Positions 1 through 64,000 of a stretch of DNA of 64,000 nt are shown piece after piece (position 1 is the first letter of the stretch; each line of letters begins with the position of its first letter). This stretch comes from Cenococcum geophilum 1.58 (taxonomy: Eukaryota; Ascomycota; Dothideomycetes; Gloniales; Gloniaceae). The notes under the pieces were generated by a model. The model was not told where the DNA came from. It ran no database searches and saw nothing but the letters and a program-made list of their open reading frames with translations. A program made the position numbers and the translations under genes. The stretch is from NCBI GenBank assembly GCA_001692895.1, contig KV748252.1:496001-560000 (forward strand), given 5' to 3'.

Positions 1-2553
1 GGTATGTGTCAATCCAGTAGGTCTATAAAATATCCTAAGTATATTTTACGGATATATTTTGCAACTAACGGGCGGCTTAATAGCGGGTTGCCTCGTCAAT
101 TATATATAATACTAGGCTGCCGTTAATATACATAATGTCTACGTACACTAAGTGGTTAAAATTAAGATCCTTATAAAGGGTGAACTTAAATCGGCCTAGG
201 GAACGTCCGTATTTCTAGCAAAAGGAGCAGTATTTAGTTAGGTGGTCGATTGCCTTCCTATTAACGTCGTTATATCTAGAGCGTTTAAGGACTCTATATA
301 GCTTTTCGGCTAACGGGTAGCCGAAACGGCGGTATAGGCGGTAGATTTTAGTACTAATAAGGTAACACGGGTTATAGTTAAAACTTGATTCCTAAATATA
401 GGTCCGTAGAGTCTCTCCCTATATAAGGAACGGGTGTCCAAATCGTCGTACAATTAGTAGGGTAATATGCTTACTTCCTAGGGCAGTTATAGGGCCAATT
501 AAGGTGTCCGTAAAGTTGTTGTAGTAGACCTATAACCTATCTATATCCGCAAGGCAGAGTAGGAAAGGGGTATCCGCTTTTACTATGTGGAAGTTAACTA
601 GGCTAATTAGAGTTTTGACTTTAACTAATCTAATTAATGCGGTTAAGCTAATGCCAAATTAGACGTTTATAGCCCCAGTTTACATAGTATTAATATCCGT
701 ATTATTATTTATAGTGGTCTTATATACAAGGTATTATCCATAACCTATAGTAGACTTCTTAAAGGCACCTATATCAATTATAACGCCATAGAATTCTTTG
801 GGGGTATAGCGTTCTGTAGTAATATATACAAATAGGTCCTGTTCGCGGTCTATAATATCAGTAACGGGTTTAATAGGTATGCTTATAGGCTAGTTTTCGG
901 GTATAATTAAGTGTATAAAGGAGCGGTCGGCTAATACGGTCGTAATATTAAAGGCTTAGTTGTCCGTAAAAGGTCCGAAAGTGGTTAGGAACATGTTTAA
1001 GGTCTCCTATTCTTAAGTGTCTAAGTTAAAGTCAATTATAAGGGCTTCCATTAACTTGTTAAGAGACTCCTTTACTTCCTCTCCTTTATAGTCTAAGATA
1101 AACTAGTTAATCTAATTATTAAATCTCTTCTTAAACTTATTATGTTCTTCCTAGGTATACCTTATAGACTAATATCCTTCTTTACCGCATACAAAGCACT
1201 TCTAGCTGGTTTATTTATAGAGGTATACTTTTATACAGGAGTTGCTGTAGGGGTTGCGGGTAAGACTTAGTCGGTACGGGTACTGCTAGCGGTAGCGGCG
1301 GTCCGTAAAGTAGGCATCTAAGTTAGTTTACGGGTTTTATAGGTCTGTAACGAAGGCTTAAGTACTACCTAGCAGGTTTAAGGCTTTGTACATTACAATA
1401 GAGGACCGTAAATTATTAATAAGGCCAGCTACGGTATCTGCGGGCTTATAACAGGCGTATTTACAGGGTTCCATTTCCTAGTAAGCCGTAATAAGTTTAT
1501 TGTGTAGGAAGTCATCCGTTTAAAGCTTAATATTAAGACCATACTATAGGTGGGGGAGGTCTTTAATAAGGATTTGCAGGCACTCTATGGTCGATTTTTT
1601 AGTGTTCTTGTCCATTACGGTCCGTAACTTAGTTGCATTCTATTAGGTAAGGATATTACGCTTATATTTTAGTCCTTTAAAGTAGTTGCGTATAGCTTTA
1701 TATAGCTTATTAAAGGGAACACTAAGGGGGTTGCTCTTAAGGTTGGTATAGTAGTAGTCAAGTGCTAGGCCGCGTAGTATGGTAGAGTAGGCTTAGCTAA
1801 ATTCCTATTTAGGAATATTAGCCTTTTGGCAGAGGTCCGTAAAGATAGTTAGTTTAAAGTTAAAGTTATCGTTTCACCGCTGTACTTAGATTCGTTGGTG
1901 TAGAGCTTAGCCAAGTTAGCTAGCTCCTTGCTGTAGGTCTTTACTTAGGTAGTTTACGGATCTATAACTTAAGTAACGGAAGGGGTTTGGTCCGTATTTT
2001 GGTTTACAGGGGTATTACAGTCCGTAATTTGGGTTACGGTAGTATTGCGGTCCGTAACTTAAGTATTAGGTATACTTTGGCCAGTAAGATTAATTCTAAT
2101 ACCACTTAGGTTTGTGGAACGAATTCGGTTAAATGGGTTAGCTATAAGGCCAGAGATTCTGTTAAGTTTAAAGGAGGTAAAGAGGTCGCTGGTTTTAATG
2201 TAATCTAAGATCTACTCTTTAGTTTATTCCGTTTAGTCCTCCTTATATAGTATATCGTATAGAAACCGTGCAACAGTAACTCGTTTGTCCCTTTTAACCT
2301 ATATACCTTAGTAATATAAAAGGGTTCATAGGTTATGGATAGCAGTAGGGTTATAAGCCTTAAAAATAGCTTCCGTAAAGTCCGCAAAGTCTTCCTTATA
2401 TTGCTCCCACAGGTCGTTATTTATAAGCTTAAAATATCCGTATTTAAGGATTTTATATTTAATATAGTTGTTAACATCAGTTATAGACGTAAGGTCGACT
2501 CCTTAGCTCTATTTCTCTTAACCTTTATTAATCTACTTGCTTATATCTGCCAT
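1..2553 (-). pseudogene. Copia-1 gag-protease-integrase polyprotein, RIP-inactivated, partial
   Basis: The frame starts at an ATG at 2553 (MADISK, then in-frame stops) and runs left through many TAG/TAA codons. A Gag zinc-knuckle motif (CFVCGKEG, the fungal Copia variant of CX2CX4HX4C) lies near 1170-1205. The aspartic protease follows at about 750-800, with GVIIDIGA where the family has DTGA, so the active-site Thr codon appears mutated to Ile. The HHCC integrase zinc finger (YRRFGYP then YCSFCQ) is near 200-340. The product would have been the capsid, protease and integrase of a cytoplasmic virus-like particle. It cannot be expressed as it stands. The 5' start was chosen because the homologous ATG is kept at 24333 in copy 2. 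Confidence 0.85.
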
Positions 2554-2579
2554 GCTGTATAGTATAGTACGTAGCGGGT

Positions 2580-2745
2580 AGAAAAGGTCTTATAGTAGTC
2601 CGTAAAGGCGGTTAATAGGTCCGTAACGGTTTGCAGGAGGGTAGGGGGTTTCCGTAAGGTCTTGTAGTGGTCCGTAAAGGTAATTAGTAGGTCCGTAGTG
2701 GTTTGCGGGAGGGTAAAGGGTTTCGTAAAGGTCTGTATTCGCGTC
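2580..2745. repeat. Tandem-like repeats in the Copia-1 5' leader
   Basis: The octamer ggtccgta and close variants recur roughly every 25-35 bp together with a gtttgcgggagggta segment between the LTR and the gag start. The same arrangement is present in copy 2 at 24370-24550. It is untranslated leader, of unknown function. Confidence 0.6.
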
Positions 2746-2927
2746 TATAAACTTTCGGTAAACTGTATTAAGACTTGAATAAGTATACAGAGTTGGTAAT
2801 AGTCCGTAATCCCCGACTTCAAACCTTCCAGTAGATCGTACTAGGAGTCTAAACGGGTGGTCGCTGTCGAGTATCGCTCTGGGGGAGGTGTTAAGTGATT
2901 GCTAATCTGTGCGCGCTCACTAATCAG

Positions 2928-3146
2928 TATTTGTATTAATTTAATAATACAATTGAGTTATATCCCGGGGCACGAAATACGTATAGTATCGTATGCTCTT
3001 TAGGATGGTAGTGACTGTCGATTATATTAAGGTAGACTACGTAGTCTATATACTGACGCGCCTCCCCCTAATTAGTCAGCACCTAAGTAGTTGGTGCACT
3101 AAACGCGGAACTACGCGTTCGGTGTACCACGTGCTGTAATTATACA
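2928..3146 (-). repeat. 5' LTR of Copia-1 copy 1
   Basis: It matches the LTRs at 18895-19174 and 24971-25243, including the shared stretch gggcacgaaatacgtatag and the end taattataca. The canonical TG start reads TA here by a RIP-type change, and the terminal CA is preserved only in this copy. It is about 219 bp against 273-280 bp in copy 2; the difference lies mainly in the poly-C tract and the following direct repeats. Confidence 0.85.
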
Positions 3147-5520
3147 GTTAGTAAGCATTATAATTTATATAAGGTAACTAAGCTACTTAAAGACCTTTAT
3201 AAGTAAAATCCTACTAAGTTATTATACTTAGATTTTACTTTATATATAATTAAGGAGAAGCCCTAAAAGATATTAATACTATTATTAATACTTATATCCT
3301 TTAAAAATAAAGTAAAGAGATTTAATTAGTTATATCTTTATTAGCGTTAGCGCCGCTATAGTCTTTAGCTTTAACCCTATAGTTAATCGGCTTTTAATTA
3401 TTATTAGAAATAAAGGGCGTATTTTAAGGGTAGGTAGCAATTAAATTAATCTTCTAAAATAGGACCTCTATGCTATAAAACGCGGCTAGAAGCTCAGTAA
3501 CCCATTTTATTATTACCAATTTTACTAATCCTATAGCAAATAGCTACGTAATTGCAGTAAATATCTAAACTAGGCACTAATAGCAGATTCTAAACGCGGA
3601 AACCACGTGGCTTATAGACCTTATATCTTTATTAACTGCTATAACGGAGCGCCTATTTAAGCGAGGTAACCGTGGTAGTGTTATTAGCGTACTAAACAAA
3701 AACTTATTTTAGTAAATAGCCCTAATACGCAACACTAGAACAGTTAATAGCAATAAGATATTGGAGGGCTATTTAGGTAGTAAACGTATTATAAACTATA
3801 CTAATAAAGAAGAGCAGACCATAGAGGAGAGTTAGAGTAATTAAGTTAATATAGATAAAAATAAAGCCAAGTAAGGAGAAGCCTAAAAGGTATATAATTT
3901 AAATATTACTATAGATAAACAAGCCTAGCAACGCTTTAAATAGGTTAGTATAGTAGAGAAATTATAGACTTATTATAGATACTAGAGGCGATAAGGACTT
4001 TAGTAGTTTATATATAAGTAGATTTTAGATTAGGGAGGTAGTTTTTAGAGCTTAGTAGGGGCATAGGCTATTTTATAGATAACTTCTTGTAATTGCAAGC
4101 TCCGTTGCTTTATTAAGCTATATACTTACTTCCTTGCCATACCTAATCTAGTAATCTAATAGTAGATAGTAGTTATTCGCTATCTATATACCATTTTACA
4201 CGTCTTTAAACCTTCTATAATAACCGTAACTATTTAACCCGCCCGTATTATATTTCGCTTTAGATATATTTATTAATATGCATACTCTTTTAAAATACTA
4301 CTTAAACAGTATCTTATCTTCTTTAAACTTTACCCCTCCCTTTACTTAAACAGGGCGATAAATACTATTAATTAAGTGTTCGTTATTTATGCCGTTGACT
4401 AAGATACCACTTAAGTGGCATCTAAACTATCCTCAGGCGGGTCTTTCTCTTTCTTCCGTATCGTCTTTAACTAGCGTATTAACATAACCTATTAGAGAGG
4501 CCCTTAAGTAGTATTTAGGCTATCCCTTTCCCCTAGACTTTAGGCCTATATTTATTAACTCTTTAGTAAACTAGAGGGTAGGTAGGGTAAATTATTTTAA
4601 GTTTAGGTAAAACTAATATAGGATAGAAGAAGAATCACTAGAGGTTTTAACTGCCCTAAATTTTAAGGAAAGCAAGGAAATAGAATCTTTATTAACTGCT
4701 TACGATTAAATAGTAATTAGTTTATAGGTAGTTGCAACCTACTATAGACCTATTAATAGGAATAGGTGTTTTCTCATTTTAGTAAGCTAATAGTGCCTCT
4801 TACATCGCAATACGGATTAAGTTAATATCCTTAGACTTATAGTTTTACGCGTGCTTATTTCGTATTAAATTAACTAAATATAGATATAATATAGGGCCTC
4901 CCATTATATATACTATAATAATATATACTAGTTAGCTCTAGGAGGATTTAAGGTCAAAGTCTATTTTACCTTTTATATACTTTAAGCTTATTAGTCTAAT
5001 TAATTTCTTAAGGGCCTTTAAACTCCTAGTAATATATTATATATACCCTTTATATAGGACATTAGCCCTAATAGGGTCTTTAGCTTTAGTAATCCTATTT
5101 ATATTTAGTTCTAATTAAGTTAAAGCAAAAGCCCTTATAATATTATTCTCCACTTATAATATTAATAATATTCAATTACGCTATTACGGTTCCCGTTAGG
5201 GTTTATATAGCGGTTCTATATAAATATATATATATAAGAGGGGAACTATATAGGGCTGGATAAAACCTCTTCTTCTACAGTTATATGGCCTATATAGCCT
5301 CTCTTTTAGTTAGTAACTATTAAGTATAAGTAGACGTCTCTTTAAGGCGCTATAGACAAGCCATCTTAATATATACTCCTAGGTCTATCCGGTAAGTATA
5401 TAGCTAGGGCTTAGGTTCCGTTCCTAGCTGCTCTAGTTATCTAGGTAGGGCGTAGGCCAGCGGCCTATAAGGCTAATGGTAGTATAAGAGTAAAAGTAAA
5501 GGTGCCGTTGTTTAATTATT
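3147..5520. other. Unassigned RIP-degraded DNA
   Basis: No LTR, inverted repeat or recognisable domain was found. Long TAA/TAG-only frames can be read on both strands: plus from about 3480 to 4080, and minus from about 5130 to 4700. Because RIP creates the same bias on both strands, the coding direction cannot be decided by eye. The segment lies between the LTR of Copia-1 copy 1 and the LINE-1 3' region and is probably old transposon sequence. Confidence 0.4.
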
Positions 5521-5524
5521 ATAT

Positions 5525-5825
5525 ACAGCTCTATAACTTGCCAAATTCTACTAAATTCTACCAGGTCTAAAATTCTGCTAAATTCTGCTAGGTTGCTAGA
5601 TTTTACTATATTCTACTAGGTTACCAAATTTTACTAAATTCTACTAGGTCTAAAATTCTGCTAAATTCTGCTAGGTTGCCAAATTTTACTAAATTCTGCC
5701 TAGTTACCAAATTCTGCTAAATTCTGCTAGGTTGCTAAAATTTTACTAAATTCTATTAGGTTGCTAATTTATATTAACTTCCTAACTTCTATAAGATTCT
5801 GCTATATTCTACTATACTTATAGTA
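5525..5825. repeat. Degenerate tandem repeat based on aaattctgctaaattctgct
   Basis: Variants of aattctgctaaattctgct followed by aggttgcc occur about ten times. The array lies immediately beyond the stop codon of LINE-1 ORF2, so it could be its 3' UTR. A similar but looser run is at 15785-15890, next to the left end of Gypsy-1, so it may instead be a fragment of a Gypsy-like LTR. Confidence 0.6.
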
Positions 5826-5829
5826 TTTA

Positions 5830-8800
5830 TTATCTACCTCTTAGAGCGCCCCCTTCCTTTACCTTAGCTAGTTTTCTAGCAAATAAAAGGTACGGTAAAA
5901 GGTTTGTCTATATAAACTAGCCCATAACTACTTTAGTAGCCTTTTACTTAGTTAGAAGCTCTCTATATAAGGATATTTTAGTATAGTAATATATTTCCGC
6001 CTGGCTAGCAACGTGCCTAGGATAGAACACCACTATATACATCGTTAATTATTAGCCGTAGCGGCATAGGTAGGCCGGAGTTGGGTATTATAGTACTTTT
6101 TAGTAATAGAGGTATCTATTAAGCCCTATATACTTAGTTCCAAGTAGTGTATTAATTATACTCTTTACCTTAGTAAGCTTTGTATAACGTTTAAAGACCT
6201 TTTTATTCTATAGTTCGGCCTAGGCCGTTATATAGTAAGTAAGCTTACTTTAGTACTTTTTCTATTCCCTTTTCTACTGCTCCTTAAACGCCTTTTATAC
6301 CTTAGCCCTTCTGCTCTTCTTATACTGCTCTTTAGATAAGTCTATTAGTTATATATATCTATCCCTAAGATAGCTGCCGCTATCCTCTTTAGCTTATCTC
6401 GTCTGATAGGCCGTATTAGTGGCTTTATTCTAGGCTAGAGTTAGTAGGCTATTATATCCCGTATAGTATTACACTACCTCTTAATATACTCTCTTGCTAG
6501 TTCTTTCTATATTCTTTCCGTATAAGATATAGCCAGCTCTTTAAGGTATATTTAAAGCGGCGGAAACCCCGTCTTATACTCTAGTACTACTATTAGTATT
6601 AATTTATACGCCCCTATAATAGTGCGGAGGTATAGATTTTATACTACGCCTAGCTAGCGCAGCTTAGTTTTACTTATCTTTTTAGGCTTTATCTACTCTA
6701 GTGTTGAGTACTAGGTACTATACCTATATAAAATTGCCGGTCGGATTACGGCGGAGTATATTATTCGCGCCTTTTAGAAGGAGGCGCTCTATATAGAGGC
6801 CGTAAGCTAGGTTAGTGCGGCTATTTAAGTAACTGCTTTTATCTTAATAATATTAACGTATGGTTCCTATTTAAGCTTTAAGTTAACCTATACCCCTAAT
6901 ACGTATAGGTTACTAACTAGGCCTTCCATAAAGCCATATATGTTAACTATAGCCTTTATATTAAACTTCTTATAGCTCCTTATAAAGTGAATAAGGTGGT
7001 ACTTTTTAGGGGCGAATACTACCCTATGCTAGCGTGCCTACGCCGTATATACCTTATATGCCCTTTCTATAGTTCTCCTCTATAGTCTTGCTATATATTA
7101 GTATATTAGAGTTATTAACGAATCCGAATACCGTAGTAGTTCCCCCTTATAGCTTTAGGAAGAGTATATAGGCAAAAAAGAGAAATAGGATTAGCGATAG
7201 CGTAGAACCTTAGGGTATACCGGTGTTTGTTTATATTGTTTATACTATATATCCTCTAATTAAGAGCCTCGTTGTTTAATCCTTAAGGAAAGATTTTATA
7301 AACTGTACTATCTAGGAGGGTATAGCTTAGGCCTTTATATTATATATATATATATTTTTTTTATAGGAGACTTAGTTAAAGGCCCTAGAAATATTAAGGC
7401 TAAGCAGTAAGGCTACTAAATTTAGGTTACTCCTCTATACTGTATATATCTATTAGGTTAGTAGCTCTAGTACTATTTATATTAAGCGCCCCGGCCTTAC
7501 TTCTATCTAACTAGCCAGTAGCATACCTATCTTTTTATAATTTTAGATAGTTAGCTAGCTATTATTCTCTTAAGTAGCTTTCTAATAGTGTTAAGTAGCG
7601 CGATTAGCTAGTAGGCCTTTACTGTAGTATAAGATAGCTTCTATGGTTTTTAGATAACTACTATAATAGAGTTTTTAAACGGCTTTAGGTAATATCCAAT
7701 TGCTATATAGCTGCTAAAGAGTTTAGCTAGTGCTAGGGCTAGCTGCTCTCTACACGCCTTAAAGAATTAATTAGTAATCTTCTTTAGTTTTAGGGCCTTA
7801 TTAGGGGCAAGCCCCTTTAAGGCCTTAATAATGTCCTCCTCCTTAACTACTTTCTTTACTATTTACGGCTCCGGGTATATAAACCCTAGTATATCGCTAA
7901 GGTCCGCCTCTATAGGCAGCGGGAAGAACTGCTCTATAAGAATAGTGGCCTTCTCCTTATTATTATAGTGTAGTGTCTCCTCTTCTAGTCTACTAATAGG
8001 AGGAAACTATAGTAGAGCCTTTAGCTTCCCGTCTGCTATACGCGCCCATTTTACTATCCTCTATATCCCTTTAGGGTCGTTTATTAGCTTTTTAACGGTC
8101 CGCCTTTAGAGCTTATTAGCCTCTTATTAAATTATCCTTTTCTTCTTATTATGTGCAACTCTATAGTTAATTTAGTCGGGTATTAACTAAGAGGCCTTTT
8201 ATACCTAAGAGGCCTACTAAGTTTCTTTTACTACTTCTATATATTTCTCTAACTATACTTTAAAGGCTTACGGTAAGGGCCGCGCGTTAGGTACTATTTT
8301 TACTATAGTGTTCTTAATCGCCTAGTATCTAGCTTCCGCTAGCGCGTTTAGTTTATCTCTTATGTTATATAGGAAGCTATATAGGGGCTAGAGTTGGCCT
8401 TTTAGTTTACTCTACACCGACTTCTAATTGGCCTTCTTTTATAGCGGTCTCCTAGGTAAGTAAGGCCCCTCTAACACCTCTATATCCACTTCTGTAATAA
8501 TAGAAAAGTAGTGAGACCCTATATACTAGCAGTCTTATCTTTAACTCTATAGCAGCCTATTAGTAATCTAGGGGGAGGTAAATACTAGGTCTAGCGTGCT
8601 CCTTAATATGCCCTTTACCTATATCTTTATGCCCACCTTAGTAGCTAGGCTTAGGCTGGCTACCTTTATAGCGCGGATAAGGTTATCTACCGTATTATCT
8701 GCGTATGTTACTATTACACCCCTCTAAAAGGGGTAATATAAATTAAAATTACCTAATAGTATATGTTCTCCTTTGGCCTTTAGCAGCTCCAGTAACACAT

Positions 8801-9230
8801 GGATACTACTATTCGTCTATTAGGGGTTATAGATATTATAAATCTGAATAGTCCGCTCGTAGCCATCTAGCTTAATTATATATATATTCGCTAAGTAGTA
8901 TATAGGCGCTTACTTATTTATATTAATAGCCTTATTTATATTAAAGTAGACCCTTATATTGCCTACTCCCGTATATATTAAATGGTATAACTTATAGTAT
9001 ATATTATATTTTATTAGTCTCTCCGCTATAGCTTCTAGATAGCTAATGGATCTAACTAGGGGTCTACCTACTCCACCTCTTATAGAAAGTAGAGTAGTAC
9101 GCCATTCCTATTGTTGTTAGTATTATACTATATAATTATAAGCGGTTTCTGGTGTCTTAATATAAAAGATCTATACTGGCCTCTAAGTTAGCTAAGTTAG
9201 TACCCTTTAGCGTCCGGTTGCTTTCTTATA
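5830..9230 (-). pseudogene. LINE-1 ORF2: endonuclease / reverse transcriptase, inactivated
   Basis: Domains in minus-strand order: an APE-type endonuclease at about 9130-8580 (the LLGNFNLYYPF motif, family LLGDFNL.HP, and a TYADNTVDNLI segment); the reverse transcriptase at about 7900-7150 with GLAPNKALK, a TVKAY-LIALLNTIRKLL motif, GIP-GSTLSLILF near 7220, and the catalytic F-[Y/V]-DD motif read as GFVNNSNIL near 7150, so both catalytic Asp codons appear mutated to Asn by G-to-A change. The C-terminus at about 6100-5840 keeps a PTPAYLCRYG Cys-type motif (family CPCGYG), FYPRHV and LLPYLLFAKKLAKVKEG, typical of the end of Tad1-like ORF2. The stop is at 5830-5832. The enzyme would nick target DNA and copy its RNA in place; it is dead here. 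Confidence 0.85.
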
Positions 9231-9339
9231 ACGTAGTTTTAGAGCCTTTAAATACCTCTCTCTAGATCTAGGCTTTTGCTTCTACCTCTACGTTAAACTC
9301 TATATTTAATAGAGGTTCCTAAGTTACTAGGATTTAAAT

Positions 9340-10790
9340 TAGGGCGTATATATACTACCTTATAGCACTATTTAAAGTGTTAATTAAAGGGTCCTCTAAC
9401 CCATTTCCTTTCTAAAATAATTAAAAGTCTACGGCCAGCTAACCTTTTAGGGGACTTCCTCTACCTATATAGGGCTCTTCTATATAATCGTCTCCTTTAG
9501 CTTCCTTTTCTTAGCTTATTGCAAGGCCTCTTTAGTAGTAATCTTATACTGTAATTATAATTACTATCCGCTTATAGGCGCCTTATAGGTGCCTATATAG
9601 TATATTAGCGTAAAGGCCCTAATTGCTATAGTCTTCTCCTACTACATCTGCTTAACACTACACATCTCGTTCCATGCCTTATAGTCTACTTTATAGTTAA
9701 TACACTTTTTAGGTAAGTCTCCTATGCATTTACTAGTATTATATTACTTAGCGCAGCGTCCATATCAAGCCTCTTTTCTACAACTTTTAGCTATATAGTT
9801 AAAGCCTTAGTATTTAAAGCACTGCGTTACTAGGAACTTTATCTTATATTTTATAACTAGGTAGTAGTCTCCTCCTAGGAAGAGGCCTTAGTTAAATAGC
9901 ACATTTACTAACTCTTCTAACTATATACCCATAATAAGCAATAATTTAACCCTTTCTTCCGTTTAGACTCTTCCTGGCCTTTTCCACGCTAGCCTTTCTA
10001 CTATAAGCCCCGCTATAGTATAGTTCTGCTCTATTATATCTTTTATTATCTACTTAGCCTCTAAGCCTTAGATAGCGAAGCTTATAGGTATTATATAGAC
10101 CTTAATTAGTACTAGCGGTACAACTAGTGTAGCAGAGCGCCCTAGGACCTTTATCCACTCTATTTCTTACAGTAACCTATTTTTTACTTCTTTGTCCGTA
10201 ATATATGCCCTAATATTACCGCTTTATAACTTCTTTATAGCCTATATCCTATAGGTATCTAGGGGTCCTACGGCCTAGAGCGTATATACTAAGACTTAGC
10301 TATTCTACTTTAAGGTTTCCTCGTGGTTAGCGGCATTACCTATATAAATTATAATCTTATATACTTCTATAGGTTTATAGACAACTTGTCTTATAGCTTG
10401 GGGCATTATAGGTATAGTGGCAGCGACGTATACGTATAATAGCAGGCCTATAAATATCGGTCCGCTCTTTATAGTTATTATTACAGCCTTTTTAAAGGCG
10501 CGAATATCTGTCCTAATTGCCTATATATCTTAGGCGTATTGCTCCTAGGTTCCTTAGGTTTAGATAAGCTCCGCTAACGTAATAAAGGCTATCTAAAGGG
10601 TTATAATCGCAGTAGTGAGGAAGGAGAGTATAGTAGTGCGCTCCTTATCTGCATTAAGAGATCGTTTCTATAGTACCTACTGGGTTTATTCTACGGGTTA
10701 TATAGTCTATAAGGCGCGTTCTTAAAAGGCGCGCTATTCAATTAGGGTAGTTAGGGTAGTTAGGGTAGGGGGTTTATTTATTTGTTATAA
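9340..10790 (-). pseudogene. LINE-1 ORF1 (Gag-like RNA-binding protein), inactivated
   Basis: The frame upstream of ORF2 contains a conserved segment (VLGRSATLVAPVLIKVYI near 10130-10090), then a Cys/His region at about 9810-9650 (CRKEAWYGRCAK after restoring obvious stop codons), consistent with the zinc knuckles that end Tad1-type ORF1 proteins. Stops are TAG/TAA. The N-terminus is uncertain and was placed by the loss of a coherent frame near the TTAGGG-like repeat at 10741-10770. Confidence 0.65.
10741..10770. repeat. Short TTAGGGTAG repeat (three units)
   Basis: Three near-identical 9-mers (ttagggtag) lie near the 5' end of LINE-1 ORF1. They resemble the fungal telomere unit TTAGGG but are too few and spaced by an extra tag to be a telomere. 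Confidence 0.6.
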
Positions 10791-10930
10791 TCCAGCTTTA
10801 GGGGCTGTATATTAGAAAACACTATATATACCTCTACTAACGCCGAATTAGGGTGTGTAGTTTTAATAGGAAGGATTTCTATAGTCCTCTAGAGCTCGTA
10901 GGAGCTCTATTAGGCTTGTTTTAACGGTTT

Positions 10931-11772
10931 CTTTAGCGAGCGATTATATTATATATTATCTCTACTTATATAGCAAAAAACGCGACTCTCTAAAACCTCT
11001 AAATTTAAAATTATATTAACAGCTATATAAACGACCGAGTCCTATTAAGTAAACATTATATAGGACTTACTAATCCCATTATAGCTATCTATAATAATAC
11101 AAACATTGCTATTTTAAAGGAACTGCTAAATTAAGGAATAAAGTTGGAAGTTAACCTAGTTGTTTTATTCTAACTAGTTAAAAATATAATTAAAATAAAC
11201 CGTTCAATGTCCGTTCTCTTATTAAAAGGGAGTCTATTATACTAAAAAGCTCTTATTGTAAGAGCCTGTCTATTATACGAAATTTAGGTATTAGGTATTA
11301 TATTAGAAATACTTATAGCTAAATACCTTGGTCCCTAGCCCGCCGCGTACTCTAAGCTATACCTAAATCCGGTCTCTATACCAAAAAAAAGTCACTAGCT
11401 AATTCTATAAGAATTATACTATTGTTTACATAAAAGGCCTAAAAATTTCTCTATAGTTCATCCTCTTTAGCTAAATAATAGTTTACTTTAGCCTTTTCTA
11501 TATCTAGCTACGCAACTTAGCGCGCAAGATCTTTAGTTACGCGCCTAAGACTCTTAAAAATCTTATAGCTTTTATAATTATATTTAAGATTTAAGATTTT
11601 CAACTACTATATAGATTTAGTTTTTGCTACTTTAGTAAAGATAGGGCTTGTTCTACTAATATAATTATCGTTTACCTAACCTAGGCTAATAAGAGTATTA
11701 TAATTATTATATATAGAAGCACTTAAAGTAGAGCCTAAAGAGGTAGAGGGTCCTTACTTAGGAAGCATATAA
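10931..11772. other. Unassigned AT-rich DNA
   Basis: No domain, inverted repeat or terminal motif was recognised. It is RIP-biased, with short frames full of TAA/TAG. It lies between LINE-1 and the decayed frame starting near 11773 and could belong to either. Confidence 0.4.
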
Positions 11773-12309
11773 TTTAGCAGGTAGTTATAAAAACAATATT
11801 ATTTAAGGAAGCGAGTTATATTACGCTATACGAATTAGCAGCATATATAGATAGTTCTAAGTTATAACCGTTAGCCGCTAACTAGCACGATCTATAAATA
11901 CGTAGAAATGGCATACTCCCTAGCTTCTCCCCTATCTAAAATACGTCTATACTACTACTAAGCCACTTTATAGAAGGTAGAAGAGCCTAGATTTCTATAG
12001 CTTAAAAACCTAAAGGCCCTCTAGACCTATAAAGTTGCTTAGATATACTAGCAGACTTAGTAGTATAACTATAATATAAGAGATAAGCGTAAAGATAATA
12101 ACGGCAATAAAGATCTTACTTATAACTTCCTAGATAAACTAGGATATCTATATTTACGTTTTAGTTATATAGTATAAATATAGAGCGAACTAGACTTACG
12201 CGGTAAATATTTATAATTATAGGCACGGAAGAAGACAGTGCTATATATATTAGAGTGCCGTAGTTTACTCGCTAAAGCGGCTACCCGTGCCGCTATCGCG
12301 ATCCGCTTA

Positions 12310-12379
12310 CTTCGTTACTGAGGTAAGTGCCGGCCAGCTTAACGAGTAGAGCCTACCTTAACGTCAGATTTGCCAAGAC
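12310..12379 (+). repeat. Left terminal inverted repeat of pogo element
   Basis: 70 bp, matching the reverse complement of 14081-14150 with only a handful of C/T or A/G differences. It contains ggtaagtgccggccagct. Confidence 0.92.
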
Positions 12380-12421
12380 ACCCAAATACTATCAATATTC
12401 TTATTATATATTATTAACGCC

Positions 12422-14009
12422 ATAACTACTAAGTATATTCGCGTCAAAAATAAGATCTAGAAGGCTCTTAAAGAACTCTAAGAGTCTACTAAGCCCAATA
12501 TTGCAGAGGCTGCGCGCCAACACGGTGTTCCTGAATCACGCCTCCGCGCTTAGTGGAAAGGACGTTAATTACGTTGCGAGAGGCCTACAGCAGGTAGAAG
12601 GCTTACTAACGATTAAGACCTTGCTCTTCGTAGCTATATTAATCGCTTAGATTCCTTATATACCGCTACTCGACTACTAATAATACGTTCTACAGTAAAT
12701 TAGATTTAGATTAAGCCAACGAAAATCTAGATCAGCCACCACTTCCTATTAGCTCTTACTTTGTTAAACGCTAGCTTAGCCGCCACCTAGAGTACTATAA
12801 GTGTAGGCAGAAGACAATAGAGCTTAAGCGCACAGCGGTACACGAGCCGAAGGATATTAAGGCGTAGTTTTATTAATACCGCGACGTTATAATTAAGCAT
12901 GCAGTTATGCTCACAGATATATATAACTTTACTAAGTTAGAATTCCGCGTTAGTATTAGTAAGGACCAGTAGATTATTATAAGAGAGCCTTATTAAAAAG
13001 CTTATATCTTTACGGATACAAATCGCGAGCTAGTTATTATAATGGAAACGATAAGTAGTAACGGAGTTGATCTACTACCTATAATTATACTTGCGGGCGC
13101 ATAGTTCCTCCACTAGTAGTTTAAGAATTTAGCCCTTTCTAACTACTATTTATTAGGCCTATTAGAAACAGACTATTTAAATGACGAATTAGCTTTTAAT
13201 TAGCTTAAGTACTTTAGCGTATATAGCTCTTAGCGCCAGCTGGGTGCATATAGGCTCCTAATTTTTAACGGCTACGGCTCTTACCTTACGAAGGAGTTTA
13301 TTAAGTATTGCGACAATTGAAAGATTATACCATTTACCTTACCTTGGTATATAAGCCACCTTTTGCAGCCTCTTAATGTTATTGTATTTTAGCTATATAA
13401 ACACCACTATAGTAAGGCAGTTAAGTAAGTGACATAAACGAGCTGCACCAACTTTAATAAAGTTGAATTCCTCTACGCAATTAAATTAGCCTTCCGGCAG
13501 GCAGGCCTCGTTCCTTATAACCCCTAAATCGTCCTTAATTCTATACGCGAGGCGCGTCCTACTACACCCCCCCTCTACCACCTTGTAAGCCACCATCTAC
13601 ACTATATACACTAAGATCTTTGCGTATAGTTTAGCGGAAAGTTTTTTCGCTAGCTTAGGAGGTATACAAAGATAATAAGGAGGCTATGGATATCTTTATA
13701 AAATTCGCAAGAGGTAGTTCAGCAAATATGCATGCACGACTATAAGCTGAACGCGAGCTTGCAAATACATAAGCAGTTACTAAAGCTCGTCAGCAACACC
13801 AAAAAAGTAATAGAAAGGTTGTATAGAATAGAGGGGTTATATCCGCAGTAAATGCACGGTTAATTATATAAAAGCGCGAGCAGGAGGAGGCTCTAAAAGC
13901 TATACGTACATTACTAAAGAAGGAACGGGCAACTGCGAAGTAGCTTCTTTAGGACGCCATAAGGCGGCCAGAGCCTTGACCTATTGTATATAGAGACTCC
14001 TTCTATTAA
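12422..14009 (+). pseudogene. pogo/Fot1-like transposase, RIP-inactivated
   Basis: This would be a cut-and-paste transposase of about 529 residues, the usual size for fungal Fot1/pogo proteins. The N-terminal helix-turn-helix is clear (IAEAARQHGVPESRLRA at about 12496-12545, followed by GRRLTND), a CENP-B-type DNA-binding region. The DDE catalytic core follows: YNFTKLEFRVSIS with the first acidic motif near 12920-12960 (family NFDE.GF), then LIFNGYGSYLTKEFI at about 13260-13300, where the family DGHGSH motif has its catalytic Asp changed to Asn, and PWYISHLLQPLNV near 13340-13380. The C-terminus is charged and coiled-coil-like (RTLLKKERATAK near 13900). The expected start codon is ATA at 12422, an ATG-to-ATA change. 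The span is not a multiple of three, so at least one frameshift exists besides the TAG/TAA stops. The end was set at TAA 14007-14009. Confidence 0.9.
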
Positions 14010-14080
14010 GAAACCAGTACTACACCACAAAATTCTAAATATTTGACTTTTTAGTAGAGTTCTGCGGCTTTAAAATCATG

Positions 14081-14150
14081 GTCTTAGCAAATCTAACGTT
14101 AAGGTAGGCCCTACTCGTTGAGCTGGCCGGCACTTACCTCGGTAACAAGG
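14081..14150 (-). repeat. Right terminal inverted repeat of pogo element
   Basis: Inverted partner of 12310-12379, followed directly by the TA target duplication at 14151-14152. Confidence 0.92.
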
Positions 14151-14224
14151 TACTGTCGCTTGCAAAAGATCGGTAAAAATCGCCAAGCCGCACGACGCGC
14201 ATCGCCCCCTCCATTAAAACAATA

Positions 14225-14895
14225 TACCCCCTTATAGTCCCACCAACATAGCTCTATATTTTATAAATAGAGGCCTATTTTATAGCTTTATTTTAGGGCT
14301 ATAAAATAAGTCCTTATTTATAAGATTTAGGGCTATTTTGGTAAAGTTATGGGGGGTGCTTATTTCTAGGAATGGAGGGGTCAGCTTAGCCAGCGCAGAG
14401 CCTTAATTTAAGTCTTATAGTTACCCCCTATAGCCCTACTAATACAGCTCTATATTTAATAAATAAAGACCTATTTTATAGCCCTGAAATAGAGCTATAA
14501 AATGAGCCCCTATATATAAAATTGGATTAATATTGGTGGAATTATATAGGGTGATATACTATTGCGACTTGGCGATTATATTGATATTTCTAAAACAGCA
14601 GTGTACCCACTATAGCCCCACCAATATAGCTCTATTTTAGGGCTATAAAATAGGTCTTTATTTATTAAATATAGGGCTATATTAGTGGAGCTATAGGGGG
14701 TAGCTATAAGACTTAAATTGAGGCTCTGCGCTGGCTAAGCTGACTCCTCCATTCCTAGAAATAAGCACCCCCCATAACTTTACCAAAATAGCCCTAAATC
14801 TTATAAATAAGGACTTATTTTATAGCCCTAAAATAAAGCTATAAAATAGGCCTCTATTTATAAAATATAGAGCTATATTGGTGGGACTATAAGGG
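14225..14895. repeat. Four serial hairpins inside the foldback arms
   Basis: Each arm contains two further imperfect palindromes of about 100 bp (roughly 14236-14345, 14436-14545, 14600-14700, 14780-14890). They are built from agggctataaaatag-like repeats and bounded by ccaccaatatagctc and its complement. The result is a palindrome made of palindromes, able to form four hairpins or one long cruciform. Confidence 0.7.
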
Positions 14896-15037
14896 GGTAT
14901 ATTGTTTTAATGGAGGGGGCGATGCGCGTCGTGCGGCTTGGCGATTTTTACCGATCTTTTACAAGCGACAGTAAGTGGATCGCGACAGCGGCACGGGTAT
15001 AGCGTCTCCTTATCTAAGCACTTAGAAGAAGAAGTTA

Positions 15038-15470
15038 ACGTGTTTCACCACTCAGTGGCCCACCCCACTCAGTGGCCCACTCTATTTCTCACCAAAAATC
15101 GTAAAAATTATAGTATAATATCTTAACAACCACTTAATAATAATTTCTAAATTTTTATATTTAAGCTTATATATATATATTATTTCTCCTCTTTTAATTT
15201 TAAGGTAATTTATTTAGTAGTTATAGATATATAAAAATTAAAGTAGAATTTGCTGTTTAAAACTATATATCTCTAATATCTCTATAACTGCTTTATAGAT
15301 TTATTTAAAATTAAAAGGAAAGAAGTATAGTATATATGCAAGCTTAAATATAAAATTTTAGAAATTATTATTAAGTGGTTGTTAAGATATTATACTATGA
15401 TTTTTACGATTTTTGGTGAGAAATAGAGTGGGCCACTAAGTGGGGTGGGCCACTGAGTGGTGAAACACGT
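15038..15470. mobile_element. MITE A, TA-flanked, 433 bp
   Basis: Long terminal inverted repeats start acgtgtttcaccactcagtg, flanked by TA at 15036-15037 and 15471-15472. The arms extend well over 100 bp, and ccactcagtggcccac is directly repeated twice within each. There is no coding capacity. The subterminal block aatatcttaacaa followed by a ttaataataa-like tract is shared with MITE B. Confidence 0.9.
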
Positions 15471-16299
15471 TAAATGTAGTTAGGGTAAAGGCTAATAGAT
15501 AACGTCCTGAATAGATAAAGGCTTATAGCTATAAGGCGCTTTTTATAAATTAGTTAATACGCACTTTTTAATAAAGTAAAGGAGAAATGGACTTATAGTA
15601 AGGTAATAATATATTACGTTCCAAAGATAAATAGAAAAGATAAACATTACAGTCTTAGTCTAGTATTAAAAATTATATATAAAACAAGTATAAAAGGTAA
15701 TAAATCTTATATTATAACCTAGATAGTTTTACAATATTGTAATGGGACTAGCCTAGTTATAGTAAGAATGTCTCGGTAAAACACTTAATAGATAAATTCT
15801 GCTAAGTTCTACTAACTTAATCGAATTCTGCCGAATTTTACTAGCTTAATTAACTTCTGCTAAGTTCTGCTAGATTCTACTAAAGTCCGTTAAAGACTGT
15901 ATATATACATATATATACGCACGTATTAACTACTAAGACCCCTAACTATTTAATTATAAGATTCTCGCATTATTCCTTTCTCTTTTTTATATAACGTCTT
16001 ATTCCTAGCAAGAGCTATATACCCTTAGATTTAGATAGAATTTATATTATTCCTTTAAATCTTCCCTAAAGCCTCTTTACGCCCTTATATTACGTTATAT
16101 TAAAATAACTACTACTAAAATAGTAAATGAATTTAAATCTCCTACGTTAACTATAGGCATTATAGCCCTAGTTAGGGAATAATTAACTATAATACAATAG
16201 TCCTTTATAGATGCCTTAGCCTAATAATAAGCTATACTAGAAGTCTAGTATTAGCAATTAATTAAAGCAATACGTAAAGAACTCTATAACGCTAAAATA

Positions 16300-18891
16300 C
16301 TTATATTAGAGACCTTAGTACTAATACTCTCTATAAATAAGATTAAAATAACTATATTTAAGCCTAACCCATTAAGCGCGAACCCTAAACTAGTAATAAT
16401 AGCTTAACCTATACCTATAATAAATCTAATACCTATTATAAAATCTAAAAAGCTTCCTAACCCTCTAATATTTAATAGAAACTAAAATAATTTATATCCT
16501 TTTATAACCAAGCTTTGTTTTAAACTTTTAATAAACTATAACTAACACCCTACTAAAGCTAGTAAGGTTGGCTATAGAATATCTCATTTAAGTAAAGACG
16601 CTGCATAAACTATAGACTTATTCTTCCGCAATAGCACCTTTATTAATTTCAAAATCTTTATCTCCCTACTAGAACGAACGTATAACACTAGCCACGAATA
16701 TACCGCTGTTACTAAACTTAAAAACCTATAATAACGAAACCAAGACTTTACTAGCTTCTTTTTAGAAATTTTAGGCCTTATTAGCGAGCTAGATTAGAAT
16801 AAAGCCGCTAAAGCTGCTGCTCTTTAATAAGCTATTTTGGATAAGATTAGAGCCTAATTAGTAGGTAAGAAACTACTAAAGGATCTATCTAAATTTGCTA
16901 TAATATATTAATAAATTAATAAGGACCTCTAATATAATAAATAGACTTATTCTCTAAAGCTAACTATACCTTATATTTAAAACTCCACGAAACCGGTATA
17001 TACCCTAAAGCGTATCCTATTTTTAAAACCTAAAAGCTGTATATACAACCCTATAAACCTTAACGCCACTTAATTCTATACACCCTTAGGAACCAATAAA
17101 TAAAGAACTTAAGCCGTAAATAGAGAATGCTTTAGATATAGTAAAAAAGGATACATTTAAAGGAATTGCCGAACTCACCCTTTTAAAAAAGTCCGCTGTA
17201 GTTTCTCCTAGTTATTAAGTTACACCTATTCCCTAAATTATACTTATTCCCCAACTCGTACTTATTCTATAAATTATACTTAGTTACTATAAAGCATCTC
17301 GCCTTTAGTTAACTCGGAAAATAAATTATCCTAGGGCTAAGTCGCGCCCTAAAATAAAAAGTAGAAGGGTATAAGTATCTAGGCTCTTCTAGCGCTAATA
17401 TATAACACAACTCCCTTAATATACTTAGCGAAATTTAAATACTTAAAAAATAGAAAGAGGTATAAATCTTAATACATAGCGGAGCTACTAGTATAGGCTT
17501 TATTAATACAAACTATATAAAAACCTAACACCTAAATTTAAAGAAACTTAATAAGACCTAAGGCCTACAAGGCTTTAATGGCAAACCCTTATAATATAGC
17601 GAACTAACGCACTACGCTTTTATAAAAATGCGGATAGATAAATACCTTAAATACGTTTTCCTATTTATAATACCCCTAAAGTATTATAAAGTAATACTTA
17701 AACACGGATAGCTAAAACAATATAACCCTTTAATTAGCTAGGTTAAAGAAATACTAAAGTTCCGTATAACCTACTGCTAAAGTTATTATTTAAAACACTA
17801 CCTACCTTATAAATATATATAAGATTATTTAAATTCGATATTATGTAAACTGCCCCTACTATAGACTTTAAACTAATATAATAAGACTATAACTGCTAAT
17901 TATAGTAAAGAATGCAAAGGTAATATAAGCCGCACTATTTATTTTATTAGCAAGAAAACGAGACTATAAAATCTTTACTATAATAATAGAAGATATTAAA
18001 AAGGCGCTAGAACCGAAGCAATATATTAACCCCTAACCTCTTATACCTAAAGAGTACCATAATCTAATTAATAAGTTTAAAGAACGATTTATAGACTGAC
18101 TACCCCTATATTAGGATAAATATAATTTTAAAATAAAACTTAAACCTAGTATAATACTAAAGTTTAGTCCGCTGTACGGAATATCATAAGAAGAGCTACT
18201 TATAATACAATAATACTTTAAAAAATATCTAAAAAAAAGGATTTATCTGCCTAGTTAATTATTATTTACCTTACCTATACTATTCGTTATGAAGCTAGGA
18301 GGCTTAAGATTCTATATTAATTACTAAGCTCTAAACGTAATTACGATTTAAAACCGGTATCCAATTCCCCTAATTTAAGAGATGCTTAACTGCCTAGTAA
18401 AAGTATAATATTTTCCAAAGCTTAATATAGTCGCTACTTTTAATTAAATTCGCGTCTATAAAGAAGATAAGAAATATATAGCCTTCTATATATAATAGGG
18501 ACTCTTTAAATACCTAATAATACCGTTTAGTATAAAGAATAGTCCTAGTATATTTTAGCAATACGCTAATAATACGCTCCGTAAATTCCTTAATATATTT
18601 ATTACCGTATATATTAATAATATCTTAATCTACTTATCTTTACTTTCTAAACATTAGAAGCACATTTAAATAGTTTTTAAACGCCTATAAGACGCGGGCT
18701 TATAATACAATATTAAAAAATATAAGTTCTATGCGTCTAAAGTTATATACTTAGGCTTAATTATATCCCGCGATAGAATTAAAATAGACCCTAAAAAGGT
18801 CGCTATAATTACAAACTAGGGAAGCCCTAGTAATATATAAGATATTTAAAGATTCCTAAGATTTACAAATTTCTATTATTAATTTATTAAT
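16300..18891 (+). pseudogene. Gypsy-1 gag-protease-reverse transcriptase, RIP-inactivated
   Basis: A Gag zinc knuckle is readable at about 17130-17170 (CFRYSKKGYI..NC, family C..CG..GH...C). An aspartic protease remnant lies near 17460-17600 (GSIGFINTNYI, family DSGATSSFI..; then LQGFNGKPL). The reverse transcriptase runs from about 18040 to 18891: KKRIYLPS, LRFYINYQALN, NRYPIPLI, a KYLIIPFSIKNSPSIFQ block, and the catalytic YVDD read as VYINNILIYL at about 18610, with both Asp codons changed to Asn. It ends at the connection motif RFTNFYY-FIN (family FLGFANFYRRFI). Stops are TAG/TAA throughout. The frame breaks off exactly at 18891, where the 16-bp target duplication and then LINE D1/Copia-1 begin. 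Confidence 0.9.
18876..18891. repeat. Left copy of the 16-bp target duplication of LINE D1
   Basis: ttattaatttattaat, identical to 56529-56544. It belongs to Gypsy-1 coding sequence and is repeated on the far side of the 37.6-kb nest. It is low in complexity, but the exact frame restoration of Gypsy-1 supports the reading. Confidence 0.75.
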
Positions 18892-18894
18892 AAT

Positions 18895-19174
18895 TGTTTG
18901 TACCAACTTAATGGTATAAGTGAGTTATATCCCAGGGCACGAAATACGTATAGTATCGTATGCTCTTTTGGATAATAGTAACTGTTGATTGTATAAAGCA
19001 GACTACGTGGTCTATATACTAATGCACCTTCCCCCCCCCCCCCCTAATTAGTTAGTGCTTTATAAGTGCACTAGACGTGTAAGCGAGTGGTTGGTGTACC
19101 GAACGCGTAAACGCGTACCTAGTGTACCGAACGTGTAAGCACGCGGTTAGTACAACAGGTGCTGTAATTATATA
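18895..19174 (-). repeat. 3' LTR of Copia-1 copy 2
   Basis: Begins tgtttgtaccaac and ends taattatata (terminal CA changed to TA). It contains a run of about 14 C and repeats of the type gtgtaccgaacgcgtaagc. Confidence 0.9.
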
Positions 19175-19399
19175 CTAGCGGTACTTGAAAAATGAAACCA
19201 CCTATATATAGCCTCCGTAATTGCTTTAATAAAACTACAAAACATAAAAGAAAATACATAGGAAATCCCTCCCGAGATGCCTTCTGGGTTGCTTTCCAAA
19301 CGGTGCTCTAAGCTAGCCGTAAGTCCTGCTTACGGTCCGTAAAATAAACTATACGCCCTTTTGACGGGCCGTAAATGAACCATACGGCCTTCCGGCGGG

Positions 19400-22300
19400 C
19401 CGTAACTAAACTATAAATGCTTCGTTAGTCTCGCTCTACCCATTCTATAACCTTTAGGTTAAGCTTATTTATATTAATTAGGGTCTTAAGAGCTTAACAC
19501 GGCTTTGCCTTAGTCATGGCGTCTACTAGGTTGTCTCCGCTGCTAATCTATTTGACCTCCGTAATTTCACGTCGTTTATAGGCCTAACGTAAGCACATTA
19601 GGTCGACTATAAGCCTCTTCTCTTATATTATACCTAGTTTAACTAGGCAGTCGTAGAGGGACTTTGAGTCGGTATATAGGACTAAAGGTAGTTGCTCCAA
19701 TTGTAGGATCTTCTGGATTGTTAACTTAATTGCGGCTGCTATATTAAAGCCATAAGCTAGTATATATAGTTTAGAAGCTAGTATACTACGGGTTACTTAT
19801 TTACACTTAATTAAAGACTAGTATAAAATATTTGCGTCCTAATTACGGTCTATAAGTACAATTATAAAGCCGATTTGTAATAATAGGTCTTTGTTATTAG
19901 TAAAGGAGGCGTCCGTAAATGCTAGTAAGCTAAGAGAACTTAGGTCTAGTGGTACGAAAGTAAGTCCCCTTGCTGCATTGTCAATTTGCCACTAAATGCG
20001 CTTATTAAGCTGCTTAATATTTTCTTCTTACGGATCTACTGCCTGGGCCGCAAAGGAAAAGTTGTAGGCAGATTTGGGTTGGCAGACTATAGCTATATAG
20101 GCGCCTCTTGCACGCTATACAGCGTATTAGTCCTTTATATTTACGGTTTTACGGGTCTCTCTACGGGAACTAGTAAGGTCCGTAGGCTTTGCTATAACAG
20201 GCTTTAGGTTTTAAGCTTAGCGTTCCTAAGTCAGCTAGATTAAATTGCCCTTTTATATAATTAAGCCTCCGTTAAACTTAATCGGAGTTTACTCAGTTAA
20301 CTGCTCTCGCGGCTTTACTAGGAACTTAGCTTCTTAGAGTTCGGTCTCTTCGGCGTCCGCAAAAGTCTAGTCCGCTAAAAAGAGAGTATTATCTGTTTAG
20401 AGTCTAATAATACTAAGGCCGTTTAATAGGGTGTATAGGAGGCAGGGGTTATAGGTCGACTGCTCTATCCTAAGTTTATAGACGTGGTGCTAGTAGTACG
20501 TCTTAAACTAATAGTTTCCAGCTTCTAGTACTCTGTAAAGTGGTTTTATAACCCGTAAAATTGTTCCTAGTTGTAAATTAAGCTCAAGCGGTGGTCGTAT
20601 AAAGATGTCCCTACTTAGGTAGGTATTGGACTGCATGTAGGCTTATAAGATGTCCCGTAAGTAGAGGGCTATGGGTTTAGTTTACTGTAGTCTAGGCGTA
20701 AGCGCAAGTATAATCCGTTGGCTGACCCGTTAAATTGTAGGTGATTACGTAAGGACTAAGTCTTTTCCCTGGTCATTATAGGCTTGTATAATAAGCCTTG
20801 ACTTTTTAAAGGCTTTATTAGTACTAGGGTGCTTAATTTTGTTAACGAAGCGTGAGTTAAATATACAGACGCTTTATGGAACGTCTTTCTGTTATAACCG
20901 CAAAGACGCCCTTCTTAAATAGTCCGTTAATCTCTTTGCGTTGTAAGTCCGTAAAAGGGGTTTCCTATACTAGAACTAATATATCCGCAGGCGGAGATTA
21001 CTTTGCGGATGTGCCTGCGGAGGTTAGATAATTCTCCGTTATGGGGTTCTTACGGGGGCGTCCTCGGCCACGCTTTACGGGAGGTTTAGTAGGTTTAGTG
21101 GGTTTCTAGGGAACCTCTAGGGTAGGTAAGGGTGCTTCTAGTTCGTCTAGCTCGACGTTATAGGTGTTTTCGGGCCGAAAATAGGGTTTTACGGACGTGC
21201 TTCTAAAGCTTGTCGGTCCGCTAGGGAGTTATACACAGCAGGTCTCGTCTTCTACGGCCAGTAGACAGTAAGGTCCAGTCTAATTGCCGCTTTCACGCCA
21301 TATAAGGACTTTAGAATTAAGCGGGAGGTTGTGAACTAAGGTTGTATTGGGTCCGTTACGGTAGTGCAGGGCGTTATTAACAGTTTGTTTAGCCCGTAAT
21401 TTAACTATTTCGGCCATTGCCTTCCGTATTATAGCTACTTAATCTATAACGGACGGGGCAGGAGGGTCTAGTTTGCTTATCCTTAGGTAGGCTCCATAAA
21501 CCAAGAGGGTAGGTACTAGTCCGTTAGGGCCAGCGGTGTTATTAATGGCTTTTACGGCCATCTGTAAAGCTAGTTCCTTTTAAATATCCTTACACTCATC
21601 CATAATAGTCTAGTAAGCTCTCTATAGAGCTAGGTAAGCTCGCTTAATAAGCCTAATAGACTAGTACGCCTTAACTGGAACGGCTTTTATTAAAATAGCC
21701 ATGGCCATAGCGTACTGCTAAAATTCCTTGCTAATAAAGTTCCTACTAGCGTTGTGGGTAATATACTTAGGAGGTCTAAGGTATATATTAATCCAGCAGG
21801 TCCGTAAAACGTCCTAAGTATATTTTATGGATATATTTTGCAACTAACGGGCAGCTTAATAGCGGGTTGCCTTGTTGATTATATGTAATACTAGGCTGCC
21901 GTTAATATATATAATGTCCACGTATACTAAGTAGTTGAAGTTAAGGTCCTTATAAAGGGTAAACTTAAATCTACCTAGGGAACGTCCGTATTTCTGGCAA
22001 AAAGAGCAGTATTTAGTTAGGTGGTTAATTGCCTTCCTATTGACGTTGTTATATCTAGAGCGTTCAAGGACTCTATATAGCTTTTCGGCTAATAGGTAGC
22101 TAAAACAGCGGTATAGGCGGTGGATTTTAGTACTGGTAAGGTAGCACGGGTTATAGTTAAAAGATTCCTAAATATAAGTCCGTAAAGTCTCTCCCTATAT
22201 AAGGAACGGGTGTCCAAATCGTCGTATAATTAGTAGGGTAATATACTTACTTCCTAGGGCAGTTACGGGGCCAATTAAGGTGTCCGTAACGTTGTTATAG

Positions 22301-24333
22301 TAGACCTATAACCTATCTATATCCGCAAGGCAGAGTAGGAAAAGGGTATCCGCTTTTACTATATGGAAGTTAACTAGGCCAATTGGGGTCTTAACTGCGA
22401 CTAATCCAATCAATGCGGTTAAGCTAATGCCGAATTAGACGTTTACGGCCCCAGTTTACATAGTATTAATATCCGTATTATCATTTGTAGTGGTCTTATA
22501 TATAAGGTATTATCCGTAACCTACAGTAGACTTCTTAAAGGCACCTATATTAATTATAACGCCGTAGAATTCTTTAAGGGTGTAGCGTTTTATGGTAATA
22601 TATACAAATAGGTTCTATTTACGGTCTGTAATATCTATAACGGGTCTAATAGGTATACTTACAGGCTAGTTTTTAGGTGCGATTAGGTATATAAAGGAAC
22701 GGTCGGCTAATACGGTCGTAATATTAAAGGCTTAGTTGTCCGTAAAAGGTCTATAAGTGGTTAGGAACGTCTCTAAAGTCTCCTATTCCTAAGTGTTTAA
22801 GTTAAAGTTAATTATAAGGGCTTCTATTAACTTGTTAAGAGACTCCTCCGCTTCCTCTCCTTTGTAGTCTAAGATAAATTAGTTAATCCGATTATTAAAT
22901 CTCTTCTTAGACTTATTACGTTCTTCCTAGGTATGCCTTATAGACTAATATCCTTCTTTACCGCACACAAAACACTTCTGGCTAGTTCGTCTATGGGGGT
23001 ATACTTTTGTACAGGAGTTGCTGCGGGGGTTATAGGTAGGACTTAGTCGGTACGGATACTGCCGGCGGTAGCGGCGGTCCGTAAAGTAGGCGTCTAAGTC
23101 AGTTTACGGGTTTTACAGGTCTGTGATAAAGGCTTAAGTACTGCCTAGTAGGTTTAAGGCTTCGTACGTTGCAATAGAGGACCGTAAATTATTAATAAGG
23201 CCAGCTATAGTGTCTGCGGGCTTATAATAGGCGTATTTACATAGTTCTATTTCCTGGCAAGCCGTAATAAGTTTATTATGCAGGAAGTTATCCATTTAAA
23301 GCTTAATATTAAGACCGTACTATAGGTGGCGGAGGTCCTTAATAAGGATTTACAGGCACTCTATAGTCGATTTTTTAGTGTTCTTGTCTATTACGGTCCG
23401 TAACTTAGTCGCATTTTATTGGGTAAGGATATTACGCTTATATTCTGGTCCTTTAAAGTAGTTACGTTTGGCTTTATATAGCTTATTAAAGGGAACACCA
23501 AGGGGGTTGCTTTTAAGGTTAGTATAGTAGTAGTTAAGTGCTAGGCCGCGCAGTATAGTAGAGTAGGCTTAGCTAAACTCCTATTTAGGAATATCGGCCT
23601 TCTAATAAAGGTCCGTAAAGATAGTCAGTTTAAAGTCAAAGTTGTCGTTTTCACCACTATACTTAGATTCGTCAGTATAGAGCTTAGCTAGGTTAGCTAG
23701 CTCCTTGCCATAGGTCTTTACTTAAGTAGTTTACGAATCTGTAACTTAAATAATAGAAGGGTTTTGGTCCATATTTTGGTTTGCGGGGGTATTATAGTCC
23801 GTAGTTTGGGTTACAGGGGTATTACGGTCCGTAACTTAAGTACTAGGTATACTTTAGCCCGTAAGATTAATTCCAAAACTACTTAGGTTTATAGGACGAA
23901 TTTAGTTAAGTAGGTTAGATATAAGGCTAGCAATCCCGTTAAGTTTAGAAGAAGTAAAGAGTTCTTTAGTGGCTTTAACCTAGTCTAGGATTTCCTCTTT
24001 AGTCCATTCCGTTTAGTCCTTTTTATATATTATATTATATAAAGACTATACAATAGTAACTCGTTTATCCCTTTTGACCTATACACCTTAGTAACGTAAA
24101 AGGGTTTATAGGTTACGGATAGTAGTGGGGTTGCAGGCCTTAAAAATAGCTTCCGTAAAGTCCATAAAGTCTTCCTAATATTGCTCCTATAGGTCGTTAT
24201 TTATAAGCTTAAAATATTTATATTTAAGAACTTTAAATTTAATATAGTTGTTAACATCGGTTATGGACGTAAGGTCGACTCCCTGCCTCCACTTTTCTTA
24301 ACCTTCATTGACTTACTTACTTAGGTCTGCCAT
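19400..24333 (-). pseudogene. Copia-1 copy 2 gag-pol polyprotein, RIP-inactivated
   Basis: It starts at ATG 24333 (MADLSK). Domains in minus order: Gag with the zinc knuckle CFVCGKEG near 22985-22950; protease near 22575-22540 (GVIINIGAF, family DTGA); integrase HHCC finger around 22130-22000 and core through about 21450 with an EAYYSIGLIERAY motif (family N..SE..H..); a proline/lysine-rich linker (KRGRGRPRKNP near 21070) of the AT-hook type; reverse transcriptase at about 21000-20200; RNase H at about 19760-19420 with a DSLSLYDCLVKLG motif, KRLIVDL and ending D-LVDAMTKAKP, the usual Copia C-terminus. Stops are TAG/TAA. The 3' limit is approximate. It would be a single polyprotein of about 1600 residues. 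Confidence 0.88.
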
Positions 24334-24556
24334 ACTATATAGTGTAGTATAGTACGTAGCGGGTAGTAGGGGTCTTATAGGGTCCGTAAAAGCAGTTAGC
24401 GGGTCCGTAGTAGTTTGTAGAAGGGTGAGGGTGTCCGTAAGGGGTTTTAATAGGTCCGTAGTGGTTCGTAGAGGGGTAGGAGGTCTCCGTAACGGTCCGT
24501 AAAGGTAATTAGGAGGTCCGTAGTAGCTCGCAGGAGGGTAAGAGGTTCCGTAAAGG

Positions 24557-24767
24557 TGTGAGGTGAGGATGTAGATAGGGAGTCCAATGATAGAACAATA
24601 GGTATATTGTATAGACAGAGACGAATCCTTAAGGGAGAAGGAGGAGTCTGAGGTGCGAGGTAAGGGGTTTCCATAGGCACGTGCAGCGCACGTGCCTCAC
24701 AGGCGAGTCGCCTGCGGGTCGCCTGTACCTCGCAGCTACATAGCTATCTACTCAGGTTTCACCTGAC
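24557..24767. mobile_element. 211-bp MITE in the Copia-1 leader
   Basis: Present in copy 2 and absent at the matching place of copy 1 (2735-2740). Ends are imperfect inverted repeats (tgtgaggtga and tcacctgaca) with a further tagatag/ctatcta pair inside. It is flanked by a 5-bp duplication aaagg (24552-24556, 24768-24772). Its right half is rich in perfect hairpins, for example ggcacgtgcagcgcacgtgc and ggcgagtcgcc. It is GC-rich and not RIPped. Confidence 0.8.
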
Positions 24768-24970
24768 AAAAGGTCTGTATTCGCGTCTATAAACTTTCGG
24801 TAAACCGTACTAAGACTTAAATAAGTATACAGAATTGGAGATAAGTCTGTAATCCCTAACTTCTAACCTTCTAGCAGGTCGTACTAGGAGTCTAAATAGG
24901 TAGTCGCTGTTGTATATCGCTTAGTGGGAGGTATAAAGTAATTGCTAATCTATGCGCGCTTACTAATTAG

Positions 24971-25243
24971 TGTTTATACTAACTTAATGGTATAAGTAAG
25001 TTATATCCCAGGGCACGAAATACGTATAGTATCGTATGCTCTTTTAGATAATGGTGACTGTCGATTATATAAAGCAGACTACGTGGTCTATATACTAATG
25101 CACCCCCCCCCCCTAATTAGTTAGTGCTTTATAAGTGCACTAGACGCGTAAGTAAGTGGTTAGTATACTAAACGCGTAAACGCGTACCTGGTATACCAAA
25201 TGCGTAAGTACGCGGTTAGTATAATAGGTGTTATAATTATATA
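24971..25243 (-). repeat. 5' LTR of Copia-1 copy 2
   Basis: Partner of 18895-19174. The two differ by poly-C length and by many C/T and G/A substitutions. It is followed by the ataat duplication at 25244-25248. Confidence 0.9.
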
Positions 25244-25248
25244 ATAAT

Positions 25249-25262
25249 AAATAATAATAATA

Positions 25263-25304
<42 letters not shown>

Positions 25305-25417
25305 TAAATAATAATAATAAATAATAATAATAAATAATAATAATAAATAATAATAAATAATAATAAATAATAATAAATAATAATAAATAATAATAAATAA
25401 TAATAATAAATAATAAT
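25249..25417. repeat. (AAT)n microsatellite, left part of the LINE D1 tail
   Basis: A pure mix of aat and aaat units, reading (ATT)n/(ATTT)n on the minus strand. It continues beyond Copia-2 copy A at 31401-31430. Its position at the 3' end of the minus-strand LINE D1 and beside the Gypsy-1 target duplication suggests it is that LINE's 3' tail, possibly expanded. Confidence 0.85.
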
Positions 25418-25632
25418 TGTTAGACTCACAAGGGGATATCACGTAGCTACGGTTCGTAGATAGTATAATAATTGTTTTTCTTCTCCTTGAAGAAAGGGGT
25501 GAGGAACTTAAGGTTCCTCACCACGCTAGTGCCGCGGCGGCACGTGATGGCAACTTGCCGCACGTAACGGCAACTTGCCATACGTGACGGTAATATGCCT
25601 TATATAGTGACCATTTACCTTTATTCTTAACA
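25418..25632 (-). repeat. 3' LTR of Copia-2 copy A
   Basis: 215 bp, tgttagactcacaagg to ttcttaaca. It holds an inverted repeat around the LTR middle (gaggaacttaaggttcctca) and three degenerate 18-bp units of the type gcacgtaacggcaacttg. Confidence 0.93.
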
Positions 25633-26014
25633 CTAGCAACTCTTCTTTTATAGTTGCCATCTATATATATATACCGCTTAACTAGCGGAATAAAAATCAA
25701 TCCTCCTTACTTACTATTGCCATTGTAATATAAGTCTCGCTGTCCCAAAATTTGCCTCTTAGCACGTGGTGCTTTCTTGCTTATAAGTTATAGGTAGGTA
25801 TCTTATCAGTAGGGCCGCTAAGGCGCTAGCGGTAAGCGAGCTAATAGCGATTTTCTATCCCGGGGATGGAAAATCCTAATTGGCTGGTTTAAGTTAGGGT
25901 CTGTAGAATCTAACTAATTAAACAACTTCGACCGCTGGTCAAAGTTCCTGGACATCTCAAGACCTCACGTGACTAAGAAATTTCTGGGGACTCCCTTTTA
26001 ACCTAACCTTTAAC

Positions 26015-29000
26015 TTATACACGCAGAGTATTTATGTTAACAAACGTCTCTAGTGCCTTATTTAGGTTCGCCTTTATTATCGCATCTACTAGGTTATTTT
26101 GGCCATTAATCCATTAAATCTTAAAGAGTTCTTAACGCTTATAGGATTGCTAAAGTGCCATAATATCGATTATGAGGCGCTTTTCCTTCGTGGTACCGAG
26201 CTTAACTAAATACTTATAGAGGGAAAATAAATCGGTGTACACAATTATAGGGATAACGGAAAGTTTAAGTCGATCTATAATCATCTTTAGGGTAGTTCCA
26301 ATTGCAATTGCCATATTAACTCCGCTAACTATTCTATATATCTCTAACGCCAAAACACTTCGGGTAACGCGCTTGCTCTTAGTTAAGCTCTAATAGATAA
26401 AATTGCCATAGATTGTGAAGTCATTCTCTCTAGTAAATTCGTTCGCGATAATAATCTTATATCCTAACTAGGAGCTAAAATCTTTATTATTTGCAAACGA
26501 TCCATCGATAAATATAAAGAGCTTAGCGGTAGGAAGATTAATAGGCACGTAGAGTAGTCCCTGATTAAGATAGTTCATTTACCAGAAAAGACGTTTATTT
26601 AGGGCAAGAACGTCGTCCTTAGTTGGTTTCTAGTGTTAGGCGGTAACAGAGAGATTAAATGAAGCCTTAGGTTAACAGATAGAAGCAATATAAGCTCCGC
26701 AAGCGCGTTACTCTACGTATCCTTGCTTCGGGGAATTAACGTTAATAACGTTGATCTTCTTACCTTAACCCTTCTGGCGTAAAGCAATAGAATCCTCGTT
26801 TAGGGAGAGGATACATTGCTATAAGATTTGCCTTTACTAGCTCATCCTCTTTAAGAGCTGAGAATTGGTCGTCTCCTAAGATAATTGTATTATTAGTTTA
26901 TATACTGACGATTCCGAATAGGGTTCCCGTGGTTGTGATAAGGAAGTAGGGATTAAATATAGAAGTAGTTATTAAAAGCTTCTCTTTATAGTGCTTGCTG
27001 TAGGTAGCCCACCAGTAAGTTCCTGCCTCTGCGATTCTATATAATGGCTTAAGTATAACTATGATCGTGTCTTTAGGATACTGGTGGCGAATTTACTCCG
27101 GAAGGTATGCCAATATTAAGCGCTGAAGGTGTATCTTTGATTAGGTGTAGGCTTAAGTAATATCTTATAAATAAACTGCTATTCTATTCTTTATTAAGGA
27201 GGGAGCTAATGTAATAATAACTCGCTAACTAGCTCGTTAAATTATAGGAGATTGTGTAAGAATTATCTCTTTACTATTATCGTTGTAACCTTGGATGATA
27301 AGCCTTAATTTCTCAAATGGGGCGTTAGTAGCTTTGCCCTTGATCTTATTAACCATTCTTAACTTAAAGATGCAAACTCCATCGAACTTAGTAGGGTTAT
27401 ATTCCTTAAATTTAAAGACTCCTCTTGCGATAAGACCGTCGATCTCCTGCTTATTAGATGCTTAGAAAGGAGCTCCTAGGGTTATAATACGATCTTCCTT
27501 TTAGAGCTATTTTGCGAGCTTAAAGTTAGCCTTCTCTTTAGCTGTTATAAAGGCCATTAATAACTTGACTTTATTCTTAATGGCGGCAATAAATTATTCT
27601 TTAAAATTAATAAGGTGTTGGCGATTTCGTAATCCCTTTGGGTAACCTCTACCGCGTTATAGTTGTGGCGCATCTACTACAATTGTATTGGGATTATAGT
27701 CGCCTTCTAGAGCATGTTGATTATAGTTCTCTTCTAGGGCATCTTCTAGGGCATTCTGTAAAGGCTTGGAATTATTATCTTTATAGTAAGGCTTAATAAC
27801 AGTTAAACGGAATTAGGTGGGTCCGTAAGGCATCTAAATAGTGCAAGTTTAACCATTAATTATAATGAGTTAATATAGGCCTAACCATCCTCCCCTTTTA
27901 CGCTATACGCGTACTTTAGACTAGAGTGGCAGATTAAGCGTAGTTAAGGNATTTAGGCCATTTCTTATTCCTAGTACATTATTAACCTAGCGTGTAGCAT
28001 AGAGGCGTTATACCTCCTTTATTGCCTTGCGAATTGCCTTAGCTTATTATATAATAAAGGGAGATAGTAGAGAATCGTTAGTTATTTATGGGTAGGCGCT
28101 AAAGACTAGTAATATAGGTACGAGTCCATCCGGGCTAGCGGAATCGTTAATAGCTTTAATAGCCATTTATAAGGTAAGTTCTTCGCTAGCGTCCTTTAGT
28201 TCTAAAGAGATAATTTTATATACGCGGCGTAATAGCGCGTAATATTGCTTTACTTTTCCGATACTATTATGTGCCTTAATAGGGACTTCCTTAACCTCAA
28301 TTGCTATTGCCTTTATTTGTTATCAGAACTCTATAGATAAGAAGTTCTTTCTTACGTTATGGACGATTTAATTAGGGGGTCCTAGGTAGATATTAATCTA
28401 GCATAATTAAAGGGTATCCTATGCGTTCCTAGCTAATATATCCTTTAAGAATTGTGCGGCTTAGAAGGAGGTTAAAAAGTTAACAACTTAGAGTACTGGC
28501 TTGCCGCTGAGGTATATAACGTCGACAATGATACAGAAGTTAAAGTCGTAGTTATCTTTAAGGGTAAACTTAAATCGGCTAGGGGACCTCTGGTTCATTT
28601 AGTAGTGGTAATAGTATTTTATAAAATGCTTAATTGCCTTAACCTTAACTTTATAGCCTACTTGCTAAAGAACCCTAAGCAATTAGTAAACTAATAGGTA
28701 ACCAAAACGACGGTATAGTTGGCGTAACTCTAACTTAGTTAAATAGCTCTAAGCAACACTCTTTTCTGGTTATTAAAGGAGCAGCTAAGGGTAACCCTAC
28801 TTACGTATAATAGGCACCTGATTATCTCCCTACACAAGCATATTCTTAAGGTTATTAAGCTTAACGCCTAGTTTATCTATATCCCTGATGCAAAATAGAA
28901 ACGGGGTGTTTATAGAAATAACATAAAAAGTGATATACCCTAAGGGGGTTTAAACCCTAATTATGCCGAGAGAGATTATAGTACCTTTACCAAAACGAAT

Positions 29001-30824
29001 CGTGTGTTAGCCTGCCGTTAAATGGTTAATCTAAATAGAGCTATTAAGCTACTAAAGGGCTCGAACTTAAGGTTCTCCTGCTGTAGATACTCCTGCGGCT
29101 CCAGTATCCGGCATAATACTATAGAAGACGTTCGCCGAGTATCTGTTGTTAAAGGAAAACGCAGAGCTCTCCTTTGGCTTGTTAAAGATATCTAACTTTA
29201 TAATAAAATGGAGCGTAGATTAGTTATTAAGAACAGCGACGGTTTGTGTGCCATTTACCTTACCATACTTAGTAAAGTACTGGTTAGGTGAGTAGTCCTC
29301 AATTTCTATATCCATAAGGAGCTGTTCGGTCTTATTAACCTTACCCTTAAGGTCTTTTACGCCTTNATATTAAACNAGNAAGCTTTAGAANTAGGCNNNA
29401 GTAACNTTATAATTTCNNACNTTTCTTATACTCTAACGGAACTTATTATATACCTCTTTTCGCTTATTAAGGGAGTGTCTAGTTAACTAGCAATTTAGCT
29501 TCTTACAAACGTAGCACTTCTTCTAGCGATTACTTCGAAATAAACCTCTATAAGGACCTCTATAATTACCTTATAATTGACGTTAATTATACCCTTTGCT
29601 ATATTCCCTACTACGGCCGCCATATATTCAATTAGTCTAGTTATAATCGTATTGGTCGGGAACGCTTAGTTAGGTAGGGCTTTCGGTATAGAGCTATTGA
29701 GATTCTTGTATTCGCATCGCAGTACCTATAGTGGAGCGTAGCTCGGCATATACTCCTTTAAACATATCTATAGGTTTATATAGCGCTAAGTTGCACTTAG
29801 AAACGCCATAGTATGCTAAGATAACCTAGTCCCTTAGGCTATTCTCGTTTTAGTAAGTTTTGGTAAGTCCGCGTTAAATTTTCTAGAGTTTATTAAAGAG
29901 TAGTTAAAGACACTCTAGGCGAGTTATTGTTGGGTTAGAAGCGATAACTCTCTAGAATATAGTCTCCCGCCATTTAGATATATAGAGTTAGCGGTTCTTA
30001 TTAGTTTTAAAGTGGGCTCTAGTAAGCTAAAGCATTACATTAAAGCTATAGTTTTTACCTGCGATATAGTCGTAATAAAACGTTGCCGCCCGTCCCTTTA
30101 ATATAACAGAGAAAGTATAATAGAACTAGTGGTGTTAAATTTTAACCTTATTGCAGCAGTTATAAAAGACCTATAGTTTTGCTCTGAGTATATCGTATAA
30201 TTCTCCTCCAAACTTCTTCTCTTCGTCTAAATATACCTTTATTAAATTCGTGACTTCTTAAGATAGAGGCTTATCGGTTAGCTGGGATAGAGAAGTTAGA
30301 GGTAGTAGAGGTAGAGGAAGAGTACCTCTAGGTAGGAGAGTACCTTTAGGTGGGAGAGTAGCGTTTTAGGGGTTTCGTTCCGAATTAAAGTTGCCTTCTA
30401 AAGAATATAGGTTAGTTTTAGGTTTCCGTAGTTAACGTATAATCTCAGCTTCCGTCTATACTGGTTCTTCTATACTAGTAAGAACGGCGTAAATATTACT
30501 AGCAATTAGGTTACCGTCCTCAGCAACGTACACCCTATTTCTTTAAAGGAAGTCTCGAAAATCCTAAATAATATTAATATTACTAAGTGCCTAGGTATCG
30601 GCGGTCCATTCTATAAAATCTTCCCTAAAGTATTCTTATAACTATAAATTGGTATAATAGCTATCTTAGTAGAATAGAATATAATATAGGAGAAAGCCGT
30701 TAACTTGTTTTACGGTATAGGTTATTATATTAAAGGTAAATACGTCCTAATCTTTATTGATAAGTTTTGTGTATGTAGCTACCCCTAGTAATAAGGAGTC
30801 TCCCTAGTTGTTTAGAGTGGCCAT
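26015..30824 (-). pseudogene. Copia-2 copy A gag-pol polyprotein, RIP-inactivated
   Basis: It is homologous throughout to the better-preserved copy C (43091-47947) and reads from ATG 30824 to a stop at 26015-26017. The same domain order is traceable: Gag, zinc knuckle near 29520-29470, protease near 29110-29080, integrase finger near 28740-28590, reverse transcriptase about 27450-26850, RNase H about 26350-26060 (LALEIYRIVSGVNMAIAIG and VYTDLFSLYKYLVKLG are still readable). The span is not a multiple of three, so indels exist besides the TAG/TAA stops. No part is likely to be functional. Confidence 0.88.
29366..29423. other. Cluster of undetermined bases in Copia-2 copy A
   Basis: About ten N positions in under 60 bp. 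Similar clusters are at 32657-32710 (copy B) and 49339-49573 (LINE D3), with single Ns at 27950, 36112 and 53740. They fall in multi-copy sequence, which suggests collapsed or ambiguous assembly. Confidence 0.85.
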
Positions 30825-31185
30825 AGTTATATTTTTAGAGGAAGGGAATATTAGTGGTATAGGGATTGTTGTTTAGTACGCGTTCGTGATGTATATTTGC
30901 GATTATAGGGCTTAGGACTAGTTTTAGCCTTAAATCGCGAAGACTTGTAAAGCATATTATTCTGTGTAATAGACGCAAGAATCCGTAATCTTAGAAAGGC
31001 TTAGGACCAGTTTTAGCCTTTAAATCCTTAGATTTATGGAAGAGTTCTATTTAAGGTTTAGGACCAGTTCTAACCTTAAAAGACAGCTTCCTTTAGCACA
31101 AGTAGCACTGGTATAGTGGCTTATCTCTTCTTAGTGGAATACCTAGCTGCTCTGTGGTATAACAGTAAAGTTAACTACTAATTAG

Positions 31186-31400
31186 TGTTAGACTTATAAG
31201 GGGATATCACGTAGCTACGGTTCGTAGATAGTATAATGATTGTTTTTCTTCTCCTTAAAGAAAGGGGTGAGGAACTTAAGGTTCCTCACCACGCTAGTGC
31301 CGCGGCGGCACGTGATGGCAACTTGCCGCACGTAACGGTAACTTGCCACACGTGACGGTAATATGCCTTATATAGTGACCATTTGCCTTTATTCCCAACA
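31186..31400 (-). repeat. 5' LTR of Copia-2 copy A
   Basis: 215 bp partner of 25418-25632. It begins tgttagacttataagg and ends ttcccaaca; differences are transitions. Confidence 0.93.
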
Positions 31401-31510
31401 ATAATAAATAATAATAAATAATAATTTATTGCTTAACGTTTAATTTAAATCCCTATTAGGCCTATGCGGACTACTCCTTATTTATATATAGGGAGAAAAC
31501 TTAACTTAAG
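31401..31510 (-). repeat. Rest of the (AAT)n tail and 3' UTR of LINE D1
   Basis: The microsatellite continues to about 31430, followed by 80 bp of AT-rich sequence without a gene, ending in the ttaag target duplication (31506-31510) of copy B. Assignment to D1 is by position. Confidence 0.65.
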
Positions 31511-31685
31511 TATTGGTTATATAAGGTAATATTACGTAGCTACGGTTCGTAGATAGTATAATAATTGTTTTATATATTTTTATAAGGGAGGGCGAGGAGC
31601 TTAAGGCTCCTCGCCACGCTAGTGCCGCGGCGACACGTAACGGCAACTTGCCTTATATAACGGTAACTTGCCTATATTCCTAACA
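31511..31685 (-). repeat. 3' LTR of Copia-2 copy B (short form)
   Basis: 175 bp, 20 bp shorter than its partner because it has one fewer unit of the acgcaacggcaacttgcc repeat. The terminal TG reads TA by RIP. Confidence 0.9.
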
Positions 31686-32952
31686 CTAGCAGCTCTTCTT
31701 TTATAGTTGCTATCTATATATATATACCGCTCGACTAGCGTAATAAATATTAATCCTCCTTACTTACTATTGCTATTATAATATAAGTCTTACTATCCTA
31801 AATTTTGCCTTTTAGCACATGGCGCTTTCTTACTTAGGAGTTATAGACAGATATCTTATTTGGAGGGCCGCTAAGGCGCTAGTAGTAAGCGAGCTAATAG
31901 CGATTTTCTATCCCAGGGATGGAAAATCCTAATTAGCTAGGTTAAGTTAGGGTCTATAAAATATTATACCCCCCCCTTCTAAAAAGTCTTAGCAAGAGAA
32001 TCTAACTAATTAGATAACTTTAACCGCTGGTTAAAGTTCCTAGACATCTTAAGACCTCTTATAACTAAGAAATTTCTAGGGACTTCCTTTTAACCTAACC
32101 TTTAACTTATATACGTAGAGTATTTGTATTAATAAACGTCTCTAGTACCTTATTTGGGTTCGCCTTTATTATTACATTTACTGGGTTATCTTAGCTATTA
32201 ATCTATTAAATCTTAAAGAGTTTTTAACGCTTATAGGATTGCCGAAGTGCTATAATATCGATTATAAGGCGCTTCTCCTTTATAGTACCAAGCTTAACTA
32301 AATACTTATAGAGGGAATATAAGTTGGTGTATATAATTATAGGGATAATAGGAAGTTTGAGTCGATCGATAATTATCTTTAGGGTAGTTCCAATTGCAAT
32401 TACTATATTAACTCCACTAACTATTCCATATATCTTTAAGGCTAAAACACTTTAGGTAATGCGCTTGCTCTTAGTTAAGCTTTAATAGATAAGATTACTA
32501 TAGATTATAAAGTCATTCTCTCTAGTAAATTCGTTCGCGATAATAATCTTATATCCTAACTAGGAGCTAAAATCTTTGTTATTTGCGAATAATCTATTAA
32601 TAAATATAAAGAGCTTAGCGGTAGGAAGATTAATAGGCATATAGAGTAGTCCCTAATNNAGATAGTTTATTTACTAGNAAAGANGTTTATTTAGGGCAAN
32701 AANGTTNTCNTTAGTTGGTTCCTAGTATTAGGCGGTAACGGAGAGATTAAATAAAGCCTTAGGTTGATAGATAGAAGCAATATAAGCTTCGCAAGCGCGT
32801 TACTCTACATATCCTTACTTTAGGGAATTAACGTTAATAATATCAATCTTCTTACTTTAACCCTTCTGGCGTAAAGTAATAGAATTCTTATTTAGGGAGA
32901 GGATGTATCTATTAAAAAGTAATAGTGTTATTAAATTAAGCTTTTCCTTCGG

Positions 32953-33191
32953 CATTAGGAATTTTTTTTTTGGCCCCGTTGTTGCAAGCGAAAATCGGGG
33001 TCTGCAAAACCTGCGTAAGTCGCAATTTTGGCAATTTGCGGGCAATTTGCAGCAATTTGCTACAAACACATAGGCTACCTATGCACGCGCCTGCCCTATC
33101 TATGTGTTTATAGCAAATTGCCAAAATTGCGACTTACGCAGACCCCGATTTTCGCTTGCAACAACGTGCCCAAAAATTTTTTTCCTGATGG
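32953..33191. repeat. Complete foldback unit at the left end of the 3.74-kb element
   Basis: 239 bp with arms cattaggaattttt... and ...ttttttcctgatg, sharing gttgcaagcgaaaatcgggg and cgtaagtcgcaattttggca in inverted orientation. The inner arm repeats the outer end of the whole element, so this could be a small MITE from which, or into which, the larger unit grew. Confidence 0.85.
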
Positions 33192-33192
33192 C

Positions 33193-33855
33193 CAGAGGCT
33201 CTGCACGAGGCTCTACATAAAGCTCTGCACGAAGCTCTGCACGAAGCTCTGCACGAAGCTCTGCACGAAGCTCTGCACGAAGCTCTGCACGAAGCTCTGC
33301 ACGAAGCTCTGCACGAAGCTCTGCACGAAGCTCTGCACGAAGCTCTGCACGAAGCTCTGCACGAAGCTCTGCACGAAGCTCTGCACGAAGCTCTGCACGA
33401 AGCTCTGCACGAAGCTCTGCACGAAGCTCTGCACGAAGCTCTGCACGAAGCTCTGCACGAAGCTCTGCACGAAGCTCTGCACGAAGCTCTGCACGAGGCT
33501 CTACACGAGGCTCTACATAAAGCTCTGCATATAGAGGCTCTGCACGAGGCTCTGCACGAAGCTCTATACAAAGCTCTACACAAGGCTCTGCACGAAGCTC
33601 TACATGAAGCTTTACATGAGGCTCTACGGGCTCTACACAAAGCTCTACGTACTAAGGCTCTGCATGAGGCTCTACACGAAGCTCTGCACAAAGCTCTACA
33701 CGAAGCTCTGCACAAAGCTCTATATAAAGTTCTACACGAAGCTCTGCACAAAGCTCTACGAAGCTCTACACGAAGCTCTACATATAGAGGCTCTGCACGA
33801 GGCTCTGCGCGAAGCTCTGCGTACGGAGGCTCTACACGAAGCTCTACACAAAGCC
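33193..33855 (+). repeat. 12-bp minisatellite array 1 (gctctgcacgaa)
   Basis: About 22 consecutive identical 12-bp units from about 33231 to 33495, then degenerate units (gctctacacgaa, gctctacataaa) to 33855. As 12 is a multiple of three, all frames stay open and produce long repetitive spurious frames on both strands (TKLC, CRAS and VQSF repeats). Confidence 0.95.
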
Positions 33856-33877
33856 TTTGTGTGTGCGCGTGACACAC

Positions 33878-35741
33878 TACTATCGGGTCCCCGCTTATCT
33901 CAGGTGGCCTCAGCCGCTTCTCTGAGGAATTTGTGGCGTTGCATGGCCCCACTCCAAAGCCACAGCCCCACTCTGTAAACTCGTCGAACTCCTAAGCCAA
34001 TCAGCGGCTCACACTAACTCCTCCGAACTCCTGAGCCAATAGAACCTCGCGCTACCCCCTAGACCCCTACACCCCCCCAAATTCCTCTGCGAAGCGTCTG
34101 AGAGATTATGGGCGCGTGTTTGCTGTAAGCCAGGCCAGATTTCTAACGCTTGTTAACTTCAAGCAACTATAACAGGGTTAATCTAGCAGCTATGGCTACA
34201 GTTCGCGATGCAATTAAATTATGATCTCCTTTACTAGTATATTTTAATTAATATAGCTAGCTAACCACCGTATTAAGGGTCAAAGTATAGCCTTAAAGTT
34301 CAAAAACGTGCTTTTTGAAGCCAGGCCGACCCAACTAGCTTGTCGACACAGCGACCATACTCCACCACCACACCTCTATTCACCCTAAAACTTCCTAAGG
34401 TACCTCTTACAAACAGCTCACCTAATTATACTATACCTATACTAGTAGGTATGGATTTGCTTCGCAGTAGGGGGGAAGCTTTAGGTAGAGGCTCGTGCAG
34501 AGCTTTAGTAGAGCTTCGTGTAGAGTTTCGTGCAGAGCTTTGTGCAGAGCTTCGTGCAGAGCTTCGTGCAGAGCTTTGTGCAGAGCTTCGTGCAGAGCTT
34601 CGTGCAGAGCTTCGTGCAGAGCTTCGTGCAGAGCTTCGTGCAGAGCTTCGTGCAAAGCTTCGTGTAGAGCTTCGTACAGAGCTTCGTGCGGAGCCTTGTG
34701 CAGAGCCATGTGCAGGCGTGCAGACGTGTAGATTGCAGACGTGCAGACGTGCAGACATTCGTACGGGCGTTCGTGTGGGTGACTAATTAATTGATTAATT
34801 GTATGGACGTTTATAAAGCCGTTCGTACGGGCGTTTGGTTAGTTAATCGTACAGACGTTTATAGAGCCGTTCGTGTAGACGATTATAGAGACTTCCTAGT
34901 ATATCAGTGCTGCGTATTAGGAGAGTTTTGGAGCTCCGTATTAAGCTTCGAGTAGAGCTTCAAGCAGAGCCTCGCGTAGAGCTTTTAAGCAGAGCTTTTG
35001 AGCAGAGCTCCGTGCAGAGCCTTAAGTAGAGCTTCGAGCAGAGCGTCATGCAGAGCTTCGAGCAGAGCTTTGATAGAGCTTTAAGTGGAGCCTCGTGCAG
35101 AGCTTTGAGTAGGGCTTCAAGCAGAGCTTCGAGCGGAGTAGAGCTTTAAGTAGAAAGCTTCCCTATATAGACCTTTATTTAGGCTTGTTTTTAAAGGCCT
35201 TGTAAACGGCTCTGTACAGAGCTTTGAGCAGAGCTTTAATATAGGCGTTCGTGCAGGCGTTCGTGCAGGCGTTCGTGCAAGCGTTCGTGCAGGCGTTCGG
35301 TGCATGCGTTCGTGCAGGTTGTGGGACGTTTGTAGGGGTTATTAGGGGCACGGTCGGGCTCTATTGCGAATGCAATATATAGAGTAGGAGATGAGCTTTC
35401 AAATGGAGGTATTGGCGAGCTGAAGAGCTATATTAGGGTCGAAGTACGACGTCGAAGGCGATACAACTGTATCCACCAGTGAGGCTGTACAGCCCTTACA
35501 AAACGCGCCCATAATCTCTCAGACCCTCGAGAGGAATCCCCTCGGCGCTCTATAATTGGCTGCTAAAGCTAGCGCAAGCACTAACGCCTGCGGCGTACAT
35601 TAGCTGCGGCGCCCAGTCGCTAATTGGCTTAGGTGTGGCGGTGCCAGCCGCTAATTGGCTCAGAAGTTTGCAGGAGGTAAGGTGGATTTTCTCTCCGAGG
35701 GTCTGAGTCAACTGAGATAAGCCCCGCTATATTCCCGATAG
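33878..35741. repeat. Inner inverted arms inside the 3.74-kb element
   Basis: Two blocks are repeated in inverse order and orientation: ccgcttatctcag at 33891-33904 with its complement at 35712-35726, flanked by ctatcggg/cccgatag; and tctgagagattatgggcgcg at 34097-34116 with its complement at 35503-35522. Weaker matches (gagccaat, cagcggct) lie between. They bracket the second 12-bp array, suggesting a nested foldback of about 1.86 kb. Confidence 0.75.
34486..34710 (-). repeat. 12-bp minisatellite array 2, inverted relative to array 1
   Basis: About 17 units of gagcttcgtgca, the reverse complement of the array 1 unit. A looser version (cagagcttcgag) continues at 34930-35150, and a gcgttcgtgcag repeat follows at 35245-35320. 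Confidence 0.93.
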
Positions 35742-35854
35742 CCTCTACACGTGCCTCTGCCAAGTATACCCCTATATACACCTAGGTAGCCACCTCATTT
35801 TTACCCTTCCTACATCCTCCCTACCTAGGAAGACACCAGAACGACAGCCAAGCA

Positions 35855-36038
35855 GACGACCGTCGCCGGAGCCAGACGACCATCGCCGGAGCTAGACGAC
35901 CATCGCCGGAACTAGACGACCGTCGTCAGAGCTAGACGACCGTCGCCGGAGCCAGATGACCGTCAGAGCTAGACGACCGTCGCCGGAGCCAGATGACCGT
36001 CGTCATCGCCACACGACCGTCGCCAGAGCCACACGACA
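35855..36038 (+). repeat. 20-bp minisatellite (gacgaccgtcgccggagcca)
   Basis: Nine or so units of 17-20 bp with C/T and A/G variants, near the right side of the 3.74-kb element. It is followed by cgatcgatcgatcg at 36078-36091. Confidence 0.9.
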
Positions 36039-36099
36039 ACCGTTCAAACGACCAGCCAGCGAACACGATAAACGATTCGATCGATCGATCGAATCAAGG

Positions 36100-36257
36100 T
36101 GACATAGACAGNTAGGCACAGACAGGTAGGCACAGATAGGTAGGCATAGACGGGTAGGTATAGACGGACGGACAGACAGGTAGGTAGGCAAGCAGGCAGG
36201 TAGGCAGGCAGGTAGGCAGGTAGGCAGGTAGGCAGGCAGGCAGGTAGGCATGTAGGT

Positions 36258-36296
<39 letters not shown>

Positions 36297-36304
36297 TAGG
36301 TAGA
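36100..36304 (+). repeat. Tetranucleotide repeat (ggca/ggta)n
   Basis: Interspersed caggtagg and ggcaggca units. The open frames on the minus strand here (Leu-Pro-Ala-Cys repeats) are products of the repeat. A second simple run, tttgtacaattcgtacag, is at 36470-36550. Confidence 0.9.
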
Positions 36305-38330
36305 TGATTTAGAGTCTCTGCGAGAGGCTTCCCCCTTGACGCCCAAAGTAGATAGCTCTACATTTTATATAGTTATAATATAAATATATTTAAAAGTATA
36401 TTATAGAAATCTATGGGAATATGTAATAATTTGGTTATTATGTAATATAATTATAATTTATATAGTTACAATTTATATAGTTACAATTTGTACAGTTTTT
36501 ACAATTCGTACAGTTTGTACAATTCGTACAGTTTGTACAATTTATATAGTTTGCGCACTATTTATTTATAGGGTAGCGTTTTGCCGCAATTTGCTATCAG
36601 ATGCTGCAAACTTGTTGCAAAACGTGCGTTTTGCGCAAATTGCTATCGACCATATCCACCTGCCGCAACAACGACCCCAAAAAAAAATCCTGATGGGCTT
36701 TACTATGAGATTTGCCTTTACTAGCTCATCCTCTTTAAGAGCTAAGAATTAGTCATCTCCTAAGATAATTATATTATTAGTTTATATACTAATAATTCTA
36801 AATAGGGTTTCCGTGGTTATAATAAGGAAGTAAGAATTAAATATAAAAGTAGTTATTAAAAGCTTCTCTTTATAGTGCTTGCTGTAGGTAGCCCACTAAT
36901 AAGTTCCTACCTCTATAATTCTATATAATGGCTTAAGCACAACTATAATCGTATCTTTAGGATATTAGTGGCGAATTTACTCCGGAAGGTATGCTAATAT
37001 TAAGCGCTAAAGGTACGTCTCTGATTAGGTATAGGCTTAAGTAATATTTTACAAATAAACTGCCATTCTATTCTTTATTAAGGAGGAAGCTAATATAATA
37101 ATAACTCGCTAACTAGCTCGTTAAATTATAGAAGATTATATAAGAATTATCTCTTTACCATTATCGTTGTAACCTTAGATAATAAGCCTTAATTTCTTAA
37201 ATGGGGCGTTAGTAGCTTTACCCTTAATCTTATTAACCATCCTTAACTTAAAGATGCAAACTCTATTAAACTTAGTAGGGTTATACTTCTCGAATTTAAA
37301 GACTCCTCTTATAATAAGACCGTCGATCTCCTGCTTATTGGATACTTAGAAAAGAACTCCTAAGGTTATAATATAACCTTTCTTTTAGAGCTATTTTATA
37401 AGCTTAAAGTTAGCCTTCTCCTTAGCTGTTATAAAGGCCATTAATAACTTAACTCTATTCTTAATAGCGGCAATAAATTGTTCTTTAAAATTAATAAGAT
37501 ATTGGCGATTTCGTGATCCCTTCGGGCGACTTCTACCGCGTCGTGGTTATAGCGTATCTACTATAATTATATTGGGATTGTAGTCGCCTTCTAAAGCACG
37601 TTAATCGTAGTTCTCCTTTAGGGCATCTTTTAGGGCATCCTGTAAAGGCTTAGAATTATTATCTTTATAGTAAGGCTTAATAACAGTTAAACGGAATTAA
37701 GTGGGTCTGTAAGGCATCTAAATAGTATAAGTTTAACCATTAATTATAAGGAGTTAATATAGGCCTAACTATCCTCCCTTTTTACGCCATACGCGTACCT
37801 TAGATTGGAGTGGTAGATTAATTATAATTAAGGTATTTAGGCCATTTCTTATTCTTAGTGCATTATTAACCTAGCGTATAGCGTAGAGGCGTTATACTTC
37901 CTTTATTGCCTTACAAATCGCCTTAGCTTATTATATAACGGAGGGAAATAGTAGAGAATTGTTAGTTATTTATAGGTAGGCGCTAAAGACTAGCAATGTA
38001 GGTATAAGTCTATCCGGGCTAGCGGAATCGTTAATAGCTTTAACAGCTATTTATAAGGTAAGTTCTTTACTAGCGTCCTTTAGTTTCGAAGAGATAATCT
38101 TATATACGCGGCGTAATGGCGCGTAATATCGCTCTACTTTTTTAATACTATTATATGCCTTAACGGGGACTTCCTTAACCTTAATTGCTATTACCTTTAT
38201 CTATTATCGGAACTCTACCAATAAGAAGTTCTTTCCTATATTATAGACGATTTAATTAAGGGGTCCTAAATAGACATTAATTTAGTATAATTAAAGGGTA
38301 TCCTATGCGTTTCTAGCTAATATATCTTTT

Positions 38331-38559
38331 TGTCGGTATCACCCGGGGGGGTACTGCAATTGCAATATAAGGTAACTGGTTCTTAATTTATTTGTGTTCT
38401 TTTCGTCGTCTACCAAAAGAGAAAGAAAGTAGTAAAGGTCGGGCTATCTATCGGGCCGTAGGTAGTCAGGTGACCTACGCTACGCCATACAGCCCCTCCC
38501 GCATACGCTCCACGCCATTCATCTAGTAACGATATTTATAATCTCTACTCGTACAGACA
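38331..38559. repeat. Solo LTR in Copia-2 copy B
   Basis: 229 bp, tgtcggtatcacccgg to tcgtacagaca, with a 5-bp duplication ctttt (38326-38330, 38560-38564). It is absent at the matching place of copies A (near 28440) and C (near 45470). It has no similarity to the Copia-2 LTRs. It is GC-rich and unRIPped, from a family otherwise missing from the window. Confidence 0.88.
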
Positions 38560-41384
38560 CTTTTAAAAAACGCGCGGCTTAGAAGGAGGTTAAGAAGTTA
38601 ATAACTTAAAGCACTGGCTTGCCGCTAAGATATATAACGTTAATAATAATACAGAAGTTAAAGTTGTAGTTATCCTTAAGGGTGAACTTAAATCAGCTAG
38701 GGGACTTCTGGTTTATTTAGTAGTAATAGTAGTACTTTATAAGATGCTTAATTGCCTTAACCTTAACTTTATAGCCTACTTACTAAAGAACCCTAAGCAA
38801 TTAATAAATGGATAAGTGGCTAAAACAACGGTGCAGTTAGCGTAATTCTAACTTAGTTAAGTGGCTTTAAGTAACACTCTTTTTTAGTTAATAAAGGAGC
38901 AACTAGGGGTAACCCCACTTGCGCATAACGGGCACCCGATTGTCTCCCTAAATAAGTATATTCTTAAAGTTATTAAGCCTAACGCCTAACTTATCTATAT
39001 CTTTAATGCAAAATAAAAACGGAGTGTTTATAGGAATAATATAGAAAGTAATATATCCTAAGGGGGTTTAGACCTTAATTGTGCTAAGAAAGATTGTAGT
39101 ACCTTTACTAAAGCAAATCGTATATTGGCCTGCCGTTAGTTAGTTAATCTAAATAGAGCTATTAAGCTGCTAAAGAGCTTAAACTTAAGGTTTTCCTACT
39201 GTAGATACTCCTGCGGCTCCTATATCCGGTATAATATTATAAAAGATATACGCCAAGTATCTGTCATTAAAGGAAAAAGTAGAACTCTCCTTTAGCTCGT
39301 TAAAGATATCTAATTTTATAATAGAATAGAGCGTAGATTAATTATTAAGAATAGCGACGGTTTATATGCCATCTACCTTACCATACTTAGTGAAGTATTA
39401 GTTAGGGGAGTAGTCCTTAATTTCCATATCTATAAGGAGCTGTTTAACCTTATTAACCTTACCCTTAAAATCTTCTATACCTTTATATTAAACCAGGAAG
39501 CTTTAGAAGTAGGCTATAGTAACCTTATAATTTTTAATATTTCTTATACTCTAACGGAACTTATTATATGCCTCTTTTCGCTTATTAAGGGAGTGTCTAG
39601 TTAACTAGCAATTTAGCTTCTTACAAATATAGCACTTCTTTTAGCGATTACTTTAAAATAAACCTCCACAAGGACCTCTATAATTACTTTATAGTTAACG
39701 TTAATTATACCCTTTACTATATTCCCTACTACGGCCACTATATATTTAATTAGTCCAGTTATAATTATATTAGTTAGGAATACTTAGTTAGGTAGGGTTT
39801 TCGGTATAGAATTGTTAAGATTCTTATATTTATATCGCAGTACCTATAGCGGAGCGTAGCTTAGTATATACTCCTTTAAATATATCCGTAGGTTTATATA
39901 GCGCTAAGTTACACTTAGGAACGCTATAGCATACTAAGATAACCTAGTCCCTTAGGCTGTTCTTATTTTGGTAAGTTTTAGTAAGGCCATATTAGATTTT
40001 CTAGAGTTTATTAAAGAGTAGTTAAAGGCACTCTAAATAAGTCTTTATTAGGTTAGAAGCAATAACTCTCTAAAATATAGTCTCTCGCTATTCGGACATA
40101 TAAAGTTGGCAATTTTTATTAGTTTTAAAGTGGGCTCTAGTAAGCTAAAGCATCGTATTAAAGCTATAGTTTTTACCCATAATATAGTTATAATAGAATA
40201 TTACTACCCATCCCTTTAACATAATAGAGAAAGCGTAGTAGTACTAGTGGCCTTAAATTCTAACTTTATTGCAACAGTTATAGAAGACCTGTAGTTTTAC
40301 TCCGAGCATATTATATAATTCTCCTCTAAACTTCTTCTCTTTGTCCAAATATACCTTTATTAGATTTATAACTTCTTATAGTAGAGGCTTACTAGTTGGT
40401 TAGAGTAGAGGAGCTAAAGGTAGTAAAGGTGGAGGAAGAGTACCTCTAGGTGGAAGAGCACCTCTAGGTAGGAGAGCACCTTTAGGTAGGAGAGTAGCGT
40501 TTTAGGGGTTTCGTTCTAAATTAAAGTTGCCTTTTAAAGAATATAGGTTAGTTTTAGGTTTCCGTAGTTAATATATAATCTTAGCTTCTGTCCATACTAG
40601 TTCTTCTATACTAGTAATAACGGCCTAAATATTACTAGTAATTGGGTTACCGTTCTTAGTAATATATACCCCATTCTTATAGAGGAAGTCTTAAAAATCC
40701 TAAATAATATTAATATTACTAAGTGCCTAGGTATTAACGGTCCATCCTATAAAATCCTCCCTAAAATATTCCCACAACTATAAATCGGCGTAGTGTCTAC
40801 TTTAGTAGAATATAATACGGTGTAGGAGAAAGCTGTTAACTTGTTTTGCGGTATAAGTTATTATATTAATAGTAAATTCGTCCCAATTTTTATTAATAAG
40901 TTTCGTGTACGAAGCTACCCCTAGTAATAAGGAGTCTTCCCAGTCGTTTAAAGTAGGCGTAGCCATGTTTTTAGAGGGAGGGAAGTGTTATTAGTTTAGG
41001 GGTTGTCGTTTAGTACGCGTTTATAATGTTTATTTGTTGTTTAGTACGCGTTTATAATGTGTATTTATTATTTGGTACGCGTTTATAATATATATTTGCG
41101 ATTATAGGGCTTAGGACCAGTTCTGGCCTTAAATCGCAAAGACTTATAAAGCGTATTATTCTGCGTAATAGACGTAAGAATCCGTAATCTTAGAAAGGCT
41201 TAGAACTAGTTCTAGCCTTTAGATCCTTAGATTTATAGAAGAGTTCTATTTAAGGTTTAGGACCAGTTCTAACCTTAAAAGACAGCTCCCTTTAGCACGA
41301 GTAGCACTAATATAGTGGCTTGTCTCTTCTTAGTGGAATACCTAGCTGCTCTATAGTATAATAGTAAAGTTAACTACTAATTAG

Positions 41385-41579
41385 TGTTAGTTACACAAGG
41401 TAATATTACGTAGCTACGGTTTGTAGATAGTATAATAATTGTTCTATATATCTTTATAAGGGAGGGCGAGGAGCTTAAGGCTCCTCGCCACGCTAGTGCC
41501 GCGGCGACACGTAATGGCAACTTGCCGCACGCAACGGCAACTTGCCTTACGTAACGGCAACTTGCCTATATTCCCAACA
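41385..41579 (-). repeat. 5' LTR of Copia-2 copy B
   Basis: 195 bp, tgttagttacacaagg to ttcccaaca. It differs from the LTRs of copies A and C in the poly-A/T segment and the gcgaggagcttaaggctcctcgc palindrome region (41466-41488), so copy B is a sub-family. Confidence 0.9.
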
Positions 41580-41584
41580 TTAAG

Positions 41585-42514
41585 AAAAACTTAACTTAAG
41601 AAAACCCCGTAATCTATCTCCCTACCTTTTAAAACTCGCTTACTTAGCGCCTATAAGTTACCAGTGGTGCTTTACTATCTTAATTTTTAACCTTTTTAGA
41701 AACCACTACTGCCGTAATAAGCCTACGGACGCGCTAGTATTGCATACTTTACTTTACTACTATAGAGTTATTAGGGGACGCCTATTACTCGCCCCTTTAT
41801 CTTTTATTACCATTTCCTTTATAACCTAAAACTAGTTTAGTACATTTTAGCTAATAAGCTACTAGGTAACTACCTTAAGACCTTTTTATATTAAGAGTAG
41901 TGTATTATAGTTCTCTATACCAGCTACTAAGAAGAGCATTATTTCTTAGTTAGTGCGTAAGGGGCGTAATATTATTACATATTTTGGTGTCTATCTTAAC
42001 CAGCTACATTTGCATTTTAGGCTACCTACTAGAATACCTACCCAGTAAAGCCAATCTTTTAGTCCTATTATTCCTGTTCTTAAAAGTATTACCATTATAT
42101 TTTCTACCTTTATTAGGCCTTTTCGGAGCCCCTAGGTATTTACCCCCTATAGCGTTAACTATATTACAGCTTAGGTTACTCTTGCCTAGGTTAGCCTTTA
42201 TACCTTTAACTCCTATACACCTTTCTAGTATTGGTCTAACTAGTATTATATTACAGTAAATAGTTTCTTAATACCTTTTTATACTCTACTTTAGCTCCTT
42301 TCTCTCTCTTACTGTTATCTTTACTAGCCTCTTACGCGTCTCCCTTCCTCCTTTATATAGGCTTGGGTCCTAACGCGGCACCATTTTTTTCTACTTTCTT
42401 TACCTATTTCTCTAATATATCTTCCCTACTTTAGGGAATTTAGTTTACTCTCCTGCGAGGCACCCTAGGGTCCCTCTATAGTTTGTTTAGGCGTGTTTTA
42501 ATATACTTTATAAT
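41585..42514 (-). pseudogene. LINE D1 ORF2, C-terminal fragment
   Basis: The minus strand reads YIKTRLNKLQRDPRVP with one RIP stop at the Q (about 42505-42455), followed by a charged stretch. This matches what follows the thumb region in Tad1-type ORF2 proteins and continues the fragment at 48545-48920 across copy C. The remaining part to 41585 has no motif that I recognise and would hold the end of ORF2 and the 3' UTR. The plus-strand frame at 41984-42259 is taken to be a shadow. Confidence 0.6.
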
Positions 42515-42729
42515 TGTTGGGAATAAAGGCAAATGGTCACCATATAAGGCATATTGCCGTCACGTATAGCAAGTTGCCGTTACGTGCGGTAAGTTGCCAT
42601 CACGTGCCGCCGCGGCACTAGCGTGGTGAGGAACCTTAAGTTCCTTACCCCTTTCTTTAAGGAGAAGAAAAATAATTATCATACTATCTACGAACCGTAG
42701 CTACGTAATATCCCCTTATAAGTCCAATA
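42515..42729 (+). repeat. 5' LTR of Copia-2 copy C
   Basis: 215 bp, tgttgggaataaagg to aagtccaata (terminal CA now TA). Same length as both LTRs of copy A. Confidence 0.93.
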
Positions 42730-43090
42730 CTGATTAGTAGTTAACTTTACTGTTATACCACAGAGCAGCTAGGTATTCCACTAAGAAAAGACGAGCCACT
42801 ATACCAGTGCTACTCGTGCTAAAGGAAGCTGTCTTTTAAGGTTAGAACTGGTCCTAAACCTTAAATAGAACTCTTCCATAAATCTAAGGATCTAAAGGCC
42901 AGAACTGGTCCTAAGCCTTTTTAAGATTACGGATTCTTGCGTCTATTACGCAGAATAATACGCTTTATAAGTCTTTGCGATTTAAGGCCAGAACTAGTCC
43001 TAAGCCCTATAATTGCAAATATACGTCACAAACGCGTACTAAACAACAATCCCTATACCACCAATATTCCCTTCCTTTAAAGACATAACT

Positions 43091-46000
43091 ATGGCCACTC
43101 CAAACGACTGGAGAGACTCCTTACTACTAGGGGTAGCTACATACGCGAAACTTATCGATAAAGATTAGGACGCATTTACCTTTAATATAATAACTTATAC
43201 CGTAAAATAAGTTAATGGCTTTCTCCTATACTATATTCTATTCTACCAAGATAGCTATTACGCCGATTTATAGTTATGGGAATACTTTAGGGAGGATTTT
43301 ATAGGATGGACCGCCGACACCTAGGCACTTGGTAATGTTAATATTATTTGGGATTTTTAAGACTCCCTCCGAAGGAATGGGGTGTATATTGCTAAGGATG
43401 GTAACCTAATTACCAGTAATATTTACGCCGTTCTTACTAGTATAAAAGAACCAGTATAGACGGAAGCTAAGATTATACGTTAACTACGGAAACCTAAAAC
43501 TAACCTATATTCTTTAAAAGGCAACTTTAATTCGGAACGAAACCCCTAAAACGCTACTCTCCTACCTAAAGGTACTTTCCTACCTAGAGGTGCTTTTCCT
43601 CTACCTCTACTACCTCTAACTCCTCTATCCCAGCCAACCGATAAGCCTCTATCTTAAGAAGTCACGAATCTAATAAAGGTATATTTAGACGAAGAGAAGA
43701 AGTTTGGAGGAGAATTGTACGATATACTTGGAGTAAAACTATAGGTCTTTTATAACTGCTGCAACAAGGTCAGAATTTAACGCCACCAGTTCTATTATGC
43801 TTTCTCTATTATATTAAAGGGACGGGCGGCAACGTTCTATTACAACTATATCGTAGGTAAAAACTATAGCTTTAATGTAATGCTTTAGCTTACTAGAGCC
43901 CACTTTAAAACCAATAAGAACCGCTAACTCTATATGTCTGAATGGCGGGAGACTATATTTTAGAGAGTTATCGCTTCTAACCCGATAACAACTCGCCTAA
44001 AGTATCTTTAACTACTCTTTAATAAACTCTAGAAAATCTAACGCGGACTTACTAAAACTTACTAAAATAAGAACAGCCTAAGGGACTAGGTTATCTTAGC
44101 ATGCCATAGCGTTCCTAAGTGTAACTTGGCGCTATATAAACCTGCGGATACGTTTAAAGGAGTATATGCCGAGCTACGCTCCGCCATAGGTACTGTAATG
44201 CGAATATAAGAATCTTAACAGTTTTATACCGAAAGCCCTACCTAACTAAGCGTTCCCAACTAATATAATTATAACTAAACTGATTAAATATATAGCGGCC
44301 GTAGTAGGGAATACGGCAAAGGGTACGATTAACGTTAACTATAAAGTAATTATGGAGGTCCTTATGGAGGTTTATTTTAAAGTAATCGCCAGAAGAAGTG
44401 CTATATTTGTAAGAAGCCAAATTGCTAGTCAACTAGATACTTCCTTAATGAGCGAAAAGAGGTATATAATAAGTTCCGTTAGAGTATAAGAAATGTTAGA
44501 AATTATAAGGTCACTACGGCCTACTTCTAAAGCTTCCTGGTTTAATACGAAGGCGTAAAAGACCTTAAGGGTAAGGTTAATAAGACCAAACAGCTCCTTA
44601 TAGATATGGAAATTGAGGACTACTTACCTAACCAGTACTTTACTAAGTACGGTAAGGTAAATGGCATACAAACTGTCGCTGTTCTTAATGACCAATCTAT
44701 GCTCCATTTTATTACAAAGTTAAATATCTTTAACGAGCTAAAGGAGAGCTTCGCGTTTTCCTTCGACGACAGATACTCAGCGAACGTCTTCTATGGTATT
44801 ATGCTGGATACTAGAGCCGCAGGAGTATCTATAATAGGAGAACCTCAAGTTCGAGCCCTTTAGCAGCTTAATAGCTCTATTTAGATTGACTATTTAACGG
44901 CAGGCCAACACACGATTCGTTTTGGCAAAGGTACTGCGATCTCTTTCGGCACAATTAGGGTTTAAACCCCCTTAGGGTATATCACTTTTCACGTTATTCC
45001 TACAAACACCCCGTTTTTATTTTGCATTAGGAATATAAATAAACTAGGCGTTAAGCTTAATAACCTTAAGAATATGCTCGTGTAGGGAGATAATTGGGTG
45101 CCTATTGTATGTAAGTGGGGTTACCCTTAGCTGCTCCTTTAATAACCAGAAAAGAGTGTTGCTTAGAGCCATTTAACTAAGTTAGAGTTACGCCAACTAC
45201 ACCGTCGTTTTAGTCACCCATTAGTTTACTAATTGCTTAGGGTTCTTCAGCGAGTAGGCTATAAAGTTAAGGTTAAGGCAATTAAGCATCTTATAAAATA
45301 CTGCCACTACTGCCAAATAAACCAGAGGTCCCCTAGCCGATTTAAGTTCACCCTTAAAGATAACTACGACTTTAACTTCTATATTATTGTTGACGTTATA
45401 TACCTTAGCGGCAAGCTAGTACTCCAAGTTGTTAACTTTTTAACCTTCTTCTAAGCCGCACGATTTTTAAAGGATATATCAGCTAGAAACGCATAGGATA
45501 CCCTTCGGTTATACTAGATTAATATCTACCTAGGACCCCCTAATTAAATCGTCCACAATGTAGGAAAGAACTTCTTATTTATAGAGTTCCGACAATAAAT
45601 AAAGGCAATGGCAATTGAGGTTAAGGAAGTCCCTATTAAGGCATATAATAGTATTAGAAAAGTAAAGCGATATTACGCGCTATTACGCCGCGTATATAAG
45701 ATTATCTCTTCGGAACTAAAGGACGCTAGCGAAGAACTTACCTTATAAATGGCTGTTAAAGCTATTAACGATTCCGCTGGCCCGGATGGACTCATACCTA
45801 TATTGCTAGTCTTTAGCGCCTACCCACGAATAACTAACAATTCTCCACTATCTCCCTCCGTTGTATAACGAGCTAAGGCGATTTATAAGGCAATAAAGGA
45901 GGTATAACGCCTCTATGCCACACGCTAGGTTAATAACGCACTAGGAATGAGAAATGGCCTAAATACCTTAACTGCACTTGATCTGCCACTCCAGTCTAAA

Positions 46001-47947
46001 GTACGCGTATGGCGTAAAAGGGGAGAATAGTTAGGCCCACATTAACTCATTGCAATTAATAGTTAAACTTGCACTATTTAGATGCCTTATAAACCCACCT
46101 AATTCCGTTTAACTGTTATTAAGCTTTACTATAAAGATAACAATTCTGAGCCTTTACAGGATGCCCTAAAAAATACCCTAGAAGAGAACCATAATTAACA
46201 TACTCCAAAAGGCGACTACAATCCCAATACAATTGTAGTAGATGCGCCACAACTATAACGCGGTAGAGGTCGCCTGAAGGGATCACAAAATCGCTAATAC
46301 CTTGTTAATTTTGAAGAACAATTTGTTGCTGCCATTAAGAATAAAGTCGAGTTATTAATGGCCTTTATGACAGCTAAAGAGAAGGCTGACTTTAAGCTCG
46401 CAAAACAGCTCTAAAAGGAAGGTCGTATTATAACCCTAGGAGCTCCTTTCTAAGCATCCGACAAGCAAGAGATCGACGGTCTTATCGTAAGAGGAGTCTT
46501 TAAATTCAAGGAATATAACCCTACTAAGTTCGATGGAGTTCGCATCTTTAAGTCAAGAATGGTCAACGAAATTAAGGGCAAAGCTACTAACGCCCTATTT
46601 GAGAAATTAAGGCTTATTATCTAAGGTTACAACGATAATAGTAAAGAGATGATTTTTATATAATCTCCTACAATTCAACGAGCTAGTCAGCAAGTCATTG
46701 TTGCATTAGCTCCCTCCTTAATAAAGAATAGAATAGCAGTTTATTTGCGAGATATTACTTAAGCCTATACCTAATCAGAGACGCACCTTTAGCGCTTAAT
46801 ATTGGCATACCTTCCGGAGTAAATTCGCCACCAGTATCCTAAAGACACGATTATGGTTATGCTTAAGCCATTATATAAAATCGTAGAGGCAGGAACTTAC
46901 TAGTAGGCTACCTACAGCAAGCACTATAAAGAGAAGCTTTTAATAACTACTTCTATATTTAATCCCTACTTCCTTATTATAACCACGGGAACCCTATTCG
47001 GAATCGTCGGTATATAAACTAATAATACAATTATCTTGGGAGACGACCAATTCTTAGCTCTTAAAGAGGATGAGCTAGTAAAGGCAAATCTTATGGCAAA
47101 GCTAAAGGAAAAGCTTGACTTAACAACACCATTACTCTTTAATGGATGTATCCTCTCCCTAAACGAGGATTCCATTGCTTTACGCCAGAAGGGTTAAGGT
47201 AAGAAGATCGACGTTATTAACATTAATTCCCCGAAGTAAGGATACGTGGAGTAACGCGCTCGCGGAGCTTATATTGCTTCTATCTGTTAACCCAAGGCTT
47301 CATTTAATCTCTCCGTTGCCGCCTAACACTAGGAACCAATTAAGGACGACGTTCTTGCCCTAAATAAATATCTTTTCTAGTAAATAAACCATCTCGATTA
47401 GGGACTACTCTACGTGCCTATTAATCTTCCTACCGCTAAGCTCTTTATATTTGTTAATAGATTATTCATAAATAATAAAGATTTTAGCTCCTAGTTAGGA
47501 TATAAGATTATTATCGCAAACGAATTTACTAGAGAGAATAACTTTATAATCTATGGCAATCTTATCTATTAGAGCTCAACTAAGAGCAAGCACGTTACCT
47601 AAAGTGTTTTAGCATTAGAGATATATAGAATAGTTAGTAGAGTTAATATAGCAATTACAATTGGAACTACCCTAAAGATAATTACAGATTAACTTAAACT
47701 TCCTGTTATCCCTATAATCGTATATACCGATTTATTTTCCCTTTACAAGTGTTTAGTTAAGCTCGGTACTACGAAGGAGAAGCGCCTTATGATTAATATT
47801 ATAGCACTTCAGCAATCCTATGAGCGTTAAGAACTCTTTAAGATTTAATGGATTAATGGCCAAGATAACCCGGTAGATATAATAACGAAGGCGAACCCAA
47901 ACAAGGCACTAGAGACGTTTGTTAACACAAATACTTTATGTGTATGA
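43091..47947 (+). pseudogene. Copia-2 copy C gag-pol polyprotein: in frame, with point-mutation stops
   Basis: ATG 43091 (MATPNDWRDSLLLG) and TGA 47945-47947 are in the same frame, giving 1618 codons with no net indel; interruptions are TAG/TAA from Gln codons and one or two Trp codons. Domains: Gag (about 1-430) with a zinc knuckle KCYICKKPNC near residue 437; protease near residue 570, where LDTGAA reads LDTRAA, a catalytic-loop Gly-to-Arg change; integrase HHCC finger near 705-745 (HRRFSHP...CHYCQ) and core to about 900; reverse transcriptase about 1120-1330 (GLIVRGVFKF; GIQTNNTIILGDDQ, where the family has QTDDT, so both catalytic Asp codons look mutated); RNase H about 1500-1618 (VYTDLFSLYKCLVKLG, ending VDIITKANP). 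It would drive reverse transcription and integration if intact. Confidence 0.92.
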
Positions 47948-48329
47948 GTTAAAGGTTAGGTTAAAAGGGAGTCCCTAGAAATTTCTTAGTTACGTAAGGT
48001 CTTAAGATGTCTAGGAACTTTAACCGGCGGTTAAAGTTATCTAATTAGTTAGATTTTGCAGACCCTAACTTAAACCAGCCAATCAGGATTTTCTATCCCC
48101 GGGATGGAAAATCGCTATTAGCTCGCTTACCGCTAGCGCCTTAGCGGCCCTACTGACAAGATACCTACCTATAACTTATAAGTAAGAAAGCACTATATGC
48201 TAAGAGGCAAATTTTAGGACAGCGAGACTTATATTACAATGGCAATAGTAAGTAAAAAGGATTAATTTTTGTTCCGCTAGTTAAGCGGTATATATATATA
48301 GATGGCAACCACAAAAGAAAAGTTGCCAG

Positions 48330-48544
48330 TATTGGGAATAAAGGCAAATGGTCACTATATAAGGTATATTGCCGTTACGTGTAGCAAATTGCCGTTACGT
48401 GCGGCAAGTTGCCATTACGTGCCGCCGCGGCACTAGCGTGGTGAGGAACCTTAAGTTCCTTACCCCTTTCTTTAAGGAGAAGAAAAACAATCATCATACT
48501 ATCTACGAACCGTAGCTACGTGATATCCCCTTATAAGTCCAACA
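48330..48544 (+). repeat. 3' LTR of Copia-2 copy C
   Basis: 215 bp partner of 42515-42729. It begins tattgggaataaagg (TG changed to TA) and ends aagtccaaca. Confidence 0.93.
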
Positions 48545-48920
48545 ATAATATTAGAGTTACGCTCTTTTTATACCCTTTATATTATAGCGGCTTTAATATA
48601 TAATTATAGGGGGGGATATTAGCTTCCTTCTTAAGCAGTACTGTAGCCGTTTACTTATACCCGCCTATTATACTCTAAAAGTAGGCTGTTTAGACCTTTT
48701 AGAGTGGTTTAAAGAGTAATTTAGGGGGGCTTTTCTCGGATTCTCCTATTGCCCAAATACTAGATCCGTACGTTATAGTTAGCCGGACAACTACTATATA
48801 TAGTAGGCGTGACCTCTAGAAGCATGGACCCTATATAGAATTAACAATCCTAGATATTATAATATACTAAGCTTAGCCCTTACGGGCCGCTTATAATGTA
48901 TATACGCTCCACTAGAACTT
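48545..48920 (-). pseudogene. LINE D1 ORF2, post-RT fragment
   Basis: The minus strand reads RSRLLYIVVVRLTITYGSSI followed by WAIGESEKSP (about 48790-48690), the conserved segment after LINE reverse transcriptase (RLLYTAVVRPALTYGSSIW). It continues KPLQKVQTAYFQSIIGGYK with two RIP stops at the Q codons. On its right it joins 50206-53621 once LINE D3 is removed (VDSKF-W | SVYTL). Confidence 0.85.
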
Positions 48921-50192
48921 TTATTTTATTTTTTATATCCATTGTATTGTACTACGTACAATACTGCGCATGCAGCCTTTAGGCTATGGCGCTATAGTTC
49001 TATATATATGAATCCTTTCTAGGCAGCTTAATATGTACTAGTAGCTATGTCCTAGTAGTTTATAAATCCCTAAGCTAGGGATTTACAGCTTCCTAGTAAG
49101 ATACTAGGTTGCTAGCAACTATTAGGTAGTAAGAAAACGATAGGAAAATAGTAGAAAAAATTAGAATAAATCATAAATAATCCTAACGCCTGTCCCTGTT
49201 CTTTTGCTTTCTATAGTCTATCTACTAGGACTTTAGTAGGAGTTGCCTCCTTCTAGAGATCCTTCTGCTCTTAGCCACTTCCCAGTAGCTATTTTTGTCC
49301 TACTTAAGAATAGAAAAAGTGCCCTTCTTCCTTTCTTTNTACAAAANAGCTTCTCTANNGANAGAGAAGAGCCTATTTNTCTTTNCATTTCCTTTCTNTC
49401 TTCCCAATATAGTCTNCATTCTAGTAAGAGGTGCGTAGGGGTTTNTACCGCNGTACAGTCCTTAAAGCATCTACCTTCTTTATCCTTCCCTATTGTTTTA
49501 GAGAAGGATTTAAANAAGCCTTTTCCTAGTTTTAGTTNAAAGAAAGCTNANTNTAGCTTTTTAGGATATTTATCCTTAGTNGCTTTAAAAGAGAAAGGGT
49601 AGTTTCCTTTACAGATTCTAGTATAGTGTTTTCCTTTGCTTTTGTTCTGTTGCCAATTGTTTTTCCACTGTTCTAGTATCTTTTCTCTTGCTTGTTTCCC
49701 TAGGTGGGCTAGGGAAGAATAAGAAGATTATATTTTTCTTCTAGAGAGGCCCTTTTTAGCTAGTTTATCTGCTATTTCATTTCCGTAAATTCCTAGGTGG
49801 CTAGGGACCCACTGAAAGTTAATAGAGATATTTCTGCTAGCTAGATAGGAACAGCTTTGCGTAATTTTAAAGACTAGTTCTTGCCCTATTGTAAGAGAAT
49901 TAAGCTGTAATCTCTTAATAGCCGCTTGGCTATCTATAAAGATATAAACCTGTTTCTCTTCTAGTCTTTATTATTTTAGGTGTTCTAGGGCCCTATAGAC
50001 TGCATAAAGCTCTACGTCCATAATTTCCATATAGGGCCCTAGATTCCAGTTTGTTGCATATTTAATCCTATTTCTCTCTCCTATTTTGCATACGGCTGCT
50101 GCATTTGATTTATTGTCTTTAGAGCCATCTGTATAGTATATATCTACTAGGTCCCACTTTAGGGATTCTTATAGATTTTCTACTAGTCTTAG
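48921..50192 (-). mobile_element. LINE D3: 5'-truncated LINE inserted in D1
   Basis: It is flanked by a 13-bp duplication tccactagaactt (48908-48920, 50193-50205), with a poly-A tail (T run at 48921-48936 on the plus strand) at its 3' end. It contains the RNase H end of an ORF2 and a 3' UTR (48921-49240) about as similar to the 3' UTR of D2 as one family would be. It keeps CpA/TpG, unlike D1. Removing it restores the D1 frame. Many N bases lie at 49339-49573. Confidence 0.9.
49240..50192 (-). pseudogene. LINE D3 ORF2 C-terminal part with an RNase H domain
   Basis: The RNase H domain is nearly uninterrupted on the minus strand: IYYTDGSKDNKSNAAAV near 50150-50095 (first catalytic Asp in YTDGS), EIMDVELYAVYRALEHL (catalytic Glu) near 50030-49980, IFIDSQAAIKRLQLN (Asp) near 49950-49905, and WVPSHLGIYGNEIADKLA (His, Asn, Asp) near 49815-49765. 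All expected catalytic residues are present. The rest, toward 49240, matches the tail of fungal LINE ORF2 but includes ambiguous bases. With no start and no RT, it is a dead fragment. A TAA between the first and second motifs shows at least one stop. Confidence 0.85.
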
Positions 50193-52545
50193 TCCACTAG
50201 AACTTACTGTCTACCTATACTCCTAATACCCTTAGGCCTTAAACTAGTTAACCCCTAAAGCCTTAGATATAAATTATATACTAGAGATCTGCAAATTGGT
50301 TACGTTTTCTTATAAAATAGATTAGCTAGTATTTTTTTTAGAGAGAATTGGACTCCGTATTATCTTACCTATTCTATATAAGTATTATAGGCTCTCTCTA
50401 CTATTCTGCAATTTTCTGCGGCTATTAGCCTGTATATAATTAGGTTTATATTATTAATAAAGCCTATCCCCTAAGTCGCCCCTTTTTTAAAGAAGTTAAG
50501 TAGGTTGCTTATAAAGAAAAGGAAGAGTATAGGCAAGAGGGGTAATCCTTATAGTATTCCTATTACAACTACGATAGGGCGGCTCTAGTACCTACTAAAG
50601 ACTAATAATGTTTCTTTCTAGCCTATAAACCCTTAAATAAATTATATAATCCATTCTAGGAAGCCATTTGCCCTAAGGATATATAGGAGGCGCTTGTGGG
50701 GTACGTTATTATAGGTACCACTAATATCTAGGCTAAGTATTAATACTATAAAGTCCCTTCGCATTACCTATATAGATTTAATAATGGTAGTAAGTATTAT
50801 AAGTGCTAATAGTGTTAAGCGGTTCTTTCTTACCCTTACTTAGCTTTGTAGTAATAGGGTATATTTCTTAGCCGTATCTACTATATAGTTTACTATTATC
50901 CTTTCTAAGACTTTACTAAGGGTATTTTCTAAGGCAATAGGGCGGTAGCTTTCTGGGGTTAAGTAATTTGCTTTACCTTCTTTTTATAAAATAACCGTCG
51001 TTATAAATCTTCCGAGTCGTAGGTAATAGCCTATAGTAAAGCATGCTCTTGCTATATCTACAAGCTAAGGTGCTATAAGTAGTCTACAGGTCTTTAAGAC
51101 CTTATTTGAGGTCCTATCTAGTTCTAGTACTATATTATTTAAAAGGCGGCTAATAGTTCTAGCCATTTCCTCTGTTATTATATCGCTGTTAACTTATAGG
51201 CAAGTTATTAGTATTTCACCTATAATGTTACTAAGGTCTGCTGGAGCTAGTTAGGGGAAGAACCTTTCTATAAGGATCTTTACCTTCTTATTATTGTTAT
51301 TAGTGGCCTATAATTCCCCTACTCTTTAAAGGGGTGGTAGGTATAGGTCTTCCACTAGGCGCCCTACCTTTTTCTTTACCTATTTCGCTATAGCCTAGAG
51401 GCCCTTATTATAGGGAAGGCTCAGATTAAAGATATACTCGTTTATAAACCATCTCCAGTTATTCCTTGCTTCTTTTTTTAGGGTATTCTTTAACTGGTTT
51501 CTTATGTCTTTATATTATCATTTATCTCTAGGGTTATAGCTACTTATATATTTCCTTCTTACTTATTATTAGCTGGTAATAAAAACCGCGCACTATATAG
51601 ACCATATATATCGCGTATAGGGGCCTAGTTTTAAGACTAGGCAGTACTTTTTTAGCCTATTTTTAATTACTGCCTAGATCCTTTCTAGTCTACGGTTAAT
51701 TTCCTTAGGGGTAGCTAATAAGCCTCGCTTATTTGGTATCGGGTGGATTTCTTCTAGGTTTTAAAGTTGTTGTTTAACTATATTAAGGAAACTATTTATC
51801 TTAAGCTTCCTTATTACGTATCTTTTACTACTTAGTTACACCTTAATATCCAGATCTAGCTATATCTAAATGGGGATATAGTCTAAGGCGAGTGCCCATT
51901 CTTCTTTAGGGTTATACCTTTTAAGTCTCTAATATAGGCCTTCGTCCATAAATATAAGGTCAATTATACTTTTGGCGGTACCTCGTTACTATATAATTAC
52001 TCCTATAGGGGTGGCTAGCTTAAGGCCCCAAATATCTATAGCTCTTAATAGGCACTTTACCTGTCGTTTAGCAGCAATATAAATGCCCCTCTACTATAGA
52101 TAGTGGAGGTTTATATCTCCTAATAGGATAAACTCTATACCTTTAGTTTCTAGTAAACTTATTACTAATATAATGTTCTCTATTTATAGGACCCCTTTAA
52201 CTCTAGGGTTATATACATTAATAATTTATACCGGTCCCCTATATGTTTAGATTATTATTACTATAATATCTAGGTTAACTGCCTGCTATAACTATAAGGA
52301 TAGGCTAATAGCCTTACTAATTATAAAGCACACGCGTATAGCTGCTTTTAGTTTATATAGGAGCTGGAATTCTTAGGGGCAGTATATTAATTATATATAG
52401 GTATTATAGTACGGCTCTTATATAGTAAGGATGTAGTATTTCTCTAGGTCTAGGCTATCTAGTAGGGGCCTTATAAGACGGTAGGTTGCATTGCCGCAGT
52501 TATACTATATAATGGATAGGTGGCGGACCCCTAGCAAGGGTCCTT
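50193..52545 (-). pseudogene. LINE D1 ORF2: endonuclease and reverse transcriptase, RIP-inactivated
   Basis: From the right: an N-terminal QYNCG/YNCGNATYRLIRPLLD motif near 52520-52460, the start of the endonuclease domain; LLGDINLHYL near 52130-52095 (family LLGDFNLHHP); SIIDLIFMDEGLY near 51960. The reverse transcriptase includes SYRPIALENTLSK near 50965-50925, GIL-GLPLLPILFLFF near 50575-50520 (family GIPQGSPLSPILFLFF), and the catalytic FVDD motif read as FINNINLIIY near 50455, with Asp-to-Asn changes. It ends LRVLGV-VDSKF-W at the D3 target site. There are numerous TAG/TAA stops. Confidence 0.85.
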
Positions 52546-53621
52546 CGTCTCTTCTTCGTTCCTCGCTTCTTCTATTTCTACTTTCTCTAAAATATTTAGA
52601 ACTTCTATCTTTTATATCTGCACCTTAGTTATTACTTATTTTATATAGAGCTTTCCGTTCCTATATCTTATATTCCTACTAGCGCTTCTATATCTAAATC
52701 TATTATCTCCGGTTCTTCCCCTATTCTTACTAGTTAACTATATACCCTTTATAGGTCGGCTGTAAGTGTTATATTTACCGCGTTAAGTCTAATTCTTAAT
52801 TATCCTGGTTTTAAGCTTACTATTACTGTCTATAGGGGGTCGGGTCTTCCTATAGGGCGTCCTCTCCCTTACATCCCCTATAACCCTTATATCTTTATTT
52901 AGTCTAGTAATATTATACGGCGTCGCTTCTAGCCCGTTAAGGCTTAAGATAGCTAGCCTAGCCCCCCAGTATTAAAGGTAGAAAACGCTAGGAAGGCACC
53001 TGCGTCCCCCTAGCTTATTGCCTATTATTTCCATTTATATAACCTAGCATATAGTTATTCCCGCAGTTATTAGGCCCTTACCTTTTATCTCCTATATTTA
53101 ATGCAGTCTTCTCTCTTTTACGCCTTATATATGCTTTGGTAGCAGTTTACGCATTTTATTTAGTCTTAATTTAAGCAGTGTCTTATATTGTAGGGGCCTA
53201 CATAGTGGCCGCAGCATACCTATACTGCGCATATAGATTGGGTATGTCCCCATTATACGCAGCAATAATATCGTTTTAGGCGGAGTTTATAGTTATAGAG
53301 CCTTACGTTATATATAAGGCCATTTATAATAATACCTTTTTAGATAAGGAGTTTTTACATTCCTAGTATATATATACTAACAATAAGGGAGCTATGCGTT
53401 TAACCGGTAACTCCCTAGTAAGTCTTTAGCGAACCTTATATCCTTTTATTATTCTTATTATATGCTTAATTTATATTTTCCTGTTAAAGCTATTAGATTT
53501 AGGTAATCTTAAGTCCTAATATAAGGCGTTCCGTTAATTTTACTATCTTATATATAGTTACTATATTATCCGCCTAGCGTCCCTTTTCTACCCTAAGGCT
53601 TAGGGGGACCGCTAGGACTTT
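52546..53621 (-). pseudogene. LINE D1 ORF1, C-terminal half with zinc knuckles
   Basis: The frame carries VPLSLRVEKGR-ADNIVTIY at its right edge, joining ILREDYLVKVLA-type sequence at 55756 upstream. Cys-rich knuckles CCGHYVGPYNIRHC and KCVNC lie near 53230-53140, as in Tad1-type Gag-like proteins. It is followed by a Glu/Arg-rich tail (VEIEEARNEEETKDP near 52585-52545). Stops are TAG/TAA. Confidence 0.75.
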
Positions 53622-55744
53622 TTTTTTTATTTTTTTTTTATCCGTTGTATTATACTACGTACAATACTGCGCATGCAGCCTTTTGGCTATGGCGCTATAG
53701 TTCTATATACATAAATCCTTTTCTTAGGCAGCTTAATATNTACTAGTAGCTATGTCCTAGTAGTTTATAAACCCCTAAATTAGGAGTTTATAGTTTCCTA
53801 GTAAAAATACTAAGATACTACAACTACTAGGGAATGAGAAAATGGTAAGAAAAACTGTAAGAAATCCTAACCCCTATCCCTGTCCTTTTGCAATTTATTT
53901 CTGTCCTTTTACTCTCTACTGTCTTTTAACCTAAGAGCCTAGTAGGAGCTACCTCCTTCTAGACTCCTATTAATTTTATTCTTCCATAGAGTCTTCTACG
54001 CTAGTACTATGTACTAGTTTAGCTGCTCTAAGATTCTCGCAGTCTCTACTATTAGCAAAGTGTTTTTCTTTACAATAATGCAAAAGAGGGGTGGTATGCT
54101 TGCAAGGCCTGCCGCTTATTAAGCAAGTAGGACAGCAGTGGTCTTTAGATAGATGTGCAGCCGCACAATATCTACAGGCCCTAGTAGAGCATCTGTCTCC
54201 TATATGGCCAAATTTTTGGCAGCTATTACACTGCGTAGTAGGAGAGACTTCGAGTATTTTACTACCTTAGTAGCTGTACCTGCATTGATATCTCTTTTTG
54301 CTTGAGGATTTCTTGTCTTTTTTCTTCGTTCTCTATAGTAAAAACTATAGAGCCAAATCTGGTCTGTGGATCGTGTCTTTTTACACTAGATGAGATCCAT
54401 CTAGGTAGTCTTGTATCCTTATAGGATTAAAAGTCTCAAATTTCCTCTTTTAGAAGCTTAGAGCCTCCTTCTCCTAAGAACGGTAGGGTAGGAACCCCAT
54501 GGGCTATAATTTGAACCCATGGTTCTAGTTTTTGTTCTCTTTGAAAGGTAAAGCAGTTTTGCCAGATCTCCTTATATTTTGACTAGGAAATCTGCATTAT
54601 ACTCTTCTGTAGTCGTAAGGAGAATATTTTGTTTCCTTTAGTTCTAGCTATAGACGCTAGAACTGCTTTTTTACTTGCAGTTTTGATGCAATAGTTGATT
54701 GATTATTTCGTATAGAGAAGGTATCTAGAGGTTGGTCTTTTCGTTTGTAATAGGACTAGCTTTCCTTTCTTGTAGCTGCTTTTTCTTACTTCTAGTAGAA
54801 GTAGAACCCCTACTAGAAGGGAGAAGGGGTAGAAGGTAGTGGTGGTGATAATGGGAGGGTAGGGAGGACGAAGAAGAAGGGAGGTCCTTCTTCAGTCTCT
54901 CTGCGTAAGTATTTTTGGTAGAAGCTACCTCCTTACGGAGAGCTCTTACTTCTTCTACTAGTCCTTCTAGGACCTCTTTTGCCTCTTCTTCTTCTTCTTC
55001 TTTTGCAAAGGGGTTTTTTCCTATTAGGATATTTTGGTGTATAGTCTACTAGCTGTCCAACTTGTTCTTCTTGCTCTTCTCCTTCTAGCCCTCTATAGGC
55101 CTGGATTAGGCTTCTTAAAGCCTCGCATAGATGTTCCTCTGGAGAAAGGGAAGAGAGAGGTATATTATGCATACTATCTGTAGTAGTCGTTGTTTTATTG
55201 TCTTTTTTGCAGGTTTTTGGTTTTCTTTTTCAGGAGAAGACTGAGGATGTCCTCTTTTTTCTCCTGTCCTAAACGGGCCAGGAGAAGGAGAAGGGGGAGA
55301 AAAAGTAGATGTAGAATCTTCATCACTTATTTCTATAGGAGGTTTTTTTTTAGACCTATTAGGCCTTGGCATTTTATAACTTATAGGGGGCTTCTAGTTT
55401 TTACTATCTTTATACCCTTTCTCCTTACTAATCCTACTAGAAGATTTCTGGGGAGATTAGGCTAAAAGGTAGTAGAAAGACTAGCCCCTATTGGTATTCG
55501 TAGTAGTAGTTGTAGTTTTGGTGTTCCTGTCCGTGCCTCGCTTATAAGCTAGGACACCCCTAAGAAGAATTTTCTGCTAGGGGAAGGGGGTAAAATGACA
55601 AATAAATCCACCTCTAGCTCGCTAGGCAGTGAGAATTAGGTCTTGAAAGTTAGGAAATCGATTGTTTTTGATGGTAAGATGGGTATGCGTAAGTTTTGAA
55701 GTGCGGCGCCACCTTTTGGTAAGGTTGCATGTGTGGTGAAGCTT
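53622..55744 (-). mobile_element. LINE D2: ORF1-only, non-autonomous LINE derivative
   Basis: It is flanked by an 11-bp duplication gctaggacttt (53611-53621, 55745-55755) with a T-rich run (the poly-A tail) at 53622-53639. It has a 5' UTR (55373-55744), one ORF1 (53976-55372) and then, directly, a 3' UTR that matches that of D3 (catgcagccttttggctatg with the same flanks). There is no endonuclease or RT. It is inserted in D1 ORF1, and removal restores ..LVKVLA|VPLSLRV.. in frame. The sequence is little affected by RIP. Confidence 0.88.
53976..55372 (-). pseudogene. LINE D2 ORF1 (Gag-like nucleic-acid-binding protein), frameshifted
   Basis: It starts MPRPNRSKKKPPIEISDEDS at 55372. Residues 1-60 are Ser/Pro-rich; a Glu-rich probable coiled coil follows (EEEEAKEVLEGLVEEVRALR near 54995-54935), then a Lys/Arg region, then the conserved ORF1 core (PWVQIIAHGVPTLPFLGEGG near 54515-54460; RLPRWISSS, FGSIVFTIENEEKR near 54400-54320). 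It ends with zinc knuckles CNSCQKFGHIGDRC, CRYCAAAHLSKDHCCPTC and HYCKEKHFANSRDC (54230-54050) and stop TAA 53976-53978. Frame changes occur at homopolymers: an A6 near 55215 looks one base short, an A6 near 55015 one base long, and a third lies near 54680. There are also a few TAG/TGA/TAA stops. Full length would be about 465 residues. Confidence 0.85.
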
Positions 55745-56528
55745 GCTAGGACTTTAACTAGGTAGTCTTCGCGGAGAACTTTTATGCCAATACATTTTCC
55801 TAGCCTGTCCCCTACCCTTACGGCTTATTCCTTTACCTATTAGTCCTTTAGGATAACTCCAATATCTCCGCTTCTAAGGTATTAGACTATAATAGTATTG
55901 TAAACCTCTTTACAAATCTCTATAAGGACTTCTGTTTCTAATTATCCCCTAAACCCCTCTACCTTTTCTATATTTAGTCGTATTGTAATTATATACTCAG
56001 TTATTATCTTAAGGGGGGTAGATTCCCTATGCTGTAGAAGTATAGCTACGGCGGCCTAAGTGCGGCTCGCCGGTAAGGAGGGTTTTTATTTATTTTTAAT
56101 TTTGCTTAGCCGTTAGAGGATTTAATTAAGGGTTTACTAGAGGGGCGCCTAAGGTTTACTAAACTGGCGGAGCTATTTTACTAGCTGCATTAGTTCGTTA
56201 TAGCTAACAGCTACTCCCCTATAATTGCGGATATTAGACATATCTAATAGGCTTTATATTTTATTAGATGCCTTCTTAATAAAGGTCTCCCCGCTCTATA
56301 GTATAATATTCACCTCTTCTTATTATAGAGGGCCATTGCTAGGCGTGGGTCTAGTGAACGCGCGTAAGTGCGAACCACCGTCGTTTAATATATGCCTCCC
56401 CTATAATATATGCATCTTAGGGGGATTCTCTAGGTGTTTTTTTAGGGTTCTTTTGGCTAGTTTTAGTCTTTTTAGGCCGGGTGCAGTGGGGGCTCTGGTT
56501 TTTTTTTTATAAAATATATAATAACTCT
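55745..56528 (-). pseudogene. LINE D1 5' end and ORF1 N-terminal half
   Basis: The minus-strand frame starts near 56505 (KTRAPTAPGLKRLKLAKRTL). It continues with HLENPPKMHIL, VEGFRGQLETEVLIEI with one stop at the Q, VQYLRSGDIGVILKD and IGIKVLREDYLVKVLA, ending at the D2 target site. This is typical ORF1 of fungal LINEs before the zinc knuckles. Stops are TAG/TAA only. The 5' end of the element is taken as the base before the 16-bp duplication at 56529. Confidence 0.8.
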
Positions 56529-56544
56529 TTATTAATTTATTAAT
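56529..56544. repeat. Right copy of the 16-bp target duplication of LINE D1
   Basis: Identical to 18876-18891. Gypsy-1 coding resumes in frame at 56545. Confidence 0.75.
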
Positions 56545-56688
56545 TAGTTTTTAAAAATTGCCTAACTATTAGTAAACCTAATAAGGAAGAACGTAAAATT
56601 TAAATAGACTGCTAGATGTAAATAAGCTTTTAATAACTTAAAATAACGCTTTATAACCGCTCTAATTCTTACCTACTTTAACCCTAAC

Positions 56689-56874
56689 TGTCGGAATATA
56701 TGGACAGAGGTTACGTGGTTACAATGTCCCTGATTAGTCACCCTTATGGTGACTCATCAGCCCCCTACTTAGGCACTGCGATCCTTACGATCCTTTGCTT
56801 TCTACAATTAAGAAGAACAATCATCATACTATTTACGAACCGTAGCTACGTGATATCCCCTTGTGTAACCAACA
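56689..56874 (-). repeat. Solo LTR in the Gypsy-1 RNase H region
   Basis: 186 bp, tgtcggaatatatggaca to tgtaaccaaca, with target duplication ctaac (56684-56688, 56875-56879). On the minus strand its first 60-65 bp match the start of the Copia-2 LTRs (gatatcacgtagctacgg), while the rest is different. It is a related subfamily or a chimeric LTR. Removing it restores YFNPN|LKYIIKTD. Largely unRIPped. Confidence 0.92.
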
Positions 56875-58383
56875 CTAACCTTAAATATATTATCAAAACA
56901 GACTTATCTAATTATACCCTAGGGGGAGTATTATCGCAATACAATAAGAATGGTAAGCTGTGCCTAGTAGCCTTTCTCTCCTAAAAGCTTGCCCCTACTA
57001 AATTAAACTATAAGATATATAATAAGGAACTGCTTATAATTATTAAATACTTTAAATAATAGCGTCCAGAACTTAAAGGATTGTTATTTCTGATACGTGT
57101 ATTAACGGACTATAAAAACCTGCAGTACTTTATAAATATAAAGCAGTTAACACAGCGCTAAATTTATTAGGCTAAATACCTCTTATAATTTAACTTTAAA
57201 ATTACGTACTAACCGGGTAAACTTAATTAAAAGCCTAATATATTAATATAATAATTATAAGACTTACCTATAAACGCCTTAGATAAACGGATTATAAATT
57301 AATTACGGATTTTATTGCCCCCTAAATATTTTAAGAAACTATATCCTATATTCCTAGACACGGAACTTAATAGAAATAAATTAAAAATTAATAAGTAAGA
57401 AATGGAAATTAATAAGCTAATAGAATATAAATATAAAAATAATATAACTATAGATAGTAGATATAATAAAAGCGATTTAAATAGGAAAACAATAGTATAA
57501 AGATATTACACTCGCTAAATGCGAAATTTGTAATAATCGACTATACTATTTATAGAAGATAGCAGTTCCGAATTCCAAACCCTTATAATTTAAAATATTC
57601 AAATTTATACATAACTCCCCTATAGTAGGACAACCTAGCCGCGTAAAGACCTATAAGATTATTTAATGAGTATATTACTAGTCTATAATATATAACTTTA
57701 TGCGAAAATATATTTAAGTATATAGAATATATGTATATAGGAAGACCTCTTATATAAAGAAATAAGGAGTACTTTAACCGTTGCTAATTCTAATATAAAG
57801 ATAGCAAGATATCTTAATTAACTTTATAGTTAACCTGCCTAATAGTAATAGATTTATAAATGTTATAGTAGTTATTAACCGTCTTATAGAAATGCGATAC
57901 ATAATTCTTATAGACTTAATTAATGCAATATTAGTAACCAAATATTTTATTAAGTACGTTTTTAAGTTACATAGACTTCCTAATTTAATAATATCCAACC
58001 ACGGAAGCTAGTTTATTTTAAACTTCTAGTAAGCCCTATATAAACAATTAGATATTTAAATATAACTCTTAACCGTATTTTATCTAAAGATAAATAGTTA
58101 AACTAAAATTATAAACGCAATTATAGAACAATACCTATAAATATATTACTCTTACCTATAAAACAACTAGGAAAAGTAGCTGCCCTTAGTTAAGTTTACC
58201 GCAAATAATACAATAAACGAATTAATAGGCGTAATGCCGTTTTACGCAACCTACGGATAAGACCCTTATCTTATATTTAAACTATAACCTAAAATCAATA
58301 TAATAGGACCCATAATTAAGTGGATTTAGTTAATTAACGTATATAACTTCGCTAATTAAATAAAGTAGTTAACAGAACTACTA

Positions 58384-58793
58384 ACGTAATCTATAAGCTA
58401 GTGGGCCACCCTAAAAACTTACCAAAAAACCTAAAAAGTCGTTCTTTAATATCTTAACAATGGCTTAATAATAAATTATAAAAATTTTAAATTAGACTCT
58501 CCTACTTATTTTAAAACCTTAATTAAAGTTTTAAAGTAATTTAATAAGTATTTCCTAAGATATAATAATTAGGCTTAAATTTAAGAGCCAAATCTTAATA
58601 TATTAATAATGGCTTAACTAATTACTCTAAAACTTTAATAGAGGTCTTAAAGTATATATGAGAGTCTAATTACAAATTTTTATAATTTATTATTAAGCCG
58701 TTGTTAAGATATTAAAGAACGAATTTTTAGGGTTTTGGTAAGTTTTTGGGGTGGCCTACTTGCTTATATAGCCTACTAGCTTGTAGATTACGT
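58384..58793. mobile_element. MITE B, TA-flanked, 410 bp
   Basis: Terminal inverted repeats acgtaatctataagctagt at the left and their complement at the right, flanked by TA (58382-58383, 58794-58795). It lies in the Gypsy-1 integrase, and removal restores the frame. Its subterminal tract (tctttaatatcttaacaa, then cttaataataaatta) is shared with MITE A although the outer ends differ beyond acgt. The right arm has an extra ctatataagcaagtag segment. Confidence 0.9.
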
Positions 58794-58941
58794 TACGGAG
58801 TAAATTAACGTACGCTTAAATAGTATAAAAATAGCATATAAATAAAGAACAAGTTCCTATATAGGACTTTAAAAAAGGTAATATAATTTACTTAAATATA
58901 CAAAATATAAAGACTTAACGACCCTTAAAGAAACTTAATTA

Positions 58942-59279
58942 CAGTCAAACCCCCTTAATACGATATGGGGTATATAACGATATCCTCTACATTACGATCT
59001 ACACCCCTTAATCAAGCCTTTTTTGGTGTAATATTACGATAATCTGACTTCTGACGATATCGTTAAGGTAGCTTTACCAAAATCGTTGTAACCAGATAAG
59101 ATTTTGTATGGGGAGAGCCCTATTTAGCCCATACAGTAGGTGTCTTATACCCTTTTAGGGTAGTTGGCCTCCCTTTTCCTGCTTATTAACGCATTACGTG
59201 ACTATTTAGTATAACAATACCATTGGTATTACGATATGCTCGGCTGCAAAAACGGTATCGTATTAAAGAGGTTTTACTG
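58942..59279. mobile_element. MITE C, pogo-type ends, TA-flanked, 338 bp
   Basis: Terminal inverted repeats cagtcaaacccccttaatac and, at the right, the complement of cagtaaaacctctttaatac, with TA at 58940-58941 and 59280-59281. The CAGT[A/C]AAACC start is typical of pogo/Fot1-related elements. There is no coding capacity. Removal rejoins the Gypsy integrase GPF motif (KLN|YKFIG). Confidence 0.92.
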
Positions 59280-59699
59280 TACAAGTTTATAGGCCTGTAC
59301 TAAATTAAAAAAAAACTAAGCCTGTATACCTATAAGCTTACTATAACCTTTAACTCGCGAAGTGCCGCCGCTACCTCCTATAATTATTAACAACGGTAAT
59401 GGCTCTTACTTTATTAACTTAATTAATAATATATAATAGAAAACACGATTTAAATAATTTAATATAACGAAGCCTTATAGTAAGAACTACGGTAAACTTG
59501 TTAATAGGCTAAGTATATAGGTAAACAAGAAGCCAATAATGTAATAATAACTGGTAGAGTAGGTTGCCTAATAGATTAACTCTAATTATATTCTAAGATT
59601 TAGTACAAAAAAGAGAACTATTTAGGTAGAGACTATAGTCTTTTAAATATATAATCCTGCGCCTAAGAAATATACTAAGTATATTAGTATATCGCGTTC

Positions 59700-60640
59700 C
59701 TACGTTCCTATATCCTATATTCCGGACTTATAATATAACTAGCTATATAACTTACTACCCCTTATTTTATAGCTTAATTAGTTCTAGCGCCTCTTATACT
59801 ATTTTAATTAACCCGCTTATATCTCTTCTTAGTAGTTATACTACTGCCGATATAAGGTCCGTAATACTATCCCCCTCCTCTTTATCTTTGTTTTTAAAAA
59901 TATCTTCTATCTCTAAGTTGTTTATTAGAGGTATAGTATTCCTATCTTTAATTTAATAACCTTTATTATTTTTAATGCCTTTTATTAGATCCTTTATATC
60001 TAATTATTATAACTAGCTAGTAACTATAATTCTTTTACTTAATAAAGTTATACCGTCCTATTCTTATTATACGGAGAAGAAGTTAGTATATATTGCGATC
60101 GCGGCTCCATTTAGTTACTAATTTTCTTCCTATACTGAGTATACGTAAGCGGATATGCGATTATTCTATAATGTTCGATCCGTTTCTAACGCTAAGTATA
60201 CGCGTTTTGCAATCCTTTATAATTATCTAGTTCTTTATCTAATTTATTATAGGGTCTTGTATTTATTCTGCCGCCTCTTATCTTAAGGATAAACTAGCCT
60301 TAGCCCTTACTAAGGTATAAAAACTTTAAGATACTAGGGAGCGGATTTGTGTTAAAGAGCGAAAAGTGTCTAACACTTAACTAGCTGCTTATACTTAACT
60401 GCTCCGTCTTAAAAAGGTTTATAAGAAGGTTTATTTAAAGGAGTTACGCCTTACTAAATAAGTTTTAGCAGAACTTAAGGCTAAGGGGGCTAAAAAGGTT
60501 TCTAACTAAGATAAGGTAGAAATAGTTTATACGCTAGTAGTAGATCCCTTAGATAATCTGGCTCCTTTATTACCTTTAACTAATCCTTTTATTTTTAGCT
60601 CCTTCTTAATATTATCTAACCCTTTCTCTTTTAATACTCC
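59700..60640. other. Unassigned decayed sequence between Gypsy-1 and Gypsy-2
   Basis: Frames interrupted mainly by TAA/TAG are readable on both strands. On the plus strand, SYLKDKLALALTK and VLAELKAKGAKKVSN run toward PLDNLAPLLPLTNPF (about 60270-60600); on the minus strand, LEIEDIFKNKDKEEGDSI lies at about 59930-59875. I recognise neither and cannot decide which was coding. The right LTR of Gypsy-1 was expected here and not found. Confidence 0.4.
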
Positions 60641-61552
60641 TGTACCTTTCCTATAGCTTTCTTTAGATTTTATAGTAGTTTCTAAGTAGTCTTATTGTAA
60701 CTTATCTACTTTACTTTGTACTATATTTTATTATTAATATCCTTATAATTTATAATCTTTAAAACTTGCCATTTATCTTCCTTTTATCCTCTATATATAT
60801 CTACTTTATAAACCAGTAGCTCTGTATCTCTATACGCTAGCTCTAGCATCGCGATATACTATATAGGGTAGATCTTTATCTTTGCTGGTAAGTTAAATCT
60901 ATATATAACTTCTAAAATCTTAGCTGTAATTTTAAATAGTCCTAGTCTAATATGGTCTAACTTTTTACTTAGTCATTAACTTATAAAAATTTTATATAAT
61001 AGCCATACTTTATCCCCCTCCTTTAGATCTAGTCCCTTAGATCTCTTAGTATTATAGTACTTTTCTATCTTTTTTTATACAATTTTTGTTGTAAAATAGA
61101 GGTCTTTATAAAGTTTTATTAAAGTTTCCATTCTCTACTTTACTATTTTACTTATTTTCTTTACTTATTATAGTAATAACAATATTTTAGGCTTATACCC
61201 GTAATTTGCCTAAAATAGTAACATCTCTATGCCTTTTTATGGTGTCGCGTTGTATATAAACTATATAACTAGTAGTAACAATACCTAATTATTATGTGTA
61301 TAATTAATATAATGCCTTAGATACTATTCTAGCGTCTAATTTAATTTTTCTCTTTGTCTATCCGTCTGCGGATAATATATAGTAGAAGTTACTACTCTTA
61401 CTCCTTATTCCGCTGGGAATGACTCCTAAAGTACTACTATAAATTTTAGATCTCTATCTGATATAATCTTATTTAGTACTCTATATTTTATAAATACTTC
61501 TTTAATATAGATTTTAGCAACATCTTCTGCTAAGATTTCTTCTATATATAGT
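60640..61552 (-). pseudogene. Gypsy-2 integrase C-terminal half and chromodomain, RIP-inactivated
   Basis: The minus strand shows an integrase core: AEDVAKIYIKEVFIKYRVLN then IISDRDLKFIV (about 61530-61430), where the catalytic SDRD Asp is retained, followed by TIYYPQTDRQREKLN (61385-61340), LDHIRLGLFKITAKILEV (the GPF motif, about 60960-60905), and a chromodomain-like KIQYKVKQISYNKTT.KLLQNLKKA with RIP stops (60750-60660). It is a different Gypsy family from Gypsy-1 and lies in the opposite direction. It is cut on its right by the Tc1-like element, and the upstream RT is not in the window. Confidence 0.8.
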
Positions 61553-62710
61553 CATCACCGAAATATCGGGAACTCGCTTAGGACGCGAAAGAGCCGCATC
61601 GCCCCCCACCAAAATTTGTATGAGGGGCAATTCTTTTAATTTTAACCACCACAATTGAAGTTATTATGGGCCGCCGCCTTCATAATAAAGTTGTTCATAG
61701 AATTAGGACTCGTATTAAAGCTAGTAAGACGGTACTAGCTATTGCAGAGGCTGTAAAGGTAGGCAAGAAGACGATTTATAAGATACAATTAAACCTTAAT
61801 ATTTAGGGCGAACCGTACGCTTCTCCTACTGTTATTTTTAGGCAACTAAGAGCTCTGTTACCTTACTAAGAAACGGTAATATATAACGTTATAGTGTTAA
61901 GCTTTTTACTAACTGCTTACATAGAGGCTTCTTAACCTTTTTAAAGATCAGCCAACCGCATATATAGATAAGATGCAGGCCTTCCTATTTAATAAGTTTA
62001 ACACTTAAGTCTCTACTACAACTGTCGCCCGTATTCTTAAGAGAGCTTATTAGTTATAGAAGGTAGTTATAGCTCGTGCAGCTTAAAGGAACGCCCCCCT
62101 TTATAACGCCTGGATTAGTATATAGAAGAGCTAGGTAGCAGAGCAGCTTATATTTCTTAATAAGTTGGCAGCAAATAAAAGAACTGGTAATTGGAAGTAC
62201 GGCTAGTTACTAGAAGGGACTATATATGCTATATTACGCGTACTTAAGAGGTTAGAAAGGTAGAGTATTCTACTAGCGTTAGTAGTTAACGGATATCTTA
62301 GCTACCTTATCTTTTAAGGTTCTATTACCTTTGCGATATTTAAAGCCTTTATAAAGGAGTAGGTACTACCCCATTATATACCATATTTAGGGCTATAATT
62401 AGTCCTTATTCTTAACAACGCGTTAATCTATAAATTAACACGGCTTTAAGAGCTTTATAAGCAATACGGCGTCCTACTAAAATTCCTACTACCGTACTCG
62501 CCAGATTATAATCTAACTAAGGCTACATTTAATAATATTAAGGCTTAAATTAGAAGGAACCAGCAGCTAGCTAAGGACTTTAAGAGCTTTAAGAGCTTCT
62601 TATATTTTACTATTAGTTAAGTATATAGTATATACGCAGGAGCTTACTTCCGAGAAGCAGGATATATTATAGATTAATAGACAAACACTATCTTAATCGC
62701 TTAAACTTTA
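61553..62710 (+). mobile_element. Tc1/mariner-like transposon remnant
   Basis: The left end begins around tagtcatcaccgaaatatcg, where the Gypsy-2 frame stops, and a transposase follows. No matching inverted repeat was found on the right, so the element is truncated or its end has decayed. The left leader contains the short hairpin accgaaatatcgg. Confidence 0.65.
61666..62704 (+). pseudogene. Tc1-like (DDE_3) transposase, RIP-inactivated
   Basis: It starts MGRRLHNKVVHRIRTRIKAS at 61666. The N-terminal helix-turn-helix reads VLAIAEAVKVGKKTIYKIQ (about 61729-61785). The catalytic core has a first motif near 62280-62330 (VVNGYLSYLIL), a second LVLILNNALIYKLTRL-type block near 62400-62450, where the family has DNA.IH (so the catalytic Asp is now Asn), and YSPDYNL-KATFNNIKA near 62500-62545, the end of the DDE/D triad. 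It stops at TAA 62702-62704. About 345 codons is the normal length for this family. The span is one base off a multiple of three, so one indel is likely besides the many TAG/TAA stops. Confidence 0.85.
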
Positions 62711-62719
62711 AAATTAGAG

Positions 62720-64000
62720 CCCTAATTCTATATAGCGTTCCAATCTTAAAGCTATAGTTCTCCCACTAATCTAACGTTATACCTTTACCTAGCTTATATA
62801 ACTTTAGCGAGTTAATATTCTATTCTTCCTCTACTAACTTATCCTTAATTAACTCCAAAATAGCCCTCTGCCTCTTACTATTAAACTCTAGCTAGTTAGC
62901 CAGCTACTTAAAGAACTAGCTAAGTAGCTTAACTAGATCTATTTCCGACTAAACGGGGCTTAAGTTTTAGGGTGCTTTGACATTTAAGTATAGCGGAGGA
63001 TATTATTAAGAAAGGTAAGGATTTTAACCTATAGATTTAAGCTCCTTTATAAGCATAACTAACGCAAGCTTTTTAAGATGCAACGTAGTAGAATCTTCCT
63101 TCTCTACTACCGGCTCCTTCCGGCTCTTCTAACTCCTCTCCTTATAGTTAACTAAGTTAATAATAAGATGTTACAACGGCCGCTTAATAGTAGAGTTACT
63201 AGAGAGAAGCTCCTTATTCCACCGCTAGAAGTTTTCTATACTAATAGGATAATAGTTAATTGTAGTATCGGGTAAGTTAGGCAACTTCTTATCCTACCAG
63301 CACGTCTTACCTTTATTATGGCAATATATATTTATACAAGGCTACCTATTTATAATTACCGGCATTTTATTACCAAAAGCATCCTTAGCTGTAAGTACGT
63401 TAGGTAGATTAGTAAGTTAAGCTTATATAGCTGTCCTTCTACCTATAGGCCTGATAACTACTTACTAACTTAGAGTTATGGCAGGAGCCTAAGTCTCTAA
63501 CTCCTTCTCCTTAACTAAATATAAGGTAAAGTTTAAGGATAGAGACCTTAACGGCCAGCGCTTATACTACTCCTTAATTATAGCAAAAGCTTAATTTAGA
63601 ACCTTACTTAACTAAATATCTTAAGGGCAGCAGTTAGCTTGCCAGGCCTTCTTATAGAAGGCGATAGCTTAGAGCTAAGTAATCTTAAACTTCCGTGGTA
63701 ATAGACGTTGTATAACCTTATCCTGCTATAAATCTAGCTTAAAGTAGTATATATTTTTAGTATTAAATACAGCTAACTTTGTGCCAGGAAGAGACTTATT
63801 TTTACTACTTATAACTACCTTCTAAACACTTATAAAGCGTGCAGGCGGTAGCGGCGGCGGCGGCAGCGGCGGCGGCAAGTCTATATCCTCATCTTCCACC
63901 TCTACAGGCTCCTCGGTATTCTTATCCTCGCCCTTATTAACCTTATCTACAGATATAGGCTCTGCGGGCGTTACCGGCGCCAACGGCGGCGGCAACGGCG
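62720..64000 (-). pseudogene. Decayed proline-rich gene of unknown function, running off the window
   Basis: The minus strand from the window edge reads a proline-rich, acidic N-terminal part (PLPPPLAPVTPAEPISVDK, VEVEDEDIDLPPPLPPPPL, about 63998-63830), then a mixed region (PGTKLAVFNTKNIYYFKLD near 63780-63725), a Cys/His motif CINIYCHNKGKTCW (about 63340-63298), and, after a frame change near 62960-63030, LEFNSKRQRAILELIKDKLV with IGTLYRIRALILKFK at the end (62895-62710). Stops are TAG/TAA. The GC-rich proline repeat at 63840-63885 (ggcggcggcggcagcggcgg) is little mutated. I do not recognise the family. It could be a captured or host gene hit by RIP, or the second ORF of a larger transposon. 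Confidence 0.6.

Follow-up and report, generated by a model that had tools for sequence, protein, structure and literature searches.

The window (the whole 64,000-nucleotide stretch of Cenococcum geophilum 1.58 DNA analyzed here, from contig KV748252.1) contains a Copia copy interrupted by a 3.74-kb insert with exact borders at 32953 and 36695, flanked on both sides by the 2-bp duplication GG (32951 to 32952 and 36696 to 36697). The insert is almost certainly a nest of two unrelated DNA transposons with no recognizable gene. One, a 1.9-kb noncoding element with terminal inverted repeats (TIRs), here called OUTER (32953 to 33894 plus 35721 to 36695), entered the Copia copy, making the GG target duplication; the other, a 1.8-kb noncoding TIR transposon of a different kind, INNER (33895 to 35720, forward strand), entered the core of OUTER. 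Both are members of families dispersed in the C. geophilum genome. That genome is 178 Mb, with 81% repeats (PMC5023957); the sequence searched here was 177.2 Mb, with a heavy RIP and repeat load.

Results

A first-pass annotation had read these borders as a clean insertion into Copia, correctly: the ends are exact to the base, with matched TIRs, and the Copia flanks, once joined, are continuous across the junction with two other copies in the window (46705 to 47501, 89%; 26461 to 27213, 84%). The gene-free, GC-rich, array-filled interior that it described is borne out by a GC content of 0.50 (0.34 to 0.35 in the 5-kb flanks), 18 TRF rows of tandem arrays, and nine open reading frames of ≥80 amino acids that overlap the insert, each of which, judged by eye, is mostly array translation. 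With array-derived reading frames only (by eye), the insert, like a MITE, is without a transposase of its own. An Rfam search of 32500 to 37200 returned no match. RIP has affected the insert far less than the sequence on either side (composite index, +0.37 versus +1.17 and +1.27), as the suggestion that it is young or protected would have it, but the family is not immune to RIP, because CpA/TpG sites hold 40 to 51% of the transitions between family modules.

OUTER ends in a TIR of ~33 bp (CATCAGGA..TTTTTTTT..CGTTGTTGC). A genome-wide search for further copies of the insert ends, as the annotation had recommended, gave 277 exact matches to the TIR pattern and 0 to a reversed-pattern control. 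Target duplications were tabulated for 20 copies (window copy included), in each of which a script found both TIRs; 10 loci were omitted (L015, L021, L024, L025, L026, L028, L046, L047, L050, and L053), with an end missing or unrecognized or the copy broken up. The 2-bp duplications matched in 17 of 20 copies (~1.25 expected). OUTER thus shows the hallmarks of a MITE or other nonautonomous TIR transposon, namely, paired TIRs and a constant target duplication across many loci. Of the 17 matching duplications, 9 were TA and 8 another dinucleotide, so OUTER does not keep to the strict TA of Tc1/mariner/pogo elements. The other 19 copies were 1.5 to 3.1 kb long, save one of 5.4 kb holding a hAT insert.

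On the forward strand, the left terminal module of OUTER (32953 to 33190) is a MITE-like, near-perfect hairpin with the TIR at both its ends (DNA fold, −87 kcal/mol; z, −15.1; 0 of 200 shuffles equally stable). A 12-bp minisatellite, GCTCTGCACGAA (33198 to 33854, 54 units), forms the left edge of a core shared with other elements, followed by the stretch left of INNER (33855 to 33894), which includes a probable 8-bp copy of the INNER target (33887 to 33894). Beyond INNER, the core continues with U2, a unique 132-bp segment (35721 to 35852) whose first 7 bp are a second, imperfect copy of the INNER target; a 20-bp array (35853 to 36037); and 14-bp and 4-bp (CAGG) arrays (36106 to 36300), which form its right edge. 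The right terminal module (36305 to 36695) has the TIR at its end (36663 to 36695).

No OUTER transposase was found: when 150 scored DDE_1 matches were checked by eye against the TIR positions listed, L021 alone emerged. This locus was rejected as an autonomous copy and reads as a separate, nested pogo-like element, because its gene is preceded by a foreign start, located at a TA within U2. L049 and L053 were likewise rejected, containing only hAT matches and, in L053, weak aspartyl protease matches. The hAT element was also considered as the array carrier (L049 has a hAT dimerization domain) and dismissed, as the L049 array lies in the OUTER part, outside the nested hAT.

The whole insert had been annotated as a single Foldback-like element of a new class, a reading favored by the matching ends, the arrays, and the long inverted arms but hardly credible in light of the other copies. 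Unique parts of INNER were present in none of the 19 other OUTER copies tabulated for target duplications (18 loci) and in none of 10 further loci with OUTER sequence, so the middle of the supposed element is missing from 19 of 19 other table copies. The stretch from 33895 to 35720 is a second element, having a TIR (TTATCTCAG) and a family of its own; the 8-bp duplications of this family are exact in 9 of 15 cases, and in 13 of the 15 at least 7 of the 8 bases agree. The one-element reading was thereby ruled out. Nested inverted arms do exist, but the longest pair (33297 to 33504 and 34508 to 34715, 93% identity) is a product of the nesting, because it joins the 12-bp array of OUTER with that of INNER. 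Foldback (FB) elements have long terminal inverted repeats composed of tandem repeats and a 9-bp target duplication, whereas the OUTER TIR is short, its arrays are internal, and its duplication is only 2 bp (8 bp in the INNER family); the architecture of OUTER is therefore that of a MITE whose core is filled with arrays, unlike Foldback. Among the copies of both OUTER and INNER, ends are constant and array lengths variable. An assembly chimera, to which short N runs near the locus might point, is next to impossible, since junctions of both types, complete with target duplications, were found again at many loci elsewhere.

On sequence homology, INNER is a derivative of a 9.4- to 10.1-kb RIP-eroded DUF6589 transposon, with arrays replacing its middle. 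The long DUF6589 elements share the same ends as INNER, which retains 557 and 416 bp of them (C3 long copy); its left end (33895 to 34441, forward strand) is 77 to 89% identical and its right end (35340 to 35720, forward strand) 79 to 81% identical to three long copies. Between them lie a 12-bp array with the OUTER unit reversed (34493 to 34706, reverse strand), a second, diverged 12-bp array (34944 to 35138, reverse strand), and a third, AGGCGTTCGTGC (35243 to 35318, forward strand). INNER holds the 12-bp minisatellite of OUTER but not the rest of its core, and it diverges from the parent at 34441, ~50 bp ahead of its array rather than inside it. Another INNER-family copy (L031) lies within a copy of the parent (8-bp overlap). 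Pfam searches of the six frames of parent locus L042 (X at stops) matched DUF6589 (E value, 9.9e-29) and, below threshold, Helicase_C (E value, 0.0072), a weak match that is the only helicase trace bearing on Academ/AcademH; no hAT transposase was detected by Pfam in L042, which is RIP-eroded and only part of the element. Structure prediction for the DUF6589 protein was unusable (mean pLDDT, 33.6), a sequence comparison with the PDB gave no match, and no open-access literature on DUF6589 was found.

The OUTER core runs in the order 12-bp array, U2, 20-bp array, and 14/4-bp array. Bounded by its arrays, this core is also present in at least two further elements, whose TIR ends are quite different. 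One (L056 plus L063; 1,722 bp) has the TIR GGAAAAAATTTACC and the other (L064 plus L060 plus L065; 2,322 bp) the TIR CATCGGGAAAATAT; both have TA duplications, and both repeat the OUTER order, from the 12-bp array through U2 and the 20-bp array to an array of the 14/4-bp type. Their non-array parts gave a single match to OUTER, 49 AT-rich bases (E value, 3.7e-4; 28 loci plus the window copy).

The U2 of L056 differs by 0.8% from those of L052 and L020, versus a mean of 6.9% among 29 CATCAGG (OUTER-TIR) sequences. The U2 of L060 is more distant, at 10.8% from the closest CATCAGG copy and 14.2% from such copies on average; the L060 core therefore shows no recent exchange. L056 and L060 have ~55 bp in common beyond the array, so the array is an edge only against OUTER. 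The case for exchange rests on these two elements plus a single tree of ~124 bp of U2, in which RIP adds noise and support values are weak; L061, being under the length or score cut, is absent from the tree.

A 36-mer of the 12-bp array had 2,054 exact matches genome-wide, versus 42 for a reversed control. On contig C1, the matches listed formed ~21 clusters, of which 8 were sampled in order with gaps (nonrandomly); 2 of these 8 (L055 and L062) had no known element in the sequence examined.

Discussion

These comparisons suggest that tandem-repeat cores can be swapped between elements with different ends, and we infer that core modules were exchanged at the minisatellites. Each element would move by cut-and-paste, using in trans the transposase of a relative that shares its TIR, and the excision gap would be repaired by copying out of another element; long GC-rich minisatellites would allow the copying strand to switch between elements otherwise unlike. 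Since cores would be swapped at arrays and ends would stay matched to a transposase, it is the arrays, neither coding nor terminal parts, that would serve as joints, passing the cores they bound between families. We consider this account as a whole, a nest of two with a shared core swapped between families via arrays, to be probable. A bolder version, to which we would give slightly less than an even chance, makes the core an exchangeable cargo between transposon superfamilies via template switching in the tandem arrays and the 12-bp minisatellite a parasite of transposons, its spread comparable to that of domains through exon shuffling.

A rather unlikely alternative is that pairs of MITEs, from a different family in each case, came to lie on either side of one and the same array-bearing donor stretch and then moved it as a composite. 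Such independent captures would suit the left end of OUTER, which remains an entire MITE-like hairpin that has the TIR at both ends and folds as one, as well as two GGAAAAAATTTACC-family TIR pairs that lie 189 and 217 bp apart (C18 and C44), like solo MITEs by spacing alone, and the left module of L056, a palindrome similar in size to such MITEs. Against them, the U2 of L056 falls within CATCAGG variation (0.8%), unlike a single old capture unless the donor stayed unchanged, and the joint in L056 truncates the hairpin exactly at the array. That the arrays are host minisatellites entered by many transposons, and not element cargo, is very improbable: the 12-bp array is indeed very common, including clusters without a known element, but arrays hold fixed positions within TIR and duplication borders in 20 OUTER copies and two other TIR elements, and they keep the same order relative to U2 and the 20-bp array.

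Nonautonomous elements are usually classed by their ends, and the interior is viewed as decay or frozen capture. Under core exchange, interior and ends would here have separate histories, with minisatellites as the joints. If true genome-wide, this would be a concrete route for a short tandem repeat to spread by riding several transposases, and hundreds of arrays would form a natural data set on gap repair with template switching. For repeat annotation, the locus is a warning that a nest with shared arrays mimics one giant palindromic element.

No matching report of array-mediated module exchange, or of a minisatellite-bearing fungal foldback or MITE, was found in the open-access literature searched. 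Fungal Tc1/mariner/pogo MITEs have a short TIR and a 2-bp duplication, as does OUTER. The target duplication of Tc1/mariner/pogo is TA (PMC10045372), as in 9 of 17 OUTER copies and in both other core-bearing elements; OUTER differs in its 8 of 17 non-TA duplications, and no DDE_1 gene among the matches listed was tied to its TIR. Tetris of Drosophila is similarly nonautonomous and modular, with tandem repeats, terminal parts in common with the MITE DAIBAM, and presumably mobilization by an outside transposase; in the published description, its ~220-bp repeats lie within the TIRs (PMC4079207), whereas OUTER has 12-, 20-, 14-, and 4-bp arrays in a core that recurs between unrelated TIRs, and its own TIR is only ~33 bp. 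Galileo resembles OUTER and INNER in its conserved ends and changing adjoining parts, including internal tandem repeats, but belongs to the P superfamily, with 7- or 8-bp duplications and known coding relatives (PMC4168063). A Porphyromonas gingivalis MITE also has a minisatellite inside but is bacterial and of one family, with no shared core in the portion of the report consulted (PMC4596501).

INNER recalls another group of elements. In Ac/Ds, P, and Mu, abortive gap repair yields internally deleted nonautonomous derivatives, which, like INNER, keep the parental ends and have filler in place of genes. Unlike theirs, the INNER filler is an array module with a 12-bp unit also found in unrelated families. 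The INNER parent itself adds a long transposon family carrying a domain that is, per Pfam, of unknown function.

The insert at 32953-36695 is flanked by GG on each side, and its joined flanks align across the junction with two Copia stretches elsewhere in the window, 46705-47501 (89%) and 26461-27213 (84%), so that the insertion is clean, as the first-pass annotation held. These two stretches are further copies of the Copia sequence that was entered. Eighteen array rows were called (TRF) within 32000-38000. In genome searches (best 40 candidates scored in each), outer and middle pieces of the insert led to different sets of places. Copies retrieved with the left 648 bp span 32953 to about 33895 and then resume directly at 35722. 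In most of 11 loci, copies of the middle part begin at 33894/33895 and stop at 35720. Unique parts of 33895-35720 were found neither in the 18 loci carrying the 19 other outer copies with both terminal inverted repeats (TIRs) recognised nor in 10 further loci with outer sequence. The insert, previously read as a single element, is thus a nest of two families of non-coding TIR elements, both inserted: INNER (33895-35720) inside OUTER (32953-33894 and 35721-36695).

The OUTER TIR consists of CATCAGGA, a T run, GG.. and CGTTGTTGC; as a gapped pattern it is matched exactly 132 + 145 times across 177.2 Mb (0 exact matches for the pattern read backwards), so the proposed search for further copies with these ends succeeds. 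Two-base-pair flanks match in 17 of 20 copies with both ends recognised (about 1.25 expected): TA nine times, AT and GT twice each, and GG, CC, CA, and AG once each. Among the 19 other copies, lengths run from 1480 to 3121 bp except in L049 (5388 bp), which holds a nested hAT element (242-2938; Dimer_Tnp_hAT, E 3.6e-12; 8-bp duplication CGTGGTCG). The left 238 bp form a hairpin with a TIR at either end (fold z, -15.1), and the best identity of the window copy to other copies reaches 97% in the left module and 94% in the right. At L021, a pogo/Fot1-like element with DDE_1 was inserted at TA in the OUTER core near the start of U2 (the unique 132-bp segment, 35721-35852), no more than about 8 bp from where INNER lies in the window. 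A very uniform, recurrent TIR variant, CATCAGGAAATTTTTTTTCGGGCTCGTTGTTGC, mostly without a facing partner among the pattern matches listed, may mark another subfamily or an autonomous one.

INNER-family elements have the TIR TTATCTCAG (35 + 29 genome matches at ≤1 mismatch; control, 0) and 8-bp duplications. Of 15 copies, 9 have exact duplications and 13 agree at ≥7 of the 8 bases; the window copy is one base off, and the right end at L039 was not recognisable. Three mutually collinear long elements (9518, 9358, and 10081 bp; L040+L041, L042+L043, and L044+L045) have the same ends and 8-bp duplications. Compared with the long copy on C3, the short copies diverge on the left at position 1954 or 1955 of the parent (11/11) and on the right at 11063 (10/11), near-identical points that indicate descent from a single event in which array DNA replaced the parental middle; no 12-bp array was detected in the long parents. 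Insertion is proven a second time at L031, where the short copy is embedded, with 8 bp of overlap, in a copy of the parent. When most of one parent (only L042, with stops written as X) was scanned against Pfam, the matches were DUF6589 (E 9.9e-29) and, sub-threshold and on the opposite strand, Helicase_C (E 0.0072); the long family perhaps carries an opposite-strand helicase and is possibly an undescribed transposon lineage. Of 102 scored DUF6589 places in the genome, 8 are stop-free. Several contigs carry stop-free frames right at their beginnings, at identical coordinates in C9, C42, C74, and C149 (16-1248) and at 2937-4205 in C43, placed as subtelomeric genes would be.

Three 12-bp units joined as a 36-mer match the genome exactly at 1058 + 996 places, versus 7 + 35 for the reversed control. 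Of at least 21 contig C1 clusters among the first 100 matches listed, 8 were read; in the sequence covered, none had the OUTER left module, 3 had U2 (L056, L060, and L061), L057 and L059, as well as L058, had parts of the INNER middle, and L055 and L062 had arrays only. Extended to their ends, L056 (1722 bp; TIR GGAAAAAATTTACC, 408 matches at ≤1 mismatch, control 0) and L060 (2322 bp; TIR CATCGGGAAAATAT, 14 exact matches) are elements with TA on each side. Both have the 12-bp array, U2, the 20-bp array, and the 14/4-bp or a related array in the same order. When their non-array parts were compared with the window copy and 28 OUTER loci, one match resulted (AT-rich, 49 bases, E 3.7e-4); under looser settings, the terminal modules yielded AT-rich matches reaching E 3.6e-5 (36 bases). 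About 55 bp past the array are common to L056 and L060 and absent from OUTER copies. One core thus occurs between three kinds of ends.

The U2 of L056 differs by 0.8% from those of L052 and L020 and by an average of 4.4% from 29 OUTER sequences, which differ among themselves by a mean of 6.9%; for the U2 of L060 the figures are 10.8% to the nearest sequence and a mean of 14.2%, and support in the U2 tree is low in most places. Independent capture of cores by pairs of MITEs seems to us rather unlikely. We favor exchange of cores between elements, which would have occurred when gap repair switched templates within arrays; OUTER and INNER would be moved in trans. Minisatellites are already known within MITEs and Foldback elements; open-access literature on array-mediated module exchange or fungal foldback/MITE minisatellites yielded no report of a single array-bounded core between unrelated ends, the part that appears novel in the literature searched.

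The suggestion that the insert is young or protected from RIP holds in part: its composite RIP index (+0.37) is below those of the flanks (+1.17 and +1.27), an index unreliable within arrays because repeat units fix dinucleotides, but CpA/TpG context accounts for 40-51% of transitions between family copies, so the families have been hit by RIP. The 12-bp arrays also hold long frames open (33134-33952 in the window, minus strand, 272 aa; hundreds of residues in other copies), and gene finders may annotate these repeats as proteins.
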